Part shown: positions 1 through 64,000 of the stretch, one piece after another
How the letters are laid out: every line of letters begins with the position of its first letter
How positions within the stretch are numbered: position 1 is the first letter of the stretch
NCBI RefSeq assembly: GCF_030177755.1
Contig: NZ_CP126539.1
Coordinates: 1,202,001 to 1,266,000, forward strand
DNA length: 64,000 nt
Direction: 5' to 3'
Origin: Devosia sp. RR2S18
GTDB taxonomy: Bacteria > Pseudomonadota > Alphaproteobacteria > Rhizobiales > Devosiaceae
Program-made: the position numbers and the translations under genes
Notes under the pieces: model-generated
What the model was told of the DNA's origin: nothing
Databases searched by the model: none
What the model saw: only the letters and a program-made list of their open reading frames with translations

Positions 1-764
1 TTTTTGGCTGCAGCGGCGGCAGCTTCGACGCTGGCGGCATCGTAGTTGGTCGTTTTGCCGCCGCGCAGAATGATGTGGCAGTCGGGATTGCCACTAGTCG
101 CCGCGATCGCCGAGCGACCATCCTTGGTGACGGCCATGAAATGATGCGGCTGGCCGGCCGAGCTGACCGCGTCGAGGGCGATCTTCACATTCCCATCGGT
201 GCCGTTTTTGAATCCGACGGGACAGGAGAGGCCCGATGCCAGTTCACGGTGGATCTGCGATTCCGTGGTCCGGGCGCCGATGGCGGCCCAACTGACGAGG
301 TCGGCAATGTATTGTGGGGTTGTCATGTCGAGGAATTCGCAGGCGGCGGGCAGGCCCAGATTGCTGATCTGGAGGAGCAGGTCGCGGGCGATATGAAGTC
401 CTTGATCAATGGCGAAACTGCCGTCGAGATTAGGGTCGTTGATAAGACCTTTCCAGCCAACGGTGGTACGGGGTTTTTCGAAATATACCCGCATGATGAT
501 CTCCAGCCGGTCGCCCAGGGACTTGCGCAGCACCACTAGGCGCTTGGCATAGTCCAGCGCCGCGGCGGGATCATGGATAGAGCAGGGGCCGACAACCACC
601 GCCAGCCGATCATCCTGACCGGTGATGATATTATGGAAGTCATGACGTGCGGCGATCACGGTGCGGGTCGCGGCGTCGGTGCGCGGATGGGTTCGCATGA
701 CCTCGATAGGGGTGGTCAGCGGTTTTATTTCGGTGATGCGCAGGTCGTCGGTGGATTTGAGCAT
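1..764 (-). CDS. aroG: 3-deoxy-7-phosphoheptulonate (DAHP) synthase, class I, 3' end cut by the window edge
   Basis: This enzyme condenses phosphoenolpyruvate with erythrose 4-phosphate, the first step of the shikimate pathway, in the cytoplasm. About 254 residues are visible and align almost end to end with the N-terminal two thirds of enterobacterial AroG/AroF: an N-terminal DDLRI segment, VVGPCSIHDP, MRVYFEKPRTTVGWKGL, GARTTESQ and ELASGLSCPVGFKNGT are all present. The start ATG (762-764) has GAGGAG about 8 nt upstream. The C-terminus lies beyond base 1. Many Hyphomicrobiales rely on the unrelated class II enzyme, so an AroFGH-type protein is notable. The leader (promoter, aromatic peptide, terminator at 805-976) indicates control by attenuation. 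Identity is certain; which aromatic amino acid inhibits the enzyme cannot be read here. Confidence 0.95.
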   Translation of the reverse strand, partial: MLKSTDDLRITEIKPLTTPIEVMRTHPRTDAATRTVIAARHDFHNIITGQDDRLAVVVGPCSIHDPAAALDYAKRLVVLRKSLGDRLEIIMRVYFEKPRTTVGWKGLINDPNLDGSFAIDQGLHIARDLLLQISNLGLPAACEFLDMTTPQYIADLVSWAAIGARTTESQIHRELASGLSCPVGFKNGTDGNVKIALDAVSSAGQPHHFMAVTKDGRSAIAATSGNPDCHIILRGGKTTNYDAASVEAAAAAAK

Positions 765-804
765 TGGTGGTCTCCTCGGGATTTTTCCTGGGGAGGCGGC
801 CAAC

Positions 805-832
805 AAAAAAGCCGCCTCGGAGGTCGGGCGGC
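805..832 (-). terminator. Attenuator terminator in the aroG leader
   Basis: On the minus strand GCCGCC (832-827) and GGCGGC (816-811) form a 6-bp GC stem with a 10-nt loop, followed directly by TTTTTT (810-805). It lies between the aromatic leader peptide and aroG. The 3' arm of the stem can alternatively pair with GCCGCCTC at 800-793. The GGCGGAGG inside the leader peptide coding sequence (890-883) can pair with the CCTCC of the terminator loop. This gives the mutually exclusive structures expected of a translational attenuator; folding has not been computed. Confidence 0.75.
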
Positions 833-862
833 GGGCTTCGGGTTTGGTCTTATCGTGTGAGA

Positions 863-940
863 TCAGATCAAGCGCGCGGTAGCCTCCGCCGGGAGCGGAT
901 AGCTAAAATACCAAAACGAGAAGGTCGCGACGGTGATCAT
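863..940 (-). CDS. Leader peptide of aroG attenuator, aromatic-rich
   Basis: A 25-codon reading frame starts at ATG 940-938 and stops at TGA 865-863. It encodes a peptide containing the run FSFWYFSY: three Phe, two Tyr and one Trp in eight residues. Such density of the pathway end products is the signature of a leader peptide whose translation senses charged tRNA. No Shine-Dalgarno sequence precedes the ATG. A promoter is placed so that the A of the ATG would be the transcription start, so the peptide is probably translated from a leaderless mRNA, as known for trpL of Sinorhizobium. The terminator at 805-832 follows about 30 nt after the stop codon. The mixture of Phe, Tyr and Trp suggests response to all three amino acids. 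Confidence 0.75.
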   Translation of the reverse strand: MITVATFSFWYFSYPLPAEATARLI

Positions 941-946
941 GGCAGA

Positions 947-976
947 AGCATAGCGGGAGATCAGATGGATTGTCGA
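947..976 (-). promoter_or_regulatory. Promoter of the aroG leader (leaderless start)
   Basis: Minus strand: TCGACA (976-971), an 18-bp spacer, then TATGCT (952-947). The six bases after the -10 element end exactly at the ATG of the leader peptide (940), so the expected +1 coincides with the A of the start codon. Confidence 0.6.
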
Positions 977-999
977 GTCTTGGTTCACTCGAAAATTTT

Positions 1000-1052
1000 G
1001 CCCCCGCCTGACCTCTCCCCGGGAGGGGCAGGACGCGGGCTCCACTCTGTGG
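1000..1052. repeat. Diverged copy of the palindromic repeat family of 12-14 kb
   Basis: CCCCCGCCTGACC followed by a CTCCCC/GGGGAG palindrome and then GGCTCCACTCTG resembles the element at 12121-12172, which also continues with GGCTCCACTCTG. It sits between the uvrC stop and the aroG leader promoter. Confidence 0.45.
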
Positions 1053-1065
1053 CCGATGGAGCTCG

Positions 1066-2946
1066 TTAGCGGCTGGCGTTGAAGTGGTCGTAGATCAGCT
1101 GGGCCATGGCGCTGGAGATGCCCGGGACGGCTTCGAGATCGTTGAGGCTGGCACGGCCGACGGCCTTGGCTGAGCCGAAGTGATTGAGCAGGGCACGCTT
1201 GCGGGTGGGGCCGATGCCCTCGATCTCGTCGAGCGGGTTCTTGATCTGCTCTTTCTTGCGGCGAGCCCGGTGCGTGCCTATGGCAAAACGGTGGGCTTCG
1301 TCGCGCAGGCGTTGCACATAGTAGAGCACCGGGTCACGATGGGGCAGCATGAAAGGCTCCTTGCCCTCCATGTGGAATTTCTCGCGGCCGGCGTCGCGAT
1401 CCTCGCCCTTGGCGATGCCGATAAAGGTCACATCCTTGGGCAGGTTCATTTCGGCGATGACCTGGCGCACAGCATTGAGTTGTCCAACGCCGCCATCGAT
1501 GAGGACGACGTCAGGGCAGTCGGGCATGCCGCTGACCTCGTCCTCGTCTTCATCCTCGCTCTCGTTGGCGAGGCGGGTAAACCGGCGAGTCAGCACTTCA
1601 CGCATCATGCCGAAATCGTCGCCGGGAGTGATGTCGGTCGATTTGATGTTGAAGGTTCGGTAGTGCTTCTTGGAGAAGCCTTCCTCACCGGCCACGATCA
1701 TCGCGCCCACCGCGTTGGTGCCAGAAATGTGGGAGTTGTCGTAAACCTCGATGCGGCGCGGCGGCTCGTCGAGACCAAAGCAATTGGCGACGCCCTCGAG
1801 CAGCTTGCGATTGGTGGCGCCTTCCGCCATCTGCCGGCCAAGCGCCTCCCGGGCATTGTTGAGCGCATGCTGGACAAGATCGCGCTTTTCGCCCCGCTTT
1901 GGCGCCTCGATGTGGACGCGGCGACCGGCGCGAGTGGATAGAGCCTCTTCCATGACCTCCGGTTCTGCCAGGTCATGGCTGACCAGCACCAGCCGGGCAG
2001 GCGTGCGGTTCTCGTAAAACTGGCCGATAAAGGCCTCCAGCACCTCGATGTCGCTCAGACTCGCATCTGCGCGGGGTCGATAGGGGTAGTTACCCCAGTT
2101 CTGGTAGGCTCGGAAAAAGAACACTTGGACGCAGAACTGCCCGCCCTCGTGGTGGATGGCAAAGACGTCCGCCTCCTCAACGGTGCGGGCACTAGCCCCG
2201 CCTTGAGACTGGATGAGCGAAAGCGCGGAAAGACGATCCCGCAACAGGGCGGCGCGCTCGAAGTCCAGCTGTTCGGCGGCCTGGTTCATCTCCTGCTGGA
2301 TGTGGTCGCGAACGTTTTGCGACTTGCCCGAGAGGAACTGACGCGCTTCGTCGACCAGTTCGCCATAGTCCTCAAGCGATACCTCGCGCGTGCAGGGCCC
2401 AGCACAGCGCTTGATCTGATGCATGAGGCAGGGGCGGGTGCGAGCCGCGTAGAAACTGTCCGAGCAATTGCGCAGCAGGAATGCCTTTTGCAGGCTGGTG
2501 ATGGTGCGGCCCACCGCCGTGGCGGAGGCAAAGGGGCCGAAATAGTGACCTTTGCGGCGGCGCGAGCCGCGATGCTTGGTGAGTTCGGGCGCCTCGTGAT
2601 CGGTGGCGATGAGGATATAGGGAAAGCTCTTGTCGTCGCGCAGCAATACGTTGAAGCGCGGCTTCAAGCGCTTGATCAAATTGGCTTCAAGCAGCAGCGC
2701 CTCGGACTCGGTCTCGGTCCGGACGAACTCCATGCTGACGGTCGCCGCGATCATGCGCTGGAGGCGCAGTTCGAGGCCTTCAGGACGGGTATAGTTGGTG
2801 ACGCGCGCCTTGAGGTTGCGCGCCTTGCCCACATACATGACCTCGCCATTGGCATCGATCATGCGATAGACGCCGGGCGCGGCGGGCAGGGTGCGGACGA
2901 ACTCCCGAATAACCTCATGACCGCTTCTGGAAGGGGTCTCGGTCAT
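1066..2946 (-). CDS. uvrC: Excinuclease ABC subunit C
   Basis: UvrC makes the dual incision of nucleotide excision repair after UvrA/UvrB mark the lesion. The 626 residues fit the family. The N-terminal GIY-YIG nuclease starts around residue 20 (APGVYRM, then VMYVGKA). A cysteine cluster lies near residues 160-186. A UVR helix hairpin that contacts UvrB is near 215-250, followed by the RNase H-like second nuclease ([20 protein letters not shown]). The C-terminal helix-hairpin-helix pair is [13 protein letters not shown] and VPGISSAMA. The ATG overlaps the stop of the upstream SDR gene by four bases (ATGA), so the two are cotranscribed. uvrB lies 12 kb away on the same strand. No LexA box was seen directly at this operon. 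Confidence 0.98.
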
Positions 2947-3722
2947 GCGCGTGGTGTGGGCTTGCTCTTGGGCAGGTATTCGAGGTGCTCGCCGCCATCG
3001 AGTGCCAGCATTTGCCCGGTCATCGAGGGTGTGCGCAGCAGGAACAGCACGCCATCGGCTATGGCATCAGGACCAGCGTGACGCTGCAACGGCAAGGCCG
3101 CCACCGAAGCGGCAAACTCCTCATCGCTCTGTCGGCTATGCGGCAAGACCGGCCCAGGACCTATGGCGTTGACTCGAATTGCGGGAGCGAGCGTCTGGGC
3201 CAACGTGCGGGTGGCATTCCAGAGCACCGCCTTGGAGAGCGAATAGGTGAAATAGGCGGGCGAGAGGTGCAGCACGCGTTCATCGACAATGTTGATCACA
3301 TTGCCTTTGGCACCCTCAGGCAACTGATTGGCAAAATCGCGAGCCAGAAAGAGCGGCGCTTCGGCATGGATGCCAAAGTGCTGATCCCATAGGGCCTCGT
3401 CAAAATCCAAGGCGCTGTCGGGATCGAAGAGAGAGGCGTTGTTGACGAGAGTGGTGAGCGGGCCGAAGAGCCCGCTGGCGCGGCTAATGAGGTCACGCCG
3501 CTGCGCACGGTCGGCAAGATCTGCTCCGATGATCTCTGCCTGGCCGGCAGCTTCAACGATGTCCTGCCGCACCGCCCGTGCTCCGGCTTCGTCGGACCGA
3601 TAGTGGATGACCACGGCAAAACCGGCTGTCGCCAAGCGTCGCGCGATGGTCGCGCCAATCCGGTCGCTCGCCCCGGTAACGAGGGCGACAGGCACAGGTG
3701 AGGACGGCTGCTGGACGATCAT
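2943..3722 (-). CDS. Short-chain dehydrogenase, pteridine-reductase/FolM-like
   Basis: A classical SDR of about 259 residues. It has the NAD(P)-binding TGASDRIG motif near the N-terminus, NNAS in the middle, and the catalytic Tyr-x3-Lys as YSLSK. The arginine-containing TGAxxRIG motif and the variant catalytic region resemble pteridine reductases and FolM (dihydromonapterin reductase) more than FabG, so reduction of a pterin is plausible but inferred. An upstream GTG at 3755 is in frame; the ATG at 3722 is preferred because it places the first beta strand (VALVTGAS) close to the N-terminus as in relatives. The gene is translationally coupled to uvrC, a pairing I recall from other Hyphomicrobiales. 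Confidence 0.85.
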
Positions 3723-3923
3723 GGGCGGGCGGGGACCTGGGAGCGGAGAAAACACCGCAGCGAAACATCTGGAACAAGCGCACAGATAGTGAACGGCGAG
3801 GCAAATGCCAACTGCAGGTTAGCGGTTGGCTGCTGACAAATTGCGGCGGCAGGCGGATCGGACTGGCGTGCAGCAAGCCGTTCAGCTACCCCTTGGAACA
3901 CCACTTCTTCCGGCCCAAAACCA

Positions 3924-4844
3924 ATGTCCAGCATCGGCATCACCCGCACCGACAATATCAGCCGGGCAATCCTTCTTACCATTATCACCATCATCATCTT
4001 CGGCATTCAGGACGCCATTTCCAAATTTCTGGTGCAGACCTATTCGCCCTTCCAGGTGACGATGATGCGGTTTTGGGGCGTAGCTGCCTTTTCGCTGATC
4101 CTGGTGCTGCGGCAAGCGCCGCTGCGGCAGGCGCTTTCGTCCGGGGCGCCGGGGTGGCAGCTGCTGCGGGCAACTCTGTTGATCGTTGAGATCTGGTGCT
4201 TCGCGCGGGCACTGCAAACGGTGCCGCTGGGTGAGTTGCAGGCGATCTCGCTGGTTTATCCGCTCCTCGTGACGCTTTTTGCCATTCCTTTGCTTGGAGA
4301 GAAGGTGGGCATTTTCCGATTCACGGCGGTGGGCGTGGGCTTTCTCGGGGCGATGGTGATTGTGCGTCCGGGCGGCTTGCCACTTGACTGGGGGCTGTTC
4401 TTTGCCGTGCTCTCGGCGACGCTCTACTCGCTTTATATCGTCATCACCCGAAAGGTCAGCCAGTACGACACGGCCGCCACCAGCATGGCGTACACCGGGA
4501 TTATCGGTCTCCTGCTCTCGAGTGTCGTGGGGGTATTCTTCTGGCAACCCATGTCCTGGACCGATGTGGCGCTGGTTTTCACCATGATGGTGACCACCTG
4601 CGCCGGCCACGGGCTGATGGTGTTTGCCTTGTCTATGGCCCCGGCAAGCGTGGTGCAGCCCTTCAACTATTTTTCTCTGCCCTGGGCGATCTTTCTCAGC
4701 ATCGTGGTGTTCGGTCAGTGGATCGATGGCATTGCCTTGATCGGTGGTGCGGTGATCGTCGGCGCCGGGCTGGTGGTGATGGCGCGCGAACGGCAGAAAC
4801 GGACCACGGTCGCTGCTGCGACAGCGATGCCGGGGACGGAGTGA
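3924..4844 (+). CDS. EamA-family (DMT) transporter
   Basis: A 306-residue inner-membrane protein with about ten hydrophobic segments arranged as two EamA repeats. The first begins at IIIFGIQDAISKF and the second at LYSLYIVITRK. Members of the drug/metabolite transporter superfamily export amino acids, metabolites or drugs; the substrate cannot be assigned. It is divergent from the SDR-uvrC operon with about 200 bp between, which must hold both promoters. Its TGA abuts the stop of the convergent DUF2177 gene (TGA at 4842-4844, TTA at 4845-4847), leaving no room for a terminator between them. Confidence 0.9.
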   Translation: MSSIGITRTDNISRAILLTIITIIIFGIQDAISKFLVQTYSPFQVTMMRFWGVAAFSLILVLRQAPLRQALSSGAPGWQLLRATLLIVEIWCFARALQTVPLGELQAISLVYPLLVTLFAIPLLGEKVGIFRFTAVGVGFLGAMVIVRPGGLPLDWGLFFAVLSATLYSLYIVITRKVSQYDTAATSMAYTGIIGLLLSSVVGVFFWQPMSWTDVALVFTMMVTTCAGHGLMVFALSMAPASVVQPFNYFSLPWAIFLSIVVFGQWIDGIALIGGAVIVGAGLVVMARERQKRTTVAAATAMPGTE

Positions 4845-5240
4845 TTAGACGAAGAACTGGCTGATCCACACCCCTCCTGCGGCACTGGCGGCAGTGAGCG
4901 CCGTGCCCCAGGCAATATCGATCGTTGCCACCAAGGGGCTGAACCCCCGCACGGTCGACAGATTAGTGAGATCATAGGTGCCGTAAGCGACAAAGCCGAG
5001 CACTGCGCCAAGCAGCAGCGCCTTGACGACGTCACCCTCCGCTGGCGCAGCAACGAGGATGACCACGCCGATAAGGTAGGCAAGGTAGAAAAGCCCGGCG
5101 ATGGCCAGGTTTGGATTGGGAAGGAGAAGGTCTCCAAGCTCACGCTGGTAGAGACCTTTACCCATGGTCGAGAGCCAGATGAAGTCGAGCGGGAAAAAGA
5201 TCAGGGCGCAAGCCGCATAGAGGATGAGGTATTTGGTCAT
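4845..5240 (-). CDS. DUF2177 family membrane protein
   Basis: A 131-residue protein with four hydrophobic helices. It carries the family signature of a short N-terminal helix followed by PLDFIWLSTMGKGLY and, later, GAVLGFVAYGTYDLTNLSTVRG and a DIAWGT segment before the last helix. The function of DUF2177 proteins is not established. Length is typical of the family. It converges on the EamA transporter with no intergenic base and is divergent from the membrane protein at 5363. Confidence 0.88.
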   Translation of the reverse strand: MTKYLILYAACALIFFPLDFIWLSTMGKGLYQRELGDLLLPNPNLAIAGLFYLAYLIGVVILVAAPAEGDVVKALLLGAVLGFVAYGTYDLTNLSTVRGFSPLVATIDIAWGTALTAASAAGGVWISQFFV

Positions 5241-5362
5241 GAATGTGGTGCCCCGCTGTTTCAGCTTCTACGAAGGATTGGTGCGGAAGGATCACTCTTT
5301 GGCCTTGAACTCCACGCTGCCGGGGGACATGTCAGCCGGTAAGCGAAACCGGAGGGGCGGCG

Positions 5363-5806
5363 ATGATCTGGCTGATTGAAATTGCGCTGGTGCTGCTGCT
5401 GGTTGCCGGCGGCTGGAAGGTGCTGACCGGCGGCGGCAAAGGCACCGACAAGCGGGAGGCGCTCACGATGCGCCGGGTCGACGCCTATATCGAGACCATC
5501 CGACGCGAGCGGCGCAATCCGGATCTCGCGGCCATGAGCGATCTGGAATTGCGCGATTTGCTGCATTCGGGCGCCCGCAACCTCAAGATCGCCAAGGAAC
5601 GCCGGGGCTGGGTGCTGATCGGCACCGGTGTGGCGACGTTGGTGAGTTCGTTCATCGCCGCCGAGCAGGATGGCTTGCGGGGCTTTGCGATCGTTTTGGT
5701 GGTGGGCGCCGTGGTGGGCTACGGACTCAACGAGTATTTGACCCGCCGGGCGCGGGAGCCGCTGGAGCGGCGCGGTATCGATATCGAACGGCTGCGGGTG
5801 GAATAA
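5363..5806 (+). CDS. Conserved hypothetical membrane protein
   Basis: 147 residues: an N-terminal helix (IWLIEIALVLLLVAGGWKVL), a charged cytoplasmic-looking middle (residues about 25-80, rich in Arg and Glu), then two hydrophobic segments near 85-120 and an amphipathic basic tail. No family was recognised. AGGGGCGG lies just before the ATG. The stop codon is the first part of a hairpin at 5806-5827 that separates it from the convergent SH3b gene. Confidence 0.7.
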   Translation: MIWLIEIALVLLLVAGGWKVLTGGGKGTDKREALTMRRVDAYIETIRRERRNPDLAAMSDLELRDLLHSGARNLKIAKERRGWVLIGTGVATLVSSFIAAEQDGLRGFAIVLVVGAVVGYGLNEYLTRRAREPLERRGIDIERLRVE

Positions 5807-5827
5807 GCGCCGCCCGAAGGCGGCGCT
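5806..5827. terminator. Hairpin between two convergent genes
   Basis: A perfect 9-bp stem AGCGCCGCC / GGCGGCGCT with a CGAA loop (TTCG when read from the minus strand). There is no clear T-tract on either side, so it may be a bidirectional, weak or Rho-assisted terminator. Confidence 0.5.
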
Positions 5828-5832
5828 CAGGC

Positions 5833-6327
5833 TTAGTTTCCGACGCAGAAGGAGCCGTTCGCACCGTTGAAGCAGACGCTGCTGTCGGGGCGTCGCGGAT
5901 AGCTGGGGTAGCTAGGATAATGCGGCCGCGGACGTGGATTCCAGTGCGGTGGCCGTGGCCGAGGATCCCAGTGCGGCGGCCGGGGTGGATACTGATCATC
6001 CCAACGCGGCGGGCGCGGGGGACGGGGAGACCAGCCGTCATCCCAATTGTCATCATCATGCCAGCCGCCGCCACGGCTGAGATAGTTGGCAGAAACCCAG
6101 CCATCGGGGCCACGCTTTTCGATGTAGCACCAGCTACCACGGCAGTTCTGGACGTCGACCCGTTCGCCGCGGCGGAGGACATCCACAACGCCGTAGCCGG
6201 TGCCGGGACCGGAGCGGACATTCACATTGGCGGTAGCCGCCGCTGGCGCCGCCATGGCGGCTCCCGTCGCGGCAAGAAGGGTCAAGCCAGCAAGAGCGCC
6301 CGTAACGAACTTCTTGGTCAAAGCCAT
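5833..6327 (-). CDS. Secreted SH3b-domain protein with Pro/Arg/Trp-rich tail
   Basis: 164 residues. A signal peptide (ALTKKFVTGALAGLTLLAATGAAMA) is followed by one bacterial SH3 domain, residues about 30-90, with the hallmark NVRSGPGTGYGVVDVLRRGERVDV, a WCYIE strand and GPDGWVSANYL. The C-terminal 70 residues are repetitive PRPPHW/PRPHYPSYP and end with a short Cys-containing tail. The ATG at 6327 is chosen over upstream in-frame codons because AAAGGAGAT lies 7 nt before it and the signal peptide begins there. It is one of five SH3b paralogues in the window. SH3b domains usually bind peptidoglycan or other envelope components; the ligand here is unknown. Confidence 0.85.
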   Translation of the reverse strand: MALTKKFVTGALAGLTLLAATGAAMAAPAAATANVNVRSGPGTGYGVVDVLRRGERVDVQNCRGSWCYIEKRGPDGWVSANYLSRGGGWHDDDNWDDGWSPRPPRPPRWDDQYPPRPPHWDPRPRPPHWNPRPRPHYPSYPSYPRRPDSSVCFNGANGSFCVGN

Positions 6328-6470
6328 TCTAGATCTCCTTTCCCTAGGCACTTCGTGCCTTTGGAGGGAACTCAAAACCTTCTCGCATGAACGGAACCTG
6401 AATGGATTGTTGAGACGCTGGTCCAGCGATTAGCCAGTGAACGCATCCGCTCTGGGCAGGTTGCCTATGG

Positions 6471-6893
6471 CTAGAGGCGGAGCAGATCCACGAACCGCTT
6501 CAGCGTGTCGGTGAGCCGATCACGATGCTTGGGCTTGAGCTCGCCAAGGAGGGCTTCCTCCAGCTGCGCCCAGTGGTCGGCCAGATGGTTGCGAATGCGC
6601 GTACCGCGTTCGGTGAGCGCCACTCCGGGGGCGAGCTCCGGTCCCACCGCCTGGCGGGTGATCAGTTCGCGCTCCGCCAACCGGGCCAGGCGGGGTGCCA
6701 GAGACTCAGGGGTCGCGCCCAACTCGTGGGCCAGATCGGTTTCGGTTTTACCAGAGCGGCCGAGTTCGAACAGGACGGCATCGTCTCCGGGTTCCAGCCC
6801 GCGCTCCAGCAAGGGCTGTAGCAGCGCCTTATGCGCCAGCTGCCCGGCTTGAATAAGTCGGTACAACGCGGACCGGGATGAGGGTTTGGCCAT
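6471..6893 (-). CDS. MarR-family transcriptional regulator
   Basis: 140 residues with the winged-helix core of MarR proteins: GDDAVLFELGRSGKTETDLAHELGATPESLAPRLARLAERELITRQ, the beta-hairpin wing with GVALTERG, and a C-terminal dimerisation helix ending in VDLLRL. The ligand and targets are unknown. It is divergent from a LysR regulator. A 6-4-6 inverted repeat at 6929-6944, 36 bp upstream of its start, is a candidate autoregulatory site. Confidence 0.85.
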   Translation of the reverse strand: MAKPSSRSALYRLIQAGQLAHKALLQPLLERGLEPGDDAVLFELGRSGKTETDLAHELGATPESLAPRLARLAERELITRQAVGPELAPGVALTERGTRIRNHLADHWAQLEEALLGELKPKHRDRLTDTLKRFVDLLRL

Positions 6894-6928
6894 AGGTGGG
6901 AAAATAGTCTGAACTCCTCCGCTACGTC

Positions 6929-6944
6929 GATTGGTGTTCCAATC
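6929..6944. promoter_or_regulatory. Inverted repeat between marR-type and lysR-type genes
   Basis: GATTGG-TGTT-CCAATC is a perfect 6-bp inverted repeat with a 4-bp centre in the 144-bp divergent region. Size and position suit a MarR dimer operator; binding is inferred. Confidence 0.4.
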
Positions 6945-7037
6945 CTATCGTTAATCGTGCAACGGCCAAGGCACGTTGTTGTTCACGTGGCTCATATCGG
7001 ATATGCGTCGGGCATTCTCCCGGTGCCGCAGGATGGT

Positions 7038-7937
7038 ATGACGCAGGACCTGGCCCGCATCCGCGCTTTCGTTCAGGTCTTCGACGCCGGAGGCTTTTCG
7101 TCGGCTGCTCGACAGCATGGCCGGTCCAAGGCGCTCCTCAGCAAATATGTCACCGATCTCGAGGATTACCTCGGTGTGCGGTTGATGAACCGGACCACCC
7201 GCAAGCTCAGCCTGACTGAAGCGGGCGAGGCGTATTACCGAGAGGCCAGCAGCCTCCTGCAGCAACTCGATGATCTCGATGCGACCATAACTGAGCAGAC
7301 GGCCGAACCGCGTGGCTTGTTGCGCGTGTCGGCGCCCCGTAATTTCGGCGAGGATTCCCTAGCGCCGGCCATCTACGACTATCTCAAGCAGCACCCCAAG
7401 GTGACGCTCGATCTGCGGCTCGAAGATCGTTACGTCGATCTCGTCGATGAGGGAATCGACGTGGCGCTGCGCATCTCGACGCTCGCCGACTCCTCGCTGA
7501 TTGCGCGCAAGATTGCCGACATGCATGTGGTGGTGGGCGCATCCCCCGAACTGCTGAAGGCGCATGGCACCCCCCAGCACCCCGAAGATTTGCGGCATCT
7601 GCCCTGCGTTGTCGATGTCAATCTGCAGGGGCAATCCAATTGGCGGTTCACCGAAGATGGCAAGACCATTTCAGTGCCCGTCACTGGTCCGCTGCGGGTG
7701 AACTCGCCGCTGGCGGCACGAACGGCGGCAGTGATGGGACTCGGTTTTGTCGTATTGCCTTCCTACCTTGCCGATCCTGTGGTCGCACGAGGGGAATTGG
7801 TGCCAGTGCTCAAGGATTTCCTGCCCACGGGGCAGACGTTGCAGGCGGTTTATCCGCACCGGCGGCATTTGGCGGGCAAGGTGCGGGCACTGATCGACCA
7901 TTTGGTCGAGTGGTTCCAGCGGCATCCCATCACTTGA
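7038..7937 (+). CDS. LysR-family transcriptional regulator (CrgA/DmlR-like group)
   Basis: 299 residues. The N-terminal winged helix (IRAFVQVFDAGGFSSAARQHGRSKALLSKYVTDLEDYLGVRLMNRTTRKLSLTEAG) is followed by the periplasmic-binding-like effector domain beginning at GLLRVSAPRNFG. The wording of the HTH and RVSAP is that of the CrgA/DmlR branch. The ATG at 7038 is used, not the longer frame from 6957, because it matches the family N-terminus. The metal-transporter gene starts 22 bp downstream on the same strand and may be cotranscribed, though LysR genes more often control divergent neighbours, here the MarR gene. Confidence 0.88.
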   Translation: MTQDLARIRAFVQVFDAGGFSSAARQHGRSKALLSKYVTDLEDYLGVRLMNRTTRKLSLTEAGEAYYREASSLLQQLDDLDATITEQTAEPRGLLRVSAPRNFGEDSLAPAIYDYLKQHPKVTLDLRLEDRYVDLVDEGIDVALRISTLADSSLIARKIADMHVVVGASPELLKAHGTPQHPEDLRHLPCVVDVNLQGQSNWRFTEDGKTISVPVTGPLRVNSPLAARTAAVMGLGFVVLPSYLADPVVARGELVPVLKDFLPTGQTLQAVYPHRRHLAGKVRALIDHLVEWFQRHPIT

Positions 7938-7959
7938 ATTTGGGCGGATTGAGCAGATC

Positions 7960-9606
7960 GTGACGTTCCCTCGTTTTGGGCGCCGGCTGGCAGCGTTCGG
8001 CCTTTGCTTCCTCGGATTGACCGCGGGGGCCCTCGCCCATCCGCACATCTTTATCGACGCCAAGGTCGCTGTTGTCTTCGATGACGCCGGCCATGTCAGC
8101 GGCCTGCGGCATGATTGGACGTTCGACTCGGCTTTCTCTGCCTGGATGGTGCAGGGGCTCGACACCAATGGCGATGGCGAGACCTCTTCGGACGAACTGC
8201 AGGAGCTGGCCGACGAGAACATGATCGGCTTGGCCGATTACGGCTTTTATACTTATGCCGGCGCCGCGAATGCGCCGATGCAGTTCAGCCCGCTCGGCGA
8301 CCAGCAGATGGTCTTTGAGAATGGGCGCACCACGCTCAGCTATTCCCTCACTGGGCAGGCGCCGCAGCCGGTGAGGGGGCCATTCGAGCTCGCCGTCTAT
8401 GACCCGGAATACTATGTTGCGATCACCGTAGCTGACGGCGCCGACGTTTCGCTGGAGAATGCTCCCGAAAGCTGCGCGGTCCAGGTCGAGCCGCCCAAGC
8501 CGATGGACCCTGCAGTGGAAGAACGCCTTTATGCGTTGGGGCCGGAGGTTCTTGAGTTGCCACCGGATCTGGCCGCAGCGATGCGTGGCACCCAAGGGCT
8601 GATCGTCGTGAACTGCGACGGTGTGGTCCCCCCGGCGGCGTCCGCGCTTGACGCGGTCAACCAGGTGGCGCAAGCGCGGCCGGCAACCCCATTCGGCGGA
8701 CCACCACCTGAGATTGGTCTACCCATGCCGCGGACCGGCTTTTTCGGCTGGCTGCAGAACCAGCAGCGGCAGTTCTATGGCGCCCTGACGGGAGCACTCG
8801 AAGAGCTGCAGACCGACTGGACGGCATTTTGGGTGCTGGGTGGCCTGAGCTTTCTTTATGGCGTCTTCCATGCTGCTGGGCCAGGGCACGGCAAGGTGGT
8901 GATCTCTTCCTATGTGCTGGCCAATGAGCGGCAATTGCGGCGCGGGGTGCTGCTGAGCGTTGCATCGGCCATGTTGCAGTCGCTAGTCGCGGTGGGCTTT
9001 GTTGTCGTGGCGGCTGGCCTATTGGGTCTCAGCAGCATGGCGATGGGGGAGGCCGCGCGGTGGGTGGAGATTGTATCCTACGCGCTGGTGGTGCTGCTGG
9101 GGCTGTGGCTGATCGCGCGCAAGGCGTTTGGCTGGGACCATGCCCATGGGCATCAACCCGATATGACCGAGCGCGCCCGTGCCCATCTGCATGCAGGCCA
9201 GGATCATCACCACTCCCACTCTCATGATCACCATCATCACGACCATGATCATCACGATCACATGCATGTGGTGACGCCCGAAGCCGCGGAACGCGGATGG
9301 AGGGAACAATTGGCGGTGGTGTTCGCTGTGGGCCTGCGGCCCTGTTCGGGGGCCTTGGTGGTATTGGTATTCGCTCTCTCGCAAGGCTTGCTACCGGCTG
9401 GCATCGCCGCCGTTTTCCTGATGGGCGTGGGGACGGCGGTCACCGTGGCGCTGCTCGCGACGGTGGCTGTCATGGCCAAGGGCCTCGCCGCGCGGGTGGG
9501 TGGGCTTGATACCCCCCTGGCGGGGAGTGTGGTCTGGTGGCTCGAACTGCTGGGTGCCTGCGCGGTCCTCGGCTTTGGCACTGTGCTGTTGATCGCCAGC
9601 CTGTAA
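7960..9606 (+). CDS. DUF1007 / NicO (RcnA-like) nickel-cobalt transporter fusion
   Basis: 548 residues in one frame. After a signal peptide (ending at ALAHPHIF) residues about 25-220 are a DUF1007 domain with HPHIFIDAKV. A Pro-rich linker follows, then a NicO/RcnA-type permease from about residue 255, with GVFHAAGPGHGKVVISSY, six or so membrane helices, a long His-rich cytoplasmic loop (9181-9270) and LRPCSGALVVLVFAL. RcnA relatives export Ni/Co; some DUF1007-linked permeases are thought to handle other divalent metals, so the direction and metal are open. The two parts are usually neighbouring separate genes; here no stop divides them. Start is GTG at 7960 with a weak GA-rich site. Confidence 0.88.
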   Translation: MTFPRFGRRLAAFGLCFLGLTAGALAHPHIFIDAKVAVVFDDAGHVSGLRHDWTFDSAFSAWMVQGLDTNGDGETSSDELQELADENMIGLADYGFYTYAGAANAPMQFSPLGDQQMVFENGRTTLSYSLTGQAPQPVRGPFELAVYDPEYYVAITVADGADVSLENAPESCAVQVEPPKPMDPAVEERLYALGPEVLELPPDLAAAMRGTQGLIVVNCDGVVPPAASALDAVNQVAQARPATPFGGPPPEIGLPMPRTGFFGWLQNQQRQFYGALTGALEELQTDWTAFWVLGGLSFLYGVFHAAGPGHGKVVISSYVLANERQLRRGVLLSVASAMLQSLVAVGFVVVAAGLLGLSSMAMGEAARWVEIVSYALVVLLGLWLIARKAFGWDHAHGHQPDMTERARAHLHAGQDHHHSHSHDHHHHDHDHHDHMHVVTPEAAERGWREQLAVVFAVGLRPCSGALVVLVFALSQGLLPAGIAAVFLMGVGTAVTVALLATVAVMAKGLAARVGGLDTPLAGSVVWWLELLGACAVLGFGTVLLIASL

Positions 9607-9659
9607 CGCGACCCATCGCCGCCTTGCGGTGGCCGTGGGAGTGGTTAATGGTGCGGCAG

Positions 9660-9676
9660 TCTAGAAGCTTTCCAAA
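9660..9676. promoter_or_regulatory. Irr-type iron control element at hemH
   Basis: TCTAGAAGCTTTCCAAA matches the rhizobial ICE consensus TTTAGAA-N3-TTCTAAA with one mismatch in each half. It ends 9 bp before the hemH start codon, where binding would block transcription or initiation. Binding by Irr is inferred. Confidence 0.6.
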
Positions 9677-9685
9677 CCGGCAGCC

Positions 9686-10723
9686 ATGTCCAACCAGAAC
9701 CAGCCTCGTCACGCGCCGCCCGACCATCCTCCCGTTCCCCAGCAAAAGATTGGCGTCGTCCTCCTCAATCTAGGTACGCCCGACGCCACCGATTACTTAA
9801 GCGTGCGGCGCTATCTCAAGGAATTCCTGTCGGACCCGCGCGTGATCGAGACCAACAAGCTGGTCTGGTGGCCCATACTCAACGGCGTGATCCTGTCGTT
9901 TCGGCCGCAAAAGAGCGGACATGCCTATGCGCAGATCTGGGACAAGGAGCGCAATGAAAGCCCGCTGCGGGTGATCACGCGGGCGCAGACCGAAAAGCTC
10001 GCCGAACGGATGGCGGAAGATGGCGTGGTGGTGGATTTCGCCATGCGCTATGGCAATCCCTCTACCAAAAGCGTGCTGGATCGGATGCAGCAGCAGGGCT
10101 GCCAAAAGATTCTCCTCGTACCGCTCTACCCGCAATACTCGGCGACAACGACGGCGACGGCCAATGACAAGGCCTTCGATGCACTCCAAACCATGCGTTG
10201 GCAGCCGGCGGTGCGGACGGCACCAGCTTATTTCGAGGATCCCAAATACATTCAGGTGCTGGGCGATTCCATCCGTGACGGCGTGGCGGCGCTGCCGTTC
10301 GAGCCCGATGTGGTGATCACCTCCTACCATGGCATGCCGGTGGAGTATCTCAAGCGCGGCGACCCCTACCACTGCCAGTGCTACAAGACCACGCGGCTGG
10401 TGCGGGAGTATCTGGACTGGCCCAAGGAAAAGCTGATGGTCACCTTCCAGAGCCGGTTCGGGCCAACGCAGTGGCTGGAGCCCTATACCGATGTGACGCT
10501 GGAAGAGTTGCCCAAAAACGGTGTGAAGAAGGTGGCGATCCTGGCGCCGGCGTTTTCGGCCGATTGCATCGAGACGCTGGAAGAAATCGCCATGCAGGGC
10601 AAGGAGACCTTTATGGAGGCGGGTGGCGAAGAGTTCGCCTATATTCCCTGCCTCAACGATAGTCCCGCCGGCATGGACATGATCGAAGCCATGGTGCGGC
10701 GGGAGCTGGGTGGCTGGCTCTAG
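9686..10723 (+). CDS. hemH: Ferrochelatase
   Basis: The enzyme inserts Fe2+ into protoporphyrin IX, the last step of heme synthesis. 345 residues with all family landmarks: KIGVVLLNLGTPD near the start, LYPQYSATTT, the metal-binding SYHGMP (His near residue 214), TFQSRFGPTQWLEPYT, and the PAFSADCIETLEEI motif carrying the second active-site residue. The N-terminus has a short Pro/Gln-rich extension. No strong Shine-Dalgarno precedes the ATG. An Irr-like box lies immediately upstream, which fits iron-dependent repression of heme synthesis in this order. Confidence 0.98.
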   Translation: MSNQNQPRHAPPDHPPVPQQKIGVVLLNLGTPDATDYLSVRRYLKEFLSDPRVIETNKLVWWPILNGVILSFRPQKSGHAYAQIWDKERNESPLRVITRAQTEKLAERMAEDGVVVDFAMRYGNPSTKSVLDRMQQQGCQKILLVPLYPQYSATTTATANDKAFDALQTMRWQPAVRTAPAYFEDPKYIQVLGDSIRDGVAALPFEPDVVITSYHGMPVEYLKRGDPYHCQCYKTTRLVREYLDWPKEKLMVTFQSRFGPTQWLEPYTDVTLEELPKNGVKKVAILAPAFSADCIETLEEIAMQGKETFMEAGGEEFAYIPCLNDSPAGMDMIEAMVRRELGGWL

Positions 10724-11089
10724 CTACCAGCCCGGGCCGAGAAAATCGGGCGGGGTGACATTGACCAGGCCCCGGCCGACGATCCAGGAGCGGTCGACCC
10801 ATCCATAATCGGGGATGCGGCACCATTGCGTGGCATTGGCGCCGCGCAGGGGCACGCCGGCATCGCCCCAGCTGCCCCAGCGGGAATCGCTGTCGTTTTG
10901 CGTGCACTGGTCGATCGGGATCTCGGTGCCATCGGGAATGCGGGCGACCACGCCATAGCCGCTGCCGGGGCCGGAGCGCACGGCGATGTCACCGCCCGAC
11001 ACGCGGGCCGTAATGGTGAGCGCCTGGGCGGGCGCGGCAAACGCCAGCACAGCGAGGGCAGCGAGGGCAAGGGGGCGGGTGGGGCGCAT
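10724..11089 (-). CDS. Secreted SH3b-domain protein
   Basis: 121 residues. A signal peptide (LALAALAVLAFAAPAQA) is followed by an SH3b domain, ISVRSGPGSGYGVVARIPDGTEI-like (here DIAVRSGPGSGYGVVARI), ending WCRIPDYGWVDRSWIVG. Compared with the other paralogues it has an insertion of about 20 residues between strands and no extended C-terminal domain. Its stop lies directly after the hemH stop on the opposite strand. Confidence 0.75.
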   Translation of the reverse strand: MRPTRPLALAALAVLAFAAPAQALTITARVSGGDIAVRSGPGSGYGVVARIPDGTEIPIDQCTQNDSDSRWGSWGDAGVPLRGANATQWCRIPDYGWVDRSWIVGRGLVNVTPPDFLGPGW

Positions 11090-11164
11090 CGGGCGGGCTC
11101 CGGGAAACCTCTCCTATTCTACAAGGGAATGCGGCGACGCAAGGGCTGCGCCGCCAGCATCGGT

Positions 11165-11671
11165 TTAGATACCCACCTTGGCGTTGTCGCCCATGTCCGG
11201 GCGACCATTGGTGACGGCGGCGGCCAGCATCTTGGCAGCAGCGACGGCGCGGCCGGGGCTATCCCACAGCTCGCCATCCTCGGGCGTCACGGTGATGAGG
11301 CGGATGGCTGGGTCCTCGGGGCTGTCCCACCAGGCCTTGTCGAAGCCGGTCCAGAGATCCTTGATCTTCTGGCGGTCATTGCTGAGCTCGGCGCGGCCCG
11401 AGACCACCACATATTTGTGGCCGGGATTATCGGCAAAGGCGAGCGAGACGAAGGGGAAGCGCTCGAGTTCGTCGTTCTTGTGGCCGCTTTCGTCCACCAG
11501 GAAATAGATGGCATGGCGGGCGCGCTCGGGGCGCGCGGCGAGGGGGCGCGAGCGCTGGCGCTGGCCGTCCCACGTGGTGAACATGGCGAAGTTGATCTTG
11601 TCCATCAGCTCCCAGATGCGGTCCTGGACTTCGGCTGCGGTCTTGTCGGTCTCGCTGAGATCGGTGGCCAT
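11165..11671 (-). CDS. Pyridoxamine 5'-phosphate oxidase-like (general stress protein 26) flavin-binding protein
   Basis: 168 residues with the split-barrel flavin-binding fold of the GSP26 group: NFAMFTTWDGQRQRSRPLAARP, AIYFLVDESGHKNDELERFPFVSLAFADNPGHKYVVVSGRAEL, and a helical C-terminus with DLWTGFDKAWWDSPEDPAIRLITVTPEDGELWDSP. The substrate is unknown; family members bind FMN or FAD. The ATG at 11671 has AAGGAGAG about 8 nt upstream, so the longer frame to 11767 is not used. The preceding 676 bp carry no convincing gene. Confidence 0.88.
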   Translation of the reverse strand: MATDLSETDKTAAEVQDRIWELMDKINFAMFTTWDGQRQRSRPLAARPERARHAIYFLVDESGHKNDELERFPFVSLAFADNPGHKYVVVSGRAELSNDRQKIKDLWTGFDKAWWDSPEDPAIRLITVTPEDGELWDSPGRAVAAAKMLAAAVTNGRPDMGDNAKVGI

Positions 11672-12347
11672 GGTGGCGCTCTCCTTGAGTTCTCGGAAAA
11701 TCTGGGAGGCGAACGGCTGGCAAGGCGGGAGGTTGCGCGGGATTTTTTGTGGCGGGGGGTGATCCAACCGGATAGGCGGGCGCGCCGCACGCGCGGGGCG
11801 CTGCGGTTGCTCAAAGGTGGAGCGGACCCCGAGGCGACGCCGCCTCTTGGGATTGGTAGTAGGTGAGACGACTTCGCCTCGGGGTTAGCCGGGATTTGCC
11901 GGACCAGCTGGTGTTGCGTCTCCCCAAAGCAGGCAGGGAGAGGCGTATATCCGACCAACACCGCTCGGACCCACTCCGGGGGCGATCTCCCCAGAGTCCC
12001 GTGGTTCCACCCGCCTGTCTGGTCGCTGCAGCGCCGCTCCTGCGGGGGAATGGAGGGGAGTGTAACGCAGGTTTTGGGGAGGGGGATAAGATGGATAAGT
12101 GGGTAAGTTTGGGTGGTGGAGACCCCCACCTAGCCTCCCCTAGGAGGGGGAGGGACGGCTCCACTCTGGTTTGGGCACTGAGCCCCTCTTCACCTCCCCC
12201 TCCTAGGGGGAGGCTGGGTGGGGGTGTTCTGTGGCATCGCGCCGGATGAGAGATCTCGGGATGGGCCCCGGCCCAGGGCCGGGGTGACACCGGGGGTGGG
12301 GGGTGTGGGGCAGGCGTGGGCGGTTTGGGGGGCGGGTACCCGGCCGT
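11672..12347. other. Long gene-poor stretch with repeats
   Basis: No reading frame here has the look of a gene. Bases 11800-12100 are GC-rich without recognised content. A pair of the palindromic repeats lies at 12119-12226. At 12258-12288 a GGGCCCCGGCCC/GGGCCGGGGTGACA hairpin resembles common alphaproteobacterial intergenic hairpins, followed by a G-rich run. Confidence 0.5.
12119..12226. repeat. Palindromic repeat pair 1 (REP/BIME-like)
   Basis: Element A (12121-12155) reads ACCCCCACC-TAG-CCTCCCC then an AGGGGGAGGGA arm. Element B (12190-12226) is its inverse, ending GGGTGGGGGTGTT. The two face each other across about 35 bp that includes GGCTCCACTCTG. Confidence 0.7.
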
Positions 12348-12542
12348 TCACTGGCGGATGGTCAGCACGCCCTTTTCGGGGATCATCACCAGCTCATAGG
12401 GCTGGGACAGGCGGAAGCGGTTTTGTTCGGGGTTGAACTCGGCGAAGCGGAAGCCGCGCTGGTGCAGTTCGAGCGCTTCGGCAGGGGTGAGGGGAATGTC
12501 GCGCTGGGTGCGGCCGGCAAGATCGGTGGTGAAGGTGAGCAT
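12348..12542 (-). CDS. Small conserved-looking protein of unknown function
   Basis: A 64-residue frame from ATG 12542: soluble, acidic/basic mixed, with LTPAEALELHQRGFRFAEFNPEQNRFRLSQPYELVMIPEKG. The pattern of alternating hydrophobic strands looks like a real small domain, but no family was recognised. The Shine-Dalgarno is weak. The rest of the 93-residue frame upstream is not used because it does not resemble protein. Confidence 0.55.
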   Translation of the reverse strand: MLTFTTDLAGRTQRDIPLTPAEALELHQRGFRFAEFNPEQNRFRLSQPYELVMIPEKGVLTIRQ

Positions 12543-12700
12543 GGTCGGGACTCGGGGGATCGGCTGCTGTATGTTCTCTTTTTGTTCTAGAGTGGCGGCG
12601 GGGCAGGAGTCCAGAGGGGAGATGATCACGTTCGCAATTGCGCTGGGTCAAGGCGGCGTGAGGCGCTATGGGGTGAGGTAAGGCGAATGGAGGGCGGGCA

Positions 12701-13276
12701 ATGCGGATCTATCTGACCCTGGGGCATCCCGACCGGGAGAGCTTTTGCGGCGCCATCGCCGACGCCTACCAAGCGGCGGCGCGGGCGGCGGGACACGAGG
12801 TGGAGCGGCAGGATCTCGGCGCGCTCCGCTTCGATCCGGTGCTGCATCGGGGCTACAAGGCGGTCCAGCCGCTGGAGCCGGACTTGGTGCGGGCGCAGGA
12901 GTTGATCGGCTGGTGCGAGCACTGGGTGATCGTCTATCCCCTCTGGTGGGGCGCGACGCCGGCCCTGCTCAAGGGCTTTTTCGACCGGGTGCTGCTGCCC
13001 GGCTTCGCCTTCGAACCGCATGCGGAAGGGCCGCTCTGGGACAAGCTGCTCGGGGGCCGCTCGGCCCATCTCATCACCACCTCGGATGCGCCCAACCTCT
13101 ATACGCTCCTGGCCTATCGCAATGCCGATGTGACGGCGATGAAGACGGCGACCCTGCAGTTCTGCGGCATCAAGCCGGTGCGGGTGACGCGGTTTGGCGG
13201 GATCAAGGACGCGGGGGCAGGGAGGCTGGCGGGGTATCTGGAGCGGGTGCGGCGGGTGGCGGGGACCCCCACCTAA
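12701..13276 (+). CDS. Flavodoxin-fold NAD(P)H-dependent quinone oxidoreductase
   Basis: 191 residues of the NQO1/MdaB type: N-terminal beta strand RIYLTLGHPDRESFCGAIADAY (FMN/FAD phosphate loop), VIVYPLWWGATPALLKGFFDRVLLPGFAF (flavin-ring loop with the typical WW and the LP-G-AF element), and a C-terminal GIKDAGAGRLAGYLERVRR. Two-electron reduction of quinones is the usual reaction. Its last codons, GTPT-stop, are supplied by repeat element A2 starting at 13264, so the native C-terminus may have been replaced by insertion of the repeat. Confidence 0.88.
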   Translation: MRIYLTLGHPDRESFCGAIADAYQAAARAAGHEVERQDLGALRFDPVLHRGYKAVQPLEPDLVRAQELIGWCEHWVIVYPLWWGATPALLKGFFDRVLLPGFAFEPHAEGPLWDKLLGGRSAHLITTSDAPNLYTLLAYRNADVTAMKTATLQFCGIKPVRVTRFGGIKDAGAGRLAGYLERVRRVAGTPT

Positions 13277-13360
13277 CCTCCCCCTGAGAGGGGGGAGGGA
13301 CCGATCAGGTGTGTCGCCCTCTTCACCTCCCCCTCGTGAGGGGGAGGCCGGGTGGAGGGC
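13264..13360. repeat. Palindromic repeat pair 2
   Basis: Element A2 (13264-13300, ACCCCCACCTAACCTCCCCC with an AGGGGGGAGGGA arm) and inverse element B2 (13319-13360). A2 overlaps the last four codons and stop of the quinone oxidoreductase gene. Confidence 0.7.
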
Positions 13361-13423
13361 CTTCTCCCACTTGGCTCTTTTCTTCCGCACTCCCACTGCT
13401 ATCCTCCCTGCGGGAGGGCAGCC

Positions 13424-13774
13424 ATGGACGATCCGGTTTCTTTTGCCCGCCGATTGCGCGGGGAGCAGACGCCGGCCGAGCGGCGGTTCTGGGCGCTGCT
13501 CCATCCGTTCCGCGCGGGCGGCTGGCACTGGCGGCGGCAGGCGCCTATCGGCCCTTATGTAGTGGATTTCGTCTGCAAGCGCGCCCTTCTGGTGGTCGAG
13601 ATCGATGGCGACAGCCACTATGGGGCGGAAGGTATCGCGCATGACGCGCGCCGCACCGCCTATCTGGCACGCCTCGGCTATCGCGTTCAGCGCTTCACCA
13701 ATCTTGATGTGCTGGACAATGAGGATGGTGTGTTCAACACGGTGCGCGGCATTCTGGGCGAGCCCGAACCCTGA
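13424..13774 (+). CDS. DUF559 domain protein (Vsr/PD-(D/E)XK-like nuclease fold)
   Basis: 116 residues covering the whole domain: ARRLRGEQTPAERRFWALLHPFRAGGWHWRRQAPIGPYVVDFVCKRALLVVEIDGDSHYG, followed by ARRTAYLARLGYRVQRFTNLDVLDN. The catalytic-type acidic residues of the fold are present (VVDFVC and VVEIDG). DUF559 proteins resemble very short patch repair endonucleases; their biological role is unclear. GGGAGG precedes the ATG. It is flanked on both sides by palindromic repeats, and a broken copy of its 3' end lies at 13897-14010. Confidence 0.85.
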   Translation: MDDPVSFARRLRGEQTPAERRFWALLHPFRAGGWHWRRQAPIGPYVVDFVCKRALLVVEIDGDSHYGAEGIAHDARRTAYLARLGYRVQRFTNLDVLDNEDGVFNTVRGILGEPEP

Positions 13775-13895
13775 GCCCCTCTTCTCCTCCCCCTACGAGG
13801 GGGAGGCCGGGTGGGGGTGTTTCTCTCTTGTCCCTCGAGACCCCCACCTAACCTCCCCCTGAGAGGGGGAGGGACGGATCGAGTGTGCCGGTCGC
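13774..13895. repeat. Palindromic repeat pair 3
   Basis: Element B3 (13774-13822) begins right at the DUF559 stop codon (TGA followed by GCCCCTCTTCTCCTCCCCC) and inverse element A3 (13838-13895) ends with GAGTGTGCCGGTCGC, just before the DUF559 fragment. Confidence 0.7.
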
Positions 13896-13896
13896 C

Positions 13897-14010
13897 CATC
13901 TGGCACGCCTCGGCTATTGCGTTCAGCGCTTCACCAATCTCGAGGTGCTGGGCAATGAAAATGCCGTCTTCGACAGGCTGCGCGGCATTCTGGGCGAGTC
14001 GGCGCCCTAG
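13897..14010 (+). pseudogene. Truncated second copy of the DUF559 3' end
   Basis: 37 codons, HLARLGYCVQRFTNLEVL onward to RGILGESAP and a TAG, match the last 38 residues of the DUF559 protein at 13424-13774 with roughly three quarters identity. The upstream two thirds of the gene is missing and is replaced by repeat A3. The junction falls inside the codon run for TAYLARLGY. It is a gene remnant, not expected to be translated from its own start. Confidence 0.8.
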
Positions 14011-14132
14011 CCCTTACTTCTCCTCCCCCTCCGAGAGGGAGGGCGGGTGGGGGTGTTTCTCCTCTGGCGCGGTGAGACCCCCACCTAGCCTCCCCCTGGA
14101 AGGGGGAGGGACGGACCGAGAGTGCCGGTCGC
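14009..14132. repeat. Palindromic repeat pair 4
   Basis: Element B4 (14009-14060) starts at the stop codon of the DUF559 fragment. Inverse element A4 (14075-14132) ends with GAGAGTGCCGGTCGC, the same tail as A3, but no DUF559 sequence follows. Confidence 0.7.
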
Positions 14133-14194
14133 ATTGTGGCGCGCCCTTCAACACTTCTTCTCCGCCCACGAGCTCCCTTTTTAGCCTCGTCCGC

Positions 14195-16804
14195 CTAGCT
14201 GACTTCCCCCTCCAGCGTATCCAGCTCCATCTCCTTCAATCGCTTGACCTCGTCGCGCAGCCTTGCGGCCTTTTCGAATTCGAGGTTCGTGGCGGCTTCG
14301 CGCATCTGGGCTTCAAGGTCGCGAATAACCGCCGCGAGATTGTCGCCGGCGACGATCTTTTCCTTGCCGTCCTTGCCCTTGCCGATCGAAACCGTGACGT
14401 GGTCGCGTTCGTAGACGCTGTCGACGATGTCGTGGATGTTGGACTTGACCGATTGCGGGGTGATGCCGTTGGCCTCGTTATAGGCGATCTGCTTTTCGCG
14501 GCGCCGGCTGGTTTCGGCGAGGGCGCGTTCCATCGAGCCGGTGGTCCGATCGGCATAAAGGAGGACGCGGCCGTCGACATTGCGCGCGGCGCGGCCGATG
14601 GTCTGGATCAGCGAGGTTTCGGAGCGGAGGAACCCTTCCTTGTCGGCGTCGAGAATGGCCACCAGCCCGCATTCGGGAATATCGAGGCCTTCGCGCAGGA
14701 GGTTGATGCCGACCAGCACGTCGAAGGCGCCCAGGCGCAGATCGCGGATGATCTCGATGCGCTCGATGGTGTCGACATCCGAGTGCATGTAGCGCACGCG
14801 GATGCCCTGTTCGTGCAGATATTCGGTGAGGTCCTCGGCCATCTTCTTGGTGAGGACGGTGACGAGGGTCCGGTAGCCGGTCTTGATGGTGGTGCGAATC
14901 TCGTCGATGACGTCGTCCACCTGGGACTTGGCCGGGCGGATTTCGACTGGCGGGTCGATGAGGCCGGTGGGGCGGATGACCTGTTCGGCGAAGACGCCGC
15001 CGGTCTGCTCCATTTCCCAGGAGCCGGGCGTGGCCGAGACATAGACCGATTGCGGGCGCATGGCGTTCCACTCCTCGAAGCGGAGGGGGCGATTGTCCAT
15101 GCAGGAGGGGAGGCGGAAGCCGTATTCGGCCAGGGTCGCCTTGCGACGGAGGTCGCCGCGATACATGGCGCCGAGCTGGCCGATGGTAACGTGGCTCTCG
15201 TCGACAAAGACCAGGGAATTGTCGGGCAGATATTCGAACAGCGTCGGGGGCGGCTCGCCGGGCTTGCGGCCGGAGAAGTAGCGGCTGTAGTTCTCGATGC
15301 CGGCGCAGGAGCCGGTGGCTTCCATCATTTCGAGATCGAACAGGGAGCGCTGCTCAAGGCGCTGGGCCTCAAGGAAGCGGCCGGCGCCGTTGAGCTCCTG
15401 AAGGCGTGCGGCCAAGTCCGAGCGGATCTGCTTGATCGCCTGGTTCATGGTGGTGCGCGGCGTCACGTGGTGGGAATTGGCGTAGACGCGGATAAAGGTG
15501 AGGTCGGCCGATTTCTTGCCGGTGAGCGGGTCGAATTCGGTGATCGCCTCGATCTCGTTGCCGAACAACGAGACGCGCCAGGCGGCGGCTTCATAGTGGG
15601 CGGGGAAGATTTCCACCGTATCGCCGCGCACGCGGAAGGTGCCGCGCACAAAGCCGGTGTCGCCGCGCTTGTACTGGAGGGCCACGAGCTTGGCGATCAG
15701 CTCGCGCTGGTCGATCTTCTGGCCCTTCTGCACGTCGATGGTCATGGCGGTATAGTCTTCCACCGAGCCGATACCGTAGATGCAGGACACCGAGGCGACG
15801 ATGATGACATCGTCGCGTTCCAGGATCGCCCGCGTGGCCGAGTGGCGCATGCGGTCGATCTGCTCGTTGATGGTGGATTCCTTCTCGATATAGGTGTCGG
15901 TGCGCGGGACGTAGGCCTCGGGCTGGTAGTAGTCGTAGTAGGAGACGAAGTACTCCACCGCATTGTCGGGGAAGAAGCTCTTGAACTCGCCATAAAGCTG
16001 GGCGGCCAGCGTCTTGTTGGGCGCCAGGATCAGCGCGGGGCGCTGGGTGCGCTCGATCACCTGGGCGGCGGTAAAGGTCTTGCCCGAACCGGTGACGCCC
16101 AGCAGCACCTGATCGGTCTCGCCATTCTCGACGCCTTCCACCAGTTCGGCGATGGCAGTGGGCTGGTCGCCGCGCGGCTCATAGGGCGTGACCATGCGGA
16201 AGGGGCGCGAGGCGCCGCGCTTGGCCGGGCGCATGGGGCGGTGCGGCATCCAGGGGGCGGAGCCTTCCACCTCCTTGCGGCCATGCAGGATGATCTGTTC
16301 GAGCGCCTTGACGGTGGCGGTGACGCCGACAGTGGTGGCGTTGGAGACGTCCTCGTTCTTGCGCGCCTTGTTCTTTTTGACCGAGGCGTCGAGGGCCTCG
16401 CGCAGCTTGGCCTGCGCCTCGGGATCAGCCGCGGCAGCGCGGGAGATCTCGCGGGCGGTGACGCGCTGGCTGGGCACGTGGCCGAAGCCGGCCTGCGGAG
16501 CCTCGCCCATGCCGTCGAAGTCGATGCGGTCAACCGAATTGATCTTGGTCTTGCCGGACTTCGGCGCCATGCCGGTGACGGTGTCGTGAGAGCTCTTGCG
16601 CGTGCGACGCTTTTCGAGCGCCGTCTTGGGTTCAGCAGCGGCGGCCTTTTCGGCGGCTTCGGCGCGGTCCAGGGCGCGCTTGTTCTTCATGCGCTCGGCA
16701 TAGAGCGGCTTGGAGGCGGCGATGTCCTCGGCCTTTTCGATCTCGCTGAGGAAATCGTCGATGGAAAAGTCGGCTTTGCCGGGACGTGCGGACTTGTCGG
16801 CCAT
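14195..16804 (-). CDS. uvrB: Excinuclease ABC subunit B
   Basis: The damage-verifying helicase-like subunit of nucleotide excision repair. 869 residues, about 200 more than the E. coli protein. The extra length is an N-terminal, charged, Ala/Lys/Arg-rich extension before the conserved start ([17 protein letters not shown]), as is common in alphaproteobacteria. Then follow Walker A GVTGSGKT near residue 238, the beta-hairpin [26 protein letters not shown], the SATP motif, QTIGRAARN, and a C-terminal UVR helix pair ([26 protein letters not shown]) that docks on UvrC. A perfect LexA box lies upstream at 16887-16901. Confidence 0.98.
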
Positions 16805-16886
16805 GAAACACCAATGCGCTGGGGAGACCCATCAGATGGGAAGCGGGTCGGGCAAAATCAATGTGCCGGCGAGCTTAGCACCGCAA

Positions 16887-16901
16887 GAACGGAGAAGGAA
16901 C
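16887..16901 (-). promoter_or_regulatory. LexA (SOS) box upstream of uvrB
   Basis: Minus strand GTTCCTTCTCCGTTC is an exact match to the alphaproteobacterial LexA box GTTC-N7-GTTC. It lies 83-97 bp before the uvrB ATG, a usual place for a repressor site over the promoter. Confidence 0.75.
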
Positions 16902-16968
16902 AGGGGGTGCTGACAGCAGGTGTCAGGAAGATGTGAAGGCGACCCCGCCGGAGCGGGGCCGCAGGAGC

Positions 16969-17367
16969 TTATTCTGCCGGGCGCAGGGCAATACGGGCGC
17001 TGGTTGGCGTAAAGATCACCCAGGCAAAGATCAGCACCGCAGCGAAGGTGACGAGTGAACTGACGGCGACCAGCGGCTCCATGGCCAGATTGCCCTGCAG
17101 CAGCAGGTAGAGCGAAGCGGTCATCACCGCGACGCCGAGCGTATAGACGCCGAAGTGGATCATCGGCAGCTTGCCCTCAGCCTTGGCGGGGTTGAGCGCG
17201 TAATAGCCGCCGAACAGGGCGCTCGTAACCCAGCCGAGCAGGTTGATGTGGGCGTGGGCACCCGTCACGTTGTGGTTCTGACTGATCGACATATGCAAGC
17301 CGATGGCAATGCCAACCAAAAGAAAGACGATAGCAGTCCGAAAGAAGAGTTCAGAGACTCTTGGCAT
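16969..17367 (-). CDS. Small four-helix membrane protein resembling heme-copper oxidase subunit I segments
   Basis: 132 residues with four hydrophobic helices. The stretch SQNHNVTGAHAHINLLGWVTSALFGGYYALNP resembles the His-containing first-helix region of cbb3/NorB-type oxidase subunit I, and such short proteins are often labelled cytochrome oxidase in databases. The remaining copper and heme ligands of a real subunit I are absent, so it is probably a stand-alone membrane protein, perhaps heme-binding; function is unknown. ATG at 17367 has GAGGGGG 8 nt upstream; the 260-residue frame beyond it is not used. It is divergent from the MscS gene across 267 bp holding both promoters. Confidence 0.75.
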   Translation of the reverse strand: MPRVSELFFRTAIVFLLVGIAIGLHMSISQNHNVTGAHAHINLLGWVTSALFGGYYALNPAKAEGKLPMIHFGVYTLGVAVMTASLYLLLQGNLAMEPLVAVSSLVTFAAVLIFAWVIFTPTSARIALRPAE

Positions 17368-17634
17368 GATGTTCCCCCTCATGGGCGGCGACCCCAACTT
17401 CCACCTGGAAGCATTCGCGGCCCATGGGCAGAATACGCCTGCCGCGATGCTGTGAAAAGCAGGTGTTTGCGCGGAAATCATGCGGGCTGCTACTGATGCA
17501 CAGCTTGTTGTGAATACTGGGGCAAGGAGCGCCCAGGAGTTGTGCAGGTCGGGTGCGCTTGTGCCGCAGGGCTCCTGCCGCAACTCTTTGGAGAGCCAGA
17601 GCATAACAGACGAGACGGCCCACAGGAGTAGTGC

Positions 17635-18759
17635 ATGGTAGAACTGCAACGCGGACTTGCTGAACTGGAGCGTTTCCTCCGCTGGTTGCCGGATTGGCTG
17701 ATCGCGCTGATCATGCTGGGGATTGCAATTTTGGCAGCCTTGGTTGCCCATGACCTGCTGATGCGGATGTTGCGGCGCATGGTGGCGAACCGCTCGATGT
17801 TCTGGCGGTCGCTGGTGTCGCGGCTGTCCGATCCCTTCCGATGGGCCTCGATCATCGGCTTTGTGGCGATTGCGTCAGTGATCATGCCGCTGGGGCGAAC
17901 AGCATCGGACATCCTGCGGCACATTCTGCTGCTGGGCGGCATCGCCCTCGCGGTCATTGCCGCGCGCACCGTTCTGCATATCTGGATGACGCTTTATCTT
18001 CGCCGCTTCAAGCTTGATGCAGAAGACAATCTGCTGGCCCGCAAGCATGCGACGCAGAGCAAGATATTGGAGCGCGTGGGCGTCATCATCTTCGTGCTGG
18101 TGGGCTTGGCGGCAGCGCTGATGACGTTTGAAGGCGCTGCGCAGTATGGCGCCAGCATACTGGCTTCGGCAGGTGCCGCCGGTTTGATCGTTGGCTTGGC
18201 CCTGCAGCCGCTGTTCAAGAACCTTTTCGCCGGCGTGCAATTGGCCATCACCCAGCCGATCCGCATCGACGATGCGGTGCTAATCGAAGGCGAGTGGGGC
18301 AAGATCGAAGAGATCACCGCCACCTATGTGGTGGTGAAGATCTGGGATCTGCGCCGGCTCGTGGTGCCGCTCAGCTATTTCCTCGAGAACCCCATTCAGA
18401 ATTGGACGCGCGAAGGGGCAACGCTGATCGGCTCGATCATCATCTATCTCGACCATTCCGTGCCCGTGGAACCGCTGCGCCGCAAGGCAGAAGAGATCGT
18501 CAAAGGCTCACCGCTCTGGGATGGAGATGTGTTTGCCTTGCAGGTGACCGACTTCAAGGAGTTCACCATGGAAGTACGGGTGCTCATGTCAGCCCGGAAC
18601 TCCGGCGATGCGTTCGACCTGCGCTGCCTCGTGCGCGAGCAATTGGTGGCTTATGTGCAGGCGGAATATCCAGGTGGGCTGCCGCGCTATCGCGCCGATG
18701 TGGTGGAACAGCGTACCAAGGGCGGCGGCGGCGAGCTGGAGGATGCTCGTGCCGAGTAA
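17635..18759 (+). CDS. MscS-family small-conductance mechanosensitive channel
   Basis: 374 residues. Three to four N-terminal membrane helices precede the pore helix, ASILASAGAAGLIVGLALQPLFKNLFAGVQLAITQPIRIDDAV, which has the Gly/Ala packing of MscS TM3. This is followed by the beta domain (IEEITATYVVVKIWDLRRLVVPLSYFLENPIQNWTR) and the alpha/beta C-terminal domain. Such channels release osmolytes on hypo-osmotic shock, though this longer YbdG/YnaI-like type may gate only modestly. The stop lies three bases from the convergent HIT gene. Confidence 0.93.
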   Translation: MVELQRGLAELERFLRWLPDWLIALIMLGIAILAALVAHDLLMRMLRRMVANRSMFWRSLVSRLSDPFRWASIIGFVAIASVIMPLGRTASDILRHILLLGGIALAVIAARTVLHIWMTLYLRRFKLDAEDNLLARKHATQSKILERVGVIIFVLVGLAAALMTFEGAAQYGASILASAGAAGLIVGLALQPLFKNLFAGVQLAITQPIRIDDAVLIEGEWGKIEEITATYVVVKIWDLRRLVVPLSYFLENPIQNWTREGATLIGSIIIYLDHSVPVEPLRRKAEEIVKGSPLWDGDVFALQVTDFKEFTMEVRVLMSARNSGDAFDLRCLVREQLVAYVQAEYPGGLPRYRADVVEQRTKGGGGELEDARAE

Positions 18760-18762
18760 GGC

Positions 18763-19269
18763 TTACGAGGCTGCAATCTCGGCCTGAAAGGCCTTTGTAA
18801 CTTTCCCTGCCAAGCGTTCCATCTCATTGTCCGCAATGTGCAGGATGCCGTGTTCGGCCATGAGCGCGTGATATTGCTGCTGCTCGAGCGGTATGCCGGG
18901 TGGGAGCGGTACCACGTGGAAATGCAGGTGACTGTTGGCCTGCTGGCTTCCCAAGGACAAGACATAGATACGCTCAGCGGCAAAGACCTGCTTGAGGGCA
19001 CGGGATAGACGATGCACGTGAGCCTGGAGCCGCAGATATTGTTCGGTGGTGAGATCAACAGCCAAGTCCTCCCGGTGCGCCTTTGGGCAGACAAGGCAAT
19101 AGCCAGGAAGAGTAGGATATTTGCTGAGAAAGATGATGGTCTCGGCGTCTTCGAAGACCAGATGGTGGAAAAACTCGGGATCCCCGCGCACCACCCCGCA
19201 GATAAAGCAGGGCCGCGAGCCGATGCCATCGAGATAGGTCGCAAGATCGAACGGCTGACGCTCAGACAT
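18763..19269 (-). CDS. HIT-family protein
   Basis: 168 residues with an N-terminal CFICG cysteine pair, a middle YCLVCPKAHREDL segment and the histidine triad SHLHFHVVPLPPG. HIT proteins are nucleotide hydrolases or transferases acting on dinucleoside polyphosphates or nucleotidyl conjugates; the substrate is not known. The ATG at 19269 is taken; a GTG four codons upstream (19281) is also possible. It converges on mscS. Confidence 0.88.
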   Translation of the reverse strand: MSERQPFDLATYLDGIGSRPCFICGVVRGDPEFFHHLVFEDAETIIFLSKYPTLPGYCLVCPKAHREDLAVDLTTEQYLRLQAHVHRLSRALKQVFAAERIYVLSLGSQQANSHLHFHVVPLPPGIPLEQQQYHALMAEHGILHIADNEMERLAGKVTKAFQAEIAAS

Positions 19270-19308
19270 GCGCAATCTCACCAGACAAGCGCGCTTTGAT
19301 CAAGTTTG

Positions 19309-19344
19309 CCGCAAACGAAAACAGCGCCGCCCGAAGGCGACGCT
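19309..19344 (-). terminator. Rho-independent terminator after SH3b/crystallin gene
   Basis: Minus strand AGCGTCGCC-TTCG-GGCGGCGCT followed by GTTTTCGTTTG. The stem (19344-19323) has one G-T pair and a UUCG loop. It serves the gene at 19367-19993. Confidence 0.75.
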
Positions 19345-19366
19345 GTCGTGTGGTTCAACTCTAGGT

Positions 19367-19993
19367 TTAGCGAACGCGAACCGAAGAGATGATGTCATTG
19401 TTGCGGCCCGTAAGGCGACGCTGGTTGTCGTCGATCACCGCACAGCGGCCGCGGAAGTTGTAGTCCTCGCAGACCTGGGCCTGAGCGTTACCAAAGACGC
19501 GGATCGAGGAGATGCGATCGTTGAAGTTGTTGAGCTGGCTGTAGCGCTGGCCAGGGCGCACGCAGAAGCTCGAGCCCTGGTAATCCCAGTCCTCATAGAA
19601 ACACACGCGGCCGCCACGATTGCCCGGCTGCGGACGGAAGTCGCCGCCATTACCGATCGAGAAGCTGAAGCCGCCTGGTACGGAGAACGAGAAGTTCACG
19701 TCGGGCTCACTGGCCTGCGGACGACGCGGGCGCTCGCGTTCGCTTTCGGTGAGATAGCGGGCTGAGGCCCAGCCATCTGGACCGGACTTTTCCACGAAAC
19801 ACCAATTGCCGCGACATTCACGGATATCAACGTCCTGGCCGGGACGCAGAACGTCAACGACGCCATAGTTCGTGCCGGGGCCGGAGCGCACATTGAGGGT
19901 GGTGGTGGCCTGAGCCGCAAAGGCGCTGCCGGTCATCAGGAAAGCGGAAGTAATGGCGGCGCCGGCGACGGCGGCCTTACGCAAGAAGGTCAT
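19367..19993 (-). CDS. Secreted SH3b protein with beta/gamma-crystallin-like (I36-type) C-terminal domain
   Basis: 208 residues. Signal peptide TFLRKAAVAGAAITSAFLMTGSAFA; SH3b domain about 27-85 (LNVRSGPGTNYGVVDVLRPGQDVDI, WCFVEKSGPDGWASARYL); a Pro/Arg linker and a Gly/Phe-rich segment; then from about residue 128 a two-motif crystallin-like domain (VCFYEDWDYQGSSFCVRPGQRY ... ISSIRV and VCEDYNFRGRCAVIDDNQ ... ISSVRV). This domain type occurs in peptidase inhibitor I36 and Ca-binding crystallins. The ATG at 19993 begins the signal peptide and has GGAGACTGAC before it. It is followed by its own terminator. Confidence 0.85.
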   Translation of the reverse strand: MTFLRKAAVAGAAITSAFLMTGSAFAAQATTTLNVRSGPGTNYGVVDVLRPGQDVDIRECRGNWCFVEKSGPDGWASARYLTESERERPRRPQASEPDVNFSFSVPGGFSFSIGNGGDFRPQPGNRGGRVCFYEDWDYQGSSFCVRPGQRYSQLNNFNDRISSIRVFGNAQAQVCEDYNFRGRCAVIDDNQRRLTGRNNDIISSVRVR

Positions 19994-20340
19994 GTCAGTC
20001 TCCGTTTTATCTGGTTGCTGCCTGTGAGTCCCCAACCGGGAAATCGGCAGATCGTTGCAGATTAATTCTCGAGTTTATCCGCTGCGGGATAGACTGGATG
20101 AATTGCAACTGGGTGGCGGACTAATGGAGGTCGCATGAACCACGCCTGAACAGCAGGTTCAGCCCGTCGTGTTTGTGGATTCTAGTGCAAAGAGCATCAT
20201 GAGCGAGCGGCGCTGCCGCATTTGTTCTGTATGAATGCTGTAAGCTGATGACAGCTTTCAGTCAGCTTGCGGCTAAATACTATCAGGTGGACAAAGCAAA
20301 GGGGCTCCTTGCGGAGCCCCTAGACGATCGTTGCGAAGCG
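19994..20340. other. Intergenic region between two SH3b genes
   Basis: No gene seen. It must hold the promoter of the gene at 19367-19993. It also contains the terminator of the next gene at 20293-20321. The remainder shows no recognisable motif. Confidence 0.5.
20293..20321 (-). terminator. Terminator after the second SH3b gene of the cluster
   Basis: Minus strand AGGGGCTCC-GCAA-GGAGCCCCT followed by TTGCTTTG; a 9-bp stem (20321-20300) with a 4-nt loop and a broken T-tract. Confidence 0.7.
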
Positions 20341-20922
20341 TCAGTAAACGCGGATCGAGGAGACGCTGTTGATGAGGTACCGGTCGAGCACTGGTTGAGA
20401 AGCGATAATGCGCTCACAATAGCTTTGAAAGAAGCGGTCGCGGCAGGTCGCTACCGAGACATCACCGGTTACCTGAACGGAGGCGAAGCGGTTGTCCAAT
20501 CCGGCAAGGGCGAGGTCCTGAAACACCTGGCCGGGACCCGCACAGATCGCGGTGCCGGAATAATGCGTTCCGGTGAAGAAGCAGACCTTGCCGGGGCCGC
20601 CGCTGGGATAGTCGGGGCGGATAGTGAACAGCGGGCCGTCCGGTCCAAGTCCGAAGGAAATATGGTCTTTGCTGGTCCAGCCGCGTCCACCGTGGCCTTC
20701 GACAACGCACCAGAGCCGCTGACACCGCAGCACCTTGATGGCGACCTCACCTGCTATTTCCCCCGTTGCTTCATAAGCGGCACCGGGACCGCTGCGCAGA
20801 ACCAGGGGTTTGTTGCTCCAGGCGGCGGAACCCGACTTGGTTAGGGCAGCGGCCGGCGAGGCGCCAAGCAGGGCGGTGGCAAGAAGTGCCAGAATTGCGA
20901 AGAAGGAGCCGAAGCGGGTCAT
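20341..20922 (-). CDS. Secreted SH3b protein with diverged crystallin-like C-terminal part
   Basis: 193 residues. Signal peptide TRFGSFFAILALLATALLGASPAAA; a diverged SH3b domain (LVLRSGPGAAYEATGEIAGEVAIKVL, LWCVVEGHGGRGWTSKDHI); then KVCFFTGTHYSGTAICAGPGQVFQDL ... FASVQV and ATCRDRFFQSYCERI ... VSSIRVY, which keep the two-repeat crystallin outline with its final SSIRV strand. It lies between two better-conserved paralogues in the same orientation, each with its own terminator, so the three are separate transcription units. Confidence 0.8.
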   Translation of the reverse strand: MTRFGSFFAILALLATALLGASPAAALTKSGSAAWSNKPLVLRSGPGAAYEATGEIAGEVAIKVLRCQRLWCVVEGHGGRGWTSKDHISFGLGPDGPLFTIRPDYPSGGPGKVCFFTGTHYSGTAICAGPGQVFQDLALAGLDNRFASVQVTGDVSVATCRDRFFQSYCERIIASQPVLDRYLINSVSSIRVY

Positions 20923-20992
20923 AGGAACATCCGAGGCTGACTGATTGAGTGCCACCCTAGCGCGGCTCGACGGGCTGGCCAAGGCCAGCAAT

Positions 20993-21022
20993 GGAAAAGG
21001 CGCCCGTAAATACGGACGCCTT
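20993..21022 (-). terminator. Terminator after the third SH3b gene of the cluster
   Basis: Minus strand AAGGCGTCCG-loop-CGGGCGCCTT followed by TTCC; the 10-bp stem contains G-T pairs. Confidence 0.65.
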
Positions 21023-21044
21023 TAATTCATTCCGCCATAGATCC

Positions 21045-21710
21045 TTAGCGGACGCGGACTGAAACGATGTAGTCGTCGAAATCACCGAGCGAGCGGGCGC
21101 TGGTGGTGTAGGTGCGGCAATTGCGGAAGTTGCGTTCCGAGCAGACCTGAACCGAATAGCCATCGGGATTGTCGATGGAGGAGATGCGGTCGGCCCAATC
21201 GCCAAGATTGCGGATGCTCTCGCCTTCTTCGACGCAGAAGCTGCTGCCCCGGAAGCGAGTGCGGTCAAAAAAGCAAACCTCACCAACGACGGGCTCCACT
21301 ACGATGGGTGGACGCGGGCGGGGATTTTGGTTCTGGTTCTGATTGCCGACTCCAAAATTGATCGAGGGCTGGCCGTCACCACCAATGGAGAAGCCGAAGG
21401 AGATCCCCGGATTACCAGGGTTCACGCGGGTGCCGCCGGCGCTGAGATAGTTGGCGGAGACCCAGCCGTCCGGGCCCGATTTGGTGATATAGCACCAGGA
21501 GCCTTCGCACTGCTCCACATCCACCTGGGTGCCGCTACGGACTACGTCGACGACGCCATAGCTGGTGCCCGGGCCGGAGCGCAGGTTGACATTGGCGGTG
21601 ACGGTGCCAGGAGCCGCCTGGGCGGCCGGCAGGAAGACCACCACGGCGGTGGCGGCCACAGCAACGCCGGTGGCCAGGTTCAGCATTTTCTTGCGAGTAT
21701 TGCGGTTCAT
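21045..21710 (-). CDS. Secreted SH3b protein with crystallin-like C-terminal domain
   Basis: 221 residues. Signal peptide with a twin-basic start (NRNTRKKMLNLATGVAVAATAVVVFLPAAQA); SH3b domain (VNLRSGPGTSYGVVDVVRSGTQVDV, WCYITKSGPDGWVSANYL); an Asn/Gln- and Pro-rich linker containing NQNQNQNPRPRPP; then VCFFDRTRFRGSSFCVEEGE ... ISSID and VCSERNFRNCRTYTTSAR ... IVSVRVR. The ATG at 21710 has GAGGAGCC upstream; the 310-residue open frame beyond it is not coding. Same architecture as the protein at 19367, clearly a duplication. Confidence 0.85.
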   Translation of the reverse strand: MNRNTRKKMLNLATGVAVAATAVVVFLPAAQAAPGTVTANVNLRSGPGTSYGVVDVVRSGTQVDVEQCEGSWCYITKSGPDGWVSANYLSAGGTRVNPGNPGISFGFSIGGDGQPSINFGVGNQNQNQNPRPRPPIVVEPVVGEVCFFDRTRFRGSSFCVEEGESIRNLGDWADRISSIDNPDGYSVQVCSERNFRNCRTYTTSARSLGDFDDYIVSVRVR

Positions 21711-21915
21711 GTTCTTGGCTCCTCTGCCAACCTGTCGCGCCTGATGCGGGAGGGCATCGGGCAGCCACAAGCGGCGCAATTTGGTTGATCCTGAAACGGG
21801 CCCGATCCGAAAAGGGTTCCGGGCGGCTGCAGGACTTGTGCCGTTCTGGGGCACAGCGCTGAGTACGCATCGCAGAGAAATCATTGCGAAGCTGAACGGT
21901 AGCTGAACGATGAAT

Positions 21916-22311
21916 TCAGCGTGATAGCGGGGGGATAGGTCGCTTCTTGCCGTCTTCGCCAAGCGAGACATAGACAAAGCGCCCGTCGGTGACCTTCACC
22001 CGATGATCGAGCATGCGGCGGCGTACCCACGCCTCCACGGAGATGGTAATCGAGGTGTTCCCGACGCGCTCGATGTCGGTGTAGACGCACAGCACGTCGC
22101 CCACCTTGACGGGTGCGATAAAAGTCATGGCTTCGACTGCGATGGTTGCGACGCGACCCTGGACGCGCTCGACGGCGCAGATGGAGCCGGCGATGTCCAT
22201 CTGGCTCATCACCCAGCCGCCGAAGATGTCGCCGGCTGGATTGGTGTCGGAGGGCATGGCGAGGGTGCGGATGGTCAGCGCGCCCTTGGGTTCGTCATTG
22301 TCGTTCAACAT
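21916..22311 (-). CDS. Acyl-CoA thioesterase, hotdog fold (YciA-like)
   Basis: 131 residues: LTIRTLAMPSDTNPAGDIFGGWVMSQMDIAGSICAVERV is the hotdog helix with the catalytic Asp of YciA-type thioesterases, followed by strands VATIAVEAMTFIAPVKVGDVLCVYTDIERVGNTSITISVEAW. These enzymes hydrolyse acyl-CoA thioesters in the cytoplasm. The start is three bases after the tdk stop on the same strand, so tdk and this gene form an operon. Confidence 0.92.
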   Translation of the reverse strand: MLNDNDEPKGALTIRTLAMPSDTNPAGDIFGGWVMSQMDIAGSICAVERVQGRVATIAVEAMTFIAPVKVGDVLCVYTDIERVGNTSITISVEAWVRRRMLDHRVKVTDGRFVYVSLGEDGKKRPIPPLSR

Positions 22312-22314
22312 GGG

Positions 22315-22908
22315 TCAGGGTCCTTTTACCGGCCAGCGGCCAATTGCTTCTTCCCAGTGCTTGCGGCAGAGCGAAACATAGACCGATTTCTCAATCGATA
22401 CCTGCTCGCCTTCTGTGAGAACGCGGCCATCGGTGTTCTGGCGCACGACCATGGTGGCCTTGGCGCCGCACTCGCAGATGGTGCGGATCTCGCGCAGCGT
22501 GTCGGCGACGGCGAGCAGTTCGCTCGATCCGGGGAAGAGTTTGCCCTGGAAATCGGTGCGCAGGCCAAAGCACATGACGGGGATCTTGAGGCGATCGGCG
22601 ACGCGGGCCAATTGCCACACCTGATCGGGGGAGAGGAACTGAGCTTCGTCGACGAAAACGCAGTCGATCTTGCCGGCTTCAAGGTGGTCGCGGACGGAAT
22701 GGTAGAGATCGTCAGCGGCGCCGTAGAGCTCGGCAGGTTCGGAAATGCCGATGCGCGAGGAGATGAGGCCGATGCCGTCCTCGACATAGAGCGAGGAGGT
22801 GAACAGCAGCGGCCGCATGCCGCGCTCTCGGTAGTTATAGGCGGCCTGCAGGAGCATGGTCGACTTGCCGGCATTCATCGTCGAATAGGAGAAGTAGAGC
22901 TTGGCCAT
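22315..22908 (-). CDS. tdk: Thymidine kinase
   Basis: Phosphorylates thymidine (pyrimidine salvage). 197 residues, normal for type II bacterial thymidine kinases: P-loop YSTMNAGKST near residue 8, catalytic DEAQFL, the lasso region with CFGLRTDFQGKLFPGS, and a zinc-site motif ICECGAKA; the second zinc pair is reduced to a Cys near VSLCRKHWE. The ATG at 22908 matches the family start; GGCGGGA is the likely ribosome site. A strong terminator lies about 75 bp before the gene. Confidence 0.95.
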   Translation of the reverse strand: MAKLYFSYSTMNAGKSTMLLQAAYNYRERGMRPLLFTSSLYVEDGIGLISSRIGISEPAELYGAADDLYHSVRDHLEAGKIDCVFVDEAQFLSPDQVWQLARVADRLKIPVMCFGLRTDFQGKLFPGSSELLAVADTLREIRTICECGAKATMVVRQNTDGRVLTEGEQVSIEKSVYVSLCRKHWEEAIGRWPVKGP

Positions 22909-22981
22909 GGTCCCGCCTGGTGCGTGCCTCCTTGTGCCGGAGGTGGCGGCGCGGCGCGAGGGGGCGGGTGGATTGCTCCAC

Positions 22982-23008
22982 AAAAAAGAGGCCGCCCGCA
23001 GGCGGCCT
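22982..23008 (-). terminator. Strong minus-strand terminator upstream of tdk
   Basis: Minus strand AGGCCGCC-TGCG-GGCGGCCT followed by CTCTTTTTT-type T6 tract (22987-22982). No minus-strand protein gene lies before it: the next gene upstream is on the plus strand. It therefore ends an unannotated transcript or acts in the tdk leader. Confidence 0.75.
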
Positions 23009-23118
23009 AAAATGCCGAATGGATCGGCGGGAGATGCGGGGTTGGCGGTCCATCTCTCCCAAGGCCAGCGCGACGGTGGGGACGTGGCGCGGCAGGTCCA
23101 GGCCGCATGGGGGACCGG

Positions 23119-23170
23119 GAACAAGGCGAGCCTAGCGGGGTTCTATGACGACTGGGTGACGCCCTTGTTC
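23119..23170 (-). ncRNA. Possible small RNA or tdk leader with long inverted repeat
   Basis: GAACAAGGCG (23119-23128) and CGCCCTTGTTC (23160-23170) form a 10-bp stem with one bulged base around a 31-nt loop. The arms extend into G-rich and C-rich flanks. Together with the terminator at 22982-23008 this suggests a structured minus-strand transcript of roughly 200 nt. No promoter was recognised with confidence and no known RNA family matched by eye. Confidence 0.3.
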
Positions 23171-23232
23171 ACCCCCGGTTCAGCTATGGCCGGAGATGGT
23201 GGGGGACAATCGTTTTGCGTGGAGAAAGCGTC

Positions 23233-23622
23233 TTGAGAACTCTGGTCAGAACACTTGTTGCGGCGTCTTTGTCGGTGGTGCTGGTGGTGCCAGCCAGTGC
23301 CAATCTCTCTGGTATCTGGGAGATTGAAACCAAGGACTCCCGGTATGATGTCACCATGTGTGGCGACGGTACGGAGTTGTGCGCAGAGCTGATCTGGCTG
23401 GGCAATGGCGGCGACACGGCCGAGAACCTGCCCTATCTCAACACCCTGCTGATCGACGAGGCGCGGCCGGTGGGTCCCAACAAGTGGAAGGGCGAGCTCA
23501 ACCTCTTTGGCCAGACGGCCTCAGGGACCATTACACGGCTGGGCGAAGACACGGTGCGGATCCAGGGATGCGTGCTGTTCGTGGTGTGCAAGAGCTACAA
23601 GCTCCACCGCTACGTGGAGTAG
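23233..23622 (+). CDS. DUF2147-like secreted protein
   Basis: 129 residues: a signal peptide (RTLVRTLVAASLSVVLVVPASA) and a lipocalin-like beta domain with LSGIWEIETKDSRYDVTMCGDGTELCAELIWLGNG, GPNKWKGELNLF and a terminal disulfide-type CVLFVVCKSYKLHR. It resembles DUF2147 proteins, whose role is unknown. No ATG is available; TTG at 23233 is chosen because GGAGAA lies 6 nt before it, rather than TTG at 23215. The 3' end overlaps the convergent transporter gene by 13 bp. Confidence 0.75.
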   Translation: MRTLVRTLVAASLSVVLVVPASANLSGIWEIETKDSRYDVTMCGDGTELCAELIWLGNGGDTAENLPYLNTLLIDEARPVGPNKWKGELNLFGQTASGTITRLGEDTVRIQGCVLFVVCKSYKLHRYVE

Positions 23623-24506
23623 GATCGGCGCCGGGCCCAGAGTGGCGGAATGGCCTCGACCAGCACGATGGCCGTGAAGATCAGGCCGGCTCCCAAATAG
23701 CCGATCGGCGGGAGACGCTCGCCCAGCACCACGGCGCCGCCCAGGGCTGCAAAGAGACTTTCAGCGGAGAGGATGATGGCGGCATTGGCCGGCGGCACAT
23801 GCTGCTGACCGATGGCCTGAAGCGTGAAGCCAATGGCGGTTGAGGCGATCCCCGCATAGGCGATGGCGATCCAGGCCTGGGAGAGCCCCTCGACGGAAGG
23901 CGTTTCGAAGACCAGCGCAAGAAGAGTGGAAAGCAGGCCCGCCGCCAGGAAGGTGATGCAGGAGACAAGGATGGGGCGGGCGGTCTGGTGCGCGATGACG
24001 CCTAGCAGCAGGATGTGGATGGCCCAGAACACGGCGCAGGAAATGATAAGCAAGTCGCCGGAGTTGAGGCCGTCGAGGCGCCCGCCATTGAGCAGGTAGA
24101 TGCCGAACAGGGCCAACGGCACCCCGAGCAAGAGGATTGGGTGCGAGCGCTGGCGCGTGACGAGATAGGCAATCAGCGGCACGAACATGACGTAGAGCCC
24201 GGTGAGAAACCCGCCATTGGTGACCGTGGTGGTCTCAAGCCCCCATTGCTGCAACCAGGTGCCCAGGAAGAACACAAGGCTCAACGCCAAGGTGGCATGC
24301 CAGTGACGCCGGCTGAGGGGACGACGGACCTGCCGCCGCCCTTCGATCATGGCAATGGGCAGGACCAGAAGCCCGCCCAGGAGGTATCGCGCACCGGTGA
24401 AGCTCAGGGGATCGAGCGACTGCATGGCCGATTTTTGAGCGAGGAAGGCGAAGCCCCAAAGCATGGTGGCGACAAGCAGCAGCAGGGCAGCGATAGGACG
24501 CGGCAT
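23610..24506 (-). CDS. EamA-family (DMT) transporter
   Basis: 298 residues, about ten membrane helices in two EamA halves (ATMLWGFAFLAQKSAMQSL ... and AVFWAIHILLLGVIAH ...). The N-terminal FAFLAQKSAM and middle LQQWGLETTTVTNGGFLTGLYVMFVPL are typical of the RhaT-like branch with unknown substrate. It starts three bases after the end of the class V aminotransferase-like gene on the same strand, so the two are likely cotranscribed; the transporter could export a product related to that enzyme. Confidence 0.9.
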   Translation of the reverse strand: MPRPIAALLLLVATMLWGFAFLAQKSAMQSLDPLSFTGARYLLGGLLVLPIAMIEGRRQVRRPLSRRHWHATLALSLVFFLGTWLQQWGLETTTVTNGGFLTGLYVMFVPLIAYLVTRQRSHPILLLGVPLALFGIYLLNGGRLDGLNSGDLLIISCAVFWAIHILLLGVIAHQTARPILVSCITFLAAGLLSTLLALVFETPSVEGLSQAWIAIAYAGIASTAIGFTLQAIGQQHVPPANAAIILSAESLFAALGGAVVLGERLPPIGYLGAGLIFTAIVLVEAIPPLWARRRSYST

Positions 24507-24509
24507 GGA

Positions 24510-25742
24510 TCAGGGCAGTTCCGCATCGAGGGCGGCGATCAGCCGGTCGATTTCTTCAGGCGTGGTGTAGTGCACGAAAGACAGGCGCAGCACGCCATGA
24601 TCGGGCGCAATGCCGACGCCTTCGAGCAGACGATAGGCGTAGAAGTGACCGCCGCTTGCCATGATGCCGTGCCGGGCGAGCCGGGCGGCGACGGCGGCTC
24701 CGGGCTCGGACAGGGCCATAGCAATGGTGGGCGCCCGCTCGGCGGGATTGTCGGGGCCGATAAGGCGCACGGAGTTCTTGCGGCTGAGATAGGCGAGCAG
24801 GGGCGTGGCCAGGGCGATTTCCTGGGCACGCATGGCGGCATGGGCGCGGCGGAAGGGGTCGAAGCCCTCGACCTTGTCGCCGGCAATCTCGGCGACGGCT
24901 TCGAGATAGTCGATCATGCCGGAAAGGGCGGCGATCTGGGCGTGGTCAGGGCCGGCGGGTGTCAGGCGGTAGCGCGGCTTGGCATCGTTGAAGAAGTGGC
25001 CCTGATTGGGCAATTGTGCCGCGAGCTCAGGCCGAACGGCCAGGACGCCCTGATGGGGTCCATAGACCTTATAGGCCGAGAAGAAATAGATGTCGGCGCC
25101 AAGCGCGGCGAGGTCAGGGAGGCCATGGGGCGCATAGCTGACCCCGTCGATGGCCACCACTGCGCTATTGGCATGCGCGCGCGCCGCAATGTCAGCGACC
25201 GGATTGATCTCGCCGGCAATATTGGAGCAGTGCGGTGCGGCGATCAGGCGAACCTTGCTGTCGAGGAGCTTGTCCAGTTCGGCCAGGGCCAGTCGTCCGG
25301 TTTGCGCATCGACGCGCCACTCGCGGATTTCGATGCCATGGTTGGCGAGGCGTCGCCAGACGCCGGTGTTGGTCTCGTGATCCTGATTGGTGACGATGAT
25401 GGCGTCGCCGGGGCGCAGCCAGCCGGCAAGGGCGTGTGCCAGCACATAGGTGTTGGCCGACGACGATGGGCCGAAGTGGATCCAGTCAGCCGACACATTG
25501 AGCGCCTGGGCCATCCGCCGATAGCTCTCGTCCATGGCTTCGCCGGCCGCCTGCGAGGCTGCGTAGACCCCATAGGGCTGCACCTTGGTGGCGCGATAGA
25601 AGTGCTCGAGCTTGTCGAGGACGGGCGCGGCGGTGAAGGAGCCGCCGGCGTTCTCAAAAAAAGCCTGGCCGGCAAGCGATGGTTCGGAGAAGGCCGGGAA
25701 AAGCGCCCGGACACGGGCAGGATTAAGGGGCAGGGCAGTCAT
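24510..25742 (-). CDS. Class V aminotransferase-fold PLP enzyme, cysteine desulfurase-like
   Basis: 410 residues. FFENAGGSFTAAPVLD at the start, a Ser/Asn-rich cofactor loop FGPSSSANTYVLAHAL, NQDHETNTGVWRRL, PHCSNIAGEINPV, the Asp of VAIDGVSYAPHG, and the PLP lysine in FFSAYKVYGPHQG near residue 225. The overall pattern is that of the SufS/CsdA-like and isopenicillin-epimerase-like subgroup. The mobile Cys loop of true desulfurases was not seen, so sulfur transfer is not assured. ATG at 25742 is preferred over a TTG one codon earlier. It is followed by the DMT transporter. Confidence 0.88.
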   Translation of the reverse strand: MTALPLNPARVRALFPAFSEPSLAGQAFFENAGGSFTAAPVLDKLEHFYRATKVQPYGVYAASQAAGEAMDESYRRMAQALNVSADWIHFGPSSSANTYVLAHALAGWLRPGDAIIVTNQDHETNTGVWRRLANHGIEIREWRVDAQTGRLALAELDKLLDSKVRLIAAPHCSNIAGEINPVADIAARAHANSAVVAIDGVSYAPHGLPDLAALGADIYFFSAYKVYGPHQGVLAVRPELAAQLPNQGHFFNDAKPRYRLTPAGPDHAQIAALSGMIDYLEAVAEIAGDKVEGFDPFRRAHAAMRAQEIALATPLLAYLSRKNSVRLIGPDNPAERAPTIAMALSEPGAAVAARLARHGIMASGGHFYAYRLLEGVGIAPDHGVLRLSFVHYTTPEEIDRLIAALDAELP

Positions 25743-25916
25743 CAAAGCGGTCCATCAAGAGGGGCCGCCGATTGGTAGAGGAGAATGGCTGGAAAGCAAA
25801 GGCTGGGACGAACAGGGGAGCCCGCCGGCTGTGCCGGCGAGCCCAGGCGCGCTATCCCCGAGGGTGAGGGCTTATGGGATCGCGCCTCGCGGTCCCTGGG
25901 CCTGCGGATTGTTTGG

Positions 25917-26549
25917 CTAGCCGCGAGGCGCCTGGCCAGGAGCCATTCGATCGTCGCCGAAGCCGCGGTTCACAGGACCACGGTGCTCGCGCTGGCCGGG
26001 CTTGCCATGGAAGTGACCATCGCCGCGGTGAGGCGCCAACTGCGCCAACTGATCGTCGGTGAGACTATCGAAGAAGGCGGTGGCTGCGGGTTGAACGGCT
26101 TCCAGCCCCGCAAGGCGGGCGCGGGTCAGCGCGATTCGGTCGGCCAGAAGCTGGGCGGGATCGATGAGGGTCTGCTCTGCCGAGTCAGAGGCGGCCGTGC
26201 GTAGCGACGTTTGGGCGGCGGACGCGTCTTCAGCAGCCGCAACGGCGGCGGCGCGGAACGCGTCAAAGAGCGGCTGCTGCTCGACCCTTAGCTCGATGCG
26301 ATAGCTGAGCCGCACTAGGGCTATTTCCACGGCTTCGGCACCACGGCCGAAGTTGAGCAGGTTACCCGCTCGAGCCGGACCGCGGAACTGAACGGGAGCG
26401 GGAGCATCCGTCTGGGTTGGGGCGGGGCTCGTGGTCTCTGCTGCTGGTGCCGGGGCAAGGGAGCCCTGCGCGAAGACCGGCGCAATTGCGGTTGCACCGA
26501 TAGAGGCGGTGAGGAATGCCGCGATAGCAGTGGTCGTGATGGTTCTCAT
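25917..26549 (-). CDS. Secreted Spy/CpxP-like LTxxQ-motif protein
   Basis: 210 residues: signal peptide (RTITTTAIAAFLTASIGATAIAPVFA), an Ala/Pro/Thr-rich low-complexity linker to about residue 60, then a helical domain with RLSYRIELRVEQQPLFDAFRAAAVAAA and the LTDDQLAQLAPHR motif that defines Spy/CpxP-related periplasmic chaperones. The C-terminus is His/Arg/Gly-rich and could bind metal. The ATG at 26549 has GGAAGACTACA upstream. A role in envelope stress is inferred from the family only. Confidence 0.78.
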   Translation of the reverse strand: MRTITTTAIAAFLTASIGATAIAPVFAQGSLAPAPAAETTSPAPTQTDAPAPVQFRGPARAGNLLNFGRGAEAVEIALVRLSYRIELRVEQQPLFDAFRAAAVAAAEDASAAQTSLRTAASDSAEQTLIDPAQLLADRIALTRARLAGLEAVQPAATAFFDSLTDDQLAQLAPHRGDGHFHGKPGQREHRGPVNRGFGDDRMAPGQAPRG

Positions 26550-26662
26550 TGTAGTCTTCCTTTCCATGGGGGGCGGTTCGAGCCGACAGGAAGAAAGCTA
26601 GCGCTGGCGAGTTGTCTTCGGCCTTGCGGGCAGATGAAGGTTTGGACAGTTGAGTAGCTACC

Positions 26663-27049
26663 ATGATCGCCATCAAGACCGATCCGTTTCCATCCGACGC
26701 CATGATGCGGGAGCTTTGGCAGCTTGCCTGGGGCATCCCTGGACCCGAGAGCTTCCAGCCCATTCTCAAGCACAGCCTGGCGCATGTCGGCGCATATCAC
26801 AGTGAGCGGCTCGTCGGCTTCGTCAACGTTGCCTGGGACGGCGGCGTGCACGCCTTTCTGCTCGACACCTGTGTGCTGCCGGAGCTGCGTCGCCGAGGAA
26901 TCGCCTCGCGCCTTGTGGGGCGCGCCCAGGCTCTGGCGACACAACGCGGTGCGGAGTGGCTGCACGTCGATTTCGAGCCGCAGTTGGGAGGCTTCTATCG
27001 GGCATGCGGCTTTCAGCCCACCAAAGCAGGCCTAATCCGGCTGACCTAA
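26663..27049 (+). CDS. GNAT-family N-acetyltransferase
   Basis: 128 residues with the short GNAT core: LVGFVNVAWDGGVHAFLLDTCVLPELRRRGIASRLVGRAQALATQRGAEWLHVDFEPQLGGFYRACGF. The acetyl-CoA pyrophosphate loop is RRRGIA. It probably acetylates a small amine; the substrate is unknown. It is divergent from the Spy-like gene and ends inside the A-tract of the hairpin at 27048-27075. Confidence 0.85.
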   Translation: MIAIKTDPFPSDAMMRELWQLAWGIPGPESFQPILKHSLAHVGAYHSERLVGFVNVAWDGGVHAFLLDTCVLPELRRRGIASRLVGRAQALATQRGAEWLHVDFEPQLGGFYRACGFQPTKAGLIRLT

Positions 27050-27075
27050 AAAGAAAGGCCGGCGTAAGGCCGGCC
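27048..27075 (-). terminator. Terminator for the small membrane protein gene at 27111
   Basis: Minus strand GGCCGGC-loop-GCCGGCC followed by TTTCTTTTT, a 7-bp GC stem with a good T-tract. From the plus strand it has no T-tract. Confidence 0.75.
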
Positions 27076-27110
27076 AAGTCGTGACGTTCGTCAGGAAACT
27101 CGAGTGGAGG

Positions 27111-27413
27111 TCACCCCTCGCGCTGGGCCGGGGACCAGTGCTCAGGGGATTGCCGCCGCCGGACAGGAGCTTCGGTCGGCAGGGGGCCGCGCATGGCAAA
27201 ACGCGCAACCTCGAACAGCATCACGAGTAGCAGAAGCGTCAAAGGAACCATAAACACCGCGATCTGGGTGTCTGGCTGGTTAGCCAGATCGGCTGCTGCG
27301 GCTGGAGTAATCCCCGCAAGCAATGCCCCAACCGCACCCAAAATGCCGAAAGCAGCAGAGGCGACGGCATACGGTTTGAAACTTTTCCGACGGGGAGACG
27401 TAGATTTATGCAT
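27111..27413 (-). CDS. Small hypothetical membrane protein
   Basis: 100 residues. A basic N-terminus (HKSTSPRRKSFKPY) is followed by two hydrophobic helices (ASAAFGILGAVGALLAGITPAAAA and IAVFMVPLTLLLLVMLFEVARFAM) and a Pro/Arg/Gln tail. No family recognised. The ATG at 27413 is the only start giving a sensible protein; its ribosome site is weak. It has its own terminator and is divergent from the DUF4864 gene. Confidence 0.6.
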   Translation of the reverse strand: MHKSTSPRRKSFKPYAVASAAFGILGAVGALLAGITPAAAADLANQPDTQIAVFMVPLTLLLLVMLFEVARFAMRGPLPTEAPVRRRQSPEHWSPAQREG

Positions 27414-27535
27414 GGGATCGACGTCTGACCTCGTGGTGATAACGCGATCAATAGGCCAGCTGATTGCGGTTCCAATTTGCGGCCAATCTGGTGCAGACCG
27501 TACCATTTGGTGTCAGCATTGTGGCGGAGGCGCTT

Positions 27536-27955
27536 ATGCGTACGATCCTTTTAGCACTGGCTCTGTTGGTTAACAGCTTCTTGCCGAGCGTGGCTGGGGA
27601 AGTTGCGGCGCCGCCCTGGCAAGAGGTGGTGGAGGGGCAGATAGAAGCCTTTCGCTCGGGCGACGCAGAAGCGGCGCTGGGCTTTGCCGCCACAGGGTTT
27701 CAGGCGCAATTCACCGAGCCCGAAGCTTTCATGATCGCCATCGCGGCGAGCGGCTACTCTCCCATCCTAGAATCCCGGAGCCACAGCTTGGGCTCGTCGC
27801 GCCGGATCGGCCAAGACGCGGCGGTGCAGGTGGTGAACTTTGTAGGTTATGACCAGCGGCTGCATGAAGGTGTCTATCAAATGGTGCGGGAAGAGGATGA
27901 GACCTGGCGCGTGCAGGGCGTGGTGCTGCGGCGTCGCGACGGCGTTGGTATCTGA
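27536..27955 (+). CDS. DUF4864 domain secreted protein
   Basis: 139 residues: signal peptide (RTILLALALLVNSFLPSVAG), then WQEVVEGQIEAFRSGDAEAALGFAATGFQAQF, VQVVNFVGYDQRLHEGVYQMVREEDETWRVQGVVLRR. This is the compact NTF2-like layout of DUF4864, of unknown function. GGAGG lies 7 nt before the ATG at 27536. Length is typical. Confidence 0.85.
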   Translation: MRTILLALALLVNSFLPSVAGEVAAPPWQEVVEGQIEAFRSGDAEAALGFAATGFQAQFTEPEAFMIAIAASGYSPILESRSHSLGSSRRIGQDAAVQVVNFVGYDQRLHEGVYQMVREEDETWRVQGVVLRRRDGVGI

Positions 27956-28025
27956 CGGCCCCTAGGGCCCGCTTGCCGGGCACTGCGCCACCAATTATCA
28001 CTTCCCGCAGGTGAAGCGGGAGTAA

Positions 28026-29231
<1,206 letters not shown>

Positions 29232-29246
29232 TCGCACAAAAGCGAA

Positions 29247-29269
29247 GGCCCTGCCTTGGGGGCAGGGCC
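29247..29269. terminator. Hairpin after aatA, facing the sRNA cluster
   Basis: GGCCCTGCC-TTGGG-GGCAGGGCC, a 9-bp stem. The T-rich side (CTTCGCTTTTG) follows it on the minus strand, so it would also stop transcripts coming from the sRNA region. Confidence 0.6.
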
Positions 29270-29408
29270 AACGATAACCCAAAAGACTGACCCTTGGAGA
29301 CGCGGCATCCACGACGCTGCCGCAGCGAGGTCGCCGGTACTATCCAACGGGTCGAGGCGCTGCACAATTGCTCGGGCGCGAGAAGCTGCCATGCAACTAC
29401 ATCAAGGC

Positions 29409-29603
29409 AAAAAAAGAGGCTCCAACCGAAGTTGGAGCCTAATGATAGGGCCGAAGCCAAATCGCAGTAATGGCCCCGCGCAAGGGAGGAGGATATGCGC
29501 CGGACCGGGTGGACCCAAGCCGAGGGAGGAGGATACGGCTTGAACCCGGGTGTCGGGCAACGCAGGTCCGAGGGAGGAGGATACGGACGGCGTCGCAGCG
29601 ACG
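29409..29603 (-). ncRNA. Anti-Shine-Dalgarno (cuckoo/alpha-r14-type) sRNA, unit 1
   Basis: Predicted transcript of about 195 nt from the promoter at 29610-29664 to a terminator with stem GGCTCCAAC-TTCG-GTTGGAGCC and T7 (29439-29409). It contains three stem-loops, each showing CCTCCTCCC in the loop: stems GTCCG/CGGAC, CAAGCCG/CGGCTTG and GCGCA/TGCGC, with the same loop TATCCTCCTCCCT. CCTCCTCCC is complementary to Shine-Dalgarno sequences and marks the cuckoo sRNA family of Hyphomicrobiales and Rhodobacter (CcsR). Those are usually described with two such hairpins; three are seen here. Likely a translational regulator; targets unknown. Confidence 0.85.
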
Positions 29604-29609
29604 GGTTGA

Positions 29610-29664
29610 GATATATAATTTGACCGGATGGTCAGCAATGCGTCCGGTGACATGTCAGCCATGC
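29610..29664 (-). promoter_or_regulatory. Promoter and upstream motif of sRNA unit 1
   Basis: Minus strand: motif GCATGGCTGACAT (29664-29652), 13 bp, TTGCTG (29638-29633), 17 bp, TATATC (29615-29610). The same layout and spacing recur at the other two units. Confidence 0.75.
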
Positions 29665-29733
29665 GCCATCCACAGCGACAATCTGTCCATTTAGCCCGTA
29701 ATGCGCCAGCAGCAGCCGAGTTCCTGCGGATGC

Positions 29734-29925
29734 AAAAAAAAAAGCCCTGTCCGAAGACAGGGCTTGATGACTGGGCCGAAGCCAAATCGAAAGTATGGCA
29801 GAGAGCAAGGGAGGAGGAGTATGCGCTCTGCCGGTGAACCGGGATCGAGGGAGGAGGATACGATCCAAGTTCGGTGTCGCGATACGGGGTCCGAGGGAGG
29901 AGGAGTTCGGAGCGCGCCTCAGCGA
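29734..29925 (-). ncRNA. Anti-Shine-Dalgarno (cuckoo/alpha-r14-type) sRNA, unit 2
   Basis: Predicted transcript of about 190 nt ending in AGCCCTGTC-TTCG-GACAGGGCT followed by ten T residues (29764-29734). Three stem-loops carry the anti-SD core: stems TCCGA/TCGGA, GGATCG/CGATCC and AGAGC-CA/TGCTCT, with CTCCTCCTCCC, TATCCTCCTCCCT and CTCCTCCTCCC in the loops. The stem sequences differ from unit 1 while keeping complementarity, that is, compensatory change, which supports RNA function. The segment just before the terminator (GATTTGGCTTCGGCCC) is nearly identical to unit 1. Confidence 0.87.
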
Positions 29926-29931
29926 CAGGTA

Positions 29932-29986
29932 TGAATATGGACTCCATGGCTCCATCCAGCAATCCGCCTGGCCGTATGCCAGCCAT
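29932..29986 (-). promoter_or_regulatory. Promoter and upstream motif of sRNA unit 2
   Basis: Minus strand: motif GCATGGCTGGCAT (29986-29974), 13 bp, TTGCTG (29960-29955), 17 bp, CATATT (29937-29932). The weaker -10 could fit a heat-shock-type sigma factor as well as the housekeeping one. Confidence 0.72.
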
Positions 29987-30008
29987 GCAAGTGACGCACG
30001 TTCATCAG

Positions 30009-30121
30009 AAAAAAACATGGCCCCGCTCGAGGGGAGAGCGGGGCCACATAGGAGGCGGAAACGAGTTCCGCTAGGAGGGAACGCAGGAGCGCAAGGGAGG
30101 AGGAGAAGCGCTCACTGTGCT
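30009..30121 (-). ncRNA. Anti-Shine-Dalgarno (cuckoo-type) sRNA, unit 3, diverged
   Basis: Predicted transcript of about 113 nt ending in an 11-bp stem TGGCCCCGCTC/GAGCGGGGCCA, then ATG and T7 (30046-30009). Only the first stem-loop keeps the full CCTCCTCCC (stem GAGCGC/GCGCTC). The second shows CCCTCCT in a GTTCC/GGAAC hairpin, and a third CCGCCTCCT has no clear stem. It is shorter than units 1 and 2 and first in transcription order. Confidence 0.78.
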
Positions 30122-30128
30122 GATGGGG

Positions 30129-30183
30129 CATATATAAGCTGAGCTTTCGCCCATCAACCGGGCAAAGGACATGGCAGCTATGC
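30129..30183 (-). promoter_or_regulatory. Promoter and upstream motif of sRNA unit 3
   Basis: Minus strand: motif GCATAGCTGCCAT (30183-30171), 13 bp, TTGATG (30157-30152), 17 bp, TATATG (30134-30129). Confidence 0.75.
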
Positions 30184-30225
30184 GCCATGTGCAGGCAACA
30201 CTGAATTGCGCTGAGATTTCAGTGT

Positions 30226-30930
30226 TTATCGAGAATCGAAAGACGTGATTGCCTGGGGAAGCTGCCCGAGATGCTCGATGCGGGCGTAGCGTTGCTCCCC
30301 CACAGGCTCTTCGGCGTGCTCATAGGGCCAGGTGAGTTCGTGCGGCACATAGACCGCGAAACCACCGGCAGCAAGCGCGGGCAGTATGTCGGATTTGAGC
30401 GAATTGCCGACCATCACAGTGCGGTCGGCGCCATCGGTATGCTGCGCGAAGATGCGGGCATAGGTTGCCGGCGTCTTGTCGGAGACGATCTCGATGGCAG
30501 CGAAGAACTCGGCGAGCCCGGAAGCTGCCAACTTGCGTTCCTGATCGAAGATGTCGCCCTTGGTGACGAGGATCAGCCGGTGGGTCTCCTGCAAGTGCGA
30601 CAAAGCCTGATCCACATAGGGCAGGGTCTCCACCGGGTGGCTGAGGAGTTCACGGCCGGCGGCGAGAATCTCGGCGATGACGGTGCCGGGGACGCGGTGA
30701 TCGGTGACTTCGAGGGCGGTTTCGACCATGGACAGGGTGAAGCCCTTGATGCCAAAGCCATAAAAAGAGAGGTTGCGCGTAACGGCTGTGATAAGCTGGT
30801 CACTGAGGTCGGGTGCGTCGGTATAGTCCTTGAGCAGCGCGGTAAAGCGCTGCTCGGTGAGGCGAAAGAACTGCTCGTTCTGCCAGAGGGTGTCGTCTGC
30901 ATCGAGCGCAACCGTGGTGATGTGCGCCAT
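30226..30930 (-). CDS. HAD-family hydrolase
   Basis: 234 residues with the HAD core: nucleophile motif LDADDTLWQNE near residue 9, a helical cap (about 20-95), LILVTKGD (motif II), a Lys-containing motif III near IVSDKTPATYARIF and MVGNSLKSDILPALAAG (motif IV). Probably a small-molecule phosphatase; substrate unknown. It begins 9 bp after the lsrB stop on the same strand and likely belongs to the trxB-lsrB transcript. Confidence 0.88.
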   Translation of the reverse strand: MAHITTVALDADDTLWQNEQFFRLTEQRFTALLKDYTDAPDLSDQLITAVTRNLSFYGFGIKGFTLSMVETALEVTDHRVPGTVIAEILAAGRELLSHPVETLPYVDQALSHLQETHRLILVTKGDIFDQERKLAASGLAEFFAAIEIVSDKTPATYARIFAQHTDGADRTVMVGNSLKSDILPALAAGGFAVYVPHELTWPYEHAEEPVGEQRYARIEHLGQLPQAITSFDSR

Positions 30931-30939
30931 CGCAGGAGC

Positions 30940-31833
30940 CTAGAAGCTCCACTCGCGTGCCTTGGTGACTAGATAATCACGGAAGACGCCGACGCGCTTG
31001 GAGCTCTTAAGAGCAGGCGGATAAACAAAGAAGGCCTCATAGGCCGGCAACTCGATCTCGGGCAGGATTTGCACGAGGGATTCGGTCTGCTCGGTCACAT
31101 AGTCAGGCAGCATGGCGATGCCGATACCGGCCTGACAGGCCTGGAGCATGCCATAGATAGCGTTGACCTTAAGGACGGCGCGGCGAGGGCTGGAGTCGCT
31201 GCGGCCCAGGCGCTCGAGAAAGTTGATGTCGCCCAGATAAGACGGGACGGGCTCGCCGAAGCTGATGACGCGGTGATCGTCCAACTGATCCACGCTGGTG
31301 GGCGTGCCATGCTCCTCGACATAAGATTTGGACGCATAGAAGTGGTTGTGGACAGTGAAGAGCTTCCGCTGGATCATCTCGGACTGGTTGGGGCGATGGA
31401 GGCGGATAGCGACATCTGCCTCGCGCATGGCGAGGTCGAGCTCGGCGTCGTTGAGGCGGATTTCCAGCTGGATCAGCGGATAGAGCTTGAGGAACTCGTC
31501 CAGACGGGCGGAGAGCCAGGTCGAGCCGATGCCCACCGTGGTGGTGACGATCAGGGGACCCGTCGGAACGTCCTGGGACTCCGACATCTGTGTTTCCACC
31601 TGCTGCAATTCCCAGTGCATGCGGTGGGCCGTGCGGAACAGCTGCTCGCCGACTTCCGTCAGCACCAGGCCGCGGGCGTGACGGATAAACAGCTTGAGGC
31701 CCAGGTCGTCCTCGAGTGCCGAGATCTGGCGGGATACGGCTGACTGGCTCATCCCCAGCTTTTCAGCGGCATGGGTGAAGCTGCCCGACTCGGCGGCGGT
31801 GTGAAAAATCCGGAGCTTGTCCCAGTCGAGCAT
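30940..31833 (-). CDS. lsrB: LysR-family regulator, LsrB/VtlR-like
   Basis: 297 residues. HTH: LDWDKLRIFHTAAESGSFTHAAEKLGMSQSAVSRQISALEDDLGLKLF; effector domain from GPLIVTTTVGIGSTWLSARLDEFLKLYPLIQLEIRL; a Cys in GMLQACQAGIGIAMLPDYV. Sequence and position next to trxB match LsrB of Sinorhizobium (redox/lipopolysaccharide regulator) and VtlR of Brucella, which activates an sRNA gene and small-protein genes. The ATG at 31833 is chosen; the longer frame to 31974 runs into trxB-antisense sequence. trxB ends 37 bp upstream on the same strand. The sRNA cluster lies about 0.8 kb downstream. Confidence 0.85.
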   Translation of the reverse strand: MLDWDKLRIFHTAAESGSFTHAAEKLGMSQSAVSRQISALEDDLGLKLFIRHARGLVLTEVGEQLFRTAHRMHWELQQVETQMSESQDVPTGPLIVTTTVGIGSTWLSARLDEFLKLYPLIQLEIRLNDAELDLAMREADVAIRLHRPNQSEMIQRKLFTVHNHFYASKSYVEEHGTPTSVDQLDDHRVISFGEPVPSYLGDINFLERLGRSDSSPRRAVLKVNAIYGMLQACQAGIGIAMLPDYVTEQTESLVQILPEIELPAYEAFFVYPPALKSSKRVGVFRDYLVTKAREWSF

Positions 31834-31870
31834 TTCTTGTGACGCCTTTGGTAGGGGGTAGTCGGGTCGT

Positions 31871-32821
31871 TTACTCCGCCGCTTCGGCGAGTTCGTGTTC
31901 TGCCAGGAAACGCTCGGCTTCGAGGGCAGCCATGCAGCCCATGCCGGCAGCGGTGATCGCCTGACGGTAGACATCGTCGGTCACGTCGCCAGCGGCAAAG
32001 ACGCCCGGCACATTGGTTTCGGTGGTGCCCGGCTTAACCTGCAGATAGCCGCCCGGCTTCATGTCGAGCTTGCCGGCGAAGATAGAGGTTGCGGGGGCAT
32101 GGCCGATGGCAACGAAAACGCCGTCGATCGGCTGCTCATAGGTGCGGCCGGTCGCCACGTCGCGCAAGGTGACGGAGTTGACCGATGGTGGCATGGCGGA
32201 GCCGCCGATATCGGCAATCTCGGTGTTCCAGCGCACTTCGATCTTGGGGTTCTTGAAGAGGCGATCCTGCAGGATTCTCTCGGCGCGGAACTCGTTGCGG
32301 CGGTGCACGAGGATCACCTTGGAAGCAAAATTGGTGAGGAACAGCGCTTCCTCGACAGCGGTGTTGCCGCCGCCGACCACCAGCACCTCCTTGTTGCGGT
32401 AGAAGAAGCCGTCGCAGGTGGCGCAGGCGGAAACACCAAAGCCCTGGAACTTCTGTTCGCTGGGCAGGCCCAGCCATTTCGCCTGCGCGCCCGTCGCGAT
32501 GATGAGGCTGTCAGCCGTATAGGTCTCGCCGCTGTCGCCAGTCAGCACGAAGGGGCGCCGATCCAGGTCCACCGAGATGATCATGTCGCTGACGATCTTG
32601 GTGCCGACATGCTCGGCCTGCGCCTTCATCTGGTCCATGAGCCAAGGGCCCTGGATCACGTCGGCAAAGCCGGGATAGTTCTCGACATCGGTGGTGATGG
32701 TCAACTGCCCGCCGGGCTGTAGACCCTGGATCATCACTGGCTCCAGCATGGCGCGCGCCGCGTAGATCGCAGCGGTATAGCCCGCAGGGCCCGACCCGAT
32801 GATGATGACTTTCGCGTGCAT
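31871..32821 (-). CDS. trxB: Thioredoxin-disulfide reductase
   Basis: Reduces thioredoxin with NADPH through FAD. 316 residues: FAD-binding IIGSGPAGYTAAIYAARA, redox CATC (Cys133 and Cys136) in SACATCDGFF, NADPH-binding VVGGGNTAVEEALFL with HRRNEFRAE, and the FAD-closing GVFAAGDVTDDVYRQAITAAGMGCMAALEAERFL. It is upstream of and probably cotranscribed with lsrB, whose relatives sense oxidative stress. Confidence 0.98.
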   Translation of the reverse strand: MHAKVIIIGSGPAGYTAAIYAARAMLEPVMIQGLQPGGQLTITTDVENYPGFADVIQGPWLMDQMKAQAEHVGTKIVSDMIISVDLDRRPFVLTGDSGETYTADSLIIATGAQAKWLGLPSEQKFQGFGVSACATCDGFFYRNKEVLVVGGGNTAVEEALFLTNFASKVILVHRRNEFRAERILQDRLFKNPKIEVRWNTEIADIGGSAMPPSVNSVTLRDVATGRTYEQPIDGVFVAIGHAPATSIFAGKLDMKPGGYLQVKPGTTETNVPGVFAAGDVTDDVYRQAITAAGMGCMAALEAERFLAEHELAEAAE

Positions 32822-32985
32822 CGCGACGCTCTCCGGCTAATGCGAAACTCCCTCGGTGCCTAGTTAAGGCGCCAAGGGAGTTAGTTTCAAGGCAAACCCG
32901 ACTTTTGCGGCCAAGCAGGAGAGAAACGCACTGAAAAGTTTCACGCTGCTCGGGGCAAGTGCCCACATTTTGGGCGGCGGTGTGG

Positions 32986-33459
32986 CTAGACGTACTTAAT
33001 CTTGATGATCTCGTAGCTCTTGGAGCCGCCCGGCGCGGCGACTTCGAACGAATCGCCTTCTTCCTTGCCGATCATGGCACGGGCGATAGGCGAAGAAATC
33101 GAGATGCGGCCAGCCGAGGCGTCAGCTTCGGGATCACCAACCACCTGGTAGGTTTTCTCTTCCTCGGTGTCTTCGTCGATATAGGTGACTGTGGCGCCGA
33201 ACTTGACGGTCTTGCCGCTCAGCTTGCTGACGTCAATGACATCCGCCAGGGCAAGGATGGTCTCGATTTCCTTGATGCGGCCTTCATTGAGGCTCTGCTG
33301 TTCCTTGGCGGCGGAGTACTCGGCGTTCTCGGAGAGATCCCCGTGAGCGCGCGCCTCGGAAATTGCATCGATGATGCGACGACGCTCGGTTGCGGTGCGG
33401 TGCTCGTACTCGGCGGTCAAAGCCTTGTGGCCATTGATCGTCAACGGGATCTTTTCCAT
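32986..33459 (-). CDS. greA: Transcription elongation factor GreA
   Basis: 157 residues. The N-terminal coiled coil ([58 protein letters not shown]) carries the acidic tip in GDLSENAEY that enters the RNA polymerase channel to stimulate cleavage of backtracked RNA. The C-terminal FKBP-like domain ends [26 protein letters not shown]. The ATG at 33459 has GGAGG 7 nt upstream; the 195-residue frame beyond it is not used. Its nearness to carB is conserved in the order as I recall it. Confidence 0.97.
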
Positions 33460-33671
33460 CGGTTGCCTCCAATCGGGCACGGCTAGTAAAAAACAAAACC
33501 CCAGCGAAGGCCGTTCGGCTTGCGCGTCACGTCTGTCGTGTGGGGAGAGATCCGCAAACTGCCCGGCCACCACGCTGCGGTCAAGCCGGGATGGTCAGGA
33601 AATGGCGCTGTTCACACGGGCATTCAAGGGAAAGCCGGTGAGAAAGCCCCGCATGTGCCGACCAGGGGCAC

Positions 33672-33704
33672 AAAAGGGGCGCATCCCTCCATGCGGACGC
33701 GCCC
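33672..33704 (-). terminator. Terminator after the cold-shock gene
   Basis: Minus strand GGGCGCGTCC-loop-GGATGCGCCC (one G-T pair) followed by CTTTTGTG. Confidence 0.7.
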
Positions 33705-33726
33705 GTCTTCGCGTTATGCTCGTGGA

Positions 33727-33936
33727 TCAGGAGGCGGTCAGATTGTCGGCGGCGGACTTGCCGGTGCGCTTGTCCTTGACGATCTCGTAGTTGATCTTTT
33801 GGCCTTCATCGAGGCCGTTGAGCCCCGAGCGCTGCACGGCGGAGATGTGGACGAAAACGTCCGCACCACCCTCGTCAGGCTGGATGAAGCCATAGCCTTT
33901 TTGGCCGTTGAACCACTTAACGGTGCCAGTTGCCAT
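33727..33936 (-). CDS. Cold-shock domain protein
   Basis: 69 residues, a single cold-shock domain with RNP1 KGYGFIQ and RNP2 VFVHISAV in the usual spacing. It is an RNA/ssDNA chaperone; several copies per genome are usual, so a specific csp letter is not assigned. GAGGGAAA lies before the ATG. About 480 bp without genes precede it, leaving room for the long structured leader typical of cold-shock mRNAs. Confidence 0.95.
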
Positions 33937-34418
33937 AATGCGCGTTTCCCTCGTCGCTGCTGGTAGGCATCTTGGCCGCGAGTGGCCAAGACTTATGATA
34001 TCGAAATATCGGATAGTGACGTCAGCATGCGCGAATGAACATTCGCAGGATCAGATCAGTCGGCCGCAATATTCGATCCGCGGAAAATAGCCTGAAACAC
34101 ACTCCTGTTCAATATCTCGTTTGCACAACGCAAAACGCTCGGAGAACACAAGGTTTTCCGAGAGAACGAGGCGATAGCGTCAAGTTTCTGCGCCGAACCA
34201 AAAAGGTCCGAAGCCGTGCGCACCGATCTGAGACCCGTGGCACCTGACGGGCCGGAGGAGCCCGCGTGATCCACCATAGCGGAAAATACAGATTTGCCCA
34301 CCGGGCAGATCGTCACAATCGCGAGGGTCGCGGTAAAGCCGCTTGATTTTGCCAGCGGCTTCCGGCACATCCCGCGCGCCGTCCGAGCGGGCCGGTGTTT
34401 TCCAGAGAACTTTTCGTC
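33937..34418. other. Intergenic region between cold-shock and methyltransferase genes
   Basis: No gene seen on either strand. A hairpin CTTGGCC/GGCCAAG with a 6-nt loop lies at 33971-33990, about 35 bp before the cold-shock ATG, inside its probable leader. The AT-rich segment 33990-34130 is the likely promoter area. Nothing was recognised in 34150-34390. Confidence 0.5.
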
Positions 34419-35396
34419 TTGAGCAAGGCGTTTCATTCCTCCGGCGATGTGATCGCCGACCGGCGCGCTGGCTATGCCCGCATGCTGGCTGAAGGCGGCG
34501 ATCATGCCGCCGCTGCAGACCTGATGAACCAGGCATTGGAGCTGGCGCCGAACTGGGCAGCCGGCTGGGAGCTGCTGGGTAGTTACCAGGAGAAGGCCGG
34601 TGACCTTGCAGCCGCTATCGCAGCCTGGCGACGGCTCGAGGCGCTCGATGATTTGGGCCTCTTCGGCGCCAAGCTGAAGCTTGCGGCGCATGGTGCGGGC
34701 AGCGCCAGCGACGGCACGGCGCTGAGCTATGTCGAGGCGCTGTTCGACGAATATGCACCCAAGTTCGAAGATGCGTTGGTCGGCCGGTTGGGGTACCGCG
34801 TTCCCGAGATGCTCGACGATATGTTGAGCGCGGAGATGGTGCGCCTCGGTCTGGAGCGGTTCAACCAGGCGCTGGATCTGGGCTGCGGCACGGGGCTGAT
34901 GGGGGAGCGCCTGCGCAGCAAGGCCAGCTTCCTCGAGGGCGTCGACATTTCGGCGGCCATGATCGCGGAGACGGCGCGCAAGGGTGTTTATGACCGGCTC
35001 GACAAGGCTGAACTGGTGGCGGCGCTCAACACGCGCCCCTCCCAGGCAGATGTCATCACCGCGGCCGATGTCTTCATCTATTGCGGTGCCCTAGGGCCGG
35101 TGCTGGCAGGCGTGGTCTCGGCGCTCCAGCCGGGTGGGCTGGTGGCCTTTTCACTTGAGGCGCACGACGGGGAAGAGCCTGTCTTCCTGCGCCCTTCGTT
35201 GCGCTATGCCCATGGCGTGCTGGCGACGCGAGACGCGCTTGCGTTGGCGGGTCTGGACGTGCTGCGGTTCGAAACCGCAGTGCTGCGATTTGATCGAGGC
35301 GCGCCGATCACCGGTATCCTCGTGGTCGCACGGCGGCCGCCGGTGGAAGTCACTGCAGCCAATGATGAACAGGACGGCGGCAACGTGGCGGCTTGA
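34419..35396 (+). CDS. SAM-dependent methyltransferase with N-terminal TPR-like repeat
   Basis: 325 residues from TTG 34419. Residues about 10-70 form TPR-like helices (YARMLAEGGDHAAAADLMNQALELAPNWAAGWELLGSYQEKAGDLAAAIAAWRRL). The methyltransferase fold follows, with motif I LDLGCGTGLMGERL, VDISAAMIAETARKGVYD and LQPGGLVAFSLE. Substrate unknown; similar proteins are annotated as TPR methyltransferases. Start is uncertain: TTG 34419 has GAGAA 9 nt before it, while an in-frame GTG exists at 34395. Four bases and a new frame separate it from the threonine aldolase leader. Confidence 0.8.
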   Translation: MSKAFHSSGDVIADRRAGYARMLAEGGDHAAAADLMNQALELAPNWAAGWELLGSYQEKAGDLAAAIAAWRRLEALDDLGLFGAKLKLAAHGAGSASDGTALSYVEALFDEYAPKFEDALVGRLGYRVPEMLDDMLSAEMVRLGLERFNQALDLGCGTGLMGERLRSKASFLEGVDISAAMIAETARKGVYDRLDKAELVAALNTRPSQADVITAADVFIYCGALGPVLAGVVSALQPGGLVAFSLEAHDGEEPVFLRPSLRYAHGVLATRDALALAGLDVLRFETAVLRFDRGAPITGILVVARRPPVEVTAANDEQDGGNVAA

Positions 35397-35449
35397 GGCA
35401 AGGGCAGGGCGCCGCTAGGGTGCGGCGCCTTTCCTCCAAGAGTGTGCCG

Positions 35450-36475
35450 ATGAATACGATCCGCTTCGACTTCCGCTCCGACACCGTCACCAAGCCTTCC
35501 GCCGGTATGCGGGCCGTGATGGCCGAAGCCGAGGTCGGCGACGACGTGTTCGGCGATGATCCTACCGTCAACCGGCTGGAGCAGCGGATGGCCGGTATGC
35601 TTGGCAAGGAGGCGGCCTTATTTGTCCCGACCGGGACGCAGTCCAACCTCTTGGCGCTGATGAGCCATTGCGAGCGTGGCGACGAATTCATCGCCGGGCA
35701 AAAGGCGCATCTGTATGTCAACGAGGCGGGTGGCGCGGCCGTGCTGGGGTCGATCCAGCCGCAGCCTATCGCACATCAACCCGATGGCACGCTGGCGCTC
35801 GCCGATATCGAAGCAGCCATCAAGCCGGATGACGCGCATTTCGCCCGGACGCGGCTGATTGCGCTCGAAAACACCTTTGGCGGCAAGGTGATCCCCGTCG
35901 GCTATATGGAGCAGGTGGGGGAATTGGCGCGTCGGCACGGGCTGGCGTTCCACCTCGATGGGGCGCGAGCCTTCAATGCCTGCGCAGTGCTGGGCGCGGA
36001 TATCGCCGAGTTCACGGCGCCGTTCGACAGCGTTTCGATTTGCCTGTCCAAGGGACTGGGGACGCCGGCCGGCTCGGTGCTGATCGGGTCGGCAGAGGTC
36101 ATCGGGCGAGCGCGGCGGTTGCGCAAGATGCTCGGTGGCGGCATGCGGCAGGTGGGTATTCTGGCGGCGGCAGGGCTTTATGCTTTGGACCACAATGTTG
36201 GACGGCTCGGCGAGGATCACCGACGTGCCAAGCAGTTGGCGGAAGGCCTGTCAGCGTTTTCCGACCTGCGGGTGACCACGCCGGACACCAATATAATCTT
36301 TGTCGATATGGACGCCGAACTCGGCGGGCGGTTCACCCAATTTCTGGGCGAGCGCGGCGTGGGCATCACTGGCCGATATGGCCAGCAGCGCTGGGTAACC
36401 CATCTCGATCTCGACGACGATGCCGTGGAAGGGGCGCTGGCCGAAGTCCATGCGTTCTTCAGCCAGCGCCACTAG
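35450..36475 (+). CDS. ltaE: Low-specificity L-threonine aldolase
   Basis: 341 residues. Cleaves threonine/allo-threonine to glycine and acetaldehyde with PLP. Landmarks: FRSDTVTKPSAGMRAVMAEAEVGDDVFGDDPTVNRLE at the N-terminus, FVPTGTQSNLLAL, ALENTFGGKVIP, HLDGARAFNA, and the PLP lysine in ICLSKGLGTPAGSVL near residue 199. The ATG at 35450 fits the family start. It follows the methyltransferase gene by 53 bp on the same strand; its stop (36473-36475) abuts the convergent dioxygenase stop. Confidence 0.94.
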   Translation: MNTIRFDFRSDTVTKPSAGMRAVMAEAEVGDDVFGDDPTVNRLEQRMAGMLGKEAALFVPTGTQSNLLALMSHCERGDEFIAGQKAHLYVNEAGGAAVLGSIQPQPIAHQPDGTLALADIEAAIKPDDAHFARTRLIALENTFGGKVIPVGYMEQVGELARRHGLAFHLDGARAFNACAVLGADIAEFTAPFDSVSICLSKGLGTPAGSVLIGSAEVIGRARRLRKMLGGGMRQVGILAAAGLYALDHNVGRLGEDHRRAKQLAEGLSAFSDLRVTTPDTNIIFVDMDAELGGRFTQFLGERGVGITGRYGQQRWVTHLDLDDDAVEGALAEVHAFFSQRH

Positions 36476-37273
36476 TCAGGGCTGTTTGTCCAGCGCAATG
36501 CGGATGGCGAGCTCGACCGGCGTGTAGTTGCCGTCGCGTCGGTCAATCTGCAGTGGCGCGCTGGGCAGGAGCGGCGGCTGGGCCATGAACTTGACCCGGC
36601 TGCCCCGGTGTGGCTGGGCAGCGTGCACGAGGAAAGGATGACAGAGATAGACCGTACCGGCTGGACCGGTGGCGAGTGTCTCTGGGCGATCCGCGCTCCA
36701 ATCAAAACCATCATCAAGGAACTGCCGGAGCGAACGCCCCCCGTCGCCATGGGGCGCCAGATAGCGGGCGACATCGCGATGCGAGCCGATGCGGATCCGG
36801 GTGGGGGCGTCCTCTTCGCCGACATCGGAAAAGAGGAAGAGCATCAGTAAGGCCCGGCCCTGCGAGTGCAAATTGACCCGCCATTCAAAAAAGTCCGGGT
36901 TCTCCGTGCCAAAGCTCGCATCGACATGCCAACCGTCATCTCCTGGCGCCTCGGGGGAAGGGAAGCGGACGGGAAAGCTGCCCAACCCCCCGCGCGGAAC
37001 CCAGCGGCCTTCGCCCACTAATTGATTGAAGGTGGAACGGAGAAGGGGCGTGTTGGCAGCCTCACGGAAAGGCGGATCGGCAAAGCCGGAGAGCCGGACG
37101 ACAGGCTTGGCCCAAGTGGTGGGATCGTTGGGATCGCAGCCGGTAGCGCCCCAGAGAATGGGGAGCGCCGCCTCGGCGAGTGCGGATGGGAAAGCGTGGT
37201 CGAGGCGGACAAAGCCATCCTCGATGAAGGCTTCTATTTGCGCCGGCGAGAGCGCGGGCGATGGGGAAGTCAT
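36476..37273 (-). CDS. Phytanoyl-CoA dioxygenase (PhyH)-family protein
   Basis: 265 residues. FIEDGFVRLDHAFP at the start is typical. The Fe(II) ligands of the double-stranded beta helix are visible as HVD (DDGWHVDASFG) and a distal His (CHPFLVHAAQPHRGSRVKFMAQPPL), with Arg as the likely 2-oxoglutarate carboxylate partner. Substrate unknown; members hydroxylate small molecules. Its gene is separated from carB by 202 bp that carry the carB-side hairpin. Confidence 0.88.
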   Translation of the reverse strand: MTSPSPALSPAQIEAFIEDGFVRLDHAFPSALAEAALPILWGATGCDPNDPTTWAKPVVRLSGFADPPFREAANTPLLRSTFNQLVGEGRWVPRGGLGSFPVRFPSPEAPGDDGWHVDASFGTENPDFFEWRVNLHSQGRALLMLFLFSDVGEEDAPTRIRIGSHRDVARYLAPHGDGGRSLRQFLDDGFDWSADRPETLATGPAGTVYLCHPFLVHAAQPHRGSRVKFMAQPPLLPSAPLQIDRRDGNYTPVELAIRIALDKQP

Positions 37274-37435
37274 GAGTCAATCCATGCGTCTGCAGAGCCG
37301 TCGGAAGACGGCAAAGGGCCTTGGGAGGCGACAAAATGCTCCAATGAGCGCTTAGGCGCTCAGGAACACTGCAAACTTGTGGCTCTTGATCATCATCATG
37401 GTGGCGAATGATCCGCGCAAAGCGGGAAATAGTCA

Positions 37436-37466
37436 ATCCGCCTCGCGCCAGGTGGCGGAGGCGGAT
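37436..37466 (-). terminator. Hairpin after carB
   Basis: Minus strand ATCCGCCTC-loop-GAGGCGGAT followed by TGACTATTTCC; a 9-bp stem with a poor T-tract, lying just past the carB stop. Confidence 0.55.
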
Positions 37467-37475
37467 CTGTCGAGC

Positions 37476-40787
<3,312 letters not shown>

Positions 40788-41084
40788 CTCAGGCTCGCTC
40801 TCTTAACGTGGCGGGCGACGAGATTCGCCCGGACAGCACTCGGCCCGCGCGAAACCGCGCGGCAACTGAGCGCTGCGGCGCGGGGAAAGGCTCGGACGGG
40901 GTGGTTAAGCCGGCTGTCTAGACGAGAAGAGCGGGGAAGGGAAGGGGTGAGCATGCCTCAGTTGTGGAGGCAAACGCCCGTAGCGCGGGATTGCGTACTG
41001 TTCGCTTAGATTGCGCTAACTAAGCTGCGAAGCACATTTTTGGGATTTGCTGTTTAGGCTCCTCTGATTGGCGGAGACAGATAG

Positions 41085-42827
41085 ATGGCACGGCCCTACC
41101 GGATAATCACAGCTTTGCGGGAACGCATCTCACTGCGGGTGCAGCTAGCGGCCATCGCCGGATTGTTGTGCCTTGTTCTCGTCATGGTCTCGGCCGCAGT
41201 GACGGCGAACGCTGCACGCAGCCAAGGCCGGGAAGCTGCGCAAGAAAGATTAAGCGCTGTCGCCAGCGAACTTGCCGACCAGTTGGACTACCGCATGTTC
41301 GAACGCTATCGGGAAGTTCGCAACATTGCAGCCCTGCCGCCACTCAAGCAGATGTGGACCTCAGAGCCAGATGCCGTCCGCGCGGTGCTCGAGCAGATGC
41401 AGCAGACTTATCCGGACTATTCATGGATTGGCTACGCCAGCCTCGATGGCACCGTGGTTGCTGCAACTAACGGGCATCTTGAAGGCGTCTCCGTGGCGGA
41501 GCGGCCATGGTTCATCGATGGCAGCACGGGGCCCACCGTGAAGGACGTGCATGACGCCAAACTCTTGTCTGAACTCCTGGGTGCAAGTGCCGACGGCCAG
41601 CCGTTCCGCTTTGTCGACGTTGCCGTCCCGGTTCGCGACGAGTCCGGGCAGATCGTCGGTGTGCTCGGCGCCCATCTGAGCTGGTCATTTTCGCAGGCCA
41701 CGATGCGCAGCTTGCTTATGCACATACCCGAGGAGCGCATGCTCGACGTCTGGATCGTAGACAGTGCTGGAGAAGCACTGACGGGTTCTCGGTTCGGCTC
41801 GGTGCCTTTCGATGCTGAAGGTCTCGCTCGACTGCGGTCGGGAGAGGCGCTGTACGACGCCGAGCAGGGGGTATTCATCACCGCTGCTGTCACTACGGGT
41901 TACCTTGAGTATCCTGGCCTCGGTTGGATCGCGGTTGCCGCGCAGCCAGAGAGCACGGCAATGGCGAACAGCCAGGAGCTGACGAGCCAAATTTTGCAAG
42001 CTGGATCGATGATTGCGCTTGCTGGCGCATTGGTCGTGGCTTTGCTTTCCGGCACAATGCTTGGCTCGTTGAGCAAGTTGTCGGCCGAAGTGGATCAGAT
42101 TGGCCGCAGTGCCGACGCCAGGATCAGCCGCGTTGGCGGCTCTTTGGAGCTGGTGCATCTTTCCACTTCCATTCGAGCGCTAATGCGCCGACTAGGAGTG
42201 GCTGAACAAGAGGGCGAGGTTGCACGCCGCGCGGCCGCAGATGCCACGACGCGAATGGAAGAAAAAACCCGTCGTCTCGGCGAGGATCTGAGCGAAATGC
42301 GTCGCCTGGCCGACACCGATGCCTTGACTGGACTGCTTAACCGGCGCGCCTTCAATGTCTTCGCGGAGGACGCGTACCAACATTTCCGTCGCTACAAGCG
42401 TGGTGTTGCCGTCCTGATGATAGACATCGACTACTTCAAGCGCATCAACGACACTTGGGGGCACGCCGCCGGCGACGAAGTCATCAAGGCTGTGGGAGCC
42501 CAGGTGGGAGCGGCTATACGCACTACTGACAAGCTCGCGCGCTTTGGGGGAGAAGAGTTTGTCGTCATGTTGCGCGAGGTGGATCCGCCCACTGCCTGGA
42601 GCCTTGCAGAGCGAATGCGGCGGCAGATCGCCGATACCCCGGTAGACTATCGCGGGTCACCCGTTCACGTCACGGTCTCGATCGGTGTGGCCATAGTCAG
42701 CATGTCGGACCGCGATACTGGCGACGCTGTGGAACGCGCCGATCGCGCACTCTACGGCGCCAAGGCAATGGGTCGTAATCGCGTGGTTGCCGAATGGAAT
42801 AACACCGACGCCAGCAACGCTGCCTAA
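41085..42827 (+). CDS. Membrane-bound diguanylate cyclase with Cache sensor domain
   Basis: 580 residues. One N-terminal helix (VQLAAIAGLLCLVLVMVSAAVTAN), a periplasmic double-Cache (dCACHE) domain about 45-285 (YPDYSWIGYASLDGTVVAATNGHLEGVSVAERPWF), a second helix near 305, a HAMP-like linker with coiled coil, and a GGDEF domain from about 405. The active motif is GGEEF (about 488-492) and the inhibitory I-site RxxD is present as RTTD five residues before it. So it should make cyclic-di-GMP and be product-inhibited. It directly precedes motA-motB on the same strand, which suggests a link to motility control. Confidence 0.95.
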   Translation: MARPYRIITALRERISLRVQLAAIAGLLCLVLVMVSAAVTANAARSQGREAAQERLSAVASELADQLDYRMFERYREVRNIAALPPLKQMWTSEPDAVRAVLEQMQQTYPDYSWIGYASLDGTVVAATNGHLEGVSVAERPWFIDGSTGPTVKDVHDAKLLSELLGASADGQPFRFVDVAVPVRDESGQIVGVLGAHLSWSFSQATMRSLLMHIPEERMLDVWIVDSAGEALTGSRFGSVPFDAEGLARLRSGEALYDAEQGVFITAAVTTGYLEYPGLGWIAVAAQPESTAMANSQELTSQILQAGSMIALAGALVVALLSGTMLGSLSKLSAEVDQIGRSADARISRVGGSLELVHLSTSIRALMRRLGVAEQEGEVARRAAADATTRMEEKTRRLGEDLSEMRRLADTDALTGLLNRRAFNVFAEDAYQHFRRYKRGVAVLMIDIDYFKRINDTWGHAAGDEVIKAVGAQVGAAIRTTDKLARFGGEEFVVMLREVDPPTAWSLAERMRRQIADTPVDYRGSPVHVTVSIGVAIVSMSDRDTGDAVERADRALYGAKAMGRNRVVAEWNNTDASNAA

Positions 42828-42970
42828 GGTCACTTTGCTGGCCGTGTTGAACTTTCCCCTGCCACAATACACCGCCCGTTAAGCCGGGGACCCGATACTA
42901 GCGCTGGATCGAATAGGCTTTCCGGCGGCGCCTCCTATGCACCGCCTATCCAGAATGGGTTTCGAGACGC

Positions 42971-43834
42971 ATGCGCCTCATTATCGGTATTGTTCTTGTT
43001 TTTGCCTGCGTGCTGGGCGGTTACATGGCCATGGGTGGCCATATCGAAGTGCTGTGGCAGCCTTTTGAAGGGGTGATTATCCTAGGTGCCGCATTGGGCG
43101 CCTATGTAATCGCTAATAGCGGGCCGGTGCTCAAGCAGTCGCTGGGCGTGTTCGGCATTCTCTTTAAGGGCAGCAAATACAACAAGGCGGCTTACCTCGA
43201 ATTGCTGAGCCTGCAGTTCACCCTTTACAAGCTGGTCCAGGCAAAGGGTGTGCTGGCGCTCGAGCCGCATATTGAAGATCCCCACAATTCCCAGCTCTTC
43301 AACCGCTTCCCCACTTTCGCCAAGAACCACCATGCAGTGGAATTCATGTGCGACTATCTCCGCATGGTGACGCTGGGCTCCAACAATGTCCACGAGATGG
43401 AAGCCTTGATGGACGAGGAACTGGAAACGCATCACCAGGAACAGGAGCGTCTGGTGAGCGCGGTACAGGCGCTAGCAGACGGTACGCCGGCTCTGGGCAT
43501 CGTCGCGGCCGTGCTGGGTGTGATCAAGACCATGGGTGCCATCAGCGAGCCTCCTGAGGTCCTGGGCCATCTTATCGGCGGCGCACTAGTGGGAACGTTC
43601 CTCGGCGTGTTCGTAGCTTACGGCTTCTTTGGTCCCATGGCACAATCGCTGCGCAGCACCTTTGAACAGGAGTCCAAGTACTTCCTGTCGATGAAGGCGG
43701 GCCTCCTTGCCCATATGTCGGGGCAAGTGCCCGTCATGGCTGTGGAGTTTGCCCGCAAGGCGGTCATGTCCGAGGATCGGCCGACCTTTGCCGAGGTCGA
43801 TGCGGCCACCGCAGCCCTGCCGGCCGCGACCTAA
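42971..43834 (+). CDS. motA: Flagellar motor stator protein MotA
   Basis: 287 residues with four helices: two N-terminal (LIIGIVLVFACVLGGYMAMGG; FEGVIILGAALGAYVIANSG), a large cytoplasmic loop, and two C-terminal (LGIVAAVLGVIKTMGAI; LIGGALVGTFLGVFVAYGFFGPMA) that form the proton channel with MotB. The loop contains charged residues facing the rotor. It is followed 12 bp later by motB. No other flagellar genes are in the window. Confidence 0.97.
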   Translation: MRLIIGIVLVFACVLGGYMAMGGHIEVLWQPFEGVIILGAALGAYVIANSGPVLKQSLGVFGILFKGSKYNKAAYLELLSLQFTLYKLVQAKGVLALEPHIEDPHNSQLFNRFPTFAKNHHAVEFMCDYLRMVTLGSNNVHEMEALMDEELETHHQEQERLVSAVQALADGTPALGIVAAVLGVIKTMGAISEPPEVLGHLIGGALVGTFLGVFVAYGFFGPMAQSLRSTFEQESKYFLSMKAGLLAHMSGQVPVMAVEFARKAVMSEDRPTFAEVDAATAALPAAT

Positions 43835-43846
43835 AAACCCCAACCT

Positions 43847-44767
43847 ATGGCCCTCAACAACCAGCCGATCATCATCAAGAAGGTCAAAAAGGGCGGCCAT
43901 GCTCATCATGGTGGCGCCTGGAAGATCGCTTACGCGGACTTCGTAACCGCGATGATGGCGTTTTTTCTCCTGCTTTGGCTGATCAGCATGACCACGCCCG
44001 AGCAGAAGGAAGGCTTGTCGGACTATTTCGCGCCACCCAATACTACCCTTACCACCAGCGGTTCGGGGGGCATGATGGCGGGCGCGGCCATGGGCACTGC
44101 CGGGGCCAAGATGGCTGGCTCCACCGTCGATGCCAAGCAGGACGTCTCGGCTGCGCCTGAAAGCACCGAGCTGAGTTCTACGACGCCGGGGACGGGTAGC
44201 ATCGAGGGCAAGGCTGGGCAGAATGATGCTGCCGCGGGCAAATCGAGCAATGAGCGCAAATCCCAAGACGATCAGGCGTTCCACAGTGCTGCGGCCAGTA
44301 TCCGCCAGGCTTGGCAGGCCATGCCCAGCATCGCCGAGATTGCTGACAATCTGATCGTTGAAGAGACCAAAGACGGGCTCAATATTCAGCTAATCGATCA
44401 GGAAGGTCGCGCGATGTTCCCCGAAGGGTCCAAATACCCCTTCGAGGTGACGCGCATGGCAATCGCTGCCATTGCACCGATCCTGCAAAAGCTCCCCAAC
44501 CAGATCGCCATCTCGGGGCACACCGCTGCCGGGGCAACCTACAGCAATCCCCGTTATGGTTCGTGGGAGCTTTCCAGCGACCGGGCCAATGTGGTTCGCA
44601 CGCTGCTCGGCGAGTTCGGTCTCAACGAGGGCAAAGTGAGCTCGGTTGTCGGGCATGCTACCAACGAGCCGTTTTTTCCAAATGACCCCTATATGGCCGC
44701 CAATGAGCGTATCAAGATCACGGTGTTGTATGAAGCGCCGCCAGTGCCGCCGGGAATGGCGCCCTAG
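43847..44767 (+). CDS. motB: Flagellar motor stator protein MotB
   Basis: 306 residues. A basic N-terminus with a His-rich KKGGHAHHGGAWK run precedes the single membrane helix carrying the proton-accepting Asp31 in YADFVTAMMAFFLLLWLIS. A Ser/Thr/Ala-rich linker of about 100 residues follows, then an OmpA-like peptidoglycan-binding domain (FPEGSKYPFEVTRMAIAAIAPILQKLPNQIAISGHTAAG ... SSDRANVVRTLLGEFGL). This gives the complete stator with MotA. Confidence 0.97.
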   Translation: MALNNQPIIIKKVKKGGHAHHGGAWKIAYADFVTAMMAFFLLLWLISMTTPEQKEGLSDYFAPPNTTLTTSGSGGMMAGAAMGTAGAKMAGSTVDAKQDVSAAPESTELSSTTPGTGSIEGKAGQNDAAAGKSSNERKSQDDQAFHSAAASIRQAWQAMPSIAEIADNLIVEETKDGLNIQLIDQEGRAMFPEGSKYPFEVTRMAIAAIAPILQKLPNQIAISGHTAAGATYSNPRYGSWELSSDRANVVRTLLGEFGLNEGKVSSVVGHATNEPFFPNDPYMAANERIKITVLYEAPPVPPGMAP

Positions 44768-44773
44768 ATAGCT

Positions 44774-45130
44774 TTATTCCTCCGGCTCAGTGGTGAAGAG
44801 CAGGGGGTAGCCATGATTGCGGGCGAACTCGGTTGCGCGGTTGGCCTTCTCCTCGGCGATCTCTCGGGTGAACACGGCGACCACGCATGATCCCTTGGTG
44901 TGGGCGGTCAGCATGATCACCTGTGCCTGCGCCTCGGACACGCGGAACTCGGCCTTGAGCAGGCGGACCACGAAATCGCGCGGCGTGAAGTCATCGTTGA
45001 CGAGGATAACCTTGTGCAGCGGCGGCCTAGCTGGCTTTGTCACCGTGGCGCTGCGTGGCTTGGTGTCACTCTGGGGCCCTGCCGAGCGGATGGCGGAACG
45101 GCTGGCGCGCAAGATGCGTTCGAGCAGCAT
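44774..45130 (-). CDS. clpS: ATP-dependent Clp protease adaptor ClpS
   Basis: 118 residues. The C-terminal 80 are the ClpS core: HKVILVNDDFTPRDFVVRLLKAEFRVSEAQAQVIMLTAHTKGSCVVAVFTREIAEEKANRATEFARNHGYPL, with the NDD and HTKG elements that bind N-degron substrates and ClpA. The N-terminal 38 residues are longer than in E. coli ClpS. The ATG at 45130 lies 19 bp from the ATG of the divergent DUF1328 gene. Further in-frame ATGs at 45175/45178 would overlap that gene. Some related species have two ClpS paralogues; which one this is cannot be told. Confidence 0.9.
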   Translation of the reverse strand: MLLERILRASRSAIRSAGPQSDTKPRSATVTKPARPPLHKVILVNDDFTPRDFVVRLLKAEFRVSEAQAQVIMLTAHTKGSCVVAVFTREIAEEKANRATEFARNHGYPLLFTTEPEE

Positions 45131-45149
45131 CTTAGCGTCAAGGTGCCTT

Positions 45150-45323
45150 ATGCTTGGTCTGCTTATCACACTCATCATTATCGCTCTGATTGCGGGAGCC
45201 CTGGGCTTCACCGGGATTGCCGCAGGCGCAGCAACGCTTGCCAAGGTTATCTTCGGCATCATGCTGATTGGCATCGTGCTGATCCTGCTGCTCGGCTTTA
45301 TGGGCCTAGCCATCATATTTTAG
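45150..45323 (+). CDS. DUF1328 (YtjA-like) small membrane protein
   Basis: 57 residues, two hydrophobic helices: LGLLITLIIIALIAGALGFTGIAAGAATLAKVIFGIMLIGIVLILLLGFMGLAIIF. This is the complete DUF1328 layout, including the GFTGIAAGAA turn. Function unknown; small stress-linked membrane proteins of this kind are common in Proteobacteria. AAGGTG precedes the ATG. It faces away from clpS with only 19 bp between the start codons. Confidence 0.88.
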   Translation: MLGLLITLIIIALIAGALGFTGIAAGAATLAKVIFGIMLIGIVLILLLGFMGLAIIF

Positions 45324-45428
45324 AGGCTTTTTGTCCGCGTGTCGCCGCTTTGCCCGCAACTGGTGACGGTGAACCGGTTCGCGCGGCATTCGTTATTTCA
45401 CGATATTTGATCATCAGGAGAGTTTCGT

Positions 45429-46265
45429 ATGGCGCAGGTTCCAACCGTCGCACTCAATGACGAGCGCAACATTCCCCAGCTCGGTTTTGGGGTATGGCAA
45501 GTTGGCAATGACGAGGTCGTCCGCGCCGTGCAGGTGGCGCTCGAAACCGGCTACCGGTCCATCGATACGGCGCAAATCTACGGTAATGAGGAGGGGGTGG
45601 GGCGCGCGATCCGCAACAGCGCGGTGCCGCGCGAGGAAATCTTCATCACCTCCAAGCTGCGCACCAGCCAGCAGAGCTATGACGATGCTATACGCTCCTT
45701 CGAGGATGCCCTGCAGCGGATGGGGCTCAACTATCTCGACCTCTTCTTGATCCACTGGCCGACACCGGCGCAAAACAAGTATCACGAGGCCTGGAAGGCT
45801 TTTGTGCACCTGCAGAAAGAAGGGCGGGTCCGCTCCATCGGCGTTTCGAACTTCCTGCCCGAGCACCTGGACAAGATTATCGATGAGACCGGGGTAGCGC
45901 CGGCGGTCAACCAGATCGAACTGCATCCCGAGTACCAGCAGCAAGACGTGCGCGACTTCCACCAGCGGCACCAGATCGCCATCGAGAGTTATAGTCCGCT
46001 GGGCAGCGGTGCCTTGCTGGAAAACCCCGCTATCGGCGACATCGCCCGCAAACATGGCGTTTCGCCAGCGCAGGTGATGATCCGCTGGCAGATCCAGGAA
46101 GGACTGATCGTTATCCCTAAATCCTCAAACCCGGAACGCATCCGCAGCAATTTCGATGTGTTCGCCTTTGAGCTTGATAAGGACGATCTCAGCAAGATTG
46201 CCAAGCTCGACAAAACAGATGGAAAGATCGGCAGCCATCCTAACGAGATGAACCGGCCGTTCTAG
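45429..46265 (+). CDS. Aldo/keto reductase
   Basis: 278 residues of the DkgA/2,5-diketo-D-gluconate reductase type: NIPQLGFGVWQV, catalytic Asp and Tyr in GYRSIDTAQIYGNEEGVG, Lys in IFITSKLR, His in LDLFLIHWP, and the NADPH-site VIPKSSNPERIRSNFDVFAFEL. It reduces aldehydes or ketones; substrate unknown. GGAGAG lies upstream. Its TAG shares bases with the TAG of the convergent GNAT gene (CTAG at 46262-46265). Confidence 0.94.
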   Translation: MAQVPTVALNDERNIPQLGFGVWQVGNDEVVRAVQVALETGYRSIDTAQIYGNEEGVGRAIRNSAVPREEIFITSKLRTSQQSYDDAIRSFEDALQRMGLNYLDLFLIHWPTPAQNKYHEAWKAFVHLQKEGRVRSIGVSNFLPEHLDKIIDETGVAPAVNQIELHPEYQQQDVRDFHQRHQIAIESYSPLGSGALLENPAIGDIARKHGVSPAQVMIRWQIQEGLIVIPKSSNPERIRSNFDVFAFELDKDDLSKIAKLDKTDGKIGSHPNEMNRPF

Positions 46266-46729
46266 AACCGGAGCTTGAAACCTTCATGGGTCTTGCTGAA
46301 GCCTAGTCGCTCGTAGAAGCGGTGGGCTTCGATCCGCACCTTGTTGGAGGTGAGTTGCACCATGCCGCAGCCCGCCTCGCGGCAACGCTCGATGGCCCAC
46401 TGCATCATTTGCGAGCCGTAGCCATGGGCGCGGCAGTCTGGCCGGATGTGCACATTCTCGATGATGCCGCGTTTCATGCCGAAATTGGGCAGCCCGGGAA
46501 TAAAGCTCAACTGCAGGGTGCCGATGACCTCACCGGCACGCTCCACCGCGATCAACCGGTGCGCGGGATCTGCTGCGATCTCGTCCAAGGCGGCGCGGTA
46601 GCGGACATCCGTGAGCGTTGCCGGATCAAGCGGCGGCGTATCTTTTCCGCGCGCGTCGCCCTCGTGGCTCAGCCGCACCAGAGTGGGAATATCGTCTGGA
46701 TGGGCGTCGCGAAAAGTCAGAGTGGTCAT
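46262..46729 (-). CDS. GNAT-family N-acetyltransferase
   Basis: 155 residues. FRDAHPDDIPTLVRLSHEG at the start, the acetyl-CoA loop in IENVHIRPDCRAHGYGSQMMQWAIERCREAGCGMVQLTSNKVRIEAHRFYERLGFSKTHEGFKL. Substrate unknown. ATG at 46729 has GGGAG upstream and matches the family start; the frame to 46753 is not needed. Convergent with the aldo/keto reductase. Confidence 0.9.
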   Translation of the reverse strand: MTTLTFRDAHPDDIPTLVRLSHEGDARGKDTPPLDPATLTDVRYRAALDEIAADPAHRLIAVERAGEVIGTLQLSFIPGLPNFGMKRGIIENVHIRPDCRAHGYGSQMMQWAIERCREAGCGMVQLTSNKVRIEAHRFYERLGFSKTHEGFKLRF

Positions 46730-46833
46730 CAGCGGCTCCCGCGTTAACGACAATCAGCGTTCCGATCTGATGGGAGGAACTCGGCTCCAGATCAAGTCGT
46801 TGTGAGCATCATCAAAGGACGGAGAACAATATC

Positions 46834-47037
46834 ATGGCTATCCGAGAGCGTGAGACGGTGATCGTTGATCGCGATGGTGGCAGCAGCGCTGGTGGCGTGA
46901 TCATCGGCATCGTCGTGGCCGTGGCAGTGATTGCCATCGCCTATTTGGTCTTTTTCAACAACGCTGGTGGCGGGGGCGGGACACTTGATGTCGACGTCCC
47001 AGCCGTCAGCGTGGACGTCGCGCCGGACGGGCAATAG
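46834..47037 (+). CDS. Small single-helix membrane protein
   Basis: 67 residues: charged N-terminus (AIRERETVIVDRDGGSS), one helix (AGGVIIGIVVAVAVIAIAYLVFF), a Gly5 run and an acidic C-terminus (LDVDVPAVSVDVAPDGQ). No family name is assigned. GGACGGAGAA lies upstream of the ATG. It is followed by a strong terminator, supporting a real transcript. Confidence 0.75.
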   Translation: MAIRERETVIVDRDGGSSAGGVIIGIVVAVAVIAIAYLVFFNNAGGGGGTLDVDVPAVSVDVAPDGQ

Positions 47038-47059
47038 ACCCTCCGAAGGCCAAGTCGGA

Positions 47060-47087
47060 ACGGGCGCTCCTTGGAGCGCCCGTTTTT
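47060..47087 (+). terminator. Strong Rho-independent terminator
   Basis: ACGGGCGCTC-CTTG-GAGCGCCCGT then TTTT; a 10-bp stem with a clean T-tract, for the gene at 46834. It ends just before the convergent ohr gene. Confidence 0.85.
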
Positions 47088-47090
47088 CGT

Positions 47091-47525
47091 TCAGCCCACG
47101 CTCAGGGCAACATCGATATTGCCGCGGGTAGCGTTGGAATAGGGACAGACCTGATGGGCCTTTTCGACGAGGTCTTGGACCTGAGCGCGGTCCATACCGG
47201 GCACGGTGACCTTTAACTCCACTGCGATATTGAAGCCTTTGCCGCCTTGATTGGCGTTCTCGCCGAAGGAGACGGAGGCGTCGATCTTGGCATCGTCGGG
47301 AATGGTGACCTTCTCGCCACGAGCGACGGCCTTGATCGCGCCTAGGAAGCAGGCCGAGTAACCGGCCGCGAAGAGCTGTTCGGGATTGGTGCCGGGTCCA
47401 CCATTGCCGCCCATTTCCTTGGGAGTGTCGAGCGTGACGGACAACCGGCCGTCATCGGTCGCGCTGGTGCCGGTGCGGCCGCCGGTCGTGCTGGCATGGG
47501 CGGTGTAGACGGGTGACTTGATCAT
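47091..47525 (-). CDS. ohr: Organic hydroperoxide resistance protein
   Basis: 144 residues of the Ohr peroxiredoxin-like thiol peroxidase: VYTAHASTTGGRTGTSATDDGRLSVTL, TNPEQLFAAGYSACFLGAIKAVA with the first catalytic Cys, and HQVCPYSNATRGNIDVAL with the second. Detoxifies lipid and organic peroxides. ATG at 47525 is the family start. It is divergent from the regulator ohrR with a palindrome between them. Confidence 0.96.
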   Translation of the reverse strand: MIKSPVYTAHASTTGGRTGTSATDDGRLSVTLDTPKEMGGNGGPGTNPEQLFAAGYSACFLGAIKAVARGEKVTIPDDAKIDASVSFGENANQGGKGFNIAVELKVTVPGMDRAQVQDLVEKAHQVCPYSNATRGNIDVALSVG

Positions 47526-47578
47526 GGTCTTGTCTCGCTGCTGAAGTTGGGAACGTCGGAATGCAATTTTCTCTAGCT

Positions 47579-47593
47579 CACAATTCAATTGTG
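47579..47593. promoter_or_regulatory. OhrR operator palindrome
   Basis: CACAATTCAATTGTG is a perfect 7-1-7 palindrome in the 109-bp ohr/ohrR divergent region. AT-rich CAATT-AATTG palindromes are the known OhrR binding pattern. It would repress both genes. Confidence 0.7.
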
Positions 47594-47634
47594 TGCAATA
47601 TATTTCTTGCCTGACCAGTTGGTGGAACGCAGCG

Positions 47635-48081
47635 ATGACCGACCCGCTGAAACTCGACTCCATGCTCTGCTTTGCCGTCTATGCGGCGGGGCATGCTTTT
47701 ACGCGCTTCTATAAGCCGAGGCTGGACGGTCTGGGACTGACCTACCCGCAGTATCTAGTCTTTCTGGTGCTGTGGGAGCAGGACGGTCTGACGGTCAAAG
47801 CGTTGGGCGAGAGATTGTTCCTCGACAGCGGTACGATTACGCCCCTTGTGAAGCGGCTCGAGGGCAGGGGCCTGTTGCGGCGCGAACGGGACAAGGCAGA
47901 CGAACGGCTGGTCCGGGTCTTTCTTACCGAAGAGGGTCGAGCATTGCGCGGGCAGGCGGAGGCGATACCGCTCGCGGTGGGATCAGCACTTGGGCGCGAG
48001 CGGGAAGCTATCGATAGCCTGCGGGAGAGCCTAACGCTCCTCCGCGAGCAGCTGGACGCGGCCGAGCCAAAAAAGAAATAG
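47635..48081 (+). CDS. ohrR: MarR-family organic peroxide sensor OhrR
   Basis: 148 residues. The peroxide-sensing Cys is in the N-terminal LDSMLCFAVYAAGHAFTRFYKPRL; then the winged helix GLTYPQYLVFLVLWEQDGLTVKALGERLFLDSGTITPLVKRLEGRGLLRRERDKADERLVRVFLTEEG. This is the OhrR pattern. The ATG at 47635 leaves the operator palindrome upstream. It derepresses ohr when oxidised. Confidence 0.93.
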   Translation: MTDPLKLDSMLCFAVYAAGHAFTRFYKPRLDGLGLTYPQYLVFLVLWEQDGLTVKALGERLFLDSGTITPLVKRLEGRGLLRRERDKADERLVRVFLTEEGRALRGQAEAIPLAVGSALGREREAIDSLRESLTLLREQLDAAEPKKK

Positions 48082-48096
48082 AACGCTTTGGGCTTG

Positions 48097-48813
48097 CTAT
48101 TGCAGGCCAATCGGATCGACGATGCCGGCGTCGCAACCCCCGTCGGTGGGCCGGGCATCCATGATGCGGTCAGCAAAGCTCTCCGGCCTGTTGATATCGC
48201 CGGTGAGCCCGATGGTGAGTTCGTTGATGAGGCGGCGGCTGCCGTCATCGACACAAGCGAGGCGCACGCGCTCTCCGGCGCCATCACCGAACGCGGCGTC
48301 GAAGGCAGCCCGGACGTCCTCCTGCGTCAGGCTTTTGCCCGTTGCACTCGCGAAGAGACTAGCCACTTCTGAGGCGTTGATGGCTTCGAGCATGGCCAGA
48401 GAGTCGGCATAGTATTCTTCGGCATCTCCGTCATAACAGGTGCCATGCTTGATCCATTCGTGCCGGTCCAATCCCGATTGGGTCCCCGGCATTACCTGCT
48501 CGAGCTCCTCTCGCAATGAAGGGGAGAGATCAGGTTCGGGAAGCAGATCCCAATCTCCGGCTTCGTCTCGCCGCACGGTTTGGGCATCGACACCGCAATA
48601 GTCGCGCGAGCGGGGCTGCGGCCAGAGGCCATGAAGCGAGAAGTTTGCCGCGTCAAAGCGGTCTTCGGTCTGGCTTTCGCACTCCGGGCGGTCGGGGCGC
48701 GTCTCGCAGAAGGCCGGTTGCCAGCTGATCGCCAGGACATATTGCGTCCGCTCCTGCGCCTGGCCCGCCATGGTGGAGGCAATGAAACAATGCGTGGTGA
48801 GGAGCGTCCGCAT
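48097..48813 (-). CDS. Secreted ribonuclease T2-family protein
   Basis: 238 residues: a short signal-like N-terminus, YVLAISWQPAFCET, and the two catalytic segments FSLHGLWPQ (CAS I, His) and HEWIKHGTC (CAS II, His/Glu/Lys). T2 enzymes cut RNA without base preference and release 2',3'-cyclic nucleotides, in the periplasm or outside. It starts 53 bp after the cpdB-like gene, which removes exactly such cyclic phosphates, on the same strand: a two-gene RNA-utilisation operon is likely. Confidence 0.92.
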   Translation of the reverse strand: MRTLLTTHCFIASTMAGQAQERTQYVLAISWQPAFCETRPDRPECESQTEDRFDAANFSLHGLWPQPRSRDYCGVDAQTVRRDEAGDWDLLPEPDLSPSLREELEQVMPGTQSGLDRHEWIKHGTCYDGDAEEYYADSLAMLEAINASEVASLFASATGKSLTQEDVRAAFDAAFGDGAGERVRLACVDDGSRRLINELTIGLTGDINRPESFADRIMDARPTDGGCDAGIVDPIGLQ

Positions 48814-48866
48814 GATGATCCCAATGGTGAGTGGCGGGCGGCACCAGCGCCGCCCGCCCCATGATT

Positions 48867-50843
48867 TTAGAGGGAGATGCGATAGATGCCAAAGCCCTCT
48901 TCGTTGGTTTCGCCAGTCGCTTCGATGTCAACTGCGGTGACGTCGTCGAGGTGCTCTTCGGCTTTGGGCCCAGTGGCGAACAGCACGGTGGTGTCGCCGA
49001 TGGGAGCGAGGGACCAGTTGCTGTCGGCCTTGGGGTTGATGGTGCCGTTTTCCACGATATAGCGGACGATCAGGTCGCGATTGGTATCTGGACCCTTGAA
49101 GATGATCTTGTCCGACCCGATCCCCGGGAACGAGCCGCCACCACCGGCGCGGTAGTTATTAGAGGCGACGACAAAGCGTGCCTCCGGATCGATCGGCTCG
49201 CCATTGTACTGCAGGTCGACGATGCGGTTAGCGTCGGGATTGATCTCTTCCTTGCCGTCCGAGGAGTACTTGGAAGGCTGGGTGAGATCGATCTTGTAGG
49301 TCACGCCATCGATCACGTCGAAATTGTAAGACGGGAAGTCGGGATTGATGAGGTCGGCGTCGGTGGCACCGGCCTCGACCTGGTTGAAGATACCGGCGGA
49401 ACGCTCGAGCCAGTTCTTGATGTCAGCGCCGCTGACTTCGAGCGCCTGGATGGTGTTGGGATAGAGGTAGAGGTCCGCCACGTTCTTGATGGCGACCGGC
49501 CCAACCGGCACGTCGGTGTAGTAGTCCGGGCCACCGCGACCGCCAGACTTGAACGGAGCGGCAGCCGAGAGCACGGGAAGGCCCTCCCACTCGGTGCCCT
49601 TCATCATCTGCTCGATATACCAGGTCTGGGCCTGGGAGACGATCTGGACGGACGGATCATCGGCCACGAGCGCGAAGTAGGAGTGGAGCGGTGCCGCGGT
49701 TTCACCAACGGCACGCCGGATGTAGTCCAGCGTTTCCTGGTGTTCGTCCTCGGCCGCTGCAGCGACCTCTTCTTCATTCTCGACCAGTGCCACGACCGTG
49801 CCGTCGACACGCTCGGAGATCGGGCGGGCTTCGGAGGTATGGGAGACGACGGTCCAGTTGCCCTCGGCATCCTCTTCGATCAGCAGGTCGATCAGGCCCA
49901 TATGCGAGCCCCAGAAGCCGGGCATGACTGCGGGGGTGCCGTTGAGGGTACCCGCTTCGATGTCGGCGCCTTCGACGTCAGCATAGTCCGGGCCGGGGAA
50001 GACGAGGTGGTGGTGGCCGGTCAGGACGGCATCAATGCCCTCGACGGCAGCCAACTGCAGCGACGCGTTCTCAGCACCTTCGCCCTGGTCGGCGGCGATG
50101 CCGGAGTGCGACAGGGCGATGATGATATCGGCGCCTTCTTCGCGCATCTTGGGCACGTAGGCGCGGGCGGTCTCGACGATGTCGCGCGTTTCAACCTTGC
50201 CGGTGAGGTGCGTTGCGTCCCACGTCATGATCTGGGGCGGGAGGAAACCGATAACGCCGACCTTGATGGTCTTGGTTTCGCCAGCACCAGTGGTCAGTTC
50301 CTTGTCGATGATGAGGTAGGGCTGGATGTAGGTATCGTCGCTCAGCGGATCGGCTGCCAACTCGCCCCGCACGAGGTTAGCCGAGACGAAGGGGAATTCC
50401 GCGCCGTCGAGTGCCTTGTCGAGATATTCGAGGCCGTAGTTGAACTCGTGATTGCCCAGCGTGGCGGCGTCGTAGCCCAGAGTGTTCATCGCTGCGATGA
50501 TGGGGTGGACGTTGCCATCGAGACCCTTCTCATAGGCGATATAGTCGCCCATCGGGTTGCCCTGAATGATGTCGCCGTTGTCGAACAGCATCGAATTGCC
50601 GGCTTCGGCGCGGATCGATTCGATGATGGAGGCGGTGCGCGCCAGGCCCATCGTGTCGTTCGGGGCATCGGCATAATAGTCATAGGGGAAAACGGCGACG
50701 TGCAGGTCGGTCGTTTCCATGATGCGCAGATGCGCCTGGTTGGATTGGGCAAGTGCGGCGAAGGGGTGCATCGCGGCGATAGCGCCAATGCTTGCGGAAC
50801 CCGCAAGGAAGGTGCGCCGCGAAATCTTGGGCATGAAATTCAT
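48867..50843 (-). CDS. cpdB: Periplasmic 2',3'-cyclic-nucleotide 2'-phosphodiesterase/3'-nucleotidase
   Basis: 658 residues. A Tat signal peptide ([27 protein letters not shown]) shows export in folded state. The metallophosphatase domain has [32 protein letters not shown], and a TGHHH histidine cluster. The C-terminal 5'-nucleotidase substrate domain includes [24 protein letters not shown] and [18 protein letters not shown]. It fits the CpdB/YfkN group. ATG 50843 has AGGGAGATC upstream; the frame beyond it is not coding. A PHO-box-like direct repeat lies about 175 bp upstream, and RNase T2 follows in the operon. Confidence 0.93.
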
Positions 50844-51016
50844 GATGATCTCCCTGAAGCTGTGATTGGCGCCGGGGGCGCTTGGCTCGCTCCCGGGCAG
50901 AACGGGCGCAAGGCCCGCAGATACTCCCGAGGGAGCAAAGATGCTCATGCCGTTCCCAAATGACGCTCTGATGACGGCGGAGAGTAGAAGCTAGGCAGAT
51001 TTTTACCAGGCGGTCA

Positions 51017-51038
51017 ATTTGTGACAGTTCAGTGACAC
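51017..51038 (-). promoter_or_regulatory. PHO box candidate upstream of cpdB
   Basis: Minus strand GTGTCAC-TGAA-CTGTCAC-AAAT: two 7-bp half-sites with an 11-bp period, the arrangement bound by PhoB (CTGTCAT repeats). It is oriented toward cpdB; the divergent metallopeptidase gene starts 84 bp away on the other side. Confidence 0.6.
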
Positions 51039-51121
51039 TGCTGTGCCGCGTGGTTGGACCTGGAACTGATCTCGGCGCCTGTGCCTTGTTGCTGACGGTC
51101 GCGTGACCAGGAGGTATGTGC

Positions 51122-52057
51122 ATGAAGTGGCGTGGGCGTCGGCAGAGTTCCAACATCGAAGATCGGCGGGGACGCGGTGGTGGTCGCATGGGCGGGTTCG
51201 GAATGAGCCCGTTCGGTCGCCGCGGTGGTGGCGGAATGCGCATCCCCATGGGCGGTCGCCGCACCGGCGGCGGCATCGGTGGTATTCTGGGGATCATCGT
51301 CATCCTCGGGATTGTTTGGATGCTGACAGGTCAGAACCCGCTCGACATGTTGTCCGGCGGCGCGGCCGGGCCGAGCCCATCCATCTCCTCTTCCGAGCGG
51401 GTTCCAACTACGGGCGAGCAGGGTGAGCTGCGCGACTTCGTGGGCGTAGTGGTCCAGGAAACCGAGGATCTCTGGACCGATGTCTTTGCCGCCTCCGGCG
51501 AGGATTACCCCGAACCCACCGTAGTCCTGTTCACCGGCGCCACCAACACTGGATGCGGCATGGCCGATGCGCGGACCGGACCTTTTTACTGTCCGGCAGA
51601 CGAGCAGGTGTATATCGACCTGAGCTTTTACGATCAGTTGCGCGATCGTTTCGGCGCACCCGGCGATTTCGCGCAAGCCTATGTGCTGGCCCATGAGGTG
51701 GGCCATCATATTCAGCAGATCACGGGCGTGCTGCCCGAGTTTAATGCGCGGCGGCAGAGCCTCAGCCAGGAAGATGCCAACGCCTACTCCGTGCGGATTG
51801 AGCTACAGGCGGACTGCTATGCGGGCGTGTGGGCGAACTATGCCGGTCAGCAGAACCTCGTGGAGGCTGGCGATTTCGAGGAGGCGCTGAACGCAGCAGA
51901 GCAGATCGGTGACGACGCCCTCCAGATGCGCAGCCAGGGTTTCGTGGTGCCAAAGACCTTCAATCATGGCACCTCGGAGCAGCGCCAGCGCTGGTTTGCA
52001 CGAGGGTACGAATCGGGCGATCCGGCCCAATGTGATACCTTTTCGGGGAGTATCTAA
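51122..52057 (+). CDS. Neutral zinc metallopeptidase, YpfJ family
   Basis: 311 residues. An Arg/Gly-rich cytoplasmic N-terminus (about 1-50), one membrane helix (GGILGIIVILGIVWML), then the extracytoplasmic peptidase domain: GCGMADARTGPFYCPADEQVYIDLSFYDQL, zinc motif AYVLAHEVGHHIQ and RIELQADCYAGVWA with the third ligand. ATG 51122 is preferred over 51116 because AGGAGG is 8 nt upstream of it. Its stop overlaps the ATG of the cupin gene by one base (TAATG). Confidence 0.93.
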   Translation: MKWRGRRQSSNIEDRRGRGGGRMGGFGMSPFGRRGGGGMRIPMGGRRTGGGIGGILGIIVILGIVWMLTGQNPLDMLSGGAAGPSPSISSSERVPTTGEQGELRDFVGVVVQETEDLWTDVFAASGEDYPEPTVVLFTGATNTGCGMADARTGPFYCPADEQVYIDLSFYDQLRDRFGAPGDFAQAYVLAHEVGHHIQQITGVLPEFNARRQSLSQEDANAYSVRIELQADCYAGVWANYAGQQNLVEAGDFEEALNAAEQIGDDALQMRSQGFVVPKTFNHGTSEQRQRWFARGYESGDPAQCDTFSGSI

Positions 52058-52560
52058 TGGCGGCCAAGCAGATCGAAACATTGGTGCTCAGCGATGATGG
52101 GGTCTTTCCCAACAGCCCATTGCCAGTCCTTGTCTATCGCGGAGCGACTGGTGGAGACGGGCCCAAGTCCTTCGAGGAGCTGTTCCGGAAGAACAGCTGG
52201 CCGCCGCAATGGCGGGGGTCGGTCTTCAACTATCATCACTATCATTCCAACAGCCATGAATGCCTGGGCGTAGCGGCAGGTCACGCCGTGCTGCGGCTGG
52301 GTGGCCCGAGCGGCGCGGATGTACGGTTGGAAGCTGGCGATGCAGTCGTCATTCCGGCGGGTGTCGCGCATCAGCGTGCCCTCGCCAGTTCCGACTTCAT
52401 GGTGGTCGGCGCCTATCCACCAGGGGAAGAGGAGTGGAATACGCTGCGGGGCAATCCGGGGGAGCGTCCCAAGGCCGATGAGACCATCAGCAAGGTGCCT
52501 GTCCCCGAAACCGATCCGGTCGAAGGCTCCGAGGGAGCGCTGCTCCAGAAGTGGCGCTAA
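52057..52560 (+). CDS. Cupin-domain protein (YjlB-like)
   Basis: 167 residues. A single cupin barrel with metal-type histidines in FNYHHYHSNSHECLGVAAGHAVLRLGGPSGADVRLEAGDAVVIPAGVAHQRA. The start overlaps the stop of the metallopeptidase gene, so translation is coupled. Function unknown. Its TAA abuts the azlD stop on the other strand. Confidence 0.88.
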   Translation: MAAKQIETLVLSDDGVFPNSPLPVLVYRGATGGDGPKSFEELFRKNSWPPQWRGSVFNYHHYHSNSHECLGVAAGHAVLRLGGPSGADVRLEAGDAVVIPAGVAHQRALASSDFMVVGAYPPGEEEWNTLRGNPGERPKADETISKVPVPETDPVEGSEGALLQKWR

Positions 52561-52866
52561 CTAGAGCCCCAGGAGGTGGCGTGAGCCCATCGCGGCGGCC
52601 CAGCCGGCGGCCAACATGACGAGGCCGGGATAGCGCAGGCTGACGATCAGTGCCGTCAGCATCGCCAGCTTGATATCAAGCCCGCCATTGAAGAAGGCTG
52701 GCGCAAACAGCGTCGTCAGCACGGCAGCCGGAACGGCATTCAGCGCCGCCTCGAGCCGCGGCGGGATGGTGCGCATGCGGGTGATGAGCACATAGCCGCC
52801 CACCCGCGTCAGGTAAGTGGCCGCTGCCGCAGCAAGGATTAGCCAGACAGTGCCCATATCGTTCAT
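52561..52866 (-). CDS. azlD: Branched-chain amino acid exporter small subunit AzlD
   Basis: 101 residues with three to four hydrophobic helices: VWLILAAAAATYLTRVGGYVLITRMRTIPPRLEAALNAVPAAVLTTLFAPAFF and LAMLTALIVSLRYPGLVMLAAGWAAA. It is the typical AzlD partner of AzlC. The ATG overlaps the azlC stop by four bases, giving coupled translation. Confidence 0.93.
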   Translation of the reverse strand: MNDMGTVWLILAAAAATYLTRVGGYVLITRMRTIPPRLEAALNAVPAAVLTTLFAPAFFNGGLDIKLAMLTALIVSLRYPGLVMLAAGWAAAMGSRHLLGL

Positions 52867-53582
52867 TGGACCGGCGACCCTTCGGCGCGGATTTCGGCAG
52901 GCGGCGTGGGCAAGGGCAGCAGGGCGGCGAGCAGTACGCCGGCAGCGGCGCCAATGCTGACATGCCAGGGCGAGCCGACGAAGTGATAAGCGGCGACGGA
53001 TGCCGCGATGGAGACGATAACCACCGGAAAGAAGTTGCGCCGCTTCCGGAAGCCGACCACTAGGCCCAGAAAATAGATGGGCAGGAGCACGTCAATCGCC
53101 CACACCCGCGGATCGCCGATCATGCTGCCGAACCAGGCACCGACGACGCTGAAAATCACCCAGGGGACGTAGATGATCGCCGCAAAAGACAGGTACCAGG
53201 TGAAGGTCACCGGCCGCCCGGCCTCGCCCCGCTTGATGACCTCGGCAAATTGCGGATCGATCAGCAGGTAGAAGGCGATGGCCTTTTGCACCGGCGAGAA
53301 CTGAGTGATGAAGCGGGTGATGGCCGCACCATAGAGGATGTGCCGGAAGTTAACGGCAAAAATCGAGAGCACGACCAGCCAAGGGGCGACGTGCTGTCCG
53401 AAAAGCTCGATGCCCACGAGCTGACTGGCGCCGGCATAGACAAAAGCGCTCATCATTGCGGCATCGAGGACCGACAGGCCGTTGTCAACTGCGACCGTCC
53501 CAAACAACACGGCAAAAGGCGCAGAAGAAAGGGCGATGATTAAACCGCCCTTAAAGCCTTCTAGTACTTCGCTCCGGCGCAT
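52863..53582 (-). CDS. azlC: Branched-chain amino acid exporter large subunit AzlC
   Basis: 239 residues, about five to seven helices. AzlC signature: GFKGGLIIALSSAPFAVLFGTVAVDNGLSVLDAAMMSAFVYAGASQLVGIELFGQ and NFRHILYGAAITRF. With AzlD it exports branched-chain amino acids or analogues. It begins five bases after the carA stop on the same strand, so it could be read through from carA. Confidence 0.94.
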   Translation of the reverse strand: MRRSEVLEGFKGGLIIALSSAPFAVLFGTVAVDNGLSVLDAAMMSAFVYAGASQLVGIELFGQHVAPWLVVLSIFAVNFRHILYGAAITRFITQFSPVQKAIAFYLLIDPQFAEVIKRGEAGRPVTFTWYLSFAAIIYVPWVIFSVVGAWFGSMIGDPRVWAIDVLLPIYFLGLVVGFRKRRNFFPVVIVSIAASVAAYHFVGSPWHVSIGAAAGVLLAALLPLPTPPAEIRAEGSPVQ

Positions 53583-53587
53583 CGCCG

Positions 53588-54793
53588 CTAGGCGGCCGGC
53601 GCCTTGTGCTCGGGCTGCTGGGGCAGGCCCTTTTGTTCGCGCACATGGTTGAGGAAGCGGGTGAAGAGATAGTGGCTATCGCGCGGGCCGGGGCTCGCCT
53701 CGGGATGGTACTGCACCGAGAAGATCGGCTTGCCCTCAACGCTCAGTCCGGCATTGGAATTATCGAACAGCGAAACATGCGTCTGGGTGATGCCCGGCGG
53801 CAGGCTGTCGGTGTCCACGGCGAAGCCATGGTTCATCGAGGTGATCTCTACCTTGCCGGTGGTGAGGTCCTTCACCGGATGGTTGGCGCCGTGGTGGCCC
53901 TGATGCATCTTGGAGGTCTTGCCGCCAAGAGCGAGGCCAAGCAATTGGTGGCCCAGGCAGATGCCGAACACCGGCTTGCCGGTCTCCATCAGCTTCTGGA
54001 TAGTCGGCACGGCATATTTGCCGGTCGCCGCCGGGTCGCCAGGACCGTTGGAGAGGAAGATGCCATCGGGATTGTGAGCGAGGACATCTTCGGCCGTGGC
54101 GGTTGCCGGCACCACCGTCACCTTGGCGCCCTGATCGGAAAGGCAGCGCAGGATGTTGCGCTTGGCACCGTAGTCGATGGCGACGATGTGGAAGTCGGGA
54201 TTGGCGAGCTGACCATAGCCTTCGTCCCATTTCCAGCCGGTCTGGTCCCAATGGTAGGTCTGGGCGGTCGTCACTTCCTGAGCGAGATCGAGACCCACGA
54301 GCCCTGGGAACGCGTTCAGTTCGGCTGTAATCGAGCCTTCGTCGAACATGCCGGTGGGCTCATGGGCAATGACGCCATTGGGCATGCCGTGCTCGCGGAT
54401 GCGGGCGGTCAGCGCACGGGTGTCGACGCCAGCGATGCCGATGATGTTGCGCTTTTTCAGCCAAGCATCGAGCTTCTCGGCTGCCCGGTAATTGGATGGG
54501 TTGGTGATGTCGGCCTTGAGCACCACGCCGCGCACGCCGGAAAGAGCGGCCATGTTGACCGTCTCGATGTCCTCATCGTTAGTGCCGACATTGCCGATAT
54601 GGGGGAAAGTGAAGGTAATGATCTGGCCGGCATAGGAGGGATCGGTCAGCACCTCCTGGTAGCCCGTCATGGCGGTGTTGAAGCAGACTTCGCCCGCCGC
54701 ATGTCCGACAGCGCCGATACCGCGGCCCTCGAGGCGCGTACCGTCAGCTAGGATCAGAAGGGCGGTCGCGGGGGATTGCTGCCAGCCGGTCAC
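53588..54793 (-). CDS. carA: Carbamoyl-phosphate synthase small subunit (glutaminase)
   Basis: 401 residues. The N-terminal domain starts LLILADGTRLEGRGIGAVGHAAGEVCFNTAMTGYQEVLTDPSYAGQIITFTFPHIGNVG. The class I glutamine amidotransferase has the nucleophile in FGICLGHQLLGLALGG and the His/Glu pair in VQYHPEASPGPRDS. It supplies ammonia to CarB. Start is GTG at 54793 with GGAGG 6 nt upstream; no suitable ATG exists. Divergent from the YqeY gene, an order usual in this group. Confidence 0.97.
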   Translation of the reverse strand: MTGWQQSPATALLILADGTRLEGRGIGAVGHAAGEVCFNTAMTGYQEVLTDPSYAGQIITFTFPHIGNVGTNDEDIETVNMAALSGVRGVVLKADITNPSNYRAAEKLDAWLKKRNIIGIAGVDTRALTARIREHGMPNGVIAHEPTGMFDEGSITAELNAFPGLVGLDLAQEVTTAQTYHWDQTGWKWDEGYGQLANPDFHIVAIDYGAKRNILRCLSDQGAKVTVVPATATAEDVLAHNPDGIFLSNGPGDPAATGKYAVPTIQKLMETGKPVFGICLGHQLLGLALGGKTSKMHQGHHGANHPVKDLTTGKVEITSMNHGFAVDTDSLPPGITQTHVSLFDNSNAGLSVEGKPIFSVQYHPEASPGPRDSHYLFTRFLNHVREQKGLPQQPEHKAPAA

Positions 54794-54927
54794 GGTGGGC
54801 CTCCAAGGGTTCGGTCGATGTGGTTGAGGGCTTTCCTTAGAAGCCCCGGCGCGGGCGCGCAAGTAGCGTTCACACCGCTTTGTGCCTATATGGGCTGCGA
54901 ATAATGCAGAACAACAGGGGCAGTTCC

Positions 54928-55377
54928 ATGCGCGAACAGATCAGCGAAGGACTAAAGCAGGCACTCAAGGCGCGCGATCAGCGCCGCACCGCGACGCTGC
55001 GCTCGATCAACTCGGCCATCAAAGATCGCGACATCGCCATTCGGCAGGAGAATCGCGGTCCGGCAACTAACGACGAGATCCTCGCCATCGTGCAGAAGAT
55101 GGTCAAGCAGCGCGAGGAGAGCTTCGCGATCTACGCCCAGGCGGGCCGGGCGGACTTGGCGACGGTCGAAAAGGAAGAGATCGATATCCTCAATGAGTTC
55201 CTGCCCAAGGCGCTGAGCGAAGAGGAAGTCAACGCCGCTATCCAGGCAGCGATCACCTCCAGTGGCGCCGAAGGGCCCAAGGATATGGGCAAGGTGATTG
55301 CTCAACTCAAAGCCGATTATCCCGGGCGCATCGACTTCGGCAAAGCCAGCGGCAAGGTCCGCGCGGCACTAAGCTGA
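54928..55377 (+). CDS. GatB/YqeY domain protein
   Basis: 149 residues: MREQISEGLKQALKARDQRRTATLRSINSAIKDRDIAIR, ILAIVQKMVKQREESFAIYAQAGRADLATVEKEEIDILNEFLPKALSEEE, and a C-terminal KDMGKVIAQLKADYPGRIDFGKASGKVRAAL. It matches the stand-alone YqeY form of the tRNA-binding tail of GatB; a role in tRNA-dependent amidation is suggested by the family but unproven. ATG 54928 has AGGGG upstream. Confidence 0.93.
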   Translation: MREQISEGLKQALKARDQRRTATLRSINSAIKDRDIAIRQENRGPATNDEILAIVQKMVKQREESFAIYAQAGRADLATVEKEEIDILNEFLPKALSEEEVNAAIQAAITSSGAEGPKDMGKVIAQLKADYPGRIDFGKASGKVRAALS

Positions 55378-55398
55378 CAGGCAGGCTAGGCGCTTTCC

Positions 55399-56580
55399 TC
55401 AGGCGGCGGCCGGCACCGGTGGTGCCGTGCCGCTGCGCTGCTCGAGCACATAAGACAGAACGGCGATCGCAAATGCGCCGACAAGTGCCACGGCCCCAAG
55501 TAGCGGCAGGTTGCGATAGCCGAAGCCGCTATCGAGCAGGGTCGCGCCCAATATCGCGCCGGCGGCGATGCCGATATTGAAACCGGTAGGGATGAGGGCC
55601 GAAGCCAAGTTCGGCGCATCGGCTGCCCACGCCAGCACTCGTGACTGAAGCGGTGAGCCAAAGGCGAAATTGACTCCGCCCCAGACAACGACCGCGACGG
55701 CCATGACCATCGGGTAGGGGCTGGCGAAATAGAGCGCGACAAAGGAAATCGCCTGCGCGCAGAGGATCACCATCAGCGACGGCATGAGTTTCCAATCGGC
55801 AAGCCGACCGCCAATGAACACGCCGATGGTGGAGCCCACGCCATAGAGCAGCAGCACCCAGGGCAGCGCTGCAGGATCAAGTTGGGTCACCTCCAGGAGG
55901 AGCGGGGCGATGTAGGTGAAAAGGCTGTATTGCCCGATCATCACCAGGATGGCGATGAACAGCGAGGTGACGATTTGTTGGCGTCCGAGCGCCTTGAACT
56001 CGCGCAGGAAGCTGCCGGCGGTCGCCGAAGCGCCGGCCTTGGCGGGCAGGAACAGTGCGATGGCAATCGTGGCGACCAGACCAAGGGCACCCACTGCCCA
56101 GAACGTGGCGCGCCAGCCAAAGGCATTGCCGATGGCAGTTCCCGCAGGCACCCCCAGAATGTTGGAGACAGTGAGGCCCGAGAGGATCAGTGCCACGGCA
56201 AAGCCGCGCTTGTCCTTGGGCACGAGGGTAACCGCCACAATGGCAGCAATGCCGAAATAGGTGCCGTGAACCACCGAGACGAGCACGCGTGCCGCCATCA
56301 GCAGCCCGAAATCAGGCGCGATGGCGCACAATACCTGGCCAAAGGTGAAGACGCCGCCCAGCAGCAGGATCAGCGCCTTGCGTGAGAGCTTCTTGGTGGC
56401 AACGGCAAGCAGCGGCCCGCCGATAGCGATGCCGATGGCATAGCCGGTGACGAGGTAACCGGCAACAGGGATAGAGACATCGAGGCCGGCTGCGACGTCG
56501 GGCAAGACGCCGGCGATGACGAATTCGGCTGTGCCGAATGCGAAAGCGGCCAGGAACAGCGACAGGAGGGGCAGGGGCAT
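55399..56580 (-). CDS. MFS transporter, DHA1 family (AraJ/YdhP-like)
   Basis: 393 residues with twelve hydrophobic helices. FAFGTAEFVIAGVLPDVAAGLDVSIPVAGYLVTGYAIGIAIGGPLLA and the A-loop KKLSRKALILLLGGVFTFGQVLCAIAP with RVLVSVVHGTYFGIAAIVA are the signature of this exporter group, which includes drug, sugar and purine exporters. Substrate unknown. Start ATG 56580. Confidence 0.92.
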   Translation of the reverse strand: MPLPLLSLFLAAFAFGTAEFVIAGVLPDVAAGLDVSIPVAGYLVTGYAIGIAIGGPLLAVATKKLSRKALILLLGGVFTFGQVLCAIAPDFGLLMAARVLVSVVHGTYFGIAAIVAVTLVPKDKRGFAVALILSGLTVSNILGVPAGTAIGNAFGWRATFWAVGALGLVATIAIALFLPAKAGASATAGSFLREFKALGRQQIVTSLFIAILVMIGQYSLFTYIAPLLLEVTQLDPAALPWVLLLYGVGSTIGVFIGGRLADWKLMPSLMVILCAQAISFVALYFASPYPMVMAVAVVVWGGVNFAFGSPLQSRVLAWAADAPNLASALIPTGFNIGIAAGAILGATLLDSGFGYRNLPLLGAVALVGAFAIAVLSYVLEQRSGTAPPVPAAA

Positions 56581-56751
56581 AGATTTACCGCAACAAGAAG
56601 CGGCCTCACGTGAGGGCGTGTCAAAGCACAGCCTCGCTAACGCTGCAATTCAGAAAAGTGCTGCGTCACTTTAGCTTAGCTATAGTGGCGTGCTTGGCTT
56701 TGCCGCCTTTTGGAGTACCCTTGGCGCAGAACTGCGAGTCTGGAGGGCAAG

Positions 56752-57315
56752 ATGACGGTAAGTTCTGAAACGCGGCAGCGCTTTGCAGTGGCTACGGCGT
56801 TACGTGGCTTGTTGATGCTGTTGGCGGGGCTCTATGCGATCATCTGGCCGACCGACGCGCTGACGGTACTGGTGCTGGCTGGCGCCATCCTCTTGATCAT
56901 CGACGGTGCGCTCGGGCTTTGGAGCCTGACCTTTGGCGGCGGCAAGAGCGGCAATTACTGGTTCGACGTGGTCAGCAATGCCTTGTCGCTTGTTCTGGGC
57001 ATCGTGATCCTGATCAGCCCGCTCCTGGCGACGGTATTCACGGTCAGCTTTCTCGTCGCCATGGTCGGCATTGCCGCCTTGCTCGTCGGCGTCATGCAGA
57101 TCGTGGTGATCACGCGTGAGCGTGAACTATATGCCCGTATTTGGCCCGTGGTGCTTTCGGGCCTCTCCTATGTGCTGCTGGGCCTCTTGCTGCTGTTCTT
57201 CCCCCTCTTGAGTGCGGCGGTGGCCATGATCATCGGGGGCGTCCTGCTGGTTATCTTCTCGTTTGGATTGTTTGGCTGGGCGTGGCGGCTCTACCAGCGC
57301 AGCAAGGTTGCCTAG
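56752..57315 (+). CDS. HdeD-family membrane protein
   Basis: 187 residues, six helices in three similar pairs (LRGLLMLLAGLYAIIWPTDALTVLVLAGAILLIIDGALGLWSL; LSLVLGIVILISPLLATVFTVSFLVAMVGIAALLVGVMQI; LSYVLLGLLLLFFPLLSAAVAMIIGGVLLVIFSFGL). HdeD proteins are linked to acid resistance in enterobacteria; the mechanism is unknown. ATG 56752 has GGAGGGCAAG before it. Its TAG overlaps the stop of a small opposite-strand frame. Confidence 0.9.
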   Translation: MTVSSETRQRFAVATALRGLLMLLAGLYAIIWPTDALTVLVLAGAILLIIDGALGLWSLTFGGGKSGNYWFDVVSNALSLVLGIVILISPLLATVFTVSFLVAMVGIAALLVGVMQIVVITRERELYARIWPVVLSGLSYVLLGLLLLFFPLLSAAVAMIIGGVLLVIFSFGLFGWAWRLYQRSKVA

Positions 57316-57443
57316 CGCTCCGCTTCGATGGCCGGCGAGGCCCGATGGGAAGGCTGAGGAATGGCGTCTGCAAGCAGCCAGAGCACGATGCCGACCAGGA
57401 TGGCGGGGACAATCGTCAGCGCCAGCAATGTTCGCAGACTCAT
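57312..57443 (-). CDS. Putative 43-residue single-helix membrane protein
   Basis: A short frame between hdeD-like and dnaG: MSLRTLLALTIVPAILVGIV then LWLLADAIPQPSHRASPAIEAER. One clear transmembrane helix and a polar tail look like a genuine small membrane protein, but the ribosome site is weak and no family is recognised. The stop shares the CTAG at 57312-57315 with the opposite gene. Confidence 0.45.
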   Translation of the reverse strand: MSLRTLLALTIVPAILVGIVLWLLADAIPQPSHRASPAIEAER

Positions 57444-57521
57444 CTTGTGGCGCAAATTGGGACCCCTGTGGATAAGTGCGTGGCGGGTGACACTGCCACC
57501 ACGAGCGCTTAGTTAAGCCCT

Positions 57522-59456
57522 ATGCGCTTTTCCGATCAATTCCTCGAGGAGATCCGTCAACGCCTGCCGATTACGCAGGTGGTGGGCGAGCACGTCCTGT
57601 GGGACAAGCGCAAGAGCCAACCGGGCAAGGGCGACATGTGGGCGTGCTGCCCCTTTCACAATGAGAAAAGCCCAAGCTTTCATGCCGACGACCGGCGCGG
57701 CATCTATCATTGTTTTGGGTGCGGAGTTTCGGGTGACCACTTCCGCTTCCTGACCGAGAAGGCGGGGATGAGCTTCCCCGAGGCAGTGGAAAAGCTCGCC
57801 GCCATGGCGGGCGTTCCCATGCCGGCGCGGGACGAGCGGGCCGAGCGGCGCGAGGCGGTTCATCGGTCCCTCACCGATGTCATGGAGCTTGCGACCAAGT
57901 ATTTCGAGGCCGCGCTGGCGCACAACATTGGGGCGCGGGCGCGCGGCTATTTGTTCGAGCGAGGCGTCTCGGCGCAAAGCCAGACGCGCTTTCGTATTGG
58001 CTTTGCGCCGGACAGCCGGAACGGGCTGAAGGAGCACTTAGCGGCGAATGGCGTCTCCGCCCAGGAGATGATCGACACTGGGCTGGTGGCGACCCGCGAA
58101 GGCGATCCACTGCCCTATGATCGTTTTCGCAATCGCGTCATGTTTCCCATCACGGATTTCCGCGGCCGAGTGATAGCCTTTGGTGGCCGGGCCCTGTCGG
58201 CAGACGTGCCGGCGAAATACCTCAACTCGCCCGAGACCGAGCTCTTCAAGAAGCGACACACGCTCTACAATGGACAGTCGGCGCGGCAGGCCGCACGGGA
58301 CGGCAAGACAATCATCGTGGTCGAGGGCTATCTCGACGTGATCGCTGCGGTTGCCGCCGGCTTCGAGGGCGCAGTGGCGCCACTTGGCACGGCGATGACC
58401 GAAGAGCACCTCCAACTGCTCTGGCGCATGAGCGATATGCCGGTGCTGTGTTTCGACGGCGATAAGGCGGGCCTGAAGGCAGCTGAGCGCTCCGCGGATC
58501 TAGTGCTGCCGCATCTCAAGCCGGGCCAGACCGTCAAGATTGCCACCTTGCCGGAGGGGCAGGATCCCGACGATCTGATCAAGGAGCAGGGGCGGGGGGC
58601 TTTTGCCGATGTGATCGACCGAGCTCGGAGCCTGTCTGATGTGATCTGGAGCATGGAGACCGGCGGCCTCGTGCCCGAAACTCCTGAAGCCCGAGCGGCC
58701 CTACAGGCGAGGTTGCGGGAGCGTGCTAACTCCATCCAGGATGCCAATGTGCGCTTTCACTACGCCCAGGCATTCGAGGAAAAACTCCGCGCGTTCCTTG
58801 CCCCGGTGCGGCAGAGCCGTTTCGAGCCGCGCGGCGGCCAGCCGCGCTATGGGCAGAGCGGCGCCTATGGCTACCCCAGCCGGGGGACGCCGCGGCTCGT
58901 GGTGTCGGACACCTTGCGCAATTCGCGCCTGCTCAAGCCCAGTGCGATCGCCGATGCCACTCCGCGTGAAGCTGCGATTATTCTCAGCCTCGTCAATCAT
59001 CCACCATTGGTCGATGACAAGTTCGAGCTCTTGGCTGCCATCGACTTCGACACCGTAAGTGCGCAGAAGGTCCTCAGCGATATTCTCGCGATTGTCGTGC
59101 GGCACCATGATATCTCCGCCGATGATCTGAAGGCCGCGCTGGGTGCGCGTGGGCATGGCGCGGCGCTCGACCGCATGAGCCAGACTCTGGTGCGTCAGGG
59201 CGTCTGGCAGATCGGCACGGAGATCGCGCTGGTGGACGCCGAAACCGGATTGAGTCACGCGCTGGCCTTGCATAACAAGAAAGTTCAGCTAAATAGGGAG
59301 TTGAAGTCAGCCGAAGCCGCGCTGGGCGAAGACCCGAGCGAAGAAACCTTTGAAAGGCTGCGAGACATCAAGAACCAGATTACCACTGTCGATGGCACAG
59401 AGGCATTGATCGAAGGATTTGGTTCGTTATCGGGACGCGCGACCCGCAGTTTTTAG
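57522..59456 (+). CDS. dnaG: DNA primase
   Basis: 644 residues. Makes RNA primers for replication. The CHC2 zinc finger has Cys43, His46, Cys64 and Cys67; the RNAP-like core starts near 110 with FRIGFAPDSRNGL; the Toprim domain has TIIVVEGYLDVIAAVAAGFEGAVAPLGTAMTEEHLQLL and LCFDGDKAGLKAA (DGD). A diverged helical C-terminal domain for DnaB binding follows from about 450. It precedes rpoD by 188 bp, the usual order. Confidence 0.98.
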   Translation: MRFSDQFLEEIRQRLPITQVVGEHVLWDKRKSQPGKGDMWACCPFHNEKSPSFHADDRRGIYHCFGCGVSGDHFRFLTEKAGMSFPEAVEKLAAMAGVPMPARDERAERREAVHRSLTDVMELATKYFEAALAHNIGARARGYLFERGVSAQSQTRFRIGFAPDSRNGLKEHLAANGVSAQEMIDTGLVATREGDPLPYDRFRNRVMFPITDFRGRVIAFGGRALSADVPAKYLNSPETELFKKRHTLYNGQSARQAARDGKTIIVVEGYLDVIAAVAAGFEGAVAPLGTAMTEEHLQLLWRMSDMPVLCFDGDKAGLKAAERSADLVLPHLKPGQTVKIATLPEGQDPDDLIKEQGRGAFADVIDRARSLSDVIWSMETGGLVPETPEARAALQARLRERANSIQDANVRFHYAQAFEEKLRAFLAPVRQSRFEPRGGQPRYGQSGAYGYPSRGTPRLVVSDTLRNSRLLKPSAIADATPREAAIILSLVNHPPLVDDKFELLAAIDFDTVSAQKVLSDILAIVVRHHDISADDLKAALGARGHGAALDRMSQTLVRQGVWQIGTEIALVDAETGLSHALALHNKKVQLNRELKSAEAALGEDPSEETFERLRDIKNQITTVDGTEALIEGFGSLSGRATRSF

Positions 59457-59644
59457 GGGGACCTAAAGACCGGCGAGTACGCGCGATTTTGCGTATGCTG
59501 ACGGGCATTACGTAGTCCGAAGCGAACTGCCAGCGTGCTGGGGCGTTAACGCCTTGGTTACCGCGCCTTTACCTTGCTTTGAGGTGTCACCACTTAAAGC
59601 GCTTACCGGAGCCCCCGCGCCCACGGGATCCGACGGAGTACCAT

Positions 59645-61702
<2,058 letters not shown>

Positions 61703-61712
61703 GAGCGGCCCC

Positions 61713-62000
61713 GTGGTCGCTCCGCGTCTCAAGGTCACAACCATCCGAGCAGTCGTGCCGTTCAAGCTGATCGTCACTTTCTCGGATGGAAGCTATGGCA
61801 CTTTCGACGCCGCTCCTATGATCGGGGAGCGCGGTGAAGGCACCGAACCGTTGCGCGAGCGGCGCTTCTTTGGGCGGGTGGAATTGGCTAACGGTGTGCC
61901 GACCTGGCCTAATCATTTTGACGTCTCGCCGCTCTGGCTGCGCGAAGAGATGGAAAAGTGCGGCGAACTCACGGTTCCGCGGGCAACGCGGCCACGGTAA
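61713..62000 (+). CDS. DUF2442 domain protein
   Basis: 95 residues: LKVTTIRAVVPFKLIVTFSDGSYGTFDAAPMIGERGEGTEPLRERRFFGRVELANGVPTWPNHFDVSPLWLREEME. This is the DUF2442 pattern, small proteins often found near toxin-antitoxin or housekeeping genes; function unknown. Start is GTG 61713 with AGGAG 7 nt upstream, only 10 bp after rpoD, so it is probably read through from rpoD. Confidence 0.87.
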   Translation: MVAPRLKVTTIRAVVPFKLIVTFSDGSYGTFDAAPMIGERGEGTEPLRERRFFGRVELANGVPTWPNHFDVSPLWLREEMEKCGELTVPRATRPR

Positions 62001-62022
62001 GGCAAAAAAAGGGGACTGAGCC

Positions 62023-62313
62023 ATGTCGTTCTGGAAAAAGCTGTTTGGCGGTGGCGAGCAGGAAACGGCGCCCGCGGGCGACAAGGTTCTTGGCGAGGAA
62101 GGTTACAAGGGGTTCCAGATCAAGGCCATCGAGATGAAGGCTGGCAGCGAGCTGCAACTGGCCGGTATCATCGAAAAGGACATCGGCGGTGAACTCAAGA
62201 CCTATCGCTTTGTCCGCGCCGATCGGATGAGTTCGCGCGATGACCTCGTCACGCTGGCGCTTGCCAAAGGCCGGCAGATCATCGACGAGCAGGGCGAGCA
62301 AATCTTCAGCTAG
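62023..62313 (+). CDS. HlyU-family protein
   Basis: 96 residues: SFWKKLFGGGEQE start, EGYKGFQIKAIEMKAGSELQLAGIIEKDIGGELKTYRFVRADRMSSRDDLVTLALAKGRQIIDEQGEQIF. This is the short HlyU-like family named after a Vibrio hemolysin regulator but without a DNA-binding HTH, so regulation should not be assumed. It is 22 bp after the DUF2442 gene on the same strand. Confidence 0.88.
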   Translation: MSFWKKLFGGGEQETAPAGDKVLGEEGYKGFQIKAIEMKAGSELQLAGIIEKDIGGELKTYRFVRADRMSSRDDLVTLALAKGRQIIDEQGEQIFS

Positions 62314-62398
62314 CGCCGTCTATCACATCAAAAATTGCGCCGGCTCCGGTGAAGGCTTCCTTCGCCGGATGCTGGCTGCTGCACAGGAGATATCTCAC

Positions 62399-62620
62399 AT
62401 GGCCAGAAAACCAACCCCCCGTTCCGAATTCGTCATGTTCGACGTCATCTATGAAGATGGCAGCCAGCGATCGAACCGCAAGGTGGATGCGAGCCTGCTT
62501 GGAGGACTGGACGGCGACGAGCCGGCTCGTGCCGCCATCGAGGAGCAGGACCGTGCTATCTCCGAGAAGTCGGGCGTGCCTCCGCTCCAGATCAAGACCA
62601 TCAAACGCTCGGCGAAGTAG
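62399..62620 (+). CDS. Small conserved hypothetical protein
   Basis: 73 residues: [70 protein letters not shown]. Soluble, with two beta strands then helices; no family recognised. AGGAGATATCTCAC before the ATG supports translation. Its end overlaps the convergent LLM gene by 20 bp. Confidence 0.72.
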
Positions 62621-63656
62621 TCCCGAGCGCCTTATCGATGGCCGGCTTCACCACGGTGCCGTAAAGCTCGATAGCCTTCATGATCTTGTCGTGGGGCAGG
62701 GTGCCGACGCTGAGCTGCAGCCCGAACCGGTCATGTTTGAACCATTCGTGCTGCATCAGGATCTTGTCGATGATCTCCTGCGGCGAGCCCATGAAATAGG
62801 CGCCCTCTGGGGTCGCGCCGGCGTCGAACTGGGCCTGCGTGGTTGGGGGCCAGCCACGCTCCTTGCCAATGCGGCTCATGGCGTTGCTGTGGGCCGGGAA
62901 AGCGATGTCGCGTGCATCCTGGCTATCCGCAGCGATAAAGCCATGCGAACTGATGCCGACCGGCCGCGACCCAGCGCCGTGGCCGACCTTCTCCAACGTC
63001 TCCCGGTAAAAGTTCACCAAGGGTGCGAATTGCCTTGGCTGTCCGCCGATAATGGCAATCATCAGCGGCAGGCCATAATAGGCAGCGCGCGCCACCGAGT
63101 TGGGTGTACCGCCCACCGCGATCCACAGCGGGATGGGCTGCTGAACCGGTTGGGGATAGATGGCCAAACCCGGTATGGGCTTGGTGTGGGCACTGCCGGG
63201 CCAATTGATCTTGCCACCTTCACGGATGTTCAGCAGTAGCTCTAGCTTCTCCTCGAACAGCGCGTCGTAGTCGTTGAGATCGTAGCCAAATAGCGGAAAG
63301 CTCTCGATGAACGAGCCGCGCCCGGCCATGATCTCGGCGCGGCCATTGCTGATGAGATCGATGGTGGCAAACTGTTGCCAGACGCGGACCGGGTCTTCTG
63401 AGCTCAGGACTGTGACCGCGGTGGAGAGGCGGATGGACTTGGTGCGAGCCGCTGCCGCCGCCAGGATGGTGGTGGGTGCACTGGCAATGTAGTCTGGCCG
63501 GTGGTGCTCACCGAGCCCGTAGAAGGCGAGCCCCAGCTGGTCAGCGAGCTCGATCTCCTCGAGCAGGTCACGAACGCGTTCAGCCGGACTTTGCAGCCCG
63601 CCGCCGTTGAGCGGATCGGGCGTGTTCTCTGCAAAGGAATAGAGTCCCAGTTCCAT
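62601..63656 (-). CDS. LLM class flavin-dependent oxidoreductase
   Basis: 351 residues of the bacterial luciferase-like monooxygenase fold: [119 protein letters not shown]-dependent oxidation of an unknown substrate. The ATG at 63656 is chosen as the family start. Confidence 0.93.
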
Positions 63657-63743
63657 CGGCGAGCCTTTCGATGTTGCGCCAGCCAAACTCGCAAGCGAGA
63701 AGGGCTGGCTCAAGAGCGCACACAGATGTAACCGGCTCCCTCG

Positions 63744-64000
63744 CTAGATGTTATTGGGCGAAGGGGTGTAGGCGAACGGCGCTGGATGTGCGGGCGTTTC
63801 GTCCGGCGCCCGTTCTCCGGCGGCTTTGTGGATTTCTTCCACCAGGCCGCGGTCCAGCCGGAGTTTGCTGGCAAGAGCGTCGAGATAGGCTCGTTCCGCC
63901 GCCGTGTCGGCGGTAATGGCGACTAGCGACGCGGCGTAGATTTCCGCTGCATGTTCGGAAGTGTCGGCGCGTCCGGCGACTGCATTGATATCCAGCGGGC
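63744..64000 (-). CDS. TerB/DUF533-like protein, 5' part beyond the window
   Basis: The visible 84 codons read DINAVAGRADTSEHAAEIYAASLVAITADTAAERAYLDALASKLRLDRGLVEEIHKAAGE and a Pro-rich tail ending PSPNNI-stop. The segment EIYAASLVAI-DT-AERAYLDALA-LxLD is typical of the C-terminal TerB-like domain of DUF533 (YebE-like) inner-membrane-associated proteins. The N-terminus lies to the right of base 64000. Function unknown. Confidence 0.8.
   Translation of the reverse strand, partial: PLDINAVAGRADTSEHAAEIYAASLVAITADTAAERAYLDALASKLRLDRGLVEEIHKAAGERAPDETPAHPAPFAYTPSPNNI

Follow-up and report, generated by a model that had tools for sequence, protein, structure and literature searches.

A putative VtlR/LsrB-controlled cassette of three anti-Shine-Dalgarno small RNA genes in Devosia

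Three tandem small RNA genes (U3, U2 and U1, in the direction of transcription) were found downstream of a gene for a VtlR/LsrB-type regulator in the window analyzed here, a stretch of 64,000 nucleotides from the genome of Devosia sp. RR2S18. The group has a defined anatomy and covarying RNA structures, recurs across the genus, keeps a regulator box at a fixed position and remains linked to vtlR. We consider it probable that these genes form an sRNA cassette under VtlR/LsrB control, in which VtlR activates the AbcR-like U3 and the alpha-r14-like U2 and U1, and in which the loops of these RNAs block ribosome sites, mainly on mRNAs for solute-binding proteins.

Scanning of the window revealed seven exact copies of CCTCCTCCC, a sequence of the anti-Shine-Dalgarno (aSD) type, all on the minus strand and divided among three units with three, three and one copies. 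Shuffled windows contained 1.01 copies on average and four at most, and none of 100 shuffles reached seven, confirming the seven-motif, three-unit arrangement that an initial annotation of this DNA had described. All seven copies lie in the gap between the end of a plus-strand aminotransferase gene (28029-29231) and the low end, at 30226, of a minus-strand gene for a HAD hydrolase (30226..30930), which separates the sRNA genes from vtlR. U1 (29407..29605, about 199 nt) and U2 (29732..29925, about 194 nt), like all cassette features given below, are on the minus strand; both are predicted alpha-r14-like sRNAs consisting of three aSD hairpins and a terminator with a UUCG loop. By motif scan and folding, CCTCCTCCC occupies the hairpin loops of U1 at 29572..29580, 29524..29532 and 29484..29492, and those of U2 at 29895..29903, 29849..29857 and 29809..29817. 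A conserved 3′ module, GATTTGGCTTCGGCC, identified by alignment and genome search, lies between hairpin 3 and the terminator of U1 (29449..29463 and 29417..29440, respectively), and the genome search located its copy in U2 at 29774..29788, ahead of a terminator at 29742..29765; no other exact copy exists in the genome, and two further places match with one mismatch. U3 (30009..30124, about 116 nt) is a predicted AbcR-like sRNA with a single aSD hairpin, the motif of which is in the 5′ hairpin loop (30095..30103), followed by the linker GUUCCCUCC, a second hairpin and a terminator (30015..30049) whose loop stretch CTCTCCCCTCGAG is nearly invariant across the genus. The linker stretch GTTCCCTCC (30074..30082) is invariant in 43 sequences and has the position of aSD2 (UUCCCCUC) in AbcR1/2 of S. 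meliloti.

The predicted folds were evaluated against shuffled sequences and against homologues. All three units fold better than their shuffles (z of -5.21 for U1, -6.44 for U2 and -8.35 for U3), with three, three and one motif-bearing hairpins, respectively; in U1 and U2 the three hairpins that present the motif in the loop are followed by a small hairpin and then the terminator. Homologues from the genus (40 for U1, 42 for U2 and 43 for U3) were aligned after removal of near-identical sequences (61 reduced to 43 for U3, 67 to 43 for U2 and 69 to 42 for U1) and omission of a few rows (L125 for U2; L111 and L133 for U1), and consensus structures were derived with RNAalifold. Two single-motif groups that lack a terminator (L071 at 1418 and L127 at 1925) were also dropped from the alignment and are still included in the 63 U3-labelled groups of the box and palindrome counts below; the sole triple of L127 is of the U2 type and is labelled U1 by its place. 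Standard pairs fill 96.2 (U1), 96.5 (U2) and 95.4 (U3) percent of the paired cells, and two-sided changes occur in 27 of 44, 26 of 40 and 10 of 18 pairs. None of 500 shuffles reached the paired-cell, double-change or covariation values of any unit, while the number of further pair types in U3 was reached by 17 of 500. Structures slid along the alignments pair at most 56.9 percent of cells, a comparison that favours the consensus since it was derived from the same alignments. The loops of U1 and U2 are invariant or nearly so across the genus alignments and the stems are variable, in agreement with the earlier observation that the stems differ and yet keep their pairing. Minus-strand open reading frames span the units, yet pairing is the conserved feature, and a protein-coding reading was rejected. 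Together, these data support the conclusion that the units are anti-Shine-Dalgarno sRNA genes under selection for RNA structure.

We then surveyed the occurrence of the cassette in other genomes. Three copies of CTCCTCCC at hairpin spacing (a triple), searched as an exact pattern, were present in 68 of 75 genus genomes, mostly twice; a sample of the order (297 genomes from 122 genera, that of the window among them) contained the pattern in 63 genomes and 20 genera. The seven genus genomes with no match to this pattern are G032, G086, G087, G088, G089, G096 and G097; five of them are also without a vtlR match, so that missing sequence may explain them. For closer comparison 71 stretches were assembled, the window among them, from the 68 triple-bearing genomes, another locus in G006 and two genomes that have vtlR but lack a triple, each cut to span vtlR where its position was known. 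The order single-triple-triple (1-3-3) was found, with exact 8-mers, in 53 of the 71. Four stretches have no score for the order of vtlR and triple: L117 (a 3742-base contig) and L133, both without vtlR, and L139 and L140, both without a triple. In every one of the 67 stretches with both features, vtlR lies upstream of the triples on the same strand, with 313 to 3094 bases (median 1386) from the end of its match to the first triple; the number of triples is two in 62 of these stretches, one in three and three in two. In 49 of the 71 stretches the HAD-hydrolase gene separates vtlR from the first motif.

These comparisons bear on how the locus arose. The initial annotation had proposed expansion followed by decay of the third unit, and in its full form this reading supposes a recent tandem expansion of an anti-Shine-Dalgarno sRNA, with the third copy decaying and the RNAs working on ribosome sites in general or sequestering a regulator. 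The units are indeed tandem and mutually similar, and a third triple is present at the locus in L113 and L114, alone among the stretches fetched, which preserves a part of the expansion idea; against it stands the 1-3-3 order shared by most of the stretches. A decaying U3 is contradicted by its conservation. A covariance model of U3 (R1) matched 67 of the 71 sources at an E value of 1e-14 or better, counting the 43 that built the model, and found no match in L109, L126, L133 and L139, the last of which ends at a contig edge; U3 contains stretches that are invariant in 43 sequences, and its loop differs slightly in L072, L099, L123 and L124. Moreover, U3 is kept in G097, a genome of 2.0 Mb in which searches for triples and doubles gave no match; the contig breaks off 80 bases past U3, so that loss of U2 and U1 is likely there, not proved. 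At E 0.001 or better R1 matched 123 of 136 family genomes, the weaker matches possibly being cross-hits to U1/U2-type RNAs, since the model scores 25.9 and 33.2 bits on U1 and U2 of the window. As position, anatomy and a single bridging locus (below) moreover make the AbcR/SuhB clan the better fit for U3, we regard expansion with decay as very unlikely. The hairpin count in homologous loci, suggested at the outset as a check, was carried out, and the stems are still paired in relatives.

The regulator gene itself, vtlR/lsrB (30940..31833, minus strand), encodes a LysR-type protein, the likely activator of the three sRNAs, and lies upstream of the cluster across the genus. It adjoins a trxB-type gene for a pyridine-nucleotide disulphide oxidoreductase (31871..32821, minus strand), a described neighbour of vtlR/lsrB; the trxB-vtlR pairing is reported to be conserved (PMC7486931, PMC11975290). 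The best protein matches of VtlR are in Devosia species, with up to 93 percent identity, and its match to PDB 9hh1, an entry deposited under the LysR family of regulators, covers essentially its full length (residues 19-314 of 314, E 1.9e-108). From the published cryo-EM work (PMC11975290) and the presence of four cysteines we infer that 9hh1 is LsrB of A. tumefaciens.

A sequence with the consensus GCATRGCTGNCAT is found upstream of each unit at a fixed place: GCATGGCTGACATG for U1 (29651..29664), GCATGGCTGGCATA for U2 (29975..29988) and GCATAGCTGCCATG for U3 (30170..30183). All three fit the VtlR box of Agrobacterium and Brucella, GCAT-N3-TG-N3-T (PMC7486931), and the U2 box, with the preceding T, also fits exactly TGCA-N6-GCAT, the LsrB site of the NfeR1 promoter (PMC10746234). 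By sequence match, then, an LsrB-type site precedes all three units and their homologues. The pattern GCATRGCTGNCATR, which was written from the three window sites themselves, has three exact matches in the 3,965,430-base genome, all at the window units, compared with one for the reversed control. With one mismatch allowed there were 37 matches versus 15 in the control; other targets of the box are therefore possible, and as a search for further VtlR targets this pattern was too unspecific and was rejected. Of the 205 aSD groups in the 71 stretches, 199 have their best-scoring box at a distance of 74-88 nt ahead of the first CTCCTCCC (the six with the best box outside -88 to -74 were dropped from later counts, leaving 199), and the best box scores 10 or more in 176 of 205, a figure that is partly circular because the matrix was trained on 136 strict sites from the same loci. 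Among 689,258 positions on both strands there were 193 scores of 10 or more, 17 of them away from aSD groups, and the low scorers at normal spacing are mostly variants such as TGCATAGCTATTATA. With starts predicted by eye, the box covers roughly -60 to -47 of each unit (-59 to -47 for U1), a spacing that resembles that of abcR1 in S. meliloti, where the box spans -61 to -49 (PMC8844928). Other genera of the family likewise have boxes before their units (L167-L171, L245-L247 and L251-L255); in L248 and L249, loci of the same family that contain both vtlR and motifs, no box reaches a score of 4. Outside the family, where triples also occur in f10, f23 and f41, a survey of 18 loci from four other families found no box at this score in 8 of 8 f44, 3 of 3 f27 and 4 of 5 f15 loci, and found one in both f43 loci (at -111 and -115) and in one f15 locus (at -91). 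On the preferred reading, VtlR, encoded just upstream, would bind GCATRGCTGNCAT before each predicted start and activate U3, U2 and U1 as three separate transcripts.

The initial annotation had also assigned a promoter and a strong terminator to each unit. The terminators are present in all three, but a scan for E. coli-type sigma-70 promoters found none at the units; in their place, elements of an alphaproteobacterial type (TTGCTG or TTGATG with TATATA or CATATT, read by eye) recur at the same place in homologues. These features weigh on the possibility that the units are cut by RNase E from a single VtlR-responsive precursor, in the manner of CcsR1-4 of R. sphaeroides. The units are tandem on one strand, and the CcsR1 model scores 28.0 bits on U1; however, every unit comes with a box, promoter-like elements and a strong terminator of its own, and the CcsR cluster is described behind ccaF1 (DUF1127) and an RpoHI/RpoHII promoter, while the upstream gene here encodes the HAD hydrolase. 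Processing of the CcsR type was rejected on these grounds, and we consider a common precursor exceedingly improbable.

To place the units among known RNAs we compared them with Rfam families. At curated cut-offs nothing in the window was matched; permissive scans gave sub-threshold matches to ar14 and CcsR1, with other weak families mostly at terminators. The scores of the window units against ar14 (RF02344) were 35.7, 32.5 and 31.7 bits, all below the cut-off of 58.8, and the units are consequently not filed as curated ar14 members; the best CcsR score, 28.0 bits with the CcsR1 model on U1, is likewise under the RF02791 cut-off of 65.3. Sub-threshold as they are, these matches bear out the kinship with cuckoo, alpha-r14 and CcsR RNAs that had been noted before. 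Three hairpins with unpaired CCUCCUCCC are present in U1 and U2, and U3 has one. The third motif, which the ar14 model of Rfam places in the terminator loop, is absent from this position in U1 and U2, whose terminators have UUCG-type loops, and we read both as a longer variant of alpha-r14 with a motif-free terminator. The annotation had taken relatives to be two-looped and the triple form to be new. An R. sphaeroides RNA is indeed described with two CCUCCUCCC loops (PMC3927594), but alpha-r14 RNAs have three hairpins, each with CCUCCUCCC, whose loops are kept while the stems vary (PMC10746234), and in S. meliloti such families, some with three and some with four CCUCCUCCC hairpins, have been on record since 2011 (PMC3927594), so that three hairpins are the described alpha-r14 form.

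U3 has other affinities. The AbcR family ar15 (RF02345, cut-off 40 bits) exceeded its cut-off in 0 of 37 genus genomes, with weak matches to U3 in G005, G008 and G010, and a family search of 61 genomes gave no clear ar15 match in the genus. However, U3 is located beside lsrB/vtlR, and at the same place in G058, a genome of another family, there is a tandem ar15 (AbcR) pair of 127 and 119 bits with the boxes GCATAACTGGCAT and GCATAGCAGGCAT. R1 scores 22.7 and 19.1 bits on these AbcR genes, and a plain window terminator already scores 17.4. A bridge is provided by G400, of another genus of the same family, in which vtlR is followed by an R1 match of 42.5 bits that overlaps a suhB match of 41.9 bits (cut-off 41); the next RNA exceeds the ar14 cut-off, at 67.1 bits, and has its third motif in the terminator loop. 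This locus, L251, is the only one with over-cut-off matches among the 11 same-family loci scanned. The suhB and ar15 families share Rfam clan CL00108, along with MmgR. In anatomy, the 5′ loop of S. meliloti AbcR1/2 carries CUCCUCCC, and UUCCCCUC separates their first two stem-loops (PMC8844928); at these positions U3 has CUCCUCCUCCC and, as linker, GUUCCCUCC. Based on position, anatomy and the one G400 bridge, U3 looks AbcR/SuhB-clan-like.

Activation by VtlR, the blocking of ribosome sites and the target class would follow from characterised rhizobial relatives. NfeR1, which is activated by LsrB and reported to be Hfq-independent, silences mRNAs of transporter components through three redundant aSD loops (PMC10746234), and AbcR1/2 target transport mRNAs (PMC8844928). 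By analogy, the CUCCUCCC loops of each RNA would be presented to Shine-Dalgarno regions and block translation, chiefly of solute-binding proteins of uptake systems. To look for such genes, GGGAGGAG was searched before ATG, with 21 sites in the genome and 8 in the reversed control. Open reading frames at least 100 aa long that follow GGGAGGAG-N4-11-ATG were collected from the window genome and G021, and those behind AAGGAGG-N4-9-ATG, for which 30 of 76 sites were taken, served as control; one site of the window genome, which is U2 itself, was left out, and shorter frames were dropped at 9 of 20 own, 4 of 11 G021 and 14 of 30 control sites. Qualifying frames were found at 11 of the 20 sites of the window genome, five of them encoding solute-binding proteins, and at 7 of the 11 in G021, with four. 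Solute-binding proteins therefore account for 9 of 18 frames behind GGGAGGAG versus 2 of 16 behind AAGGAGG, in a small sample (one-sided Fisher p 0.023, or 0.046 without L196, whose start is doubtful); one more GGGAGGAG frame encodes an ABC permease, and one more control frame a transport subunit (TctB). This association is suggestive of solute-binding-protein mRNAs as targets, though it is small and such genes may simply have strong ribosome sites. It also bears on a broader role, in which up to seven aSD arms would act as a general damper that slows initiation on many mRNAs under stress. The loops are complementary to strong Shine-Dalgarno sequences and hardly vary while the stems do, in favour of such a role; however, GGGAGGAG is rare before ATG in the genome, and the frames behind it, small as their number is, often encode solute-binding proteins, like the targets of NfeR1 and AbcR. 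We therefore think a general damper unlikely, and retain action on uptake-system mRNAs.

Two features set the cassette apart. A palindrome, TGACC-N4-GGTCA, with a single copy in the window (29621..29634, minus strand), lies between the -35 and -10 regions of U1 as a candidate second operator, and it is found in 60 of 69 U1-labelled, 0 of 67 U2 and 0 of 63 U3 units. Its restriction to the U1 promoter suggests, as the simplest reading, a second regulator of U1; the palindrome would be an extra operator, and U1 would probably answer a second signal. The other feature concerns the regulator. The conserved cysteines C144 and C273 are discussed as a redox pair of Agrobacterium LsrB (PMC11975290), and in the genus homologues, the window protein included, valine occupies the C144 site in 69 of 69 and the C273 site in the 68 of 68 that cover it; only one cysteine is common among them, found at query position 250 in 57 of 69 and aligned with C236, which is not conserved. 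This makes a peroxide response through the pair unlikely in this genus and takes weight from the oxidative-stress induction expected in the initial annotation. A more specific proposal, which we advance only tentatively, is that the direct VtlR regulon of Devosia has shrunk to, or is centred on, the adjacent cassette, whose co-activated AbcR-like RNA and two longer alpha-r14-like RNAs would offer seven ribosome-site-blocking arms as one uptake switch, that VtlR senses something other than peroxide through that pair, and that U1 is gated separately by a protein binding TGACC-N4-GGTCA.

The hairpin type, its multiplicity and the link to LsrB are already in print for rhizobia (PMC10746234, PMC3927594). 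What goes beyond the known relatives is the U1-only palindrome and a VtlR without the C144/C273 cysteines. Among the literature matches listed, no paper treats Devosia together with VtlR, LsrB, AbcR or anti-Shine-Dalgarno sRNAs; PMC9456111 mentions Devosia and LsrB once each. The cassette joins the AbcR and NfeR1/alpha-r14 families, usually treated apart, with a shared regulator in one compact unit of a soil genus, and it offers a clean system in which to ask why one RNA triplicates its seed and how sRNA paralogues split their inputs. The breadth of R1 matches in the family, of which the weaker may be cross-hits, further suggests that Rfam cut-offs miss a Devosiaceae branch.

Compared with known systems, U1 and U2 are most readily set beside alpha-r14/NfeR1, whose founder is from S. 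meliloti: they share three CCUCCUCCC hairpins, variable covarying stems and an LsrB-type site upstream and, like NfeR1, would be likely to act on solute-binding-protein mRNAs. They differ from alpha-r14 in their predicted length (199 and 194 nt, versus 115 nt in PMC8844928 and 123 nt in PMC10746234) and in ending, after the motif hairpins, with a conserved module and then a separate UUCG terminator, whereas the third motif of ar14 is in the terminator loop. In contrast to S. meliloti, where nfeR1 and abcR1 are about 31 kb apart, U1 and U2 lie beside vtlR. U3 is like AbcR1/AbcR2 (alpha-r15) in its place after vtlR, with the same box at similar spacing, and in its layout, a 5′ loop with CUCCUCCC followed by a CU-rich linker resembling aSD2, a second hairpin and a terminator within about 116 nt; unlike them, it is under the Rfam cut-off, has GUUCCCUCC rather than UUCCCCUC as aSD2, and usually occurs as one copy at the locus. 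The cassette shares with the Cuckoo RNAs (the RFMSmelA075/SmelA099 grouping) a variable number of hairpins with CCUCCUCCC loops and several copies per genome (PMC3927594), but the Devosia cassette also contains an AbcR-like gene and is linked to vtlR. Finally, CcsR1-4 of Rhodobacter sphaeroides (RF02791) are also tandem CCUCCUCCC RNAs; those, however, have two stem-loops (PMC3927594) and are processed from a ccaF1-led RpoH transcript, an organisation not seen here, where U3, U2 and U1 follow vtlR, each with a box of its own.

Two genomes carry an additional, third triple unit (three anti-Shine-Dalgarno motifs at hairpin spacing), so that the stretches fetched from them, L113 (G080) and L114 (G015), read 1-3-3-3; in both, one of the three triples is preceded by no more than a weak VtlR/LsrB-type box. 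An additional triple unit also lies apart from the main cluster on contig 1 of G006, in a stretch without vtlR (L133). The longest arrays among the matches listed belong to genus g99 of family f10, in which six genomes (G251, G274, G293, G313, G329 and G360) each gave seven overlapping triple matches, which implies nine consecutive CTCCTCCC motifs within 325-338 bases.

The single-hairpin unit U3 is retained beside vtlR in the 2.0-Mb genome G097 (L140, 81-204); a search of this genome for triples found none, and the contig bearing U3 stops 80 bases past it. In the U3 terminator (30015-30049), the loop stretch CTCTCCCCTCGAG is nearly invariant across the genus. This conservation exceeds what a terminator requires; CTCTCCCCTCGAG is possibly a further pairing site. 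In G400, a same-family genome of another genus in which a U3 homologue follows vtlR, positions 185-532 of the stretch (L251) gave a weak match to the cspA thermoregulator (28 bits against a cut-off of 78).

The predicted promoter of U1 contains a minus-strand palindrome, TGACC-N4-GGTCA (29621-29634), that is limited to this unit, being present in 60 of 69 U1 units as compared with 0/67 for U2 and 0/63 for U3.

As for the LysR-type regulator itself (window gene 30940-31833, minus strand), the VtlR/LsrB homologues of the genus have valine at both positions that are conserved redox cysteines in Agrobacterium LsrB, C144 (69/69) and C273 (68/68).
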